Assembly (NCBI GenBank): GCA_016748015.1
Contig: JAAOMT010000525.1
Coordinates: 173,363 to 237,362, forward strand
Origin: Geosiphon pyriformis
Taxonomy: Eukaryota > Glomeromycota > Glomeromycetes > Archaeosporales > Geosiphonaceae
DNA length: 64,000 nt
Reading direction: 5' to 3'
The position numbers and the translations under genes were made by a program. The notes under the pieces were generated by a model. It made no database searches. It saw only the letters and a list, made by a program, of their open reading frames with translations, and was not told the DNA's origin. The stretch's first letter is position 1. Each line of letters begins with the position of its first letter. Below, piece by piece: positions 1 through 64,000 of the stretch.

Positions 1-83
1 TTTTTTTTTTTTTTTTTTTTTTTTTTGAATTCGTTACACCACAGAAAAAGTTTGCACAATTTTTCAATAGCAAAGCAACTTAC

Positions 84-572
84 ATCCAAAAGATAGGTAA
101 GATCATCAACGAACTCTTTCTCTGTTCGTATAATCTCGAAAATAACTTCTTGTCGTTTAATCGTTTCAGAATCCAATTCTTTTTTTATTTCAGCTTGGAC
201 TTGTTCTGCCCAAAGAGGCACTTTAGCTTGAGGATTTGGCGGTGATGTAATGATAAAGTTTTGAGCCACCATACTGCCGGAACTCCAATTACGACGAATA
301 GGATTTTTTAAAAGCATATTGCTACTTTGGGTTTTTCGAAGTTTACCAAATCTGTTATTTTGGATCTGTGGAAAATTTGGGTGAGGTTCAACAGCAGATT
401 TAAAACTAGATTTTGAAGGTCTTCGTTGGGGACTACTTTGTTGTAAATGGGGTTGGTGGTGAATTGATTCATCAGGGATATTTATCGTATTACTGATCGA
501 TGGAGATGGGGATAATTTATTAGTTGAAGTAAAGAAAGGAAAAAAATCTGCCAGTAACTTGCTAAAACTCAT
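84..572 (-). CDS. RhoGEF (Dbl-homology) protein, first exon, partial
   Basis: A 163-codon open frame starts with ATG at 572-570 and ends at a splice donor (gtaagt, minus strand, 83-78); the rest of the gene lies left of the window. The first ~115 residues are Ser/Pro/Gln/Asn rich and look disordered. The last ~30 residues contain RQEVIFEIIRTEKEFVDDL, which matches the first conserved block (CR1) of Dbl-homology domains, where a Glu contacts the GTPase. Fungal proteins with this arrangement, such as yeast Rom2/Tus1, activate Rho1 in cell-wall integrity and polarised growth; assignment to that subfamily is inference, because the DH body, PH and CNH domains are not in view. Codon use is normal and no stop interrupts the frame. 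The leader upstream of the ATG is purine-rich with poly-T tracts. Confidence 0.82.
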
Positions 573-2070
573 CAGGATAGATTTTATAGGGCGAGCGGGG
601 GAGAGGGAAGTAAAAAAATTTTTTTTTTTGATAAGAGGGAACCAAAGAGAAAATTTTTTTCTATCAAACGAATCAATACTATTGGTTGTATTGACAGAAA
701 ACAGGAATGAAATGGAATAGGCTCAATAAAAAAAAAAAAAAAAAAGATTTTTAAATGGGTAGAAAATGTGCCAAGGGTTTTTATAGATGTTTTAAGTTGA
801 AACTTTTTTAAGCATTTGAAACTTTATCATGTGAGAAATTTATTGAAAATATGTGTATACGCTGCAGTTAGTATAGTTATTAAAAAATTTTAAAATTTCA
901 TTATTCTTTTGTAAATTTTTAACTTATTCTTACTGTCTAATAAGTTTGTTTCATTAAAACACATACCAGTCGTCGTCCAATATAAATTTGTGTCAATTTT
1001 ATTTATCTATAATTTTATATATGAAGAGTACCTATAGTTTTATATGAAGAGTACCTATAATTTTATATAAATGAAGAGTACCACAATTCTAAATGATTAA
1101 AAGTCACATGCAGCCGTTAACCAAAAAAAAAAGGACGAGTTCCTAGGAAATAGATACCAAGAGTAGATGACAATAATGGAGAAAACTTCCAAATTAAAAC
1201 ATTGAACTAAATCTTTTGAAGCAGGATCTACAGAAAATATGGGTTTCTAATTAGGTAATAGCGTCTATATAAAGAAATGTGATTAATTTCAGTATTTTGG
1301 TAAGTCAAAAATGCAATGGTGGTGTCATTATAATGAGTATTCATTGACATTAAAAGATTAATAGTGAATGAAAATAATAAAAATTCGGACAAAGAGACTT
1401 GCATATTATGGAAAACCCTAGAAGAAAAAGAATGCTTTGTTTGCATTATGTGAGTTGCCTCTCTCGGCTTGAAAGCTTTTTGATGAAAATACAACAATGT
1501 AGTGAAGATCCCTTAACATGATCCCTGCATGTTTATTCGTGCACCCAAAGTATTGGTATTATTATAGAAGTGATTTAATTATAAAGTCTATAGCTAGATC
1601 AACCTGATATAAATTCGATGGGTGAGTTCTAAAAGGTTTATGCGCATATGCAAAATCAAAAATCATCTTATCCACTTTTGAAGCGTGAAATGCATCAAAT
1701 GCATTGCCATCCCTACGAGAGGAGAGTCGGGATTAGTGGGGATGAATCAGAGAAAAAACGATTAATCATATTAATAATGATTAAAAGAATAAGAGGGAAT
1801 TTTTTGACGAAAGAAAAAAAATAGGATGATGGTTGGGAATATGAATTGACTGATCGAGTCAAGATTTTCATAGAAAATCAGGAATTAAAATTGTCTCTAA
1901 AAAATGAGTTTCTCGTTTGATGAAAAGAAATAGACGTCATTATGTTTGGTTGAAAAGTGATCTAGTGAGATTTCAACGCAACATTGCCATTAAAAAAATT
2001 TTTTCTTTTTTTTTTAAACGAGCTTTTTGTGATATATTGAGAGGGAAATATGGTTTAAATTTTCACAGTT
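573..2070. other. Intergenic, upstream of RhoGEF
   Basis: No supportable gene. Poly-A/T tracts lie near 615-630 and 729-745, plausibly in the RhoGEF promoter/leader. An 89-codon minus-strand frame at 1228-1497 has no recognisable motif and is treated as chance. About 1500-1990 is a little less AT-rich but has no convincing reading frame. Confidence 0.5.
1009..1082 (+). repeat. Short tandem repeat, ~25 bp x 3
   Basis: Three imperfect tandem copies of a unit ending in atgaagagtacct, each preceded by an AT-rich ataattttatat-like segment. Confidence 0.8.
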
Positions 2071-2104
<34 letters not shown>

Positions 2105-2167
2105 GAGAGAGATAGAGAGAGAGAGATAGAGAGAGAGAGATAGATAGATAGATAGAGAGAGAGAGAT

Positions 2168-2199
<32 letters not shown>
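2071..2199 (+). repeat. GA/GATA microsatellite
   Basis: About 129 bp of (GA)n interspersed with GATA units, purely purine plus T on the plus strand. Confidence 0.95.
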
Positions 2200-2459
2200 C
2201 TATTGATAAATAGGTTTTCTCAACTATTATAAAAAAATTGACAAATATTATTAAAATAAATTATGAGAAGCTATGAAAGGAAATTTTTAATAATTAAATC
2301 GTATAATGCTATTGAATCGTGTGATAAGTTTTGAAATATTTAAAACTGATCTTTGAATTGATAGTTTAGGCCGAATAATTTGTGTTCGAAAACAATGATG
2401 TAATTGGATTAAAGTGATATAAAGTCACGCATAGCATTAATAAGAAGTTACCCATTTTG

Positions 2460-2460
2460 A

Positions 2461-2509
<49 letters not shown>

Positions 2510-2530
2510 TATATTATATTATTTATTATT
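2460..2530 (+). repeat. ATT microsatellite
   Basis: Long run of (ATT)n degenerating to ATATT at its right end. Confidence 0.95.
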
Positions 2531-3315
2531 ATAGATTATGTAGCAACATCCAATTTTTTTTCCTCCGGATTAATGATGAATTTTAAATTCTCCTATCTAG
2601 GTTAAATTTATGATGCGAAATCTTTGATTGAAGAAATAAATTTAATTTGTCGTACAAGAAACCAAATTCAAAAATTTAGTTTCTTTTTAGTTTTATAAAG
2701 TTACGTGTCATATTCTATGTAGAAAACGATAAATAGATAAATCAACATTTGGAAATATTTATTTATCTTCCAAGAACTAAATTATTTTTGTTTTTAAGGT
2801 TTCTTTAATTTTTCCCGACGCCAAAAATTTATTACGGTATAAAATGTTTAATCTCTTTAATCTAAATGAAATGTCAATCCGTATTTGTTTTTTTTGAAAA
2901 TGAATCAAGACCTCTGTTTACCCAAACAATTAAGAAAAAAGTTCTTATGATAGCCAGATGAAATGATCTAATATTTGTAAATTTTGCCAACTCTTTCAGT
3001 AGATTTCCTTTTTGACAAATTGGTATTTTTATGCAATCTTCCAAAGATAACCAATTTCAGAACATATAAAATGGTTTTAACTCTTGAAATTTTTAAGACT
3101 TGGCTTTTTGGTAACAAAGTTATCTATCTCATGATACATGAATATATATTGAAATTAACACTAACCACAACAATGTAATTTTTTTGATATAAGAATAAAA
3201 GTCAAAAATAGTTTAAATTAGAGATTGGCCTTAAAGTACTCTTGAAATTAAAAAAAAAACAGTTTATGGGTTGTAAACATTTTGTGATAACGATTAGTGC
3301 TGCTGAATCTAGTTT

Positions 3316-3415
3316 ATCAATATCAATATCAATATCAATATAAATATAAATATAAATATACCTATATCTATATATCTATATATCAATATCAATATCAATA
3401 TCAATATCAATATAT
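3316..3415 (+). repeat. TATCAA-type hexanucleotide microsatellite
   Basis: Runs of (tatcaa)n flank an internal block of (tataaa)n and tatatc units. Confidence 0.92.
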
Positions 3416-3647
3416 ATTTATAAAAATATTTGTATTTCTTTTAAAAAAATTTCCATCTAAAATTTACCTAGCTGAGTTTGTTAATCCTAAATTTGATTGA
3501 TTGGATCTCTTTGGAAAAAAAATAAACTTAAATTACTTAGTTTTGGCGGTTTTCATATTGAGATGCAAACATTACTTGCATAAATTTTTGTATCTCATTT
3601 TTAGATTGAGTCACAACCTTTATTTTTATTTCTGAAAATGACCATTG

Positions 3648-3648
3648 A

Positions 3649-3687
<39 letters not shown>

Positions 3688-3688
3688 C
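3648..3688 (+). repeat. AAT microsatellite
   Basis: About 13 copies of aat/ata. The poly-Leu tract it would encode on the minus strand is an artefact of the repeat. Confidence 0.93.
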
Positions 3689-5849
3689 CTAATATATATT
3701 TTATTCTATTACAATAAGAACCTTTTTTTGTGTTTGATAAATTATTACACATTTGCATCCACCAACATAAAATACCGTAATCAAGGGATGTTCATTTGAA
3801 GCATAAATGGTATTTAGGTGATTGATTTATCTGCCTCATTTGTCAAATTGAAATGCACAAAATAAAATCAGTGATCTTTTTTGGAAATTTTTAAGAGTGC
3901 TGCTGATCCAAAAATTTTTTTTACTAAGGCTTAATACAAGAAATTCATATTTTTATTATTATATATCAATCAAATTTTGTAATGTGAAAAAATTTTTTTC
4001 ACAACGTTGTTTATGGATCTGAAATTTGATATTTTCTTGTACGACTCTGTATTTAACAAATTTGATGAACAAATGTATTTCATATAATAGAATCGGAAAA
4101 AATGCTTGTAAGGGGTGAGAGACATGCTTGCAATTGAGGGGGCAACATACCATAAAATTTTCTCCTTGATTTGCAAATGACCTAATAAAGTTATAACATA
4201 ATTGACAGTAAAATTTATGCTAAATAATCCCAAGCAATGATGTTATTAAAAAATCATGATAAATTGTTAACAGCAAGCAGCAGCAGTGATAGTTAATCAA
4301 AAAATTGTCCATCGTTTAAATATGGTCATAAAAATTTACTTGTGAGTCATTCAACAAATTATTAGCTAGCTCTGCAAAAATTTTTACTATTATTATTATT
4401 ATTATTATTATTATTTCAACCTGAATTTTTAATAATATTATTAATACAAAAATGATAAAGGTTTTTAAAAATAAAACTGACGGACTAGAACAGTCAGTCA
4501 TAAAAATGTATAGGGTCAAACAAAAAATTTGATTTTCAAAGCACTTGTATTTGAAACAATAAATTAATTGATTAAAAATTTGAAAGTTGAAACACTCGAA
4601 AATTCTTTCACTATGAAAATTTGTTACAAGTATAAGATTAGTGGGGAGGCAATAAATGTTTCAGATTCGAAGCACCAATAATAATAATAAAAATTTTAAT
4701 TAATATAATTCTAGTAATGTCAGGCCATTATGCCAAAAAAAACTCTTTGAAGCTTTGATTAAAATAAACTAATGGTAAGTAAGTAAAAAAGAAGTAAGTT
4801 TTCATTGCCGCAATATGAAGTTACACAAGACCCATGAAATAAGTACATGGGCTGGTGGTGATGGTGGGTAATGGTGGTAATTGTGTTAATGGTGGTGGTA
4901 TAGATGTGTGTTTCACAATAATGTGCAAATTAAACAGGCTTGCTGTTATACAAATCGAGAAATTCTAGAAATTTTAATGATATAAACTGTTTATCTTTTA
5001 TTCCCCTACCTTTTGTGCATGGTTTGAAAAGTGGACTGCAATTATGAAGCTTTAAAAAGTTTTTTAAAGCGAAATGGCAACCATCTACCTACTTTAGAAT
5101 AACCTGTATTGGTATATATCGAAATCAGTCAAAAAAAAAGAGAAACTATCGGAATATATCAAATTAAAAATTTTATACATACCAATTTCAAATCTTATTT
5201 TGTGAAAAAAAACGAAATCCATTTTGGGATTGTGTTTTGTGAACCTTTGCAACACTATAGCTCTTTTAGCCTAGCATTATTAAAAAGTATTCAAAAGTAC
5301 CACATCAAAAGTTTAATCTCAATTAGCCGATTATTATTTCTGTGTATGCCTTCTCAAACTTGAATAGAATTATTTTTTTTAAAAAAAAGTTTTTGTTCTT
5401 CTCTAAATTGATACATCATTGTTCGAACAATAAACGACAACTTGCAGATTTTTCCTTTCTAAATTGGCTATTGTCTTTTTTTTTTAGTTTCAATAGAATG
5501 TTGAAAATTTCTTTTATGATGCTAAGATTCAAGGTGAAACATTTTCAAAAGTCAAAAGGTATCTTGCATTGAAAAAAAAATTTGCAGACTTTTTTTCCCT
5601 TCAATAGCGAACAATTAGCCAAGCCAGCCAGCCACCTATTATGAACTTTTTTTTAACTCTTCTAAAAGTTTGAGAAACATGTGTCTTTCTCAAGTTATAC
5701 CATAAAAATCGAGTAAAAATAACGCCCTTTTGATCCATATAACAGAACTTTATTCTGGTGCAATGAAGATTAGTGGCTTAGAAATTCTTTGAAAAATAAG
5801 GTTGCCTCGTGATTGAGAAGCTTATGTACTTACGCCGTCTTTTGATTTG

Positions 5850-5981
5850 TTAATCGATAGTTGCATCAAGCCCGGGACCAATTGGAGTAATAGACAAAAG
5901 TTCCCGAATTTGCCCTAGTTTTTTTGCTTGTTTTCTAATCGAATTGTCTTCTCGTTTAGGTGTTAAATGTAGTATTTTTTT
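5850..5981 (-). CDS. Possible isolated terminal exon, unknown protein
   Basis: A short minus-strand open frame ends with TAA at 5852-5850. Its last ~20 codons read LLSITPIGPGLDATID, in a patch with clearly higher GC (it includes cccgggacc) than the surrounding DNA. The translation looks protein-like rather than AT-random. No partner exon was found. A second open frame over the same bases contains an ATG and runs into a good donor (gtaagt, minus strand, about 5834-5829), so the patch could instead be a first exon in that frame. I do not recognise the protein. Confidence 0.28.
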   Translation of the reverse strand, partial: KKILHLTPKREDNSIRKQAKKLGQIRELLSITPIGPGLDATID

Positions 5982-8252
5982 TTAGAGTTCAGATGTTAAA
6001 ATTATATTCACATTGAAAAGGAAAAATCAGTAAAATAAGGACGTGGCCAAACTTAAAAAGTTTTACATTTCATAAGAATCAAAATGAAAATCTAAAGCTG
6101 AACTGGAACTGGAACTGAAATTTGAATTGGAATTGGAACTAAAAATTTGTGAAAATTTAATATTCTAAACTGTAATTTATATTTAGAGTTGAAATTTCTT
6201 TTTGACATTCTGAAATTTCTTTTTTCTTTTTTATCCATAAAAAATCTTTTTGAGTTCTGAATTTATTGATTTAAAATTATAAGCTGTAAATTTTTTTGAA
6301 ATTTGTAACTCTCAATGCAATGAAAAAGATAACTTTAAATTTAGAGAAAGTGAATTGAAATTTTCAGTCACATAATTCAATAAATAATTAAATAAAATTT
6401 TCTGAAAAAACTATTTTTTTAACCAAAAAACTTCATGTCTAAATTATTGGTTTTAAAACTTCAAATGTCTAATTTTAAAAATAATAAAGTAATTTTTACC
6501 AGTCTAAAATTTGAATCATTCAAGAGATATAATAAAATTTGTAATAGATTATTATCAATATTTAAGAAAAGATTTTGTTCAAGTTTTGAAAACCTTTTTC
6601 TGATCTCAATTCTTTTCGCCCAAAAAAACCCTCCAAATCAAAAAAGAAGAATTTTCTACTGAATATAAATCAATCATTTTTGATCAAAAGTACCTAATTG
6701 AATCTCCATATTAATTTTAATCTCCGAATGCATTGGGAAAATTTTAAAACTTTATAAAACATATTAAAACTTAAAAATATATACTTGAAAGGTTAATAAT
6801 ATTTTGAAATTTTTTAATCAATAATATCATTTAAAATATTATGCAAGTAGGAATTAGACTTTTAGTATTCTACCTCTTTTATCAAGAAAAGAGTTCCTTA
6901 TATTTAAAATTAGAAATACATAATTTAGTAAATCTCTTTCAATGTAGAAGAAACTGAATGAATTTTAGCACATCAATAATAAGCTGTTCAATATATTAAT
7001 TTATGTTAGAATTTTACATTTAAAAGCTGAGCCTGCAATTGAACAAGTGTTTTACTCACAAGTGGATTGATTCAACAGATTTCTCCTTTTAAATTTTTTG
7101 CGTAAATATGACGACGATAAATCGACAAGAAATTCAAGTTAAAAATAACCAAATGAAAATTAATTCAGTTATTCCACCACCATTACAAGAGATAGAAATA
7201 AATGTAACAATCAATCAACATACAATTGATTGATGCACTGCCATTTTTTCTAGAAGAGGGTAATTTTCGATTACAGCAACAACAAACCACCACAATTGCG
7301 TTAAATACCACCTTTGCCGAGATTGCTGAAAATCTTTTCTTTAAGGCTATTTTTAAAATTTATATTCTAATTTTTAAAAAAATTCATAAAAATTGATACT
7401 TTTAGAAATATATTATTTCTCTTTTCGGTATAAAACTAATCATTTTAAGTTAATTCTATCTCTCATATTAATTCAAAACAAATTATATGATGGTTAGAAA
7501 TATTTCACCTAAAGCAATTTGCTTTCCGGGGCTAACAAAAAATATATTTTTCTTTATCAAAGACTGCCAATATTCTTTATAATAATTTAAGATTGCTGAT
7601 GATATCTTTATTTTTCACATGTATCTTGGAAAGTCGAAATGTTGGAGGTATGGCGCAGCATCCTTATTATTCCTATATGTTTTTTTCTATCAAAAAATTT
7701 AAATTTAAGAATTGTAAATTCAAAGTAGTCTAAGACGTTAAATCTCATATTAAAAGTCGAATATCTCAATCTTTTTATTTTTGAGATTGGCACTTGTTAA
7801 AACTTTGCCTTTATGAAAAAAAAAAATTTTTCAAGACTTTTTTCCAGTTTTTGATGATTAATATCTAATTAACAAAAAAATTAAAAAATGTAAAAATAGT
7901 TTATAAATATTAAATATTAAATATTTAATATAATTTATGTTTAATTGGTAAAATTTAAAGATAAATATATTTTTTAAATTTTTAATTATCACAAAAATTA
8001 CAATAGCTGTTTTTTTATATATTTAATAAAAAAGTTAAAAATTTGAATTAATAACTAAGTCAATAATTAATGCATTAATTAAATTAACTGAAAAATTAAA
8101 AAATAAGGGCTACATTAAATAATATAATAAAAGAGTATTAATTACTTAAATATGTTTTAACAATATAATATTTATTTGTTATATAATGCAATATTTAAAA
8201 GGTACTGTAAAATAACCAAAAAGAAAAACTGTTTAATTTTAAAACCTTATTG

Positions 8253-8283
<31 letters not shown>

Positions 8284-9340
8284 CATTTTAAAATTTTAAA
8301 TCTTGTTACTAATCGAAATTTAAAATCAAAAATAATATCAAGATATTTTACTTATTCTTATTATTACACCAAAATTTGTGAATTTAATAAAATTTGATAA
8401 AAATAAAAATAAATAATACCATTCGATTTTTTATATAAAAATTTTGATTTTTGATAATAAAAATAATTTTATTTTTATTTAAAATAAGTACATTTAACTA
8501 AAATAAACTTTTGAAGATGTAATATCTTGATTCTTATATTATTTAACCAATTTTCTATTTTCGTTCAATTTAATTAACAGTTAAAAAAAAATTGATAGAT
8601 TTCATATGTTTTAAAACTTCATTAATATATTAATTAAAAATTACAACTGCCAAAATTAATGAAGATTAAATTAATAAAAAGGAATAATTGTAGCAACAGA
8701 TATTCTTAAAAGCAAAAAATTTAGCAAAAATTTACTGACACAACAAATAAATTCAAGTTAAAAATTACAAGAAGCAAGAAATTTTGAAATTTATACGAAA
8801 TGTTAATAATTCAAATACTGTCACAGGGATTCAAATACCAACATAATAATCGAAACATTAAAACATTGAAATATTAAAATAGATTGGAAAAAAGAAATAA
8901 TGAGTATATTTTCATAATATAAACATTGATCTCTAAAAAAATTAGCGAAGGAAACTTCGTCAATGAAACATAATTTTGTGCTGTTCATTTGATTTTTGAA
9001 CTCAATTTTTCTAAATAATCAAAGACTAAAAGATGAAAAAATAGATATTTTAAATTAAATGGTGTTTCAAAATTGAAGAATATAACTTATTGATTGAACT
9101 TTCTAAATTCTATTAGTATATAAAACAAAAAATATTTTGAGAATCAATCTTGATTAAGTTGCATTCCAAAGTCGCTTCGAATTTGAAAATCTTCGTTGAT
9201 TAACATCTTTGAATCTGATAATTTTGCAGCCAATTTTAAAATAAATATATTTGATTATAAAAATTGAAAGTCTTGTAAGAAAAACATTGATTTAAATTTC
9301 CAAGAAAATTGTTAAATTCTTTTGTAAATATTAGCTCAAC
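5982..9340. other. Intergenic AT-rich stretch
   Basis: No supportable gene. It contains GAACTG-type hexamer repeats near 6100-6145, a (TA)n tract near 8252-8278 and a very AT-rich core (about 7860-8660). Small frames such as those near 6435 and 7608 show no domain signature. Confidence 0.5.
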
Positions 9341-10522
9341 TACACCAAGTGGACAAAAGTCACCAGACACTTTGCGTTTTTATTATTTTGAGGTAACATA
9401 AATGATAAAAATAAATACAAAAATTTATTATTGATTAAAAATAGTAAGGAATGTCCAAATAAAGATATATTTTTAAAGATCTGCACGAAAATTTGCGGGA
9501 ATTTAATGAATTCTCAAACATCCAAAATTCAAAGAAAAGAATTGACTGATTTTGAGTGTATAGAAATTATTTCTCTTTCAAAAAAGAATATTTTATATGT
9601 AAAATATCAGAAAAACATAATTCTCGCAAATTTAATATTCAAGATACACTTTCTCATTACAAACAAACTAATACTATTCAATATGCATCCAGAAGTGGTA
9701 GAGCTTTTTTAGTTAATAATAAAACTTCCAAACAATTACAAAAAATAGTCAAAAATGCACTAAAAATTACAGCCAAAGAGATAAAAGAAGAATTAATCTT
9801 AATTGATTCTAAAATGTCAACAAAAACAATCAGGAGGCCTTTACATCAAATGGGACTTTATTCTCAAAATGCAGCCAAGAAACCTTCATTAACCAAGATA
9901 CAACAAGAAAATTGACTTAACTGGTGTATTTTACATTCTAATTGAATTATAAAAGAATGGAATCAAGTTATTTGGGGTCATTAATCAAGATTTTGTCTCT
10001 TTCATGATGGACCTCAAAGAGTATAGAGAAAAGATGGAGAAAGATTCAATAAGGAAAATTTAATTCCAACTGTAAAGCATAGCAGAGTTAGAATTATGGT
10101 ATGGGAATGTTTGTGTGAAACTGGATAAGGTCCTTTGATTTTAGTGGAAGGCATATTAAATCGGTTTGGATATATTGAGCTTTTAGAAAAAAATTTATTA
10201 TCATGGATTGAATACATATTTTATCATCGATCTTATTTTTTTCAGCAAGACAATGCTCCAATCTATACTGCTCAAGATGTAAAAACATGGATGATAGAAA
10301 AAAACATCAATAACTCTCCAAATGACAGGCACAATCGCCCAATTTCAATAATTATGAATTATTATTATGATTTTCAATAAATTTCTCAAAATATTTTAAG
10401 TTGCAACTGAAAATACAATTTTTTAATTACGAAATGTTGCGCATTTTTTTTAAAATATTTTTTTTCATGGAGCTTTAACTTGTTAATTCCATTGTTTTAA
10501 GTTACGTGATTTGTCTTGGATT
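9341..10522 (+). mobile_element. Decayed Tc1/mariner DNA transposon
   Basis: The left end carries caccaagtggacaaaagtca (about 9344-9363). A degenerate inverted counterpart, gtgatttgtcttgg, occurs at about 10506-10519, so the element is about 1.18 kb, normal for Tc1/mariner. The interior is a broken transposase (separate entry). Exact ends and the TA duplication are uncertain because the right end is poorly preserved. Confidence 0.7.
9506..10378 (+). pseudogene. Tc1/mariner transposase remnant
   Basis: A cut-and-paste transposase of the DDE/D superfamily, no longer functional. An N-terminal helix-turn-helix region begins near 9506 (ELTDFECIEIISL), shifts frame near 9590, and continues through SKQLQKIVKNALKITAKEI and TIRRPLHQMGLYSQNAAKKP (about 9720-9880). 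The first catalytic block is recognisable as VIWGH followed by a stop and SRFCLF (about 9970-10005), where the usual Asp-Glu pair is lost. The second block, FFQQDNAPIYTAQ, retains its Asp (about 10241-10280). The DLNPIE-like third block is not recognisable. At least five in-frame stops lie between 9913 and 10125. Length and motif order fit a Tc1-type enzyme of about 290-340 residues. Confidence 0.85.
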
Positions 10523-10583
10523 TTCAATTGGATTAAGATTTAGACACTGTGCAAATTATAAAAAAATATAAAAGTCAATTATA

Positions 10584-11078
10584 TTACATAAACTTCTTTT
10601 TAGAAGCTTTTTTCGCAGAACGTTTATAAAGTTCCCAGTAAGATGGTCTATTGTTGTTACCATTGTTATTGCCCTTAAATCCTCCTCCTACATTGTTGTT
10701 TCCATTATTTTTACCATTCTGGCTGCCAATATTTCCATTACCGTTATTGTTTCCGTTTCCTCCGAAAGCACGCTTGTCCCAATCATTACCCAAAGAATTT
10801 TTATCCTCCTCACAACGTTTAAAAAGTCCCCAAGATACTCTATTGTTGTTACCATTGTTATTGCCGTTAGATGAGCTGAGATTGTTGTTGTCATTGTTAT
10901 TGCCGTTAAATCCTCTTCCTACATTGTAGTTTCCGTTATTGTTACCATTCTAGCTGCCAATTTTACCGTTACCATTATTGTTTCCGTTTCCTCCGAAATA
11001 ATACGTCTTCTCCCGCGGATCTCCGAGCACCAGGGTGCTGGCAAACAAAATGCTAAGGCAAATGCTAGTTTTTGACAT
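10584..11078 (-). pseudogene. Secreted Asn/Gly-repeat Lys-Arg precursor, copy 1 (one internal stop)
   Basis: Read from ATG 11078-11076 to TAA 10586-10584, the frame holds 164 codons with one internal TAG at 10952-10950; the paralogues have CAG (Gln) there. Residues 1-19 (MSKTSICLSILFASTLVLG) form a signal peptide. Two Asn/Gly-rich blocks follow, separated and ended by Lys-Arg sites (WGLFKR, DWDKR, YWELYKR), the usual cleavage signal of the Golgi protease Kex2. The C-terminus is a Lys-rich tail (SAKKASKKKFM). The stop is a single G:C-to-A:T change in an otherwise intact frame, so a recent null allele, suppression or a sequencing error are all possible. Function unknown; the architecture matches Kex2-processed repeat proteins of fungi. 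Confidence 0.72.
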
Positions 11079-11420
11079 TATTAATTCTTTGAGTGTAAAA
11101 GATTTAGAATGTTTAATTTTAGAGCTAGAAACTTTTAGTTTCTGAATTGATTGTAGAAGAAAGAGAAGCTTTTCTTCTTGATGAGATGGGTGAAAATTTA
11201 ACGGGAAAGCTTTGCTTTTATAAGAAATCGTTATGTTAGTTTATGATATGTTTTTTTAGAGAAGCAGTTTTGAAAACTGTGGCTTCCTTTCTTCAAAATC
11301 CACTTTCGTTAAATTTGACTTTTCATCACTTATTTGGGTAATTTTGTGAGAACTCATATAATAAGCCCACCTGTTTTTTCTCTAATAATAATAATGGAAC
11401 AAAATGATTGATTATCTAAA
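11079..11420 (-). promoter_or_regulatory. Conserved upstream module with TATA box, copy 1
   Basis: This stretch is nearly identical to the sequence upstream of the other two precursor genes (48139-48438 and 50308-50610). On the minus strand a TATAAAAG box lies at 11222-11215, about 137 nt before the ATG. Conservation across the three copies extends about 340 bp, suggesting whole-promoter duplication. Confidence 0.72.
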
Positions 11421-12411
11421 ATTTGAGATCCAAAAATAAAACATCGAAAAAATGGAAATTTCAAATGACTGATAAAAGGTTTTGCGATTATAAAAGTTGG
11501 GTTCATTGAAATATTAATTAACTACTATCATCTAATTATTATTACACATTTGTGAAAGAGAGAAAAGAACCCAAAAATTTTTCTTTCCAGTTTTATTGAT
11601 TGATAGATAACAAAATAATTTTTTTAAAAAATAGAGCAAGAAAATAGTAATACTGAATTAGTCGTTTGTCTTTTTTTGAATTCACATTTTCAATTTGGCG
11701 TGTTTTATGTCAATCATTCAAATAAATAATCAACTGCCTCAGAACCAGTTCTTGAAGCGATGAACGGGCTTGGCGAGATTTACCTTTAACAATATAACGG
11801 GGTAGAAAAAGGCGTTATATTTTGTTAATTAAGTAAAATAGCATTATGAGAAAGAAATGATTGAACCCTATGATATTTCAAAAAAAATACTTTTTTGAAA
11901 GAGTGGTTTGTCAAGCCGTCGTCCGTTTCTACGACGTTGCTCAGGTTCGGTTCCTACTAATATCACTGATGAGCACGAGACGAGAATTATTAGATGTAAA
12001 TACAGTGACAATACGTGAGTCATTGCAATGGATATTTATGCATATCAACACAGTAAAAAATATTAGTATCTTAGGACTACTTAATGGAGCCTTGACTTTC
12101 TCCTCAAGGTCATGCAGGAAATATTGACGTATTGCAATGGATCCCTACTTAATTACAAAAACAATTTTGCTGTAAGACATTTACATTGTACAATCAGTTT
12201 ATGAATATTGTTTAAAAACTAGATCAATTTTAACATTAATAAAAAATTGCCTTTATTTCAATAAAATGAGATGCATGCTTCTTCCCAAGTTTATAAATCA
12301 GAATAAAAACCGTATCAAAAATTTATTGATCTAAATGCTAATAAAATTTGAAGAATCTAAGAATCGACCTCTTAAGAATAATGAACCTCAAAAAACATTC
12401 AGGAACAACAT
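11421..12411. other. Intergenic, unassigned
   Basis: No firmly supported gene. A patch at about 11900-12135 has higher GC and an 88-codon plus-strand frame (11861-12127) with no domain I recognise. The motif ttgcaatggat occurs twice in it (about 12022 and 12132). It may be a decayed gene fragment. Confidence 0.4.
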
Positions 12412-13275
12412 TTAATCGATTCTATAATCTAAAATGGTAATAATGTAGAGGACCGGTTTTTTAGATTGAGTTTCTTGGTTACTGGACTGACTGCTTGTTC
12501 CAGTAACCAGTCTTGTGATTGTTTTTTCACTGGTTTCTTTTTCGGATTCTGATTCAGACTTTTCTTCATGATTTTCAAACTCTGCTCCGAATTTTGGTTG
12601 AAAATGGGGTTTTTGGAATAGTAATGAATATTCTCCTGTAATTAGTATATCTCCCCAATTGCATTGTTTAAGCTTTTCAGTATAATTAGGAGTTCTTGAC
12701 ATTTGTGGAGTTGATGTGAATGATGATGCAGCTCCTAATGAAAGTTGAATCTTATTATCTGGAGAAAATTGTAAGATCTTTTTTCTGGCAAATGAAGGCG
12801 TTGCTTCTTTACTGATTGTGTAACGTTTTTTTGGGTATTTAGACGGGTGTTTCTAATTTTTGCTGATTTCTTTGCGATTAATTTCTGAGTTGTGAATGCA
12901 TTCTTTGGTGTTCTTTGTGAATATTGAGTAATTTTTGTTGGCATATTGCTCAATTTTGCGATGAATTTGAACAATAGTTGCAGCTACTGCTGTTGTTTCT
13001 TTTGTAGTAAATTGAGATAATTCTCTATATAATTGATGTTTCGCGTTGTGTGATTCTTCTTCCCTTCCTATGTGATAATTTATTCTGGCATTAATGTAAT
13101 AGGTAAGGGCGTTTTCAGCTGGACAACACTCTTCTGGTAGTATAAAATTACTTTGATGTTGTAAATAAAAGGCACAGCAGAATTCAAAAACAGTGAGATT
13201 AAGAGTTTTTGTTACCACCTTGGTTTTCCTTCTTTTTAGCAGTGAATTATTGCTAATTATTAGTTTTCTTTAATT
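12412..13275 (-). pseudogene. Unidentified protein gene, interrupted by one stop
   Basis: A minus-strand frame is open from about 13275 to TAA 12414-12412 except for a single TAG at 12855-12853; both halves are in the same frame, giving about 285 codons. The first half is well composed (FEFCCAFYLQHQSNFILP, then CCPAENALTYYINARI) with a probable helical stretch, ELSQFTTKETTAVAATIV. The second half is hydrophilic with an acidic Ser/Glu run (EEKSESESEKETSEK). No ATG lies at the 5' edge before an upstream stop, so a 5' exon is missing or the copy is truncated. The last ~58 bp recur at 47453-47510. I do not recognise the family; it may be a repetitive or TE-linked gene. Confidence 0.5.
12415..12473 (-). 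repeat. Dispersed 3'-end repeat, copy 1
   Basis: About 58 bp containing atcgattctataatctaaaa, shared with 47453-47510 with few differences. Here it encodes the C-terminus of the unidentified gene; at 47.5 kb it forms the C-terminus of a precursor pseudogene in another frame. Confidence 0.85.
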
Positions 13276-13912
13276 TCTTTTCCTCGTAGGGTTCACCAAA
13301 TATTATGGAATAGTTTTCTTGGTATATTTAAATGTTAATATCCCGTTTTAATTGCAATCAGTCTCTCATGAGTTTCTCAATTCTATTTGTGTAATAATGT
13401 TGATATTTATACTAAAAGCTTTCTTTTGATGTTGTAATGTAAGTTATTTCTCAATTCTGATTGTTGTGTATGTTTATATATTCCTTCCCAGAAACTAATC
13501 CAAAAATCTATTCACAGTAGTGGAGTCTTCTCTGAGACTATTTTTGCAATTGCCTAGAGTGTTTTTCTAATCTAGAAACATAGAATGTTAATGGCTTTTA
13601 GTGCTTTTCTTAATTCTCACAATAAAGCTTTTATCAATTAATAACAACATAAATAATCTTGATCAGAGATTATTCTTTCAAGAGATTCAGCTAATGAATA
13701 ATAATTTCATTCAATAAATGACACAAGTAAGTTTTTTAACACTCTGAAATAATTCAGTTTTCAATATATTTTTTTATTTCTTTTTGATTAAAGATTTCTT
13801 TGGATATTTATTTCAAAAGTAAAGACTAAAAGATAATTAATGTGGAAACTATTGAATAAATTGTTAGATAAATTGTTGAATGACTTGTTGTTTTTCTTAA
13901 TATTAAAGCTAC
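13276..13912. other. Intergenic
   Basis: No gene seen. It may contain the missing 5' end or promoter of the interrupted minus-strand gene to its left. Confidence 0.4.
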
Positions 13913-13914
13913 TA

Positions 13915-14520
13915 CAGAGGGTGTCCAAAAGTGTCCGAACAAACTTTGGAGTAACATTCCACATGCTTGAATAATTAGAAAAGCACGAGTTTATTACTAA
14001 ATTAAGTTAGTTAATTATTTAATTACGAGTTTTTTATTTTTTAAACACGCGTGTATAATGTTTTTTCGCGACGCGCATAATCGATTTTATTCATACTCGT
14101 TTTTTTATAAAAATGAAATGTAACGCGCATATAAGATTTTTTCGTCGTTTTTATTAAAACGAAATGGGAGTAAAAAAAGAATTAACGATTGCTCAACGTA
14201 ATACTATATGCTTATTACAACAGCATGGCAAGAAATATCGTGATATTGCCAACATAGTCAATCGCAGCTTGACAACAGTTTCGGATACAATAAAACGATT
14301 TAAAGAAACTGGTTAAATTGATTCAAGACCTCTTTCAGGACGTCCACGTTTATTTACTCACCAAAAATATCGCCGACTTAAACGTTTAGTAACACTTAAT
14401 GGAAAAATTTAGAAAATTACTATAAAATTATAAATATGTTGTTTATTTTGTTTTATTTTATAAAAAAATAAATATTATTGTTAAATAAAATCTTGTTCGG
14501 AAACTTTTGGACACCCTCTG
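13915..14520 (+). mobile_element. 606-bp Tc1-type non-autonomous transposon with TIRs
   Basis: Inverted repeats of about 29 bp at 13915-13943 (cagagggtgtccaaaagtgt...) and 14493-14520 (...acttttggacaccctctg) differ at only one or two positions and are flanked by TA dinucleotides (13913-13914, 14521-14522), the canonical Tc1/mariner target. The element is far too short for a transposase but retains a helix-turn-helix coding piece, so it is an internal-deletion derivative that can only move with help in trans. Confidence 0.93.
14164..14412 (+). pseudogene. Tc1-type transposase N-terminal DNA-binding remnant
   Basis: ATG at 14164 opens a frame whose first ~50 codons match the paired HTH of Tc1-like transposases (ELTIAQRNTICLLQQ, then YRDIANIVNRSLTTVSDTIK). 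A stop (TAA, 14314-14316) interrupts, followed in frame by the linker-like RPLSGRPRLFT, the GRPR-type AT-hook between the two HTHs. The catalytic domain is absent. Confidence 0.8.
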
Positions 14521-14522
14521 TA

Positions 14523-17164
14523 TATATATATATGTTTGCAGCTCTATGAAAAAACACATTGTAATACTTTCTTTTTGATATCTCAACCTGATGTTTGCTG
14601 TTATTACCAGTTGGTATTGGCCACTATTATGAGATGGTAACGACTATATTAATCATTATCTTTCTAAGATTATTACTGTACTATATTATGATTGGATAAT
14701 TTATATTATTATTATAATTTTTTTGCTAAATTCTTAAACTGTAATAGTGGTTTGATTGAATAATTACAAAATAGTAAACAATACAATCATATTTTAGTAT
14801 ATGTAAAAGTTTTTTTAGAAGTGTTTGAAGTTAGAATTATTATAAAACACATAAATATAAGTTTTTCAAATCTTTTATTTTTTTTTCTGCTAATAAAACT
14901 TACTAAAAAACTTTTTTTATAATAAAATTTCTTAAAACTCACTTCAAACTTATTATTGTACATGCTTTTTTCTGCTCTTATATTGTTAAAACTATGCTTT
15001 ATTATTATGTATTTCTTTGTTGTTATTATTCTTGTTTTTTTTGTTACTAAAACTAAACTTATAACTATATTATGTTTTTTTTTGTTATTTTTACTTAAAA
15101 CACTTTTATTATTATATTGAACTTTCATAAATATTATTTTAATATTACCAAATTATTTAAACTTTTTATTAAAGATTTAATTATAATTAGATACTTGTTA
15201 ACAACTTTTGAATCAGATTTAATAAAAATAAGCAATTAAATAATAATGAATAGAAAATATATGTTTATTAATTTTTTAAACTTCAAAAATCAAGTAGACA
15301 TAAAAATAATATTCTTTTTGAAAATCTTTACATAACTTAAAAGTAACTTTTTATTAATTACAAAGCTAGAATAAAAATAACTTGGTTTGTTATAATAATA
15401 AAAATTCGAATTAAAAGAGTAGAAAACATTCCTAATTATAATCATGCCTTTGATAAATGTTATATGTAAAAATAATCAAAATTTGTTAAAAAAATTGTTG
15501 TCAAAAAAGCATTCAAATCACAAATAATTGCCAATATTGTTTAAAAAAAAATTGAATAATTATATAAAAACTCGAGTATTAAGTATCTAAAAACTAACGA
15601 AATTTTTAATATTAAACACAATTTTATTGGTAAATTTAATTTAAAAATTAATATTCTTAGTATTAATAAGTTTCTAATTGAAAAAAATTATCAAGTAAAA
15701 TAATTTATTATTTAAAAATCTTGTCAAGATTTTTGTTTTACAACTTTAAAACAATCTGTAAATTTAATATATTATGGATAGCTAACTCTAATTAATTCTA
15801 TTCATAATATTAATAAATATAATTAGTACTTGTTTACTATATATATTAATAATAACAGTAAATATTAAAATGTTGATAATATTTTTTTGTTAATAAAAAA
15901 ACAGTAAAACAGTTACAACAAGATTAAATATTTTTTTTTATTGAATTTTATAATATATGCTCCTTAATTAAAATAGTATTAAAGCAAACAGTATTACAAC
16001 TACTTTTCTGGTTTTTATAAAAAAAAACAAAAGTGTAATGTTATTTTTTGTATAGTATATGTTGTTTAAACATAGATTAAAAACATTTATTATAATTCAA
16101 TTTTTAATAAGATAATATAAACAATACACAAAACAGCTTAAATTGGCTATATAAATACTATTCAAAATATTATAACTAACTGCAATTTAAGTAAATACAA
16201 AATATATTTTAAAAAAGTACTTAAATAATTCTAATAAACAGACACTTTGAATTTAACAATATTTATCTTATCTTTTTTAAGTAATTTTAACAAACTCTTT
16301 TAAGTTTTATTATAGTAAACTTAAAATAAAAACTTTTCATATATATAGTTTTATTAATAAAATTTATATTGCTGTTTTTTATAATCAATTTTTTGAATTC
16401 AGAATTTTCATTAAATATTATATTTTTTTAATTGTTTTTATTACTTTTTTATTTATATTTTAATTATTTTATTAATTATTACGTTTATTAATTGCTATTA
16501 TTTTTTTTATTGTAAGTACATATCATATAATTTTGGAAGTTAATACCAAGAAAAAGACTATTACAAAAAAAGTTGTTTTTAATTTTTACACTAAAACAAT
16601 CTCTATTGCCAATTTAAGTTCAAAGATTCTTATTAAAATTTACAAGTTTTTTTTTGTTTAAAAACTTATTTTAAAAGAGATACATGCTGTTTTAAAAAGA
16701 TTGCAAAAAGAAAAAAAGTGGCAAACTTTTATTTGCAAAATGTAATTACAAGTTTTTTTTACTAATATATGCCTTTTTGTTATTATGTTTTTTATAAATA
16801 ACTTTATAGTAATATTAATATTTTGATATTTAAGATATAAAAGAGTTTTTAAAAACTTTTAAGAAAAGCATTTTGGTGATATATCAGATTTGTGGCTTAA
16901 TAAAAGTATTTTAACATCAAAAAATTAATTGAAAATGAATAAATTATTTAAAAAAACTAGAGATTATTATTATAATTTAGCAAATAAATAAAATACAGAT
17001 AAAGTAAAAAAAAAACAATTAATAAGTTTTTTGACTAATTTGTAATAATAAAATTAAATGTTTTTTTCGCCTATTTTTATATATTATTAATGTTAATTAG
17101 TAAGTTAATTTTGTTAACCAAAATTTATTATGTAAAAATTAAAACTAATTTTACTAGTTTATGT
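14523..17164. other. AT desert, no gene seen
   Basis: Extremely AT-rich DNA without a supportable gene. The 113-codon minus-strand frame at 14787-15128 is Lys/Ile/Asn-rich low-complexity translation with no motif. Given the neighbours, this is probably transposon sequence decayed past recognition by eye. Confidence 0.4.
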
Positions 17165-19545
17165 TATGTGTTGTTAATTAAAAATAACTAATTATATAAC
17201 TAATTTGTCTTGCTTTAAAAATCTCTTAAACTAAGCATAAATTATGCTTTTTTTTACATATAATTAGCTACTTAAATTAGTTAAGATTATATTATATATT
17301 TATATTAACTGAAATTATATTATTTATGTTTAAAAAAAAATGAATATTTGTTATATATTTTAAAACAAACTCCAAAAGTCTTATTAACTTCAAGCAATTT
17401 TATCACATTATCAGAAAAAAATAAGAATAAATTATTAATAACAAATAATATAGAGTTATTATAGAATAACAAACTATTTTTTTTTTATAATTGTTTTATA
17501 TTTTGTTTAAATCAACCAAATTTTATTCTAGTAAGCTATTATAAGACTATAAACAAAATCTATAATTTTGCTAGCAATTAATTTAGAATTTTTAAAAACA
17601 GAAAATAACTCTTGAAATTAATCATTAAAAACAAAAAACTTGTTAAAAACTTTATATAAAACATTATTAAAAATACATAAAAACAACAAATGTAATACAT
17701 ATAATATAAATTTTACAAATCAAATACTAATTTTTACAGCACAATATAAGATTTAAATACAAACTACAAAATTTATCTTATAAAAAAAAAATCAAAAAAC
17801 TTAATATTATTACAAAAAAGACATAAAATATTAAAATAAAATTTTTTATACAATTGTTTACAAATAACAATAAGTAAATAATAATATAAAATCTTCATAA
17901 AATAGAGGTATAAACTAACAGTAAACTTGTTTATAAAACTAGATAACATATAAGAATTTAAATACAAATTAAAAATAATTTAACCTAATTTTTATATCAA
18001 AATTAACTTTTTAATATATTTAATTTCCTGTTCTAAAAACATTACAAATAAAATATTAAGCATTTTTAAAAACTATTATATTGCCAGTTTTTATAAATTT
18101 TTTTTAAACTTTAATTGGCAGCATTAATTTTAAAAAAAGCAGTGCTTGTCATTTTGCTAACTATTTTATTGCTTAATATACTTAAATATGGCTTGATTTT
18201 TAACTAAATAACACAAAGTTTTTAATCTTAATTAATATTTAAAATATAATACTTTTTTAGTTAATAATATTGTAAAAATCTGGTAAAATTAAATCAAATT
18301 TAGAAATACAAATATCTAAAGTGATTTAACTATCTAAATTAATTACATTACTAAAAAAAGTATATATTTTAAAGACAAAACAATAACTTGTAAATTGGCT
18401 AATATAGAAAAAATTATGTTATATATTCTAATATTAATTATTAAGTTTAAATTATTAAAAAACACATTAATATTATTTTTCATATTTAAAAAACCCAAAT
18501 TATACAAAAATCTATTAGTATAAATATTAACAATATTCAACTTAATTATATGTAAATCAGTTTTAACTAAAAAAAAATTCACTTAAATTAAAAATATTTA
18601 AAGACTGATTATTTATAATTAATAGTAATATAAAACAATTATTCAACAAATTTTTTAAAAAATTGACTGTTAAACTAAACTAATTCAGCACTAAGCTTTT
18701 ATAATTTAATTTTTTTAATTACACATATTTTTTTTTATTATAAAACTGCTTAGCAAAAGTAATATCAAATTTCTTAAATAAGCAAAACATATTAACAAAG
18801 CTCAATTCACTTAAAACTAAAGACATTAAAATTTTATCTAATATACAAAAAACAGAAAACAAATTATTTGTAAAAAAAATATTATATTCTTTAAAAATTT
18901 TTATTATTTTAGCTAAAAAATTGTTTATTAATCTAATATTTAAATAAACTGAAAATTGCAAAAAGTAATTTGAAAATTAACAAAAACTTATAAATTCAAA
19001 AATTTGTAATTGAAAAATTAACTAAAAATATTTTTTATATTTAAAAAATATATTATTAATACTATTTTATTCTTTGCTTGTATTTATTTAAAAGTCTTTA
19101 AACTATATAGTGAAGAATAGTAACTATATTATTTGGAAAATTTAATAGCAGACTAGTTTTTAACTTTAAGTTTTTCTAATCATAATATCTTATTTATTAT
19201 ATATATTCAAAAAACAAGACTAAATTATGTTTTATAATTGACAATAAGTTGTAATATAGCAAAAACCAAATAAAATAATTGCTTATTTGAAACAGTTTTT
19301 TTAAAATTATATTGGCAAAAAACTTAATATTAAAGTGTGTTTTGGCCAGACTAAGTTTAAATAAATTATATAAAGATAAAAAAATATTTAAGTATTTATA
19401 AAATTCTTTTTTTGGTAATTAAAATAAATTAGTTATTAATCAACAATAAAAAACATTAATTCTGTAATTATTAAAAATAGTTACTGTTTTGTTATTATTA
19501 ATTAGAATATTATTAATCTGAAAAATCTTTGATAATTTTTAATTT
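17165..19545 (-). mobile_element. AT-converted LINE, 5'-truncated (minus strand)
   Basis: Fragments collinear with ORF2 of the near-intact LINE at 31-37.9 kb are readable on the minus strand. They include a counterpart of the palm/thumb region near 19540-19250, the LVLGDSCFFKC segment as LVLSELSFVNM (18961-18719), the RNase H core MGAAVFFKDINLG as MKNNINVFFNNLN with LQVIVLSLKYI for LQVIALALECV (18582-18343), and the zinc-finger region near 17967-17773. The 3' UTR counterpart (gcataatttatgcttagttt, minus strand) lies near 17250. Differences are mainly transitions toward A/T. The 5' half including the endonuclease is absent. Confidence 0.85.
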
Positions 19546-19780
19546 TTTAAATTATTTATTTAAGTTATTATTATTAAATAATAACTAAAATTTTTTAAAT
19601 ATAAAAAATTTAATATAATTTATATTAAATTAATATAAATGTTTTAATTAACAAATAAATTAATATTAATAATAATTTAAAAATAATTAATTTTTGATTT
19701 TATTAAAATTATGTGTAATTAATTTAATTGTGGTTTTTTATTATAAATAATAAATTTTATAATATATATATAATGATTCA
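19546..19780. repeat. Repeat fragment interrupted by the hAT element (left part)
   Basis: About 19640-19745 matches 55165-55290, including attaaaattatgtgtaatta and ttaatttaattgtggttt. At 55 kb the sequence continues into a segment found here only after the hAT element (about 23470-23560), so the 55-kb copy resembles an empty site. Confidence 0.6.
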
Positions 19781-22700
19781 GGCTCAATTATATTTCTAAT
19801 TTTATAATATTTCGGATTTTAAGTATAGTCGTAAATTCAGATTCTTAATTTTATAAATAGTCTGTAATTTTGTAAATAGTTCTTAATTTTAATTTTAATA
19901 TATAAAGGCTTAAAACTCCAATACTTAAAACTTTTTTAACAATATTAATACTATTGTAATCAAAAAAATTCTAGTATAATTTACTCATAAACAAATATTT
20001 GTACATAATTATTAGGATAAAAAAGTATATTATTGCAAAAAAAAATTTCAAAAAAAAACTAAAATTTTAACATGTCTAATTAGAAACAAGTATCAAAACA
20101 AGTATCAGAACAAATATCAAGTTTTTCTATATAACTTAATAAAAAAAATAAAAAAAAAAGTGTCAGACCAAAGTTTATAGTCTGAAAAACATATATTAAA
20201 CAAAGACAACAAATATTAAAAGAGTATTATAATACTACTTACAACTTTTGTGACAAGTTTTGGTATAAAAAATTACTAGAAAAATGTGAAAATTATTTAG
20301 CAAATTTTTGTCAAAAAGTTTTAATTAATACTCGAGATTTTTTTTTTAATTGTCTAACTATTCAAACTATTGACAATAATTCACAAAAATTTCCTAAAAC
20401 CAAATGTAAATTCAATAATTATTCTGTCTAATCCCAAACTTCCAAAAATCAAGCCAAGTCATAGATTTTATTGAAAGTACAAAATTGACTGAAAGAAGAA
20501 CTAACAAAATAAATTATGTGCTTATTAAAGCTTTTGTGGTTTGTGGAATCCTATAGCAGACTATTGAAAATTCATTTTTTATTATTTTTCTTAAAACACT
20601 CTGATCAGAATATATACTACTCTTAAAAAATACTTTATCTGAACAGTTTTTGGCTCAAAAATTGGCAGTAGTAAATTAACAAGTTATTAAAAAACTAGAA
20701 AGTTAAAAAAATTTAATATTATATAAGTTATTTATTTAGAAGCTTGAACAATAATAAATTGATATTAATATTACTAGTTTTTATGAATTTTTTTGGTTAT
20801 TTTTATTTAAGCTTGTGATAAATAGACTAATTCTTTGAACAAATCAATTTAGAATTTTGTAATTCATACTTCAAACTATCATAAATATTTTTGGAGTCTT
20901 AAGAACTTAATCAAAAAAAGTCATACTCAAAATTTATTAGCCCAAAAACTAAAGCATATAATTGAAACCATTGGACTAAGTAAGTTTTCTGCTATAGTTA
21001 CTGATATAAAAGCTAATATACAAATTGCATAATATATAGTAACTATAAAATACAAACACATAATTAACACAAAATGTATTGCATATGTAATAAATTTTAT
21101 TTTCAAAGACATATATAAGCACAGTAGTTAATTATTTCAAAAATAGTCATCAACCTGGTAAGAATACATTCTTATTTATTTTTCAAATTAATAATACTTA
21201 CTATTATATAATAGATTAAAAATTGAGAGATTTGGCCAAGAAAATTTAAGTTAAAGAGAGTGGTTTGAAATGATAAGTTAAAATTTAATGGCATACTATA
21301 TATGACTGTGCAAATTTAGTTTTGTGCTATAAAATTTCTTTGGATATCATAAATATTAATACTTAATATGATTTTTAAAGTAAGTTTATTTTTTAATACT
21401 TACTTTCTATTTTAGATGTGTTATAATTTCTCAGACTTACTTTTATTCTCTTTCTTGGATGCTTTAAAAAGTCATGCTTTTTTTAATGACTTGCATACAC
21501 TATTCTTTACCTTATATTCTCTCAAAAAAGCAATTGCTAATCTGAAATCCCATAATTGTTTACTCTTAAACTGTTTTATAAGACTGGTTCAATTAAATGC
21601 CACTATTAAGAAATTATCTGTTACAAATTATTGTATATTTCAGCAGCAATTAATTGTTATATTTAACAAATAATTTGAAGAGTTTAATAATAAAGTCTAT
21701 TTTTTATGTTTTTTTTTACATCTGAATTATAAAGATAAGGTTTTTTTATTTACATTTTTTTCTATTATATATTATCATTCTAATATATTATTTTATTTTA
21801 CAGAAATAGTTTTTGCTCAGAGCATTTTTCATAATATTGTACTTGCTGCCAACAATTTTTTTAAAAAAATGAGCAAACAATATTATTTTATAAAGAATTA
21901 ATGATTCAAATATGTGTTTATTGTAAAAAACTCTTACTGTTTGATGTTTGTTTTTAAGATAATAAATTTTCATAACTTTGGTGGTCATTTATTAAAGATT
22001 GTTTTGCCAAAGATAAGAATCATATATGTTAGCTTACAATAAACTTTTTGCAATCATTTCCAATATAGCAGCACATAAAAAAATTTGGTTAATGTTTAGA
22101 TAGTATTATAAAAAATGTTAAGTTTAATTTACTCTAAACAAAATTAAAAGTATGCAAAAATTAGCTGTGTTTTATATCTCTAATATTAAAAAAGAACTAT
22201 ATTATTATAGCATTGACAAAACCACTAGTGAACTGTGAAAAATAATTAATAAAGCCAAAATATTCAATAATAATAATGACAAAGATATCATATCTGAACC
22301 CAGAAATCCTAATATTGATTAAAGTCACATTAGTAAGAAGAAAATATAAGAGAAGAAAAATTTTACATTAGAAAGATAGATAAATTTGAATGCAAAAGAA
22401 TTTACATCAGATTTTGGTGAATTTATTGAAAAAAATAGTAAAAATGAGAGAAAAATGATGGTTCAAATGGTGATTGATAACACAAATTTAGATGATGAGA
22501 AATGGAATCCAAAAAAGACTGTAAATTAATATATAAAGAAGTAATTAAAAACAATTAAAGAACAATTTAGTAGAAATAATAATAAAGTGTCTTTTACTAT
22601 AAATTCTTAACAATTTTTATCACAATATACTATTTAAACTTAATAGGAATGGAATTAACATTATCTAATAACTTTGCAATATTACAGATATTATTTAGAC

Positions 22701-23465
22701 TTATCAAATTGTCTAATAAAAAAAACATTTTTTTGCTACAATGGCTTTTTAACTTTACAATTTACATTATAAACACCTAGATTTAGATTGGTATTGTCCA
22801 ATAGCTTTCCGACTTTACTACTAATATAGTATTATAAAATTAGTTTTAATCAAGAATAAAATAATGTTATTCAATAAAAAACTCTTTTTGTCGCAATGAT
22901 GATCTGGCAAGCAAATTTTTTGCCAAGTTTCGACTAAAGAAAATAATGTTAGTATAATCATAAAATTGTTTTAATTGCAAGTAACATCTAGACTTACCAA
23001 GAATAGGTAATGTTGTCCAATAAAAACTTCTCTCATTTTTTACTATCATTAATATAATTTAACACTATAAAATTAGTAAAGTAGATTTAATAACTTTCCA
23101 ATTTTATAAGTTTTATTGGAAGTGAATTAATATTATCTGATAAAAATATTTTTTTGTCACAATGACTTTTTGACTTTATTACTTATATTACAAGTACTAG
23201 TAATAAAAAACTTTTTTTGCCATAATGGCTTTTTGACTTATACTAGCATTATAAAATTGGTTTTTGATAGGTAGTATCATTTAATAAAAATTTTTTTTTC
23301 ACAATAATAATTTGACATACTGAGTTTTAATTATAAAAATAATTTTAAATATTTCGGCAATTGAAAATTTATAGAATTATGGTTTTTTGTCTTGTTGTTC
23401 TAAATTTATTTAGGACTATTTTAATTTGGATTTCAGGCTAAATATTTCGGTTTAGCCCAAATTAC
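19781..23465 (+). mobile_element. Decayed hAT-superfamily DNA transposon
   Basis: About 3.7 kb. The left end has caggctcaa and the right end tttagcccaa, imperfect short inverted termini. The interior keeps recognisable hAT pieces on the plus strand: a BED-like zinc finger (FCDKFWYKKLLEKCENYLANF, about 20238-20305), a segment matching transposases annotated with DUF659 (INYVLIKAFVVCGI near 20505-20550; later a decayed SAIVTD-like motif with a CIAHVINLI-like counterpart near 20975-21115), a C-terminal half with FNDLHTLFFTLYSLKKAIA and HNCLLLNCFIRLVQLNA (about 21500-21610), and a tail FTSDFGEFIEKNSKNERKM (about 22401-22457). Numerous stops make it inactive. The 8-bp target duplication is not resolvable in this AT-rich context. 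Confidence 0.72.
22690..23330 (+). repeat. Imperfect repeats in the hAT 3' subterminal region
   Basis: At least five copies of a motif resembling aataaaaaactttttttgtc followed by acaatgactttttgacttta occur at about 22705, 22873, 23017, 23137, 23203 and 23283, with irregular 65-170 bp spacing. Subterminal repeats are known transposase-binding sites in some hAT elements; that role here is inference. Confidence 0.65.
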
Positions 23466-24309
23466 TATATAAATATATATATTAATAATAATAAACTTAA
23501 TTATTATATAGTTTTTAATATTGTTATAATTTTAATTATAATAAAATAACTTTTTTTTCATATTTTTATAATAACAACTAGAGCAAAAAGTAAAAAATTT
23601 GCAACTTTTTTATTTTTTAAAACAACTAATAATATTTTTATTAATAAAATATTTACAACTATAGAAACTGTTTAATAATATTCTATAAGAACACTTTTTT
23701 TAAATAAAATAATAATTAATTATTTATTAATTTAAGAATATTTTTTATCTTTAAATAAAAGTTTTTTTTGTCTTAAATTTCTTTAAAAAAGTTCATTTGA
23801 AATAGTTTTATGTGATTTTTGTCTTTTTTAGAGCTTTAAAAGTATTTAATAAGAAGCTAGCAATTAAGTTATATTTTTTTTTATTGTTGCTTAAATAGCC
23901 AAAAAAACCAAAATAGTTAAAAACAACTTTTTAAATTTTCTGTTATATTAAATAGCAATCTTTTTAAAATATTTAAAAATTTTTTTTCTGGTATTTTTGG
24001 TATTAGTTTTTTGTCTTAAAGCCAATTTTTTTATTTATTTTTGTTATTTTGCCAATTTTGTATTATTTGTATCAATTATAATACTTAATTATATTATAGC
24101 TGAAAATAAAAATATGTTTGCTAATTTTAATTTGAATTAGCTTTTGATTATATTATTTAATATATTAATCTTTAACCAATTTTTTGCATATGTTTTTAAT
24201 TAATAAATTTAATAAAAAACAAAAATTTTCTTAATTGAATTAAGATTAAAAACCATTTAAAATGTTTTAAGCAATATTAAAATAGATTAAATAAAAAGTG
24301 AAACTGTAT
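23466..24309. other. AT desert, right flank of hAT insertion
   Basis: The first ~95 bp match 55310-55400 (ttattatatagtttttaata) and continue the repeat interrupted by the hAT element. No gene is visible in the remainder. Confidence 0.45.
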
Positions 24310-25325
24310 ACTCTTCCTTTTTTTTGCCAAGTAAAATTTTTAAACAGTTTATTATAACTGAAAATACAGTTGTTTCTGGCAATACTTATTACTTTATCTA
24401 CAATTTATATAAATTTATATATTGTGTTTAATAAAAAAATGGTTTTGGTTGAAATGTGTTACCAAATAATTTAATTTAAAAAATGAATTGGCTGTTTACT
24501 ACAAAGATATAATATTTTAATTTACATATGTTTTCTGATTTTATTAGCATAAAGTCTGCTAATTTACACATATATTTAATAAAAGTTGTATATTGCTGTT
24601 TGCTAATAGCTATCAAAAAAAAACTATATAATAAGAGATATTTTAGGGTATTGTGTTTGTTATATAATAAAATAGAGCTCTTGAATTATGTTTTTATTTG
24701 CTCTAAAAATATTAAAATTAATGAAAAGATACTGACAGAGTTCTTTAATATTTAGATATTTTTAATAAAAATTTGTACTTCTATTTTATCTGTTGTACTA
24801 AAAACTCTTTCCAGATATTTATTTAATATAAATTTACATACTATAATTTGTAAAAAATTTGTGCTAAAAAAAAAAGTTTTAAAGATTATAATGGTTTTTA
24901 AAGACAAAAAAAAATTTTGATAACTATAATTACATTTTTAGAATGATTAATAGAAAATTATCACTTAAAAATACAACTTAATAAGTCTAAATATAGTATA
25001 AATATAGGGAAAACCAGTCTAGTAGATAATAGTAATATAATATTTGATTTAACTATTAATATAATGAATAATTTGTTAGATAATATAATTTATTTTCTTA
25101 AGTCAACTAATCTTTTTACAGTTAGTTTTAATAAGCACAAGCCATACTTGTTTTTTTTTGGTTTAAATAATAATATAAAAATATATATAAATATATAATA
25201 TTGTGTTATTTAGTCTAAATAGCTGGCTATATGTAGTAAATACATAAATCATGTTTAATTTAAATTACTTAATTTGATTTTGTATATTAGATAATAATTG
25301 GGTTTTACTTGTTAAAATAAAAAAA
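24310..25325 (+). mobile_element. AT-converted LINE 3' part (plus strand)
   Basis: Collinear with the end of LINE ORF2 and its 3' UTR. It shows a VVSGN segment matching VAVSGN (about 24370), then the region before the zinc finger (AIKKKLYNKRYFRVLCL for AVRKHLYDRRYPSVVCL; 24528-24755). The 3' UTR match at 25200-25320 includes agctggctatatgtagtaaa against gactggtcatgtgtagaaag of the near-intact element, and ends in a short A-rich tail. Sequence upstream of about 24310 cannot be assigned by eye. Confidence 0.8.
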
Positions 25326-25401
25326 ACTGTTTATTATAAATTGTATTATTTATTAAATAAACTTAAATATAAATTAATAAAAATAATATAAGTAAATTTA
25401 G

Positions 25402-25442
<41 letters not shown>

Positions 25443-27414
25443 CTAAAAAAACTTGATAAAAATAATTAATAATATAAAAGCAAAATTTATTTATCTAAAA
25501 TAAAATATTATTAAAATAACAACTCAAAATAAAAAATTATTTTAATTAAAATTATAATAATAATAAAAAAATTCTTTAATAAATATTCAAAAAAACCAAA
25601 AACTTTAAAAAACAGTAATAGTTATTTGTATTTGCTATTATTATGCTAAATCTATTTATAGTTTTAAATAAAATCTTGAATAAAATTTTTTTAGCTATAA
25701 TTAAATATAAATAGTAATAATAATAATATATTTTTTAAGATAAACCAAGATTAATTATTGGTTGTATTATTAAATATTGTGTTTTTTAATAAATTATTGT
25801 TAACTTTAAAAACAAAACAACCTATTAAGTTATTTAATTTTAAGAATTAGATTAATTAAATAAAAACTGAATTAATCTTTCTTTATTTGTTTTTTAGTAT
25901 TGTTTCTAATAATATTTAAAAAACAATTTTTAGTTATTAAAAATTTTTTAGATAAGTGGTTTTTACTCTAGTGTTTAGTATTATATTTAAAATAAAATTG
26001 GTTTTAGTTAATTTTTTGTTTTATTTACTATTTGATTTTATTAGACTCAAATTTATTTCAAAAAATAATATTAAATTATTTTATATAGACTTTGGTTCTA
26101 AGTTTTTTTTAGTTATTTTTATTAAAGTTGCTGTTAGTAATTTTTTTTGATTACATTAAAATTTAAAAAAAAATTTATAGTAGTTTCTGGGTTTTTTTTC
26201 TATTTTTGTTGTATTTTATAATATTTTTTTAGCATATTTTTTGATAATATTAAAAATGTTTTTAATAATTTTAGTGTTATTACTTTAGTTAAATTAAAGT
26301 TTATTAACTTGTAACTATATGTTATTATTTTAAAAACTTTTTTTTGCTGCTTTTGTTCTTAATAACTAATTTATATTAATTAAAAAAAATAATATTTGAA
26401 TTTTTTTTTGTTTAATTAAAAAAATTTATTATTTTAAGAGAAAATTTCAAGACCAATTGGTTAATTTTTTCTTAATTATATTGTTTTTAAAATTTGTAAT
26501 TTAAATTGGTAATTATATTTGTTTTATTTTTTATTTTTTTTATTTTTATTATTATTTATACTTTTTATTATTATTTTTAAATATTTAAAAATCTTAAATC
26601 TTTTTATTTTAAAAACTGATATTTTGTATAAAAATTGTATTTAATAGAAAACTTTTAGTTATTATTATTATTACAATTATTAGAATTTGAATTATTTGGT
26701 TTTAAATTATAAAATATTTTTGATTTTTCTATTTAAATCTATTGTTAAGTTTATTAGTAATTCTATTATTTTTGTTTATTTTTTTTGGCAAAAAATTTTA
26801 TTCTAAAGCTATTGTTTTTGTGACTTTTTTTATGTTGTTTTTTTGGCTGTTTTTGTTGTTATTCTGAATTTAAATTTAGATTAAACTTTTTAAAATTTCA
26901 AATTATAGACTTGGCTAATTTGGTTAAATTTATTGTTAAATTAATTAGTTTTTTAATTATTTTAATTATTTTTTTTTATCTAAAAATATGCATAAAAATT
27001 ACAAATTTAAAAAAAACTTGTTTTTTATATTAAATACTTTTAAAAATTTTGTTAATTTTTGGCTAATATGTTTAAAAAAATTTTTAATTTTAAAGCTTAA
27101 GTAAAATTTAATAATATAAATAAAAATAAAATTAGTGCTATTAAAATACATTTTTTAAATAAAAATATTTATAACTATATAATTACTTTATAATAATTAA
27201 TTAATTTTAATATTAGATTTTATTTTTGATTTTTAAAACTTGAATAATATTATAGAAAAACTTAATAAACTAAATTTATTTTTTGTATTTTTTAGTTCAG
27301 TTTAATAGAATCTTAACACAAATCCAAATAGCTAATTATATACAAAAAACATATAATTCATACTTAATATAACTATATATGTTTTATAAATTGAATAATA
27401 AAAAAAATATTTTT
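25326..27414. other. AT desert with AAT microsatellite, unassigned decayed repeat
   Basis: An (AAT)n tract at about 25410-25442 is followed by sequence (25455-25545, including aaaataacaactcaa) that also occurs near 56450-56520, indicating a dispersed repeat. The T-rich block at 25950-27070 has the strand skew expected of a decayed LINE coding strand (plus), but I could not align it to the LINE here. No intact gene. Confidence 0.4.
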
Positions 27415-29925
27415 ATTTAATAAGTACAATTTAATTACTATCTAATACAAAGAAACAAATTACAAGTTCCTAATTAAATATAACTTATACTTTTTTATAT
27501 GTGACCAATTATTCAAACCAATCAAAATTACACTATATATTTATTTGAATTACAATATTATTATTCAAGCCAAAATAGAACAAACAAGATTTATAAAAAT
27601 CAAAACTAACTGCAAATGCCTTATTAATCTTAAGCATATAAATAATATCATTTAATAATTAAAAAAACATAGAATATAATAGCTCTAAAATCACTTCCAT
27701 ATTATTTATAAAGCTACTATTTTCTATATTTATCTTGAATTTAAAACTAAAAACTTATATTATTTTTCTATATTGTTCAATTAATTTGACAAACAAATTT
27801 TATTACTATTAAAACAACTTTTTTCTTATTCTTGAATATTAATAATGTCTCTTTAAACTAGTTTTTTATAACAAAACTTTTGTTAATAATTTTATATAAA
27901 CATATATTTAACAAATTTATTAAAAAATTTTGTCCAATTATTAATATTAAAAAAACATCAAAATTAACTAAAAATTTCCAATTAAAAATCATTTTTTGCA
28001 TTATATTTTCACATAAACTAATATTATTTGAATATATAAATACATAATCAGAAAATTTTATTTTATTATATATTAAACACAAAACATTAGAATAACATCT
28101 GTTATAAAGCTTTTTTTTAATAGTAACTGACAATCTTTTATAAACAGTTTTCATAGATATATATACAAATTTAAAGACATTTTATTAATAAAACCAGTAC
28201 ACATATAAAAGTCAAAATGTCAAACTAACACTATATATATCCAATTAATATAATAAACAAATAAACCAGTCACAATTCTAATACCAGAATCTGTTTTCTA
28301 TTTGGCACAATTAACTGATCTATAAATATTATGCACAAAATAGTAAATATTACTTAATATTGCTTGGCTATTAGCCAAAATAAATTTCTTATAAATACAA
28401 TATTCAAAAAACAAATATAAATAAGCAGTATTATCAACAATTATATCTGCTTAATTATTGTTAATATTACTTAGATGGTTCTTAATCTTTATCTACTTAC
28501 TTAAAATATTCTTATTTTTGATTATATTAACAACATGGCTCTGTTTTAATCAACAAATATTATAAAAATTTGGTTATTACAATCTTATATTTAAGATACA
28601 CATATTAATTACTGCTTAACTGTTTAAATATATAACTACATAGCAAGATAAAAAAACATATTCCAAAGTTAATATAGCTGCTTGTAATTCTACTATTATT
28701 AATAATACCAAATTCTAAATTTTTACTTCAATACTCATAATAATATCTAAAAAGTAAGCTATTGTTCTGCAAGCCATAAATAAAGAGTTTTTATTCTTTA
28801 AAAATTCATCAATATAAATAGCAAAACTACTAGATTAAATCTAATACAAATAATTTTCAACAGCCAAAAATTTTACAGAATTCAAAACATTAAAGAGACT
28901 ATAGACAGAAAGTATATTTAAAGAACCAAAACCAGAGTTGATTATAAATTTATAGATAATATTAAATTAGTAAGGCACTAAACTCCTTAAATTCAATCTT
29001 TTTTAATAATAAAACATTTTTAAATTTATAATTACTTTGTATTTATCTAAAAGTTTATTATCAAAAATCATGTCAAAGTATTTTAAAAAAATGATCACAT
29101 TATAATAACAAAATACTCTCAAAATTTTTAACATTAAAAATTTTTTATGTTATAAAAAGCATTAAAAAAATTATTATTCAAAGAGAATCTATTGTTTAAA
29201 AAAATTCTTATTATATTTACAAGAAAATTGTTTATTGAATTAATTTTCAACTTTATAAAAAATTGTAAAAGATCTAAAAATATTTATCTTAAAACCTGCA
29301 GATTTAAAAATTAATGATCAAATAAATATCCAAAAATACTAATAGTATTAAAGAATATAATCACCAAGGCTGTTTTGTTTTTTCTCTGTATTTGTTTAAA
29401 TAACTTTAACTAATACAAAGAAAAATAATGTAAAAATTCAATAAAAAAGTTATTTAACAAATTAATTTTGGTCTTAAGTCTTTTTTTATTAAGGTATTTT
29501 ATTTGTAACATATATTTTTAAAAAAAAATTAAATTGTGTTCTATAATTAATAATTGGTTGTAGTACAACCAAAATTAAGTAAAAAGTTTTTTTAAAACTA
29601 TATTAGCAAAAAACTTGACTTAAATATATTTTTAATCAACAAAAAAATTTCCAAATATTTGTGTAACTTACTTTTATATACTATTATAATTAACAACCTG
29701 TTAATAAACAAAATAACAATCTTAATCTTCTAATTAATAGAAATAATTACTATTTTCTTATTATTAATCAAAATATTATTGACAGAAAAAAATTTATTAA
29801 TAATATCCAAAATATACTACATAAATATATGGCTACTTTTTATTCAAATTGTATTATTAACAAAAACATCAGCTGTCAAAAAAGAGTAATAGAAAAATTT
29901 TACTTAATTATAATATATTAAATAA
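27415..29925 (-). mobile_element. AT-converted LINE, 5'-truncated (minus strand)
   Basis: From a 3' UTR counterpart at about 27540-27415 (gacttggcccaag-type region read as attggtcacatataaaaaag) the copy runs to the catalytic loop of the reverse transcriptase near 29900. A 98-codon frame (28154-27858) reads MKTVYKRLSVTIKKKLYNR against MKAFHHRLSVAVRKHLYDR. The segment ILDIINKFFSVNNILINN near 29820-29770 matches ILNIASKFFRFNNISVNN. The RT loop is FVNNTI at about 29870, against FVND in the near-intact copy. Nearly all differences are G-to-A or C-to-T relative to that copy. Confidence 0.87.
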
Positions 29926-30130
29926 AAATAAATATATTATTGTTTAATAAATAATAATTAATTAATTAAATACAAGAAATTAATAAAAATTTACAAAATT
30001 TAATATTTTTAATAACTTAAATTAAAACCAAATTGAATATTAAAATAAAAATAGTTTATTATAAAAACTAATTTATAATTAGTTAAATATAAAAAAATAA
30101 ACCAATAAAATAATACAAAAAATATAATTT
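29926..30130. repeat. Dispersed repeat shared with 56.6 kb
   Basis: tacaagaaatt...aataactt(a/g)(a/g)attaaaaccaaattgaat occurs here at about 29972-30045 and again at about 56665-56735. Family unknown. Confidence 0.6.
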
Positions 30131-30837
30131 TATTATTATTATTATTTAATGAGTACAGTCCAGTCACTATTTAATATACAGATTTAAACATATATCAAAC
30201 AATAATCTAATTTTTATATTAAATATTAATATAATTATTATTATAAAATATAAAATTTTTAAGTTTACTATAATATTTTTTGAATTAATAGATATTTTAT
30301 TTATTTTTTAGAAATAAATAAATAAAGTATTTAAACCAATTAATACCAAAAAATCAATAGTTAAAAAATCAAAAAAAATTATTTATAATTTAAATTTAAG
30401 TTTTATTATTAAAAAACATAAAATAGACAATAAAAATTTATTTTTAATACAAATATATATTAATTATTATTGTTTAACAGTCATAAAAACACTTATTTTA
30501 ACATAATTAAAAACATTTAAATTAAGATTATATTTAATAAAACATATCTACTTTGTTTAGATATTTTTAAATATTTATTAATATTGATTTTATTATATAT
30601 ATATTTTTTTTTAATTATAATAAATTAATTAAAAAAACTATTTTAACAATAATATTATTAATAAGTTTTATTACAATTTTATTACAAACTAATAGACTAA
30701 ATTTTAATTAATATTATTATATTAAACTTAATAAAAGCTAATTTTATAGCTAATTTGAAAAAATTTATTAAAATTTATTTAATAATTATTTTTTAATTTA
30801 TATATATGTTTATATATTTTAAATAAATATTTATAAT
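30131..30837 (-). repeat. Decayed LINE 3' end (minus strand) plus unassigned AT-rich DNA
   Basis: A (TTA)n tail at 30131-30148 is followed by aatgagtacagtccagtcac, an AT-shifted counterpart of the 3' end of the second LINE family preserved at 58.2 kb (aacgagtgcagcccaaccac in the same orientation). Beyond about 30230 no alignment is visible, and the boundary with the next fragment is unclear. Confidence 0.5.
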
Positions 30838-30958
30838 TTGTGGTACTAATAACTTTTTTATAGTATAACAATGTTTTTCTGATGCTAATTTAAATATTAT
30901 TAATGTTTATATAAATAAGTTTTTAAAAAACTTGAATATATATAAGATAAGATATAGT
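30838..30958 (+). mobile_element. Older LINE copy, left part (split by the younger LINE)
   Basis: When the younger element (30959-37859) and one target duplication are removed, this sequence joins 37871 in frame. It reads VYINKFLKNLNIYKIRYS, continuing as VTVFF, against VYTDGSLFGLGSVDVRMG and AAVFF in the RNase H domain of the near-intact LINE. The alignment is gap-free across the junction. A 12-nt deletion lies upstream, and the 5' limit of this copy is uncertain. Confidence 0.8.
30948..30958 (+). repeat. Target-site duplication, left copy
   Basis: taagatatagt, repeated exactly at 37860-37870; with a shared preceding A it may be 12 bp. It immediately precedes the LINE 5' end. Confidence 0.85.
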
Positions 30959-31078
30959 ACTCTTTCTTTTATTGATTCCTTGATCATAATGAGAGCATAG
31001 AGTAGTCAAAGAAATATCTTCCTTTTTCCTTATTCTCTTCTGTTCCCTTCAGTTATTTCTTTACATACACTTCTGTTC

Positions 31079-33042
31079 ATGACAATAGATCCAGTAGGCT
31101 CTTCTGCTGGTGGGTCAGCATCTGGTTTGGCTGGTGTGGGGACCCGTTCTGGCACTAAAAAGAAGGTGCGTGTTGAGAGTGTTTATGCTCGTGGTCCATC
31201 TTACAAGAAAGTGAAAAAACCTGATGATTCTGGTGTTGTTGTGGATTTGTTAGCTGGTTCTCTGCCTGTGGACATGCTACATGGTGGTGTTGACGACCAG
31301 AAGAAATCTTGGGGTAGTGAAATGAACAGCGAGGAATCAAGTGTTGGCGGGATTTCTGACATTGAGAACATGAAGAACACGATTGTGGAAGAAATGAGCT
31401 ACGTCGATTCCGATGCTTCCGAGGATGATGAACTAATGGATAATGCTATACCAAAGGATTTGAGAATGAGAACGTACGTATTTGAACACCCGTCTAAGCA
31501 GCCTTCTTTCATTGATGTGGGTGGTGCTGGCGACGTTTTGGAGCTCCTTTCTTACATGTTCAATAGATCCAATCAGTTGCTGCCAGTCGCGTCACATGAT
31601 TGGGAGATTCGGAGTTTTATTTCAGTGAAATTTTTTGCATTGGATATTGAACTTTCTGCTGTTCCTGAGAAAACTGTTAGTGATAAGTTGATTTGTGTGA
31701 AAAAAATTTTTTATCAAGTTGATGGTTTTGGGGGGGCTTCAACTCCCTCAAAATTTCCAGGAATAATAAGGTCATCATTTACATCTGAAAAAAGTTTGAT
31801 TAAGACAAAGGAAATAGCAATCAGTGAAAAAATTTTGGTAAATGATAATCTAAGAAAGTAAACAGCCATTCAGATCGGAAGGTGATCGTCAAAGAAATCC
31901 CAGTGGATCTTCTCAAATCGGCGATTGAGGCAGTGTTCTCCAAGTTTGGCAAGATTATTTCAATCAAAGTGCAGCTTATTGGTCTTTGACAAAAGGCCCT
32001 AGTGGAATATAAATCATCTGAGATAGCTGATTTGGTCGTGGCTAGATGGTCTGTGCTCATGGGAAAAGATTCCGTTCGCGTAGCAAAGGCAAGTGTTGAT
32101 AAACAAACGTGAGTATCTAGAGATCAGCATCGGGCGTTGCTTTATACTCTTCCAGTTGGCACCACTGCCCATGATTTGTCTGTATTGGTGGAGGCCTATG
32201 GTGGGAAAACTTGTTTTATTGGCCATAATTCATCTTCATATATTCGTAATCGGTGTGCTGTAATCTGTTTTGAGAGTGAGACATCTAAGTTGGCTGCTAT
32301 TGGTTCGGTTCTGGTTTTCAAGAGTGTGAATTTGCATTGGGCTGATCTATCTTTGGCCTGTTGTGCAGTATGTAAACAATTCGGTCATGTTTCTGATGTT
32401 TGTTCTATGGGTGAGAATTCTGGTGCTCACAGTAAGCAGGTGGTAACTTCTCAGGATTGGGTTCGTCTGGCTAATGTATATAGGAGGAAACAGGCTTCTA
32501 TCACTCACCCAGTTTTCTTTGGTGGCAAAACATGGGCCCAAGTTGCTAGTGGCACTTCTTTTTATGTGGTTTCTTCAGGTCTTTTTTCTGTTGGTGTTAG
32601 TTTCGGTGCAGGTTCTGCCTCGATAGAATCCTCCCCTTCTGATATCTTTGGTTTGTGCAGTTGGTTGGCAATTTTGGAATGCTCTTTGGAGCTTTTGGCA
32701 GACCGAGTTTCTGCCATTGCAAAGAAGCTGAGTTGTGTTAAGGTGGTATCTTCGAAGTCTTCTTCTCTAGCCTCTCATCCCATTGCGTCTACTTCTCTAG
32801 CCTCATGCATGGATTTGGATATAGTACTGGACGTTCTGTTGGTGGCTTCTCCTTCTTTTTGCCCTACCATTGATAATGCCAATCCTGATTTTGGTTCCAG
32901 TAGTTTGAAAGTTCTAACTGCCAAGGTTGGTGGTTTAAAGTCAAAGTTAATGGCTTTGGATGCATCAGTCGGCTCAGTGTTGGCAAGACTGAATATGTTG
33001 TGTTCTGGTTTGGGTTCTTTGGTTCTCTCGTCTTCTCAATGA
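31079..33042 (+). pseudogene. LINE ORF1 (gag-like nucleic-acid-binding protein), broken
   Basis: ATG at 31079 follows a 120-nt leader. The frame runs 260 codons to a stop at 31859-31861, where a single-base shift moves the reading to the frame that continues KVNSHSDRKVIVKEIPVDL and ends at TGA 33040-33042. In that second frame TGA stops occur at 31987 and 32110, both plausibly former Trp (TGG). The N-terminal ~130 residues are acidic and Ser/Gly rich. The middle part (KEIPVDL...FSKFGKIISIKVQL) resembles an RRM-like fold. A CCHC zinc knuckle, CAVCKQFGHVSDVC, lies near 32370-32410. The family binds LINE RNA as part of the transposition RNP. Confidence 0.88.
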
Positions 33043-36000
33043 CCGGTTTGATTTGAAAAGTTGCTACATGTAATGTTCGAGGCATAAACATTCCTGTGAA
33101 ACAAGAAGATATAGTTTGTTGGCACAAGGACATTGGAAATTTGGTTTCTATTTTTACTAAGACAAAGTTGAAGGATAAGGTTTGTCCCTAGATCACCAAC
33201 AAGTTTGATGGTGTTCGGGTGTTTTCCTCTGGTTTGGATTCTGGTTATCTGGGTGCTGGTATGGTGGTTGTTATGGACTCTTCTTTGGCAAGACATGTGT
33301 GTAGAGTTTCTGAAGTGCCTGGCCAGCTCTTGTCTGTTAGATTGCTTTTCAAGAATAAGCTCTCGGTGTTAATTCTAGGACTCTACGCTGGTGCTTCTTT
33401 GGTGGTGCGGTTTTCCCAGGCTGATGAGATTAACTCTCTTATTGCAAAGACTGTTAATAAATCTTCTTTTGTCATTCTCGGGGGTGATTTTAATGAAGAC
33501 GGTTCTCATAAAAGTGCAAGTTTCAAAAGATGCTTTGATTTGGGTCTGGTCAATTCTTTAGTTGGTAGCCCGGCTGCAAAAATGTTCACTTGAGAAAATT
33601 CTAGGAGTGTTACAAAAGTAATTAATTACATGTTTGTCTCCTCATGTTTTGTCAATGCAATAGTGCATCATAAGGTTTTGAATATCAGTGAGCATTTTGA
33701 CACAGACCATCGAGCTGTTTCAGTGGATTTGGGTTTGGATGGGCTTTTGAATACGCACTTGATTTCTCTTCGCAAGCAGGCGAATAGGGATTGTTGGAAG
33801 TTTGACATCAAAAATGCCAATGATGCTAGGTGGTTGGAGTTCAAGGATGCTTCAGCTGCTAATGTCTCTATGTTCTCAGATGTTTTTGAAGTGGCAGTGA
33901 GGTTTTCAGATGTGGACATTATGTGGGACATTGTTCGCAAGATCATGGTTCTTTCAGCGGGTGGTACATTCAAGAAAAAATGGTTCAAAGGTTTTGACGG
34001 CGTGTTTACCAGGACTTCTTCTAGGTTTCACAAACTGGAGCTGCTGGTTTCTAAGTTGGTTAAGGCCTCACATTTGGCTTCAAGTGATGGTTTTGCTTCT
34101 TTGTTAGAGATGTGGCACAGACTCAACTCTCCTGGTGCATCAGAGGTTAAGTCTCTGTTTCTTTTAGGTTCTAATTTTGATATTATTTGTTCTGCACTAG
34201 CCAAAGCGAGAAAATTGTACCGCTCTTTGAAATTTTTGGAATCCAAGCATGCTGAAAAATCTTCAATCAAGCAGGCTATTAATAAAAGAATAGAGAGTTT
34301 TGAGCTAAACAAAGGTCACACCATTAGAAGTGTTTTGGAGTGTCTTTTTCACAAGGTGGTCCTAGATTATCTGGTTGTAGAAGAAGAGTTGATTTTGGAG
34401 CCCGATTTGGTTAAGTCCAAGGTGGACGAAATTATGGAGGGATGGACCAGAAAACATGAGGTGGTGTCTGACTTCTCTGAGGATTGGGTTCATCAATTTT
34501 GGCCTCTGGATTACGTGTTCGATAGTGCTTTCTCTGATGTCATGTGCTCAATTAGTTTTAATGAGTTGTCAGCTGTTGTTAAAGATCTTCCTGATGGAAA
34601 AGCGGCTGGTCTTTCTGGTATCTCCAACGAATTGTGGAAACATTGTGACAAATCTATTTTGGATATGCTTTTGGTGCTCTTGAATTTCTGTCTGGTTGGC
34701 AAGTTGGTTCCTGGGCCTTGGAAGAAAGCTTGGGTTTCGATGATTCCTAAACCATATGAATGGGAGAGAGTTCTCACGAACACCCATCCTATAGCTTTAA
34801 TTGAAATGGCCTGCAAGATTCTTTCCAAGATCCTTTCAGATAGGATCTCTTTGGCTTGCAGCACTTTTGATGTTCTTTGTAGAGACAATTTTTCAGTTTT
34901 GAAAGGTACGATGATGCAGTCTTCCATTTTTGCTGTTGGTTCTGTAGTTGAGAATGCCTTGGAGAAGAACCGTGAACTTTGGCTGGTTTTACAGGACATG
35001 TACAAGGCTTATGACTCAGTTAGTTGGGAACATCTTAGGAGGAGTTTGATTAGGATCAAAATATGTGACAGGTTTATTAGATTTTTTGGCAGCATTCACA
35101 ATGGTCATGTCAACAGAGTGATGACTGACTTTGGTTTAACTGATGGGTATTGTGTCTATGATGGGCTGGATCAGGGTGAAGTTTTCTTGTCTTTTCTCTA
35201 GCGTATTTTTTATGATTCACTTTTGTGCGAGGTCAAGAGGCAGGAGAGTGTGTGGGGCTATAGGTTGAATTCTCATTATGTTTCTAAAATAGGCCGAGTA
35301 GATCCTCATGCTGGATTGACTTCGTTTCTTGCTGCTGGTGCTTTCGTCAATGATACTATTTGGGTTGGTAGCAGCCAGACTGCTACACAACATATTCTGA
35401 ATATTGCTAGTAAGTTTTTTAGGTTCAATAACATTTCTGTAAATAATGACAAGACAGTGGCCATTCCTATCAACTGTCAGGTGTTGGACTTTCGTTTAAC
35501 TATCAGTGGCACGCCTATTTCCATTGCCAGGAAAGGAGAATCTCATTGCTATTTGGGTATTTTTTTGTCTTTTGGGGGTCTTTTGAAGCCTAGCTTGGCT
35601 AAAGTTCAGGCTGATGTACGGTTTTTTGTGAATCTTGTTTTGAGAAAGGCGATTTTAGACAAACAGTATACATATTTAGTGTCTGCAGTTCTTTTCCCTA
35701 TTATCAGCTACAGGACTCAGTTCAGTTTTGTTTCTTTGAGTGTTTGTAGTAAATAGGACACTTTGGTATACAAGATCTTTAAGTTCAAGTCTGGGTTGCC
35801 ATGTGATTTCCCCAGTGATGCTCTTCATTATCCCTTTCTGTACAATCTAAAGACTTTCGAACAAATCCAGGCTAAGAATAAATCGGCCTCCATTATTGCT
35901 TTTGCAAATTCCACTGGTGTCTTGGGTCGCTTGTTTTCACATAGGTCTCATGACCTCCAGGTTCTCAGCTGGCATCCTTGTCATTCCTTAATGTTTCTGG

Positions 36001-37727
36001 TTTGTGTTGGTGTTAGTCTCTCAAATAATTTTTTGGCTGGTGTGGTCCGTATTTTTTCCGGGTGTGATTTGTCTTTGGGGGGCCCTCTGGCTTGTGCTTT
36101 TCATCGTTGGTATGGTACTTCTATGTCTTTGGTTCTAGGTGATTCCTGTTTTTTCAAGTGTGTTTCTTTGCTCAAGCGTTATGGGATTGCTTTTGTGGAA
36201 CAGCTTCGTGACCGTAATGGTGATGTTTTTAGTTGGAAAACCTTCAAGTGTTGGAAGAGGCTGGACCCTCGTGGCCCAGTCCCTTTCTGGTTTGATCTCT
36301 CCGTTCGCTTTCTTGGTGGTGTTGTATCTCTCTTCTCAAGTTTCTTTTTGGTGGATGGTCATGCTGTGTCTAACATTTGTCTTTCTCATGATTTTGGTGT
36401 AGTTCATGATGCTTTGCCGACCGTTGGAACTGCCCGCCTTTTTGTGTATACAGATGGATCTCTTTTTGGTCTGGGCTCTGTTGACGTGAGGATGGGTGCT
36501 GCTGTTTTTTTTAAGGACATTAACTTGGGTTTGGGTGTTGGGATGTCTGGTTTGGTTTCTTCTACTCTAATGGAGCTGCAAGTCATAGCTTTGGCTCTTG
36601 AGTGTGTTCCTTTTTCTCGTTTGGTTGACTTGTTCTCAGATAGCCAAACTGCTTTAGATACGTATAGGTCGGAATTGTCACTGGCTCATCCGGATTTCAG
36701 GAACCACTATTGGATTGAATGTTGTCACATTACTATTGTCATTTGTCAGAAGAATTTGGATGTGAATTGGGTCAAGGTGAAGGGTCACTCAGGTGTCTCA
36801 GGCAATGATCGTGCTAATGCACTTGCTAAAAATGCTATTCTCTCTGCTTGGCGCCTACCTTATTTAATCAGTGAACATTTTTTATGTGCTGGTGGTGTGG
36901 CAGTTTCTGGTAATTCTAGACACTTTGTTCGTAATGTTTTCCAGTCAGTTCATCAAGCTCGTTGGGAGGTTGGAGTGGGTTCTCGTGTCGTGAATAATAG
37001 GTTGCGTGCTGATATCAATTGGTCTAAGTCTTCTATGGTGTGGCACCCCGATTCTCACTTGGCATCCGGTTTTACCAGCATGCGCATGGCTAGCTGTCAT
37101 ACTTACTTTATGAAGGCTTTCCATCATCGGCTTTCTGTTGCTGTGCGCAAGCATTTGTATGATAGGAGATACCCCAGTGTGGTCTGTCTGTTCTGTGGTG
37201 ATGTTAAGACCTTGGATCATGTCTTTTCGTGTCCTCAGGATGCCGTTGGTCATGCTCATATGTTGGGCACTCATGCTTCAGCTTGGAAGGCTCTTTCTGG
37301 CCTGTCTTGTTCTTCTTTTTGTGTCTTACAGACTTTGGCTTCTTGTGTTTCTGAAGTTAGAATTGGTGTTGCTCTGTATAAAGGCTTTGTTTTCGATGAG
37401 TGGTTTTGTGAATCTGTCTTGGTTTTTAATGATTCTGATGAGGGTACTAAAAGGATTGTGAGCTTTGTGCATGGGTTCTGTCTTGCATTTCGGGATGACA
37501 TTTGGTTGGTCTACGCCAGACACTGAGCATTTATGGAAAAGTGCGGTCTGATTCTGCATAACGGCTCCACTTTTGTTTCAGTTTCTGGTTTGTTTAAGGT
37601 GTTTTCGGCTGGTGTAGTTAAATTGCTGGGAGTGGCTGAGGCTTTTGGAGTTGGTTTCGGGTTTCATAGATTTTGTCCATTTTTTTCAGGTATTGGAGAT
37701 TTGGTTTCTGTGCATATAGATGTATAG
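33039..37727 (+). pseudogene. LINE ORF2 (endonuclease, reverse transcriptase, RNase H, zinc finger), six stops
   Basis: The start ATG (33039) overlaps the ORF1 stop as ATGA, and all 1,563 codons stay in one frame. Stops are at 33054 TGA, 33189 TAG, 33591 TGA, 35199 TAG, 35754 TAG and 37524 TGA. Order: AP-type endonuclease (CNVRG near residue 10; GGDFNED near 33480; FDTDH near 33699), reverse transcriptase (LQDMYKAYDSVSWEHL near 34994; loop FVNDTIWVG at 35343), RNase H (FVYTDGS near 36441, ELQ, SDSQ, VKGHSGVSGNDRAN near 36777), and a Cys-Cys-His-Cys finger (CLFCGDVKTLDHVFSC near 37188). The RT loop has Asn where family members have Asp, and the endonuclease TKTKL motif has Lys where Glu is expected; both fit G-to-A changes. 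The last ~67 codons, after the 37524 stop, are still recognisable family sequence. It would nick target DNA and prime reverse transcription if repaired by nature; as it stands it is inactive. Confidence 0.93.
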
Positions 37728-37859
37728 TGTAGTCCTGACTGGCCCAAGTGACTGGTCATGTGTAGAAAGCACATGATTTGCACCTAGTTTAGATCATTTG
37801 TATAATGTATAGCACTAGGTCGCATTTGGATCTCACTTGTTAAATAAAAAATAAAAAAA
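37728..37859 (+). other. LINE 3' UTR and tail
   Basis: Contains tgactggtcatgtgtagaaa and ends ttgttaaataaaaaataaaa. Counterparts of this block recur at 39080-39205, 25200-25320, 27415-27540 (minus) and about 17165-17300 (minus), which marks the 3' ends of those copies. Conserved LINE 3' ends are what the element's own reverse transcriptase recognises. Confidence 0.85.
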
Positions 37860-37870
37860 TAAGATATAGT
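37860..37870 (+). repeat. Target-site duplication, right copy
   Basis: Exact repeat of 30948-30958 (taagatatagt) directly after the LINE tail. Confidence 0.85.
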
Positions 37871-39205
37871 GTAACTGTATTTTTTGCCAACCTAAATCTA
37901 AGTATCAGTGTCAAAGTTGGTGGTTTAATGTTTTTTATAATAACAAAATTACAGATAATTGCTTTGGCCTTAAAGTATGTTCTAGTTTCCAGTAATATTA
38001 TAATATATTTAGATAGCTAAGCTGTTTTAAATGCTTGTATTACAGAATTAGATATGACTTTATCAAACTTTTGCAATTATTATTGGCTTAAAAAACATTG
38101 TGTTATAAATTTTATTAAATATAAGAAGCTTACTATTTTCTGGGCCAAAATTAAAATCCATTTAAATATCTTGAATAATAAGTGTACTAATGTACTAGCT
38201 AATTTAGCATTGTGTTTAAATTTATTGTTTCCTTTTTTGTTAAGACAAAATATATCAAAACTAGTAAAATAACAATATTTAAAAATATTTATCATTTTAT
38301 TTACAATATATTTAAAGTTATTTACTATATTTATTAAAAAATTGAATCTGAATCTAGTATTATTAATAAAAACATAATTAGAAATATAGATTGAGTTTAG
38401 ATTTTATCAGTTTGGCATTTTAATTCATATATGACTTTCAGTTTTATAAATAGACTCATTGTTAGTTTGTATTCTTATTTTATAAAGGCTTTATATTATT
38501 GTTTGTCAATTATTATTTAAAAATACTTATATAATAGAAAATATCTCAATGTGTTGTATTTATATTGTAGAAAGATAAATTTTTTTAAATATTCTTTTAT
38601 ATATATTAAGAACTTTATTATTCATTTACATATGATTTAATAGAAATTTATATTGGGCTTGAACTTATTATTATTTTGTATTTTACAATTGTTTTTCTTA
38701 TATGCTTTTAATAATACTGTCTATATTGCTTTGTGTAAAAGTTTTATGTTTAGAGAATATATATAGAAATTATTTTTGTTTTTAATTGCTTTAAAACTGC
38801 CAAAAAAAAATTGTCAAATTGGTATAAAGGTTGAAAATAATTTATTGAACTAAGATGTAGTTGGTAAGAGTTAAATACAGAATAATTATAGAAAAAAAAA
38901 GTATGATTATATATAATAGTTTTGTGCCTCCAAAAATCTGTGAGTTTCCGACTTTGCTTTTTAATAGTGTTGTTAAGTTGCTTAGAATTGTAAAAATATA
39001 TAGTGTTAGTTTTGGTTTTTATAAGCTTTACAGTTTTTTTTTTAGTACTAAGTATATGGTTTTTGTTATGATAGATTTATAATATTGTTCTAATTGGTCC
39101 AAGTAACTGGTTATATATAAAAAATACATGATTTGTGCTTAGTTTAGATTATTTAGTTTGATGTATTATGCTAGGTAATATTTGGGTTTTACTTATAAAA
39201 TATTA
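37871..39205 (+). mobile_element. Older LINE copy, right part, AT-converted
   Basis: It continues the RNase H domain interrupted at 30958: VTVFFANLNLSISVKVGGL, then LQIIALALKYVLVSS (for LQVIALALECVPFSR), and CTNVLANLAL (for NDRANALAKNA) at about 38190. The region matching residues after the 37524 stop of the younger copy is at 38880-39082 (FNSVVKLLRIVKIYSVSFGF for FSAGVVKLLGVAEAFGVGFGF). The 3' UTR is at 39083-39205. Differences from the younger copy are overwhelmingly C-to-T and G-to-A. Stops and small deletions are frequent. Confidence 0.9.
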
Positions 39206-42200
39206 ATAAAAAAAATATTTATTACAAAATTTTTAGTTTTGTTTAAATTTAATTTAAATATAAACATAAATTTGATAATTTTATAAAATTATTTATTTAA
39301 TAAAATAATTTTTTTTAAGAATTGTTAATAAATTAATATTTAATATAAAAAACTTCATAAAATTAAGCACTATTTTTTTTAAGAAAAATAAAAGCAAAAA
39401 ATTTCAAATTTTTATTAAACAAAAAAAATTAAGAATCTTATTATTATTACTTAAAGTATTAAAATTAGACTGTTTTACAAGTTTTTTTAACTTATAATAT
39501 TAAGTATAAATTTTTTATAAAGTTATATTATATTTAAATTTAAAATTACCCATTTTTTTATTAATAATAAAACTGGTTTTTTTATGTAAATATTTTTCAT
39601 ATTTAATGTTTATATCTTTATTAACACTATTATAATAATTATTAACTTTATTATTTTAAAATAATAGTTTAAAACTTTTACTAATCTTAATTTTTATATT
39701 CAAAAATTTAGCAAAAAAACCCATAATTAATGTTTTAGTATTTAGTTTTCTAGTTTTTTTTTGCTTTGCCAAAAACATATACAAGAATATTTTTTTAATA
39801 TTTAAATAAATTCCTATTTTATCTTTTTTTTAATTAAAGCAGTAAGAATAATATTTAATAAATTTAGCTTTACAAACAAAAATAATTTAAAAAAATAGTT
39901 TTACAAAAAAACTGAGTAGAAAAAAAAAGCAATAAATTATTTCTTTAATAACTTTTTGTTCTCTTTATAAATAAAAAATTTATAAAAAAAAAAGTTTTAA
40001 TATTTAAAAATAAAATAATAAATAAATAAAATTAAAATAATTATTAATAAACAAAAAAAATAAAATTCATAAAATTTAAAACAGTAAATATTAATTTTAA
40101 AAAAAACATATAAAAAAATTTCAAAATTTTTTATAATAAAATATTGATTGCTATTTTTATTATAAAAAGAGCTTTAAAAATAATTCTGTTAAAAAAAACT
40201 AGAATTTGTTTTTTTTAGTTGTGGTTATAAAAATATGAGAAAAAAAAGTTAATAAGAACAATTATTAAAAAAATTTAGTTATTTAATTATTATTATTATT
40301 TTTTTAAAATAATATTTGGAAATTGTAAAATTCAATTTTTTTATCTTAATTATAGTATTTTAAAAAATTGATTTGTTTTTTTTTTTAAATTATTTTTAGC
40401 ATTTTTTTCTAATTTTAAAGTATTTTTAAAAAAATTAAAGCTAAAACTTCTGACAAAAAATTGTAAATTTACCACAAAAAATTTAAAACTAAATTTAAAC
40501 AATTAATTTGTAATTTATTTTGAAATAAAAAATTCATAATCTTTATTTTAATTAATAATTTTGCAAATAATATTTACCATTTTTTTACTTGTTTAATTTG
40601 AAAATTTTGCTTAATTAAAATTTGGATAAATAGTTAAATTACAAAGTGATATTTTTGAAATAAATTAATAAAAAAAAATATTTAAATATTATTTGTTGAT
40701 TTTAAAGATTATTAAAAATAAACAATTTAGACAAATTAATTAAGCATAAAACATAACATGTTAAAAAACAAAAGCAATAATTAGTCTTAAAATCCAAACG
40801 CAAATTAAATATGTTAAAACAAAAATTTTCAAAGAAACAACAATTAAAATCTTTAAAATTAAGTATAACAAAAAGATTAAAATTTTTGATTTTTAGTAAC
40901 AGCCAGTCTATTATACAAAATAAAAAATAAAATAAATTTTTAAGGCTCATAAGCAATTTTTATATGTTTTTATAAATTTAAATATTAGTATATTATCTAA
41001 AATACGATTTAATAACACTAATTGTTAATAAGTTTCTAAATGCAAACAGCATATAAGATATTGAATTTTGTCATGAAAAGCCTTTAAAGTGAAAAATAAC
41101 ATTAAAGGTAAAAAAAATAGGTAATTTTCCAATACATGGTAACATGAATGATAATTCATAACCTGAGTAAAAGATTTTTTAGAATAGCTTATTTATATGT
41201 CGGATATTCTGTTTTTTCATACACTAAATAAAAAATACTATTATATTGCTAATTAAGTTAAAATGTTGGATTCTATGCTTCCTTTGGGAAATTGTTTTCG
41301 CAAATATTTGCCAAGCCTTTTCACAAGACGCAAAGCCATCTTAAAAAAACCAATCATCCGATTCACTCTAAAATCATATTAAGGAAAAAACTTGATTTAC
41401 CTTTATTGAATTCAATTTTCTGATTGGGTTGCAGCAATCGAAATTTCTTCGTAGAAAAGAATTTAAAAAGTGTGATTTGTTTAACCTTTTATTTTTTTAT
41501 TAACAATGAGCAAAGAGCCAAAAAAATTTTTAAGCATCTTTCATTTTGATTTTCTGTTTTATATTGAGGGATATACAATTTTTTAATTTTAAATTAGTTC
41601 TTATACTTCAGTTAGAACTGGATGGAAACATTGTAATGAATGTATTAAAAGGTTTTTTGAAAGTTAAATATTTGGCAAGCTGCAAAAACATGAGTAGAAA
41701 TCGTTCGATTCAAATAGCTTAAGGATATCCCGTAAAATCAAGTTTTAGTTTTTATTAGTTGTTCTTTATTTTTTACTTTTCTAAGCTTCCCTCCTACTCG
41801 GTATAATTTTCAAGTTAAAAACCACGATTTCAGATCATCTAATAAATGTCTGATATTAAAACTTTTTTGAATTAAGATTTTGTACTTGCAAATCTGTTTA
41901 ATTGAAAAGGACCGAAAATCTTGTGGTTGAGAATTTAAACTTTACAAGGAGCCGTAGAAAGCAAGGGGAGTACCTTCTCATTTTCATGAAAATACCCATT
42001 ATTGATTCTATTATAGGATAAGGTCCTTCTTCAGCCCAATGTTTTATTTTTGGATCAGCTCATTTTTGCTTTAGCGACTCAATTTAGGCATTCCAACGCC
42101 ATGTTCCAAGACACATATGATAACTCGACTCTTTGAGTTAACTTTATATGCTAAATGCTTGGGTGCACTCAAAAAATAGGAGGGTATCACTAAATTTTTT

Positions 42201-43210
42201 TGCACACAATTGATTTCCCTGGTATCCTTTTAAATATCCAATCTTCTTAAACTTACCATGACGTTAACGCTGCCATATTAGGGAAATAAAATAGGTCTAA
42301 ATTTTACGATCGATGGACAAAACGAAATACATTTTTTCCGAGCTTTTTAATGGATTTTTTGTTTACATTTGGGAAATTATTTTTCATGGTCTCATTCATA
42401 ACTTTGTTCTAGACTCACTCCAAACACTGAGATATTCATTAAAATCTTTTTTCATGGGCGAAACGCGGCCATCAAACATTGAAAATGAAGCACAAATCTG
42501 TATTTTGATCAGAGATGATAGCATTGAGTTTCATTTATTACTGATCATCCAAGGATTTTATTGTGGGCAAAAGCCTCATTGTATCACCTGTTTGATTCAC
42601 AGCTTCTTATGACGTTATGTAATTTCAATAACCATGATCAACAATGAAAAGGATTATGTCATACCTCGTACAAACGTATCATTGTGATAACAGGAAAATA
42701 AATCAGTAATTGTTGAAAGCCCATATATCTTCTGATAATAGATTGAGCGAAGTATCAATTTCAGTAACAATTACCCGCTATTCGAAATTCCAAGAAATAG
42801 ATTGTCATAGGATTTAGACGAAATGACATCAGTGAAGTTTTTCACTTTTGACTGTATTTCTATGATCGACCGCATGCAGAAAAAGGATTCATTTCGCGGT
42901 TGCCTATGTCGTCGATGATGATGATTATGATGTATGACCAGTACCACCGAATTCCCTTAAAAAGGAGGATAAAGTGGACTCACTTTGATTCGCCCCAATG
43001 AATGAGCTTTTTTTTTGTAGTGTGTGTAGCATAGGACAAAGCACATGTGTTTGGACAAATTATGTTTAGGGTCAAAGTTGATAATTTAGGGGATGAATCT
43101 CAATTGTTTGTCTAAGAAAACTCGTTGTTTCAATGTTTCAATCGCATTTTGATTGAGTGATGGGAATGTGGGCTTATTTACCTAACATAATTTTTTTTTA
43201 ATCGAAAAGG
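39206..43210. other. AT desert then intergenic, no gene
   Basis: 39206-41000 is extremely AT-rich with minus-strand T-skew, likely decayed transposon; the 84-codon frame at 40702-40956 is low complexity. From about 41050 composition becomes ordinary. Small frames there, such as a 28-codon minus-strand one near 41344-41260 (MALRLVKRLGKYLRKQF) and a 99-codon plus one at 42313-42612, show no domain. CGTCGATGATGATGATT-type short repeats lie near 42910-42935. Confidence 0.4.
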
Positions 43211-43218
43211 TATAAATA
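43211..43218 (+). promoter_or_regulatory. TATA box of the 43.35-kb gene
   Basis: tataaata, 134 bp before the last base preceding the ATG at 43352, in a local context less AT-extreme than the deserts. Confidence 0.6.
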
Positions 43219-43351
43219 CAAGTCATTCGTAAAAACTGGTCAGCAATAAAATCTTATTTTTGAATATCCAGTAATCCTTCTATAAGTCAGCTTTGAAAGC
43301 TTAACTATCATTCAAAATCCTTAAAAGTTTAAAACATCTACCTAACCAAAA

Positions 43352-43690
43352 TTGGCTCATCTAACAATGGCAACAATTCAATACTCCCGAAGTCAAAAAA
43401 CAACCGCTAGTTCAACAACTTCCAAACCAATTTCTCAACCTCTCACATACATTTACTGCTCTCAAGTTACTGAAGAAATGATTGAATATGCACGTCGAGA
43501 TTATGCTGCACGACTCTCAAGTTATACACAAAAACAATTACGACGTGTAAAAGCAAGTAATCGAATCAACGAAAACTTAAAAAAAAATCGCCAAAATCTC
43601 AAGGATGGTTCAAATGGAAAAGAGAATAGATTAATCAATCAGATGCACCAGAAGACTTTATCTAAGAATGACTTAAAGACGATTAATTAA
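43352..43690 (+). CDS. Small basic protein, function unknown
   Basis: An intact 112-codon frame with balanced codon use, starting MAHLTMATIQYSRSQKTTAS and ending at TAA 43688-43690. A second Met at 43367 may be the real start. No signal peptide or membrane segment. Residues 1-35 are Ser/Thr rich; residues 40-75 (SQVTEEMIEYARRDYAARLS, then YTQKQLRRVKASNRINENL) look like a charged amphipathic helix; the C-terminus is Lys/Asn/Arg rich, suggesting nucleic-acid or protein binding. A TATA box lies upstream and a CT/A-rich leader is present. I do not recognise a family. An intron-free single-exon gene is the simplest reading. Confidence 0.6.
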   Translation: MAHLTMATIQYSRSQKTTASSTTSKPISQPLTYIYCSQVTEEMIEYARRDYAARLSSYTQKQLRRVKASNRINENLKKNRQNLKDGSNGKENRLINQMHQKTLSKNDLKTIN

Positions 43691-44459
43691 GTTGCTCTAT
43701 GATAAAGGTATCTGAGATGATGATAAGAAAGAGATTAAATTTTGGTGGGATATTGATTCGTAAGATGAAAGGTTGTAGAAATAATTCGTTTAAAACTTCG
43801 AATCTCAAACACTTTCACAAGAACTCAAATCAATTCACCGCTTTCATTTGACAAAAAAACTTTTTTAAAATCTTTGGTAGGCTCAAATATAGTTTACCAT
43901 CAAACGCTATGTTAAAGATTAGATTTGTAAATATAATTTGACACTATTAATTATTCTTTCTTTAATTGCTCTTGAGTTGATTGGAGAATTTCTTGGAATT
44001 TGTCATGTTTCTTGAATTATTTTGATCGTTTGTACAAAGAGTTAATTAAATAGAGTTTTAATAAATTTTTAATAGAGAATCTTGAATTTTAATAATGAAC
44101 AAAAAATTATCGAATGTGTTTTTTTAATGAGACTGAATTTTCAATTTTAATTGCAAATTAAAATTGAGTAACATTTTACTGCATAAAGTGTTTAAAAATA
44201 TATAAACTTGACTTTTTAATCTACAGGATGAGGTTAAAAAGCCTTCAAATAATAGGATGTCCTATATATTCACATATGAATAAACTAATCTTTATATATA
44301 TTCAAATTATGATAATGATACCACATAAGAATAAACATAAAAATTATTCATAATAAATTATATTATATATATACGTATTTAAAAAAATATATTACGAAAT
44401 AATGCTTGTTTTCTAATAATAGGCAATTTTTAATTCCACAAAATCTGATAAAGTAAACA
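43691..44459. other. Intergenic
   Basis: No gene seen. It presumably holds the 3' UTR of the small gene to the left; the right part becomes AT-rich with a (TA)-rich tract near 44360-44380. Confidence 0.45.
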
Positions 44460-44462
44460 TTA

Positions 44463-45010
44463 GGATGACTCTTCGTTACTATTATTCCCGCGGTTGTCAA
44501 GATTGCTGGGATTAGTAATATAGGTTTTTGAATTGCTGTCTTGTTCTTTCCCAGTTCTTCTCTTCTTTTTTCCTTTCCTCACCTACTTACTTTATTCTCC
44601 TGTTAAATTTCGAAGTACATGTTCACAACCTTCTTTAGGTTTTTCTCAAATTCTAGTCAAGTCCCGAATGTATTCCAGCAGGGAGAGCATTTGGTTTTTG
44701 AAGACTTTGATTCAGAAATCAAAAGCTTCAACCATATTATTGCCTCCCAGTTCAGTAGTTTGTGCCAAAAGTCTTGGTAACTTTGGGGGAAGATTATCAA
44801 AGTAATTATTGTGGATGTATTCTTGGGTTCTTAAAGGCGGCCAACTATTGAGATTGGTCAACAAAGGATTTGGTCGACTTTTTTTTGCCGAAAATCCCTC
44901 AGGAAGCCCAATTTCTTTCGCACTTGAGCTCTTTCCCCTTTATTTCTCTGTATCAGGGATTTGTTTACATTCTTCATTAATCGTAGGTCATTGTTTGCGT
45001 GGACATGAAA
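44463..45010 (-). pseudogene. Decayed unidentified protein-coding fragment
   Basis: On the minus strand one frame reads as sensible protein despite stops: EIGLPEGFSAKKSRPNPLL, then YIHNNYFDNLPPKLPRLLAQ, GGNNMVEAFDF stop IKVFKNQMLSLLEYIRDLTR, EKPKEGCEHVLRNLTGE, and after more stops DNRGNNSNEESS. At least two stops are TGA where Trp would fit (DF-stop-IK, RI-stop-EK). Plus-strand frames over the same bases (44533-45015) are shadows. I do not recognise the family; a decayed host or transposon gene are both possible. Confidence 0.45.
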
Positions 45011-45068
45011 TTTAAAACTGCCACATCTCTTAGCTCCTTATGTTGTAAAGCCTGGCCGCCCCCAATTA

Positions 45069-46127
45069 CATAGGGGTGACACGACATTATAAAGTCAAAA
45101 TCATATTTGTTTTGATCAAAATGCGTCGTTTTTTGCACATTGACAATTCAAACTTTGTTATCAAAATCATTCTTTTTGAAATTTACCGTAAAATAGGTCA
45201 TGCTAAAGATCTCACAGATTTACAAATAAACTTGGTTACAAGGATGTGGATATGGCTAAAGCAATTGGATGTTGCAAGTCATCCATAAAAAATGCTTTAA
45301 AAGCATATAATACAGGCAAGTTAACAAAAAACGTCTGGAATCTCAACACATTCTCAATACACTAAAACGCTAAGCTACCTATCTAAATAGTACGATGAAA
45401 TGTCAAAAAACTAAAGAAAAATTATGAGCAAAGGTAGTACTGGTCATCGTAAGATAATTACAGAACATATACCAAAATTGCTACTTAACTAGACACAGAG
45501 GGAGTAGACTTTCATATTGCACAATTGACAGACATTTAAAATTACTTGGATATATGAATTATTACGCCAAATGCTCCTGCAAGTTCAAAAGCAGAACGTG
45601 TTAAATGGACCAAATCTTAACTGGAAAACAACAACTTTATTTTTCGATGAAACACCATTTCAACTGTTCCTATACACAATTGAGCATTGGTCAAAGAGAA
45701 AACAACCAATCTGTCCACGACCAAAAGATTTTACAAATTTTTGTAAAAGAAAAACCAGCTTATTTTGTTTCCGGCATATCATATATGCTAAGTTTTATAT
45801 TGAAATTTTCTAACAACATGTTGGAAAAATTAGTGGAATATTTAGGAAGTAGCGCTTTCAACAAGTCAACGATTCCAAGCATACAAGTCGAGTAGCTAAA
45901 GTGTTTCTTGCAAAAAATTTACCCAAAGTTATTGACTGGCTGCCGTGTTGTCGGGATCTAAACTATTGAAAATCTGTGGACAATTGTTGAACATGAAGTA
46001 GAAAAACAAACCAATCAATTTAGATTATAAAGAATAATCGCATAGTAAAATTTTATATTAATAACATCAGTGGCTTTGGCCTTTTTTAACAATACAATTC
46101 TGTATAATCTTTATTGTCACACACCGT
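45069..46127 (+). mobile_element. Second decayed mariner-type DNA transposon
   Basis: The left end, ggtgacacgacattata (about 45075), and the right end, tataatctttattgtcacac (about 46107-46126), are imperfect inverted repeats about 1.06 kb apart. They enclose a broken transposase of a subfamily different from the 9.3-kb element and from the 13.9-kb derivative. Ends are approximate. Confidence 0.7.
45205..46030 (+). pseudogene. Mariner-type transposase remnant
   Basis: Pieces in shifting frames: an HTH start DLTDLQINLVTR (about 45210) followed by DMAKAIGCCKSSIKNALKAY (about 45250-45310); the first catalytic block FFDETPFQLFLYTIEHW, with Asp and Glu intact (about 45637-45690); KTSLFCF (about 45755); the second block NDSKHTSRVAKVFLAKN (about 45871-45925); and the third near VIDWLP...RDLN (about 45935-45965) followed by a damaged NLWTIVE. 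Several frameshifts and stops exclude activity. Confidence 0.8.
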
Positions 46128-47452
46128 ACTATTAATATATTTATTATAATTTATTATATTATTAAAAGCAAAACACTATAATAAAATTAAAATATTATAA
46201 CATTAAATAATAAAACTAGGTTTTTTTTGATTTTTTAGATGTTTTATTATTTTTAGAAAATATTATTTCGATTGTAATCATAATAAAGTTTTCAATCAAT
46301 ATTTTTTTATTTAATGGCGATTTCTAATTATATACATATTTTTACTAAATAAACATAAAACAATTAATAATATTACATGAATAATTATTTATTATTAAAT
46401 TAATTTTGGAAATTTCGATCTGTTTAATTTTTATTGTAAAATTATTCAATTATTGTAACATATATTGTTCATTAATTAATATTTGCTCTAGAAAAATTTT
46501 AATATGCTAGTACATTTAAAAAAAATTGTTTTATTGTTTTATATGTTCTATGACTAATCTCCAAAAAAATCTTGTTTTTGTATAAATTCACAACTAATAT
46601 AATACATAATCATTATAAAATTGCACCTTTAAATTATATCTAAGAAACAAAAAGCTCGCTTTTATAATTTATTAAACAAAAACATAATTAAAAAACACAA
46701 TGATATTTGTAATTAATTTTAAAAATTGCTAAGTGATATTGCTTTAATTTATTAATATTTATTTTTTTATATTAATTTTAATAATATTTTACAGGTTTTT
46801 TATTAAGTTCAAATTAGAATTTTTTAATAATTATTCAATAATTTCAACCTGGTTTGCGAAAAATATTATAGCAAAATAATTATATATTTTAATTATTGTT
46901 TTATTGAAAGAAATATTTATTTTTAATTATATTATAATTTTCACAATATATTTGTAAAACATTTATAATTTATTAAAAGCAAAAAAGACTGATCTTAATT
47001 TGTGTATAAAATTTGTTTTATGCAAAAATTTTTGAAAATAAAACAGAGACTTCTTGTTCGTAATAATGTTTTATTGTGTTCTTAAATAAATTAATAATTA
47101 TTTATTTTGGATATTTGTTTTTGAAATTCATGTAAAACAGTATTTCACAATTTTTCAATAAAATTTAAATCCAAATTACATAATAACTTTTAAAAAACAT
47201 TTGAATTATTTAACTTGTATGCTTGAAATTATTACTATATTAAAGTGTTATTTTTAAGTGTTTCATTAACTTTTCCAATATGTTGTAAAATCTTAATATT
47301 AAACTTGGGATTTATAATATGCAGAAAATCAATGAAGTTATTTTATCTAAGAATATTTGAATATTTTTTTGGTTTTAATACTTAAGTGTGTTTAAAAATA
47401 GTTGAAATAATAGCTTTGATTTGTTATTTCAAATGTGAATTATTTACATTTG
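46128..47452. other. AT-rich intergenic DNA
   Basis: No gene seen in 1.3 kb. Highly AT-rich with no alignment by eye to the LINE or hAT copies. Confidence 0.45.
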
Positions 47453-47510
47453 ATCGATTCTATAATCTAAAATGGTAATAATGTAGAGAACTCATTTTTT
47501 AGATTGAATT
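47453..47510 (-). repeat. Dispersed 3'-end repeat, copy 2
   Basis: Matches 12415-12473. On the minus strand it supplies the last codons (NEFSTLLPF, then TAG) of the adjacent precursor pseudogene, in a different frame from that used at 12.4 kb. Confidence 0.85.
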
Positions 47511-48138
47511 CACCTAGCTGGCTACATAATTCGACTTTACTGTTGCTACCTCCGTTATTGCTTCCTCGATTGTTCTTGTTTTTACCTAAATTATTGTTGC
47601 CATTGAGATTGCCGTTACCAGAGCCAACGTTATTGTTACCATTTTTATTGGAACCAAGGTTATTGTTACCATTCGAATTGCCATTATTGGCGTCAAGGTT
47701 ATTGTTACCTTTGTATTTCCATTATTGGATCCAAGATTGTTGTTGCCGTTTCCATTGCCATTGTTGGGGCCTACATTGTTGTTACCATTAGCATTGCCAT
47801 TGTTGCTGCCGACATTTCCATTTCCATTGCAGTTTCCACTTCTATCACGTTTAATATGCTTAATAGCTTTTTCCAGAATATTAATAACTCTCCAGCCGTT
47901 ATATGGTCTTGTTACCATTGTTATTGCCGTTAAATCCGCCTCCTACATTGTTGTTTCCGTTATTTTTACCATTCTGGCTGCCAATATTTCCGTTACCGTT
48001 ATTGTTTCCGTTTCCTCCGAAAGCACGTTTATCCAAACCAGGCGACCAAGTCCTTGGATCACCACCAATCAAACCATGATCTGCGAGCACCAGTGTGTTG
48101 GCAAACAAAATGCCAAGGCAAATGCTAGTTTTTGACAT
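47467..48138 (-). pseudogene. Secreted Asn/Gly-repeat Lys-Arg precursor, copy 2 (two frameshifts)
   Basis: The ATG at 48138 opens a signal peptide (MSKTSICLGILFANTLVLA), a short spacer (DHGLIGGDPRTWSPGLDKR) and an Asn/Gly block. The frame closes at 47899, where a ~5-nt deletion relative to copy 3 disrupts the NNNRPSYW region. In the next frame the protein resumes as GWRVINILEKAIKHIKRDR plus a second Asn/Gly array (GNGNVGSNNGNANGNNN and so on), until a one-base loss near 47715. A third frame carries NNGNSNGNNNLGSNKNG through GSNSKVELCSQLGEFNLKN to TAG at 47469-47467. Unlike copy 3 there are few Lys-Arg sites. The 3' end is shared with the gene at 12.4 kb, suggesting recombination. Assembly errors in repeat DNA could mimic the frameshifts. 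Confidence 0.65.
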
Positions 48139-48438
48139 TTTTAATTCTTTGAGTGTAAAAGATTTAGAATGTTTAATTTTAGAGCTAGAAACTTTTAGTT
48201 TCTGAATTGATTGTAGAAGAAAGAGAAGCTTTTCTTCTTGATGAGATGGGCGAAAATTTAACGGGAAAGCTTTACTTTTATAAGAAATCGTTATGTTAGT
48301 TTATGATATGTTTTTTTAGAGAAGCAGTTTTGAAAACTGTGGCTTCCTTTCTTCAAAATTCATTTTCGTTAAATTTGACTTTTCATCACTTATTTGGGTA
48401 ATTTTGTGAGAACTCATATAATAAGCCCACCTGTTTTT
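48139..48438 (-). promoter_or_regulatory. Conserved upstream module with TATA box, copy 2
   Basis: Nearly identical to 11079-11378. TATAAAAG lies on the minus strand at 48282-48275, 137 nt before the ATG, the same spacing as copy 1. The module is cut off by the assembly gap. Confidence 0.7.
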
Positions 48439-49278
48439 NNNNNNNNNNNNNNNNNNNNNNNNNNNNNNNNNNNNNNNNNNNNNNNNNNNNNNNNNNNNNN
48501 NNNNNNNNNNNNNNNNNNNNNNNNNNNNNNNNNNNNNNNNNNNNNNNNNNNNNNNNNNNNNNNNNNNNNNNNNNNNNNNNNNNNNNNNNNNNNNNNNNNN
48601 NNNNNNNNNNNNNNNNNNNNNNNNNNNNNNNNNNNNNNNNNNNNNNNNNNNNNNNNNNNNNNNNNNNNNNNNNNNNNNNNNNNNNNNNNNNNNNNNNNNN
48701 NNNNNNNNNNNNNNNNNNNNNNNNNNNNNNNNNNNNNNNNNNNNNNNNNNNNNNNNNNNNNNNNNNNNNNNNNNNNNNNNNNNNNNNNNNNNNNNNNNNN
48801 NNNNNNNNNNNNNNNNNNNNNNNNNNNNNNNNNNNNNNNNNNNNNNNNNNNNNNNNNNNNNNNNNNNNNNNNNNNNNNNNNNNNNNNNNNNNNNNNNNNN
48901 NNNNNNNNNNNNNNNNNNNNNNNNNNNNNNNNNNNNNNNNNNNNNNNNNNNNNNNNNNNNNNNNNNNNNNNNNNNNNNNNNNNNNNNNNNNNNNNNNNNN
49001 NNNNNNNNNNNNNNNNNNNNNNNNNNNNNNNNNNNNNNNNNNNNNNNNNNNNNNNNNNNNNNNNNNNNNNNNNNNNNNNNNNNNNNNNNNNNNNNNNNNN
49101 NNNNNNNNNNNNNNNNNNNNNNNNNNNNNNNNNNNNNNNNNNNNNNNNNNNNNNNNNNNNNNNNNNNNNNNNNNNNNNNNNNNNNNNNNNNNNNNNNNNN
49201 NNNNNNNNNNNNNNNNNNNNNNNNNNNNNNNNNNNNNNNNNNNNNNNNNNNNNNNNNNNNNNNNNNNNNNNNNNNNNN
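48439..49278. other. Assembly gap (840 N)
   Basis: Unresolved bases between the upstream module of copy 2 and the Asn/Gly array of copy 3. It must contain the 3' end of copy 3. A nearby tandem repeat with near-identical units makes gap size and content unreliable. Open frames drawn through the N run are artefacts. Confidence 0.98.
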
Positions 49279-50307
49279 GGAGCCAAGGTTATTGTTACCA
49301 TTAGCATTGCCATTATTGGCGCCAAGGTTATTGTTACCATTTTTATTTCCATTATTGGATCCAAGATTGTTGTTGCCGTTTCCATTGCCATTGTTGGCGC
49401 CTACATTGTTGTTACCATTAGCATTGCCATTGTTGCTACCGACATTTCCATTTCCATTGCCGTTACCACTTCCATCACGTTTATACAAATCACGTTTATA
49501 CCAGTAAGATGGTCTATTGTTGTTACCATTGCTATTGCCATTAGATGAGCCGCGATTGTTGTTACCATTGTTATTGCCGTTAAATCCTCCTCCTAGATTG
49601 TTGTTTCCGTTATTGTTTCCATTGTTGCCGCCAATGTTTCCGTTACCGTTATTGTTTCCGTTACCTCCACGTTTATACTCATCACGTTTATACAAATCAC
49701 GTTTTTCCTCCTCATCACGTTTATACAAACCACGTTTATATTTACCCCAACGTTTTTCCTCCTCATCACGTTTATACCAGTAAGATGGTCTATTGTTGTT
49801 ACCATTGCTATTGCCATTATATGAGCCAAGATTGTTGTTACCATTGCTATTGCCGTTAAATCCTCCTCCTAGATTGTTGTTTCCGTTATTGTTTCCATTG
49901 TTGCCGCCAATGTTTCCGTTACCATTATTGTTTCCGTTACCTCCACGTTTATACTCATCACGTTTATATTTACCCCAACGTTTTTCTTCCTCATCACGTT
50001 TATACAAACCACGTTTATATTTACCCCAACGTTTTTCCTCCTCATCACGTTTATACCAGTAAGATGGTCTATTGTTGTTACCATTGCTATTGCCATTATA
50101 TGAGCCAAGATTGTTGTTACCATTGCTATTGCCGTTAAATCCTCCTCCTAAATTGTTGTTTCCGTTATTGTTTCCATTCTGGCTGCCAATGTTTCCGTTA
50201 CCGTTATTGTTTCCGTTACCTCCGCGTTTATCCCAACGAGGAAATGGCTCTCCGAGCACCAGGGTGCTGACAAATAAAATGCTAAGGCAAATGCCAGTTT
50301 TTGACAT
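49279..50307 (-). CDS. Secreted Asn/Gly-repeat, Kex2-type peptide precursor, copy 3 (3' end in gap)
   Basis: The best-preserved member: 343 codons from ATG 50307 with no stop before the gap. Residues 1-19 are a signal peptide; WDKR (25-28) would release the propeptide. Residues 29-121 and 122-213 are two near-identical units of 93 and 92 residues, followed by a shorter 64-residue unit (214-277) and a further Asn/Gly array. Each unit is a ~55-residue Asn/Gly block ending NNRPSYWYKR, followed in the first two by short peptides between Lys-Arg sites: DEEE, WGKY, GLY, DEEE, WGKY or DLY, DEY. This fits fungal Kex2-processed repeat proteins, whose products include pheromones, repellent-like wall peptides and RiPP cores. 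Which product is made here is unknown. No modifying enzyme (for example UstYa-type) is seen in the window. Confidence 0.82.
49477..50223 (-). repeat. Coding tandem repeat, 279/276/192 bp units
   Basis: Unit 1 at 50223-49945, unit 2 at 49944-49669 (one codon shorter: WGKYKR replaced by DLYKR) and unit 3 at 49668-49477 (lacking the DEEE/WGKY cluster). Nucleotide identity between units 1 and 2 is very high, including synonymous sites, suggesting recent duplication or homogenisation. Confidence 0.9.
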
Positions 50308-50610
50308 TTTTAATTCTTTGAGTGTAAAAGATTTAGAAAGAGAAGCTTTTCTTCTTGATGAGATGGGTAAAAATTTAACGGGAAAGCTTTACTTTTATAA
50401 GAAATTGTTTTGCTAGTAAATTATATGTTTTTTTAGAGAAACAGTTTTGAAAACTGTGGCTTCCTTTCTTCAAAATTCATTTTCGTTAAATTTGACTTTT
50501 CATCACTTATTTGAGTAATTTTGTGAGAACTCATATAATAAGCCCACCTGTTTTTCCTCTAATAATAATAATGGAACAAAATGATTGATTATCTAAAATT
50601 TGAGATCCAA
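50308..50610 (-). promoter_or_regulatory. Conserved upstream module with TATA box, copy 3
   Basis: Homologous to the modules of copies 1 and 2 but with a deletion of about 52-55 bp between gatttagaa and agagaagct, which brings TATAAAAG (minus strand, 50399-50392) to 85 nt from the ATG. Homology ends near gagatccaa at about 50610. Confidence 0.72.
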
Positions 50611-53299
50611 GCCCAGTTACTTGGCAAAAATCAACATGACTGATAATCAATTCTCTCACAATAGTTTAGCCTGAAATTTATTTCTTCTTGATAATTTAAA
50701 CCTACAAAAATTAAAGGTGGGCAAAGTCCATGATAATTAAGTTCTAGTTACAAAAAAGGATTCAGCGGTTAATACTTTAAAGGGAACCAAGCCATTTGAT
50801 GACTTATTTTATTGATGATGATGATGACGGTTAATGGGCAAATCTTTTGATAATCCGCAGATCTTTTGATCTGATAAAAAAATTATTTAATTATTTACAG
50901 GCTTTTTGGTTGGGGAAGTTTTAACCCGAGAACATTTGGTTATTGACCCTATTTATTCTTCCAAATATATCTAATTTTGAGAAATTCAATCTTTTTTACT
51001 GCAGTTTTGAAAGCTAATTTTTGAGATATCCAATCGTTTTACGGCAGTTTTGATATATCGGCTGTAAAGCTTGAAAATAGGTTTAAAAGAAATTTTTCAG
51101 CGCGGCGAAACGAATCAAAAACTCCATATTGAAACTCATCAAAATTAAAATTTAAAGGTGGCTTTTTCAAAATAATTGGCTTAGGCTTTTGAATAAAATT
51201 TAAGATGTTTTGATCTCGATGGATTGGATATCTTTAAATATGAAAAATTTATTTTATTCCTAAAAGAAATTTTCTTTCATTCCACCATCTTTGATTTGGG
51301 GGATTGAAAAAAGAAAAGAGAGAACAATTCTTGAAAGATAAAATTATTTCTCTTCCTTTCATAATTCGATTAATCTTCTTGGACAAAACCAGTTGATTAA
51401 ATTTTTCACTGTTATAAAATTATCTTTTCTTGCAAAATTGGGTTCATTTTCTTTCGAACAAAATTAATTAAATTACTAAAAAATATTGAACCAAGAAATT
51501 TTTTAATGAATTTTATGATCAGTCTCGTTTGACAATATATTATGCAAATATTTTTTAAAGAAATGTGGTTAGAACATTCCTATTCACATCTTTTGTTTCC
51601 CATTAAGAAGTCAGGGAAATAGTGAATACTTGATTTATCAATTTGAGATTGTGAAAACTATAATTTTTTTTTCATTTTTTTTAGATCTCACATGTTCTTT
51701 GACTCATTAAAACCTCTCGCCAAATGTCTATACATACAAAAGTTAAGTCAAAATTAAATGAGATAATAATTAGTAAAGATGAGACAATGTAAATTTTCTT
51801 CTTGTGACAAGAAGTAGCCATGTCGTTCATTCAATTAAATATTTCATTTAGTAGAAAATTAGGATTACATAATAAAAAATAGTCTTTGAATTATGACTTA
51901 AAAATACAAAGATTAGAAAAAATAGATTTTGTTTCGAAAAAAAGTAACTCCCTAAATGATCAAAGAATCAACTGGAAATGAACTGTAACATATAATTATT
52001 GCCAAAAAACATAGGTTTTCCATACATTTTAAACATAATTTAAATGAAAGCGTTTCTTAAGGAGAGATTTCAGGTAATATATTAAATTTTTACCATGACG
52101 TTTCTTTATTTGTGAATTTTCGTTGATAGATACGTGTTTCTTATCATAAATCATTTAGACAAACATCATTAATTATAAAAATTTGGCATATATTAAATAT
52201 ATTTTATGACATTGATGAAGAGGCAATATATCACACTATTTCAGCTATTTAATAATCTGTGTATTACTTCGTTTCATTTTTTTTAATCTAATAAAATATT
52301 TCTTTGAAAAAATTTTGAATTATGTGTTTTATCCTTTTTGAACATTTTAAATATAATTAAATATAATTAAATATAAATAATAAAAGTAAGTGAGATAATA
52401 TTACATTTATTTTCATGATAATAAATGACTTTATAATATATTTTTTTTTCTATTAATATAACTGAACTATTACTTTGAAGTATCCATTTTTATTAGAAAT
52501 TTAAAATTTTTAGAGTGTCTATATATAATTTTTTCAAGGGGAAAAAACAAGAAGATATTTGAAACATTTAAAATCACCGAAATGACCTTTTTTTATACTT
52601 TTTTATACGGGAAATGGTCTTGAAAATAACATCATCAACAATTTAAAAAATTATAGATTATACACAAAAGAGAATCCCATTTCTTTAAAAACCAAAGTAT
52701 TCTTGTTCCCAAACCTAGGATCAAAATATAAACAATAGTCTGAACGGTTTGCAAAATTTCTTTATGGTGATAGCATGTTAAACTTTTTTGTTTACGAATC
52801 TTTATTTTAAAAAACGATAAATTAAATCGAAATTGAATTTTGCATTTTACATTTTTTTGAAATTAAAACCAGTATAAAAAAAATATAACTATCTTTATTT
52901 AGATATATAATTTGAAAAGCTTGATTTTTTTTCTTTGAATATCCAAAAATAAATGTTTTTTATTTGAAAAGAGAAAAGGCTTAATTTATTAACATTCTTA
53001 CCATTTTTAAATTCGGTCTTTTTACCTTTACCTTTATTCAAACAAATCATACCTTATTTAACAATATTTAGATTAAATTTTTAGGGTGATGTGGTAAGTA
53101 TGATTAGAAATCAAACATATTTTTTTATTTTTTTTGTTTAAATAATAAAATATCTTTATACCTTAATTATATAATTATTAGAAAGTTAGGGTGCATTTAT
53201 TTTCAATTATAAGTAATAGAATCTAAAAATTTCGCCTTCCTAACTGCAAATTAATTTAATTAAAAATGTTTTATATTTGGTAATTCAATTTTTGAAAAC
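50611..53299. other. Intergenic, no gene seen
   Basis: Moderately AT-rich DNA without motif-bearing frames. A GATGATGATGATGACGG-type repeat lies near 50815-50830. Confidence 0.5.
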
Positions 53300-56200
53300 A
53301 ATATGTTTATTACAAAATACAACTTTTATTACATATATGCAACACATAATTTGCCATTTAAGCCAATTAATATTACTTTAAATCAAATAAAAAACAGATT
53401 TTGTGTTTTTATTTTGTTAATACAACTGTTTAAAACACTGTTTTCTACTATAAAGTTGTTGATTAAATTCTTTATAGCTTTTTTACTAACTTTAACTTGT
53501 GTTTTTTAATGGTTTCAAAGAATTATTAGATTAAAAAAACATTATTATTTACAGTAAAATTTCATTCTTTAACTATTTTATTATTATTACATAATAAAGC
53601 AGCACTAAATAATTTTAAATTTAAGAAAATTTCTAATCTGTCTTTTTTATAACTAAATTTAAAAATTCAGTTTTGCATTAATTTTTTATTAATCAATAAT
53701 AACATAACCAAAACAAGCAAAAAATCTATAAATTTAACTACAAATTTTACTAAACTAAACAAATTTTGAAGTTAATTTTCTAAAAAAACCAATTTAAAAT
53801 TATTAAAAACATTAAAAACAGCAGAGCTATTTAATTTAAACAAGCTTTTATTTATAGTCAAAAAAAAACTTAATATTAATATAAGTGTTAAAAATATAAT
53901 TTGTAATAAAACAAAAAAAAGAAAAAACAAGCTTTAAAATAATAAAAATGTTTTAAAAAACCAAAAAACTGAATTTTTCGACATTTTAAAAGAGTTTGCT
54001 TTAAATATTATAAAAAAAAGTGGTTTTCTGGTTGTTTTGGTTTTATTATTTAAATAATAATCAGAAAAGTTATCTTAAAAAACAGTTGCTTGGCTACTAA
54101 TTTTTACAAAAGTTTTGGGTTTTAATAATAATAATAACAACATTAAAACTATTCTTAAATATAATAATTTTAGTTTTAATATTAAAACAATACAAAGTAT
54201 TTACAAAAAAAACTAATTTAATTTGGTTATTTTAATGATAATATTAACAAAAATATTTTATTTTAAAACCAAACTGTTTATTTACTTAACTGTTATATTT
54301 ATATCAAACTTAATATTAAAAACTTAAAACTTTTACAAAACCATTATTTTAACAAATATTTTTTTATTAACAGAAAAGTTTTTCTTATTAGTATTTATAC
54401 AATTAAAAAATAAATTATTTAAATTATAATTTATCTTAAAATTAATCATTTTTTCACAACTTACCAAAAATACCATATTGTTTATTTATTTTTAAACATT
54501 ATTTTACTAACGTTAACAAATAAAACATTCGTCAATATTATAACTAAAACAGCCAAAAAATTACTAAACTTAACAACAAATTATTTCAGCAAAGATAATT
54601 TTGCCAACTTAAATTCCAAAGAAGTTAACTTAAAATCAATTAAAAAATTAATAACAATAATAGATTAAAAAATAAAAAGCAGCAATTTTAAAAAATAATT
54701 TTAAACCAAAAAATTAATTTTTAAAAATCTTAAAATTTACTATAAATCTAAATATAAGTTTTAATAAGTAAAATAAAAACACTTTTTATTTAGAAACTTA
54801 ATAATATATATTAATAACCAAAATTGTTTTATTAAATATAGCTTTTTTAAGATATTGGTTTTAATATTATTATCATTTAAATTTTTAAAAAATTTTTTAA
54901 ATAAAATTAAAACTAAAAAATAAAACATAAATAACTATTTATATAAAAAAATAACTTATTGATTTTAAAAGCAGTATAACCAAAACAAATTAATTAACTT
55001 ATTACTAAAAGTTTTATCAAAAAATATTTATAACATTAATATTATTTACAAAAATCTTTAAAAACATTTTATATAAAAGATACAATATTAATTTAAATAA
55101 AATAAAAAACTTTGTAATCTTAAAAGTAGTAAAAAAAAGTAATTTAACAAACTTTTAATACAATTTTATATTAAATTAATATAAATTTTAAAACAAATAA
55201 ATTCATATTAACAATTATTTAAAAATAATTAATTACTAATATATTTTTATTAAAATTATGTGTAATTAATTTAATTGTGGTTTTATATTATATATATATA
55301 TATTTTTTAAATAATAAAAACTTGATTATTATATAGTTTTTAATATTGTTATTTTAAATATATAATTATAATTTTAATAAACTTTTTTGTTAATTTTTTG
55401 CTATATAATACAATAAAACCAAAAAATAGATATTTTATTATTAATCTAAATAAAAATTATATATATAATTTTATTTTTATTTAATAATATATTGTCTAAA
55501 ATAATTCTATCAAATATTTTGCTAAAAAGCTTTTTAGTATTGAAAAATAAAGAATAATAACTAAAAAAATACAAAAAATTGCTATAAAAAACTCTCAAGT
55601 AATAAAGCTAATAAGATAAAAGATGTATTTAAAATTAATGCTAATAGAAAAAATTAAAAGCTTAATATAATATTGTCTTTAACTTTTTTCAACAAAGCAT
55701 CAAAAATATAAAAAAGAATATAAAAATATTAAAAGCAACTAAAAAAAAATATAATTCTAAAAAGAATTGTTAATGTAAAAACAAAAAAATTTTCATGTTA
55801 AAATATCAATTATTTAGTTATTAATACAACAGTTTTAAAAATAACAGAAATAAAGAAATTATTTAATAAAATAAATAGATTTGGAAAAACAACTACTTAA
55901 TAAAAGTTAGAAATGTTATTAATTATTTGTTTAATAATACAATACTACATAATTTGCAAAATTTGTATAATTTGTAAAAATATAATTACATATATTAAAG
56001 ATTAATATACACTTATTATTTTTAAGCATAAAAAAACTCGGAAAAACTATGGTTAAAAAAATTGGGGTTTTTCGTTTTTTACTTTTATAAACCAAATTAC
56101 TTAATAGTTTAAAAATAAATGATGCTTTTTTTAGCAATACTATAAAAAAAAATTGTTATTTGAAAGTTAATAAAAAACCCAAAATATTCAAAAGTGAAAA

Positions 56201-56315
56201 AATAAATTCAATTTTACAAAGCTTTATGTCACAAAAGAGCTATTTATTATAAATCTGTATTATTTACTAAAAAAAACTTGAGTACAAATTGTTAAAGATA
56301 AAATGACCAAATTTA
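53300..56315. other. AT desert, decayed repeats
   Basis: Extremely AT-rich. The 68-codon plus-strand frame at 53303-53509 and the 68-codon minus-strand frame at 55931-56137 have no recognisable motif. 55165-55400 is a copy of the repeat that the hAT element interrupts at 19.7/23.5 kb, here uninterrupted. The rest (53.5-55.1 kb) has the texture of a decayed LINE but was not aligned. Confidence 0.45.
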
Positions 56316-56450
56316 ACATTAATAATAATAATAATAATACAGCAACTTAATAATTGCTGTTACAAAGTGTAGCCCAATCGTTAACTTAAATTAGCCACAA
56401 CTCACGCGTTTTTTATATGTGACTAGTCACAAAATTAATAAAGATAATTA
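56316..56450 (-). repeat. LINE 3' end, second family (minus strand)
   Basis: An (AAT)n tail at 56318-56338 is followed, reading leftward on the minus strand, by gtgactagtcac, acgcgtgagttgtggctaat and cgattgggctaca. These resemble the 3' UTR blocks of the copies at 58.2 kb and 37.8 kb. It is only partly AT-converted (CACGCG persists). The upstream body should extend rightward but was not aligned. Confidence 0.6.
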
Positions 56451-57943
56451 ATAACATAAAAGTAAGTAAAGCAAAGTATTGTTAAAATAACAACTCAAGT
56501 AAAAAATTAATAAATAAAATAAAAATTTTATACAATAAAAAATTGAAAAACACACATAACACATTAATTTAAAAAAAAATTATTTTAATTAAAGCTATGA
56601 TACTAATGTATTATTGTTTAATAAGTTTACTAACAGTAAAAATAAGGAAAAGATAAATAACTAGATACAAGAAATTTAAAAAATTTAAAAAATTTAACAG
56701 CTTTAATAACTTGGATTAAAACCAAATTGAATATTAAAAAAAGCAGTTTATTAATAAAAGTTAAATTATAATTAATCAAATATAAAAATAGCTACTTATA
56801 ACATAAAAAAAATAAATAAGTCAACAAAACAAACAAATTTAATAAAATAATACAGAAAAAAATATAGTTAGAATAATTATAAAAAAAATATAAGACTATA
56901 AATAATAATAAAATTTTTGGATGTAAAAATTTTTATATTAGGATTAAATAAAAGTTTTACAAAAGTGAAAAAAACAATAATACTTATTATTGGTTTGATT
57001 AAACATATATGTTAAGTAAAATAAATATCTAATAAACTTTTGAGTATTTAATTTTTGTTTAAAAACAAAATAAGTGTATTAATTATAAATTTGTACAAAA
57101 AGCATTAATAAAAACCAAATAAAATTAAATATTACTTATTAAATTTATTTTAAAGCTATTAATAAATATTTCAATAAAAAATACAAATAAAAAATAAGTA
57201 AGTATTAATTACATTAAAAATATAAACATATTTAATTGCTTATAAAACAAAAATTAAGCACAAGATTAAACTTAAAAATTTTAATAAGATTATAAATTAT
57301 TTTATTTAGTATTATATACATGTATTATTAATATATTAAAGTTATGTAAAAACTAGAATGTATAATTTTGTAAATTATAAATTACTAATAGAACATAATT
57401 ATGCAAATAAAAATTTAATCGTAGAAAAGCTAATTAATTCTTGTAGAATAGTTTAAAAAAAAATAAAGCACAAATTAAATTATGCAAATTAATATTTAAT
57501 TAAACTAAAAACTCAATGTTTTGAATGATATATAAATAATACTGAGTATTATTAACCAAAAAAAAACATCAAAAAAATATGGGTTTAGAAATTAAATGTT
57601 AAATTATACAAAAAATCTTTCAAATTATATAAATATATTAAATTTCTTAAAAAATTTAAAAGCTAATAAAAATAGATATCTAAATATTTTAAGAAAATAG
57701 AAAAAATTAGATTTGAAAACCATAAAAAATTGATTACATATAAAAACTACATAATAAAGACCATTTTAGAAAATTATTTACGAAAGTTATACTAAATTAT
57801 TTGATTTACAATAGAAAATTAATAGTTAAATCTAAAAAAGTTATAATAAAATTATAGTATATTGAATTAAACAAAAAAAAAATTTGGAATTATTTTTTTA
57901 AAATAAACTCAACAATACCAACTATTCAAATATATATATAAAT
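56451..57943. other. AT desert, decayed repeat
   Basis: 56450-56520 resembles 25455-25545, and 56665-56735 resembles 29972-30045. It may be the body of the minus-strand LINE ending at 56.3 kb. No gene. Confidence 0.4.
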
Positions 57944-58255
57944 TCTGCGGATGACACAATGTTCATTGATTTTGGCGGCCTGTCGTTTCGTGGCTCTGAT
58001 GAGGACATTCGCAAGCTGGGCTTTAATCGCTGTATTTCAATCAATTTTGGCGTCGATGTTCCTTTATCTTTAGTGTCCTTTGAATTTTGCGATGGCGCCT
58101 GTGCCTCCCGCATTACTAGTGTGTAGTGTCGCCTTGATCGGCTCGAGTGGCTGCTCACGTGTGGAAAATGCATGAGCCACGCTTATTTTAGAATCTTATA
58201 TGATTGTATTGTAATAGGTAGTGGTTGGGCTGCACTCGTTAAATAAATAAAAATA
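57944..58255 (+). mobile_element. 5'-truncated LINE of a second family, unmutated
   Basis: A GC-normal island of 312 bp inside DNA that is more than 80% AT. It encodes the last 60 residues of a LINE-type ORF2 (FRGSDEDIRKLGFNRCISIN, then VDVPLSLVSFEFCDGACASR, stop at 58124-58126), followed by a 3' UTR matching the LINE at 37.8 kb in layout (gtggctgctcacgtgtgg against gtgactggtcatgtgtag; ctgcactcgttaaataaata against tctcacttgttaaataaaaa). Similar AT-rich flanks (atatatataaat) may be target duplications but are low complexity. The long minus-strand frame here is a shadow. Confidence 0.78.
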
Positions 58256-61200
58256 TATATATATAAATATATATTTAGCAATTAAAAAATTAAATTAAAT
58301 TAAACAAATTGCTAAAGATAATCAAAAATTTATTAAATAATAAAACTATAAAACTTTAAATAAGATATAAGATAACAGCATTCAGATTATATGCTTTGTT
58401 AAATACATGTTTGTTTTTGAATAACATGCTATTGACTTAAAAAAAACATAGGTGTTGATAATTTTAAAGTTATATAAATTAACACAAAATTAATAACTTT
58501 AATTAAAACAGCCATAAAACATTTATTTAAAATCTTGTTAAATTACATATTAATTGTTTGTAACAAAAAAAGAGTACTTAAAAGAAATAACTTTTTGTGC
58601 TGAAAGATACATTAATAAAAACACCAATTTACATAATATGTTTATTAATAAAAAATATTTTAAAAAAACAAAAGTTGTAATTAATTTTTTAGAATATACA
58701 AAAAGCATTTAACTTTATAAAATAAACATATTTAATTTTTTTTTACTATATACAATAATAAAATAATAATTTTTTTTGATTTGATTAATAAATACAAAGT
58801 ATTTAATAATCTGAATTATAGTAGTATTTTTATTTTTATTATATTATATATCTTTTTTTATGTAAAATTAAGCATAAGTTAAAATTTTTTAAATACACAT
58901 AAAACATAAATAAAAGTATTAATCTTATATAATAATAAGTATATATTTATAATATTTATAATATAATCAAATATTTGCAATAAAAAATATATTAAGCAAA
59001 AAGTAAATTAAACATAATTAAAACAAAAAAAATTAATTAAAATAGTATAATTAAAGTATAATACCAAAACTTTCATATAAAATTTAAAAAAATAATAAAA
59101 AAACAGTTAAATTTTATATATATGTTTATAAAAAAATTTTAATTATAAAATATAAAAAATTTATATAATATTTATTATTTAAATACTAAATTTTTAAAGT
59201 ATAAGAAAATTAAAAACTCTGATTATATAAAATTGTTAAAAGTTATAAGTCTTATTATTTATTAAATATTAATTAAATACTAATATTTATTATAATTTAT
59301 ATTTCTTAATAAATTCTATTTTAATAAAAAAATATAAAAAATTCTTGAATATTTAATTAATTTTAACTAAAAACTTTATTTTTAAAAGTTATTAAATAAA
59401 ATTATTAACAACCAAAAATCGATTAAATCTGAAATAGCAAAATTAAACTATTTTAATATTTTTTATTTATATTTTGAATGTTAAACTTATTTATTATTGT
59501 TAATTATTATATTAATTAATTTATTGTAAATAAATTAATCAAAAATTTGAAATTTAGATTTTTAATTTTTATTAATAATTTAAATTTGGCAAATAATTAG
59601 TAAAAAATTTAGTATTTGTTTTGTTTTGTTGTTGTTTAAAAATAATATATATTATTTTGAAGCATATTAATAAAAATTTTATTTTAATTATTCTATTTAT
59701 TTAAAACAAAAATCAATACAATAATATTAACTATATATTTTTTTTCTATTTTTTCTTGATTGTATAATTGTTAGTTTTTGTAAAGTATATTAAATAAATA
59801 TTTAATATTAAATTTTAAGAGTATTAACATAAGACATAGAATTATACTAGTATGTTATTTTTTGTTATTAGTACAAACTATTTATTTATCTTCAAATTTT
59901 TTTGTTACTTTTTAAAAAAAATAACAACTAAGATATTTATGAAACTGATTTTACAAATTAAATTCTTACTTATTCAATTTACTTATTAAAGTTAAATTAC
60001 TCTTTAATTATTTTTGTTATTTATTAAAATATTATATTTGATTATTAATATTGCAAAAATATTTTAAAAAAGCTTTTTTAATTTTTGCAAATGTGTTTAA
60101 TTTGAAATCTAAATTTAGTTATTATATTATAGAAATATTATTAATTTTTGATTGTATAATTAAAAAATGTAATTTAAAGTTTTTATCATAGTAAAAATAC
60201 ATAAAATCTTTGTTATCATCTTTTAATTATGTATTTTTTACTATTCAAAATATTTTAAAAAATGGGTTTAAATAAACTTATTGACTTACTATTAAAAATG
60301 AATATTCAATTTCACCAATTATTTATTAAATAGGAATAAAAATAATGATTTAAAAATATTCGTATGTTAAAATTATATTAATTTTAATTGATGCTTTAAC
60401 AATATTTTTAATATAAATAACTTATTAATTTTTTTTAAAAAAATAAATTGTTATTTATATATTTTTAAATATTTTTAATAATAAATTTAATAAAATTAAG
60501 TATTTATAACTTATTAATGTTAAAATAAGAAAAATAGATTGTTAATAAAACTATGCGCAATTTCAAGATAAAAAGATATCTATATCTTCTAAATATGAAA
60601 CTTTTTATTTTTACATTATTTTATGTTTCAAAGCAAAATTTAATTATAATTTATTTATAAAAATACTATTAATTCTTTAAATGGTTGATATTTACAGCTT
60701 ATTTCTCCAGACTTTTTTATTATTTGAGATTCATTTTTTTTGCCTTATCTTTTGTAATTACCCAATACATGTTTGTAGCTAATTATTTAGACTTGTAACC
60801 ATATATTAAATATTACTCATTCACATTTTTAGTTTGAACTTGTAAAATTTCTTATTTAGCAAGCATTAATTGGTTTTGGGTTTATTTTGCCAAGTTTCTT
60901 GTTTAAGATTGAATTCATGTTATTTAATTTTTTAAGAAAATTAGTTTTGAACAAGTTTTGTTATTTGTAACTCTTGAGTAAATTTTAACCTTTTTATATT
61001 TGAATAATAATAAGTAATATTTTTCAAATTTTAATAAGTTTAGCTAAACGAAAGTTTCTCGGTAAATTTAGTAAAATTGCTACAATTTTACTGAAAATAT
61101 CAAAACTTTTTACAGTCTATCATATTTAAATGCAATGAATGTGCAAAACCAAATAAATATCTATGATTTTGTCAAATATACATAAAAGTAACATGCATTT

Positions 61201-62550
61201 AATAAAGTTTTTAAAGTTTTTTTTATATAAATGCTTTAACTAAGTGTAATCAAGCTGCTATCTACGCACATACAACAAGGAATATTATATAGTACAAGTT
61301 CACGCGGTTACAACGTGTGACCAGTCATAATTTCTTAAATAAAATTAATAATATTTACAGTCCAATGTATTAGTTAAGAAAGAAGTAATATTTTATTCCG
61401 AATTAAATTGAGAAATATCAATAGAAATAAAAGATTGAAAAACTAATTTAACCTATGCATTTAAATTCTATTTAAATAAAAGCTTTTTAAATTCAAAATT
61501 CATTAATTTAGTTCCAAATTAATTTATGTCGAATAAAAAATATTTTTTTTCCAATTTTATTAATTTCGTTGAACAAATTAGAACATTTATTTGCTATTTA
61601 AACTTCTTGAATTTTTGTTGTTTAAAAGTTAACTTTTGAAAATTTTATATATAACGTGAAATTCAATACCTAATTTATTAACAATAGATGACTAAGTTAA
61701 CCATTTTTTGATTAGTGTTTGTTCAATAAAATTAACTTTAACAATTATATATAAATATTGAACAAAGAACAAAATGTGTACCATTATAATCCTTAAAATT
61801 CTGGCCAAACGAAAAATGACAAAATTTACCAAAAAAGATAAGGTCTTAAGTACGATAACCCAAAAACAATGTTTAATTTTAACTTATTGATTTATTTGCT
61901 ATTTGTTTATTTTATCTTTGTTTTTTTTTAAGAATTGTATTAAACGTAATAACTTATTTTAATTAAAAAATCTTTAAGTTTATTTACCTAAATTAAAATT
62001 TATATTGGTTTTAAGTTAGAATCATTTGAATAATAAAAGCCTAAAGCAGATTATCTGAATTACAATTAAAATTTTGTGATCAATCAAATCTATTCTCATT
62101 CAAAATCTTTATTTACAAATGTAACTAGTTTCTATTTTCTATAGCTGTTATAAACAAAGCCATTAATTTTGGTTAAAACAGATAATATAACAATTATTGC
62201 AGCATTTATGTAACATCTTTTTCTGTTTTGCGATTCTTGTTTCTCATTTTACAATGACAATCACTGATGACATATAACATAGGGAGTCTAGACTGGTGAT
62301 ACACAATTTTTGTTATCGCTAGGAAAGGGTTATTTCCGCAAGTTCGTAACACACATATATATTTTTGAATCTTTGTTTCCAAATAAAAATGTGCCCTTCA
62401 TTATCGTGGATCTAAAAGTCAAGGATAAATCAATTTAAGGATAGCCGAAAAAAAAAATGGTAACTTTTTGGAAACTTCTTTAGATATTATTCTGAGTGGC
62501 ACCGACTTCGATTTGAAAACTAAAATCTTGTACTCAGATGGTTGCCAATT
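58256..62550. other. AT desert grading into ordinary intergenic DNA
   Basis: No gene. Extremely AT-rich to about 60.5 kb, then gradually less so. A LINE 3'-end relic lies at about 61290-61330 (separate entry). Confidence 0.5.
61285..61345 (-). repeat. Possible LINE 3'-end relic
   Basis: ttcacgcggttacaacgtgtgaccagtcat resembles, in the same orientation, actcacgcgttttttatatg with tgactagtcac at 56.4 kb. No ORF2 sequence is recognisable beside it. Confidence 0.4.
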
Positions 62551-62552
62551 CA

Positions 62553-62561
62553 ATATATAAG
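62553..62561 (+). promoter_or_regulatory. TATA box of the membrane-protein gene
   Basis: atatataag about 95 bp before the ATG at 62656, at the edge of a GC-richer segment (gggcggtgcg). Confidence 0.55.
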
Positions 62562-62655
62562 GGCGGTGCGTCTTTAACAGGCAAAAACGCCTTACTCAAT
62601 ATAATAAAAATTGTGTATAGTAATACATTTATTCCAATCGTGAAGTGAAATAAAA

Positions 62656-63946
62656 ATGACCATAAAGGGTTTTATAGCTATTACAGCGTCTCTAATTCCT
62701 TTAATTATCTTAATTTTAATCTTTCCCAAACCCAAGAATGATTCTTTTCCGGAACCAGACCCTTCGACAAGCACTGGATTTCCAACCTGGCATTCGAAAG
62801 TGAAAGGTACGCTCGCATATAATGGAAATTTAGATATTTTATTTGAAATAATCATGGAAAATTTTTTTAAAGAAATTTACCTAATATTCATTCAAAATCT
62901 CAGATTACGACCCTGAAAGGAAATATGCCAGCTATGCATTCGCAATAATAATTGAATTATTTGGTGGTATCCTGGCTTTTAAATGGGCATTTAACAAGAA
63001 CCAATCTCGACGAGTGAATTCCTACTTTTACAACGGCGTCACAGGGACGACAACAACTTCACTCTTCAATCAAGTTCTCGCTATCTACATATTGTTCACC
63101 GGATTGACCGCAATTTTTGCTTTGTTATTCGATATCGGGAAATTGTGGGAGAGTTCGGGCGTCTGGCATAACCTTTGGGAAGCGGCAATCTTGCTACTGC
63201 TTAAGGAAGGAGGCCGAATCAACAGGATTACAAAATATATTCTCACTCTTGGAATCTATCTATTTACCGTGCACAACATAACTCTTTTTATAGATTGGCC
63301 TCTAGATGCAGTCTTCTTCAAATTTCAAGGTAAGAACACTAATAACTTTTTGAATTAAATCACTAAAAGAATCTCTCATTCACCTATTACGTCATCATAT
63401 ACAGGTCTCATATTCGATTTTGGCCAAGCGATTGTCTACCCCATTATTTACTTTAACACAAGGAAACATGTGAGAGAAGAAGCAGAGACTCAACTTCCCT
63501 TCGAAAACGATGATGGTTTGCAAGAAGACCAGGAATACGAACCAAAGCTCTATTCAGTTGATCATCCTAAACAACTTCTTTTATTAGTGGCTGCTTCATG
63601 GATTCATGTGCTTGGTAATTTAAGCGGTGCTGTTCTTGCTAATAATGGGACTGCGTAAGTGAAAAGAATTTTCTTTTGAATTTTATTTTCATTATGATAT
63701 CTCATAGCTCAAAATATAACATTTTCCAATAGTGATCTCTTATTCCACGGGAGCTATGCCGTTACTTTTGCAATATATCCATTATATATTTTCTTGGATA
63801 CGCATGGTGTTAGTGTTCTTCCGCAAAAAAGAATTTATCTTTCAGAACCTGCAGCCTGGAAAACTGCCGTCATAATTATTTGGTCCACTTTCCTATCACT
63901 ATTAACTATTAGATCTTTGGTCGTTGCTCCGGAACAAGGGGCCTAA
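62656..63946 (+). CDS. Polytopic membrane protein, four exons, function unknown
   Basis: Exons 62656-62806, 62904-63329, 63405-63654 and 63733-63946 are joined by GT-AG introns of 97, 75 and 78 nt and give an uninterrupted 346-residue protein (TAA 63944-63946). About eight hydrophobic segments are visible: residues 5-23, 61-80, 105-126, 162-180, 194-209, 250-271, 283-297 and 323-341. Between the fifth and sixth lies an acidic cytosolic-type loop (EETQ...ENDDGLQEDQEYEP). Conserved-looking polar residues inside membrane segments include WIHVLGN (258-264) and TVHNIT (172-177). The first segment may act as a signal anchor. No transporter or receptor signature is recognisable; a fungal-specific family is likely. 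The frame is intact and codon use normal, so the gene is probably functional. Confidence 0.82.
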
Positions 63947-64000
63947 TAAAGAGGATTTCAATATTAGGCTTATAACCCAATAGTGAATTCCATTAAGTCT

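Follow-up and report, generated by a model that had tools for sequence, protein, structure and literature searches.

A predicted Kex2-processed repeat precursor in an Asn/Gly-rich protein family of Geosiphon pyriformis

A gene in a 64,000-nucleotide window of Geosiphon pyriformis DNA (the window being the whole stretch analysed) encodes a precursor with a leader-like N-terminus, followed by Asn/Gly-rich blocks and clusters of very short peptides set off by Lys-Arg (KR) pairs. The KR pattern recurs in paralogues, the genome carries protease genes of the Kex2-like and Ste13-like kinds, and the gene belongs to a family. We judge the chances about evenly balanced that its product is a Kex2-processed repeat protein whose blocks are the main, surface-assembling product, most likely one related to the GpRIC proteins; within this explanation secretion, cleavage, trimming, assembly and location are predicted from sequence.

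The gene (copy A) lies on the minus strand, with residues 1-343 running from 50307 down to 49279. The ATG occupies 50307-50305, and the frame is open without a stop to 49279, at the onset of an assembly gap (Table 1). Each of three units comprises an Asn/Gly block of about 50 residues followed by RPSYWYKR. The cassette of unit 1 reads RPSYWYKR DEEEKR WGKYKR GLYKR DEEEKR WGKYKR DEYKR, and that of unit 2 holds DEEE, WGKY, GLY, DEEE, DLY and DEY between KR pairs, so that both carry six very short peptides; unit 3 carries DLY alone. All of the peptides named in the original prediction are present (DEEE four times, WGKY three times, GLY, DEY and DLY twice each). At the DNA level, a 279-bp unit is repeated in 2.7 copies with 95% match, and a 39-bp unit in 3.9 copies before the gap. 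A 663-aa ORF spanning the gap was rejected as a single protein and is an artefact, as the letters past the gap belong to the upstream region, likewise duplicated, of a second copy; the same 39 bases are found at 48400, 50517 and 11340.

Table 1 Features of the precursor gene and its neighbouring copies in the window.
Feature	Position in window	Strand	Basis or remark
Coding region, precursor residues 1-343	49279..50307	-	3' end inside assembly gap
Hydrophobic leader MSKTGICLSILFVSTLVLG, probable signal peptide, residues 1-19	50251..50307	-	By eye; paralogue leaders similar
Pro-segment EPFPRWDKR, closing with the first KR, residues 20-28	50224..50250	-	Translation
Unit 1: Asn/Gly block and cassette, residues 29-121 (93 residues)	49945..50223	-	DNA repeat and translation
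Unit 2: Asn/Gly block and cassette, residues 122-213 (92 residues)	49669..49944	-	DNA repeat and translation
Unit 3: Asn/Gly block and short cassette RPSYWYKR DLYKR, residues 214-277 (64 residues)	49477..49668	-	Translation
Start of 39-bp/13-residue array, LGSNNGNxNGNNN type, residues 278-343	49279..49476	-	DNA repeat and translation
Assembly gap, 840 N, covering the 3' end of the gene	48439..49278	.	Sequence
Upstream region	50308..50607	-	95-99% identity over aligned columns to upstream of C, D and E
Second copy (E), broken, 79-residue ORF	47899..48138	-	ORF list and search
Third window copy (D, contig 184440), broken: in-frame TAG after residue 42	10587..11078	-	Genome search

In 10,000 residue shuffles, the number of KR pairs averaged 1.43 and never exceeded 6, against 17 in the precursor. 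These pairs take up 17 of the 21 Lys and 17 of the 22 Arg beyond residue 19, falling both at unit borders and inside the cassettes. The tandem Asn/Gly and Lys-Arg units of the original prediction are confirmed, as three units, although the 17 pairs do not amount to 17 independent events, the units being duplicates of one another. For the same reason, more independent evidence on KR comes from diverged paralogues.

In the proposed pathway, the leader would direct the precursor into the secretory pathway, where a Kex2-type protease would cut after Lys-Arg, first releasing the short pro-segment and thereby fixing the N-terminus of the Asn/Gly block. Later cuts would part the blocks from one another and from the cassettes of 3-4-residue peptides, followed by trimming of the basic residues by a carboxypeptidase. 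The predicted block product would begin GGNGNNNGNGNIG and end RPSYWY. The blocks, built on N-G-N-x-N-G-N-x-N-x-G-x-x, would be the principal product, probably assembling at the surface or wall of the hyphae. The tiny Tyr-containing and acidic peptides would serve as linkers or as secondary products in the form of linear peptides. The genome contains a Kex2-like locus (on C270) with matches to Peptidase_S8 (42.7 bits) and P_proprotein (52.3 bits) in successive ORF pieces; together with a membrane segment and tail seen by eye, these give the Kex2/furin plan. Ste13-like DPPIV_N matches are found on C271. Modelled alone with AlphaFold, the window protein yielded no structure (mean pLDDT 35), and it is possible that GN-rich sequence of this kind is just disordered. 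Two short ORFs that look alike, with sub-threshold matches to Big_7, lie 2-4 kb downstream of copy B, a complete copy on the contig (C242:256102-256500, minus strand, and 258450-258803, plus strand); we take them to resemble cell-wall Kre9-like proteins.

The family was collected by searching the Geosiphon genome (124.7 Mb, 406 contigs) with a DNA query, giving 71 matches, and with a leader-plus-block protein query, giving 40 matches at E<=10. The working set comprises 25 members with an assigned start; it is not a census, and some loci were fetched by hand. It includes two broken copies, one member with Val at the position of the start Met, and copy C, which enters a gap. Four loci were left out: C402 and C112:20k, with a block but no clear leader, and C242:153850 and C101, in which the filter found no block. 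Further matched loci outside the 25 are C271:11k, C327 and C378:235k (protein query) and C268, C277:331k and C389:379-380k (DNA query). As all 25 members were found with queries holding the Asn/Gly block, the presence of the block is partly built into the set.

Five close copies lie on the contig of the window (C242): A, B (252721), C (308093), D (184440) and E (221500), with A, D and E inside the window. Copy B is complete and gap-free, encoding 496 aa. In copy E, Asn/Gly remnants persist in other reading frames as far as about 47530. Over aligned columns, identity among the upstream regions of A, C, D and E is 95-99%, with about 52 extra bases near the ATG in D and E; that of B is mostly gap. 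Two more GN-repeat genes were noted at C242:240158 and 242740 (both minus strand); a single KR precedes the block in one of them, and none in the other. The contig carries at least seven family members.

Elsewhere in the genome, the L030 (C286) and L031 (C241) proteins have GN caps at both ends of a Thr/Val/Pro-rich middle and no KR, indicating that the GN module also exists outside Kex2 precursors. In another protein (L048, C354:144860), the C-terminal region after the GN module is rich in aromatic residues and less repetitive. Pfam searches gave no match for four fungal family proteins (three, then one more), and no convincing match was obtained in NCBIfam, PHROGs or a PDB sequence search. 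Two scans of viral contigs yielded no confirmed relative, and a literature lookup of the motif strings returned an unrelated match only.

In 17 of 25 family members, the first Asn/Gly block is preceded within 4 residues by a [KR]R pair, a count that includes C354:300k (scored by eye, as the pattern missed it) and the broken copy E; two members have a single Arg only before the block, and six have no basic site. Nine codon pairs encode KR across members (AAACGT, AAACGC, AAGAGA, AAAAGA, AAGCGC, AAGAGG, AAACGA, AAAAGG and AAACGG), and because the codons differ, the dibasic site before the block looks to be kept at the protein level. All ten pairs compared by the Nei-Gojobori method had dN/dS below 1, ranging from 0.16 to 0.72 (A-B 0.16, A-C 0.23, B-C 0.72, G-H 0.42, K-L 0.57, U-V 0.25, I-K 0.23, I-L 0.40, P-Q 0.34 and A-E 0.34), with the caveats that B-C and K-L have very few synonymous changes and that repeats may align out of register. 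The 13-residue unit N-G-N-x-N-G-N-x-N-x-G-x-x occurs in 23 of 25 members, at an exact spacing of 13 in 166 of 198 listed spacings. Asn fills positions 3 and 7, which were free in the search pattern, at frequencies of 0.96 and 0.97; at position 10, Ile, Leu and Val together account for 0.56.

These data bear on the view that the array is a coding minisatellite drifting without function. Two of the five close copies on the contig are broken, unit number varies, and the upstream sequence is better kept (95-99%) than the coding sequence, in which the broken copies match A at 74 and 76%, as drift would have it. However, the dN/dS values, the retention of KR despite codon changes, and the in-frame units of copies A and B argue for constraint on the protein, and we regard functionless drift as very unlikely. 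The original prediction had named a lack of conserved Lys-Arg spacing in orthologues and neutral, minisatellite-like evolution as signs against itself; among paralogues, where the comparison was made, the dibasic sites recur and the coding arrays look non-neutral. Its Kex2 precursor is borne out as a prediction by the leader, the KR spacing, the dibasic sites of 17 of 25 members, the dN/dS values below 1, and the Kex2-like and DPPIV-type genes.

We next weighed the two classes of peptide as the product. That the Asn/Gly blocks are the main one, as in Ustilago Rep1, we hold at roughly even chances, a confidence lowered by the recruitment of the members through that same block. In the C95 and C387 members, KR mainly separates Asn/Gly blocks of about 90 residues. 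The main rival, possible but doubtful, is that the short Tyr peptides (DLY, DEY, GLY, WGKY and the DPQEY/DPLLY kind in one paralogue) are the functional product, serving as linear secreted signals that are pheromone-like or aimed at the symbiotic partner, with the blocks as carriers. Their recurrence in diverged paralogues suggests that Tyr-ending peptides may be selected: DLY is present in A, B, C and a diverged C389 member, D-x-Y before KR recurs in diverged members, and Tyr or Trp directly precedes 52 of 95 KR pairs in the 25 members, a count inflated by near-identical copies. Among 17 distinct short peptides, 10 end in Tyr. In members I and J, DP follows KR, which fits removal of XP by a Ste13-type enzyme, and a DPPIV_N gene exists. 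Published passages likewise describe the KEP peptides of R. irregularis as Tyr-rich with STE13 signatures (Le Marquer 2019), and linear KEP peptides, several ending in Trp, as detected in mushrooms (PMC9769878).

Against the short peptides as product, peptides of 14 residues or fewer between KR pairs are limited to 8 of 25 members (copies A, B and C and members I, J, K, L and V), and the exact WGKY/DEEE cassette is restricted to three near-identical copies on this contig. A search with the 42-residue cassette alone, which is free of block sequence and so lifts the recruitment bias solely for close relatives of the cassette, hit five places, each of them within copy A, B or C. The WGKY/DEEE cassette therefore appears young or fast-changing, while the block is widespread. 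In addition, DEEE and QEE look like spacers, and 3-4 residues is at the bottom of the KEP size range (3-352) given in the published text available.

The original prediction had also proposed a RiPP precursor, on the model of the dikaritins; in that reading, the Tyr cores would be cyclised by UstYa proteins. The precursor plan and the Tyr cores fit such a scheme. A whole-genome search for UstYa (PF11807) gave no match at E<=1, a result that is uncalibrated, as 14 control genomes also gave none. In about 143 kb of contig C242, three ORFs carry one HxxHC, which we take to be the UstYa-type motif, and none was reported with two. Cyclisation is posed as an open question for R. irregularis in the accessible part of Le Marquer 2019. 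In that of Umemura 2020 (PMC7329392), DUF3328 neighbours are recorded for 0 of 357 Mucoromycota KEPs, and DUF3328 proteins are described as absent from the six phyla other than Ascomycota and Basidiomycota. The dikaritin proposal is thus left unsupported, and we consider it highly improbable.

A further alternative, which we rate as unlikely, is that the product is an AGL-like disordered protein, secreted or linked to the wall, with no Kex2 cleavage. Glomeromycotina AGLs are described as secreted, repeat-rich and clustered in the genome, with a variable mature part and conserved signal sequences (passages of PMC8786786). However, dibasic sites recur among members of the present family, and the complete copy B ends ...NNGGGNGNNNR with, by eye, no hydrophobic tail for a GPI anchor. 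Rhizophagus AGLs are characterized, in the text available, as Pro/Gly/Ala-rich, whereas the 343 residues here include 5 Pro and 4 Ala, along with 76 Gly and 110 Asn.

The Kex2-processed repeat reading has closer counterparts. GN-rich, KR-containing proteins have been reported from Geosiphon itself, and GN-rich proteins from Ambispora and Paraglomus as well (excerpts of PMC8786786). The same excerpts give GpRIC1-3 (MH580277-9) as originating in the Hoffrichter 2018 thesis; likened by description, these GN-rich, KR-containing proteins resemble gene A and are probably relatives of this family, with three cDNAs in print in the portion available versus 25 assigned members here. The precursor shares with KEPs (Le Marquer 2019, Umemura 2020) the repeats and the dibasic sites between them, and by eye it has a probable leader as they do, but it differs in having two predicted product classes, Asn/Gly blocks of about 57 residues and cassettes of 3-4-residue peptides. 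Rep1 of Ustilago maydis, again likened by description from partial text, similarly has Kex2-separated blocks of tens of residues; its peptides are described there as amphipathic, whereas the blocks here are Asn/Gly-rich. SP7-type proteins of Rhizophagus irregularis offer, by description in part of PMC5293756, another Glomeromycotan secreted protein with repeats starting [KR]R. As far as the accessible text goes, KEPs, Rhizophagus Tyr-rich products, the cyclisation question and Geosiphon GN-rich KR proteins are already in print (PMC6339444, PMC8786786). In the open-licence literature, few searches of which were on point, the family size, the dibasic-before-block rule, the double product plan and a bacterial module were not found.

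Relatives of the 13-residue module were sought in bacterial and archaeal genomes. Among the matches listed, at least one was confirmed as a relative: an ORF of 186 residues in Geminicoccus flavidas, with a leader, a NGNGNGNGNGNIG cap and 13-residue units. When this protein served as query, 2 of the 385 genomes of the class gave a match, as did 2 of the 31 of the family, with its own genome counted in both figures; a plasmid search gave none with this protein. Secreted-looking GN-rich ORFs with the 13-residue unit were noted in Alphaproteobacterial sequences (L057 1180..2654, L061 1291..2883 and L060 1237..1806), and both Geminicoccus and genome G389 have three GN-rich ORFs in a row. The Geminicoccus-type ORFs of Alphaproteobacteria resemble the fungal members in their leader, NGNGNGNGNIG-type N-terminal cap and 13-residue unit, but their leaders are bacterial and the ORFs inspected have no KR cassettes.

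With a custom 13-position score built from the fungal units, seven of eight bacterial ORFs scored above every one of 2,000 residue shuffles and 2,000 dimer shuffles. The eighth, a second Geminicoccus ORF with a sub-threshold Pentapeptide_2 match in Pfam, did not. The best 60-residue ungapped window between a fungal and a bacterial protein was identical at 53 of 60 positions (the C247 member and a G389 ORF, the highest of all pairs). In 231 fungal pairs (22 members), the median best window was 36/60, and it was the same in the 192 fungal-bacterial pairs, from 25 members and 8 ORFs, that gave a result. The G+C content near the bacterial genes is 56-66% versus 32% at the fungal C247 locus, which makes contamination unlikely. 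From the sequences, shared descent, transfer and convergence of simple repeats are all possible sources of the likeness. Around the bacterial genes, eight neighbouring ORFs had no Pfam match at E<=0.001, a result that is uninformative as the frames were picked by length.

The Geminicoccus protein modelled alone reached a mean pLDDT of 50 and a pTM of 0.39, with some short strands starting 13 or 26 residues apart, and had no PDB match at E<=10. A structural claim for the module was set aside, as the models are too weak on both the fungal (pLDDT 35) and the bacterial side. A broader joint reading, which strikes us as rather unlikely, would make the module a repeat that is secreted and assembles by itself, perhaps as a beta-solenoid in which each unit forms one coil, and that passed between Alphaproteobacteria of the soil and a Glomeromycotan fungus of an early-diverging lineage. 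It would then have expanded to dozens of fungal genes, some gaining Kex2 cassettes, so that one precursor could supply both building blocks of a surface fibre and D-x-Y peptides directed toward the cyanobacterial partner.

The rDNA of this genome carries one mismatch to each of the Glomeromycotan primers AML1, AML2 and SSUmAf2, two to ARCH1311 and four to AM1, a primer that misses early-diverging lineages. Geosiphon partners with the cyanobacterium Nostoc, and the root-colonisation setting in which the original prediction had placed expression of the gene is probably wrong. If processed as predicted, the family would be expected to release defined Asn/Gly blocks and short peptides, which are concrete molecules to seek at the fungus-Nostoc boundary. 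The secreted-looking bacterial match would offer a simpler bacterial model for the role of the module, and raises the question whether genes were transferred between bacteria of the soil and a symbiotic fungus. Elsewhere in the window, a LINE-like element at 31001-37523 consists of several ORF pieces with reverse transcriptase and RNase H Pfam matches; its G+C content is about 42%, and that of its flanks about 13-17%.
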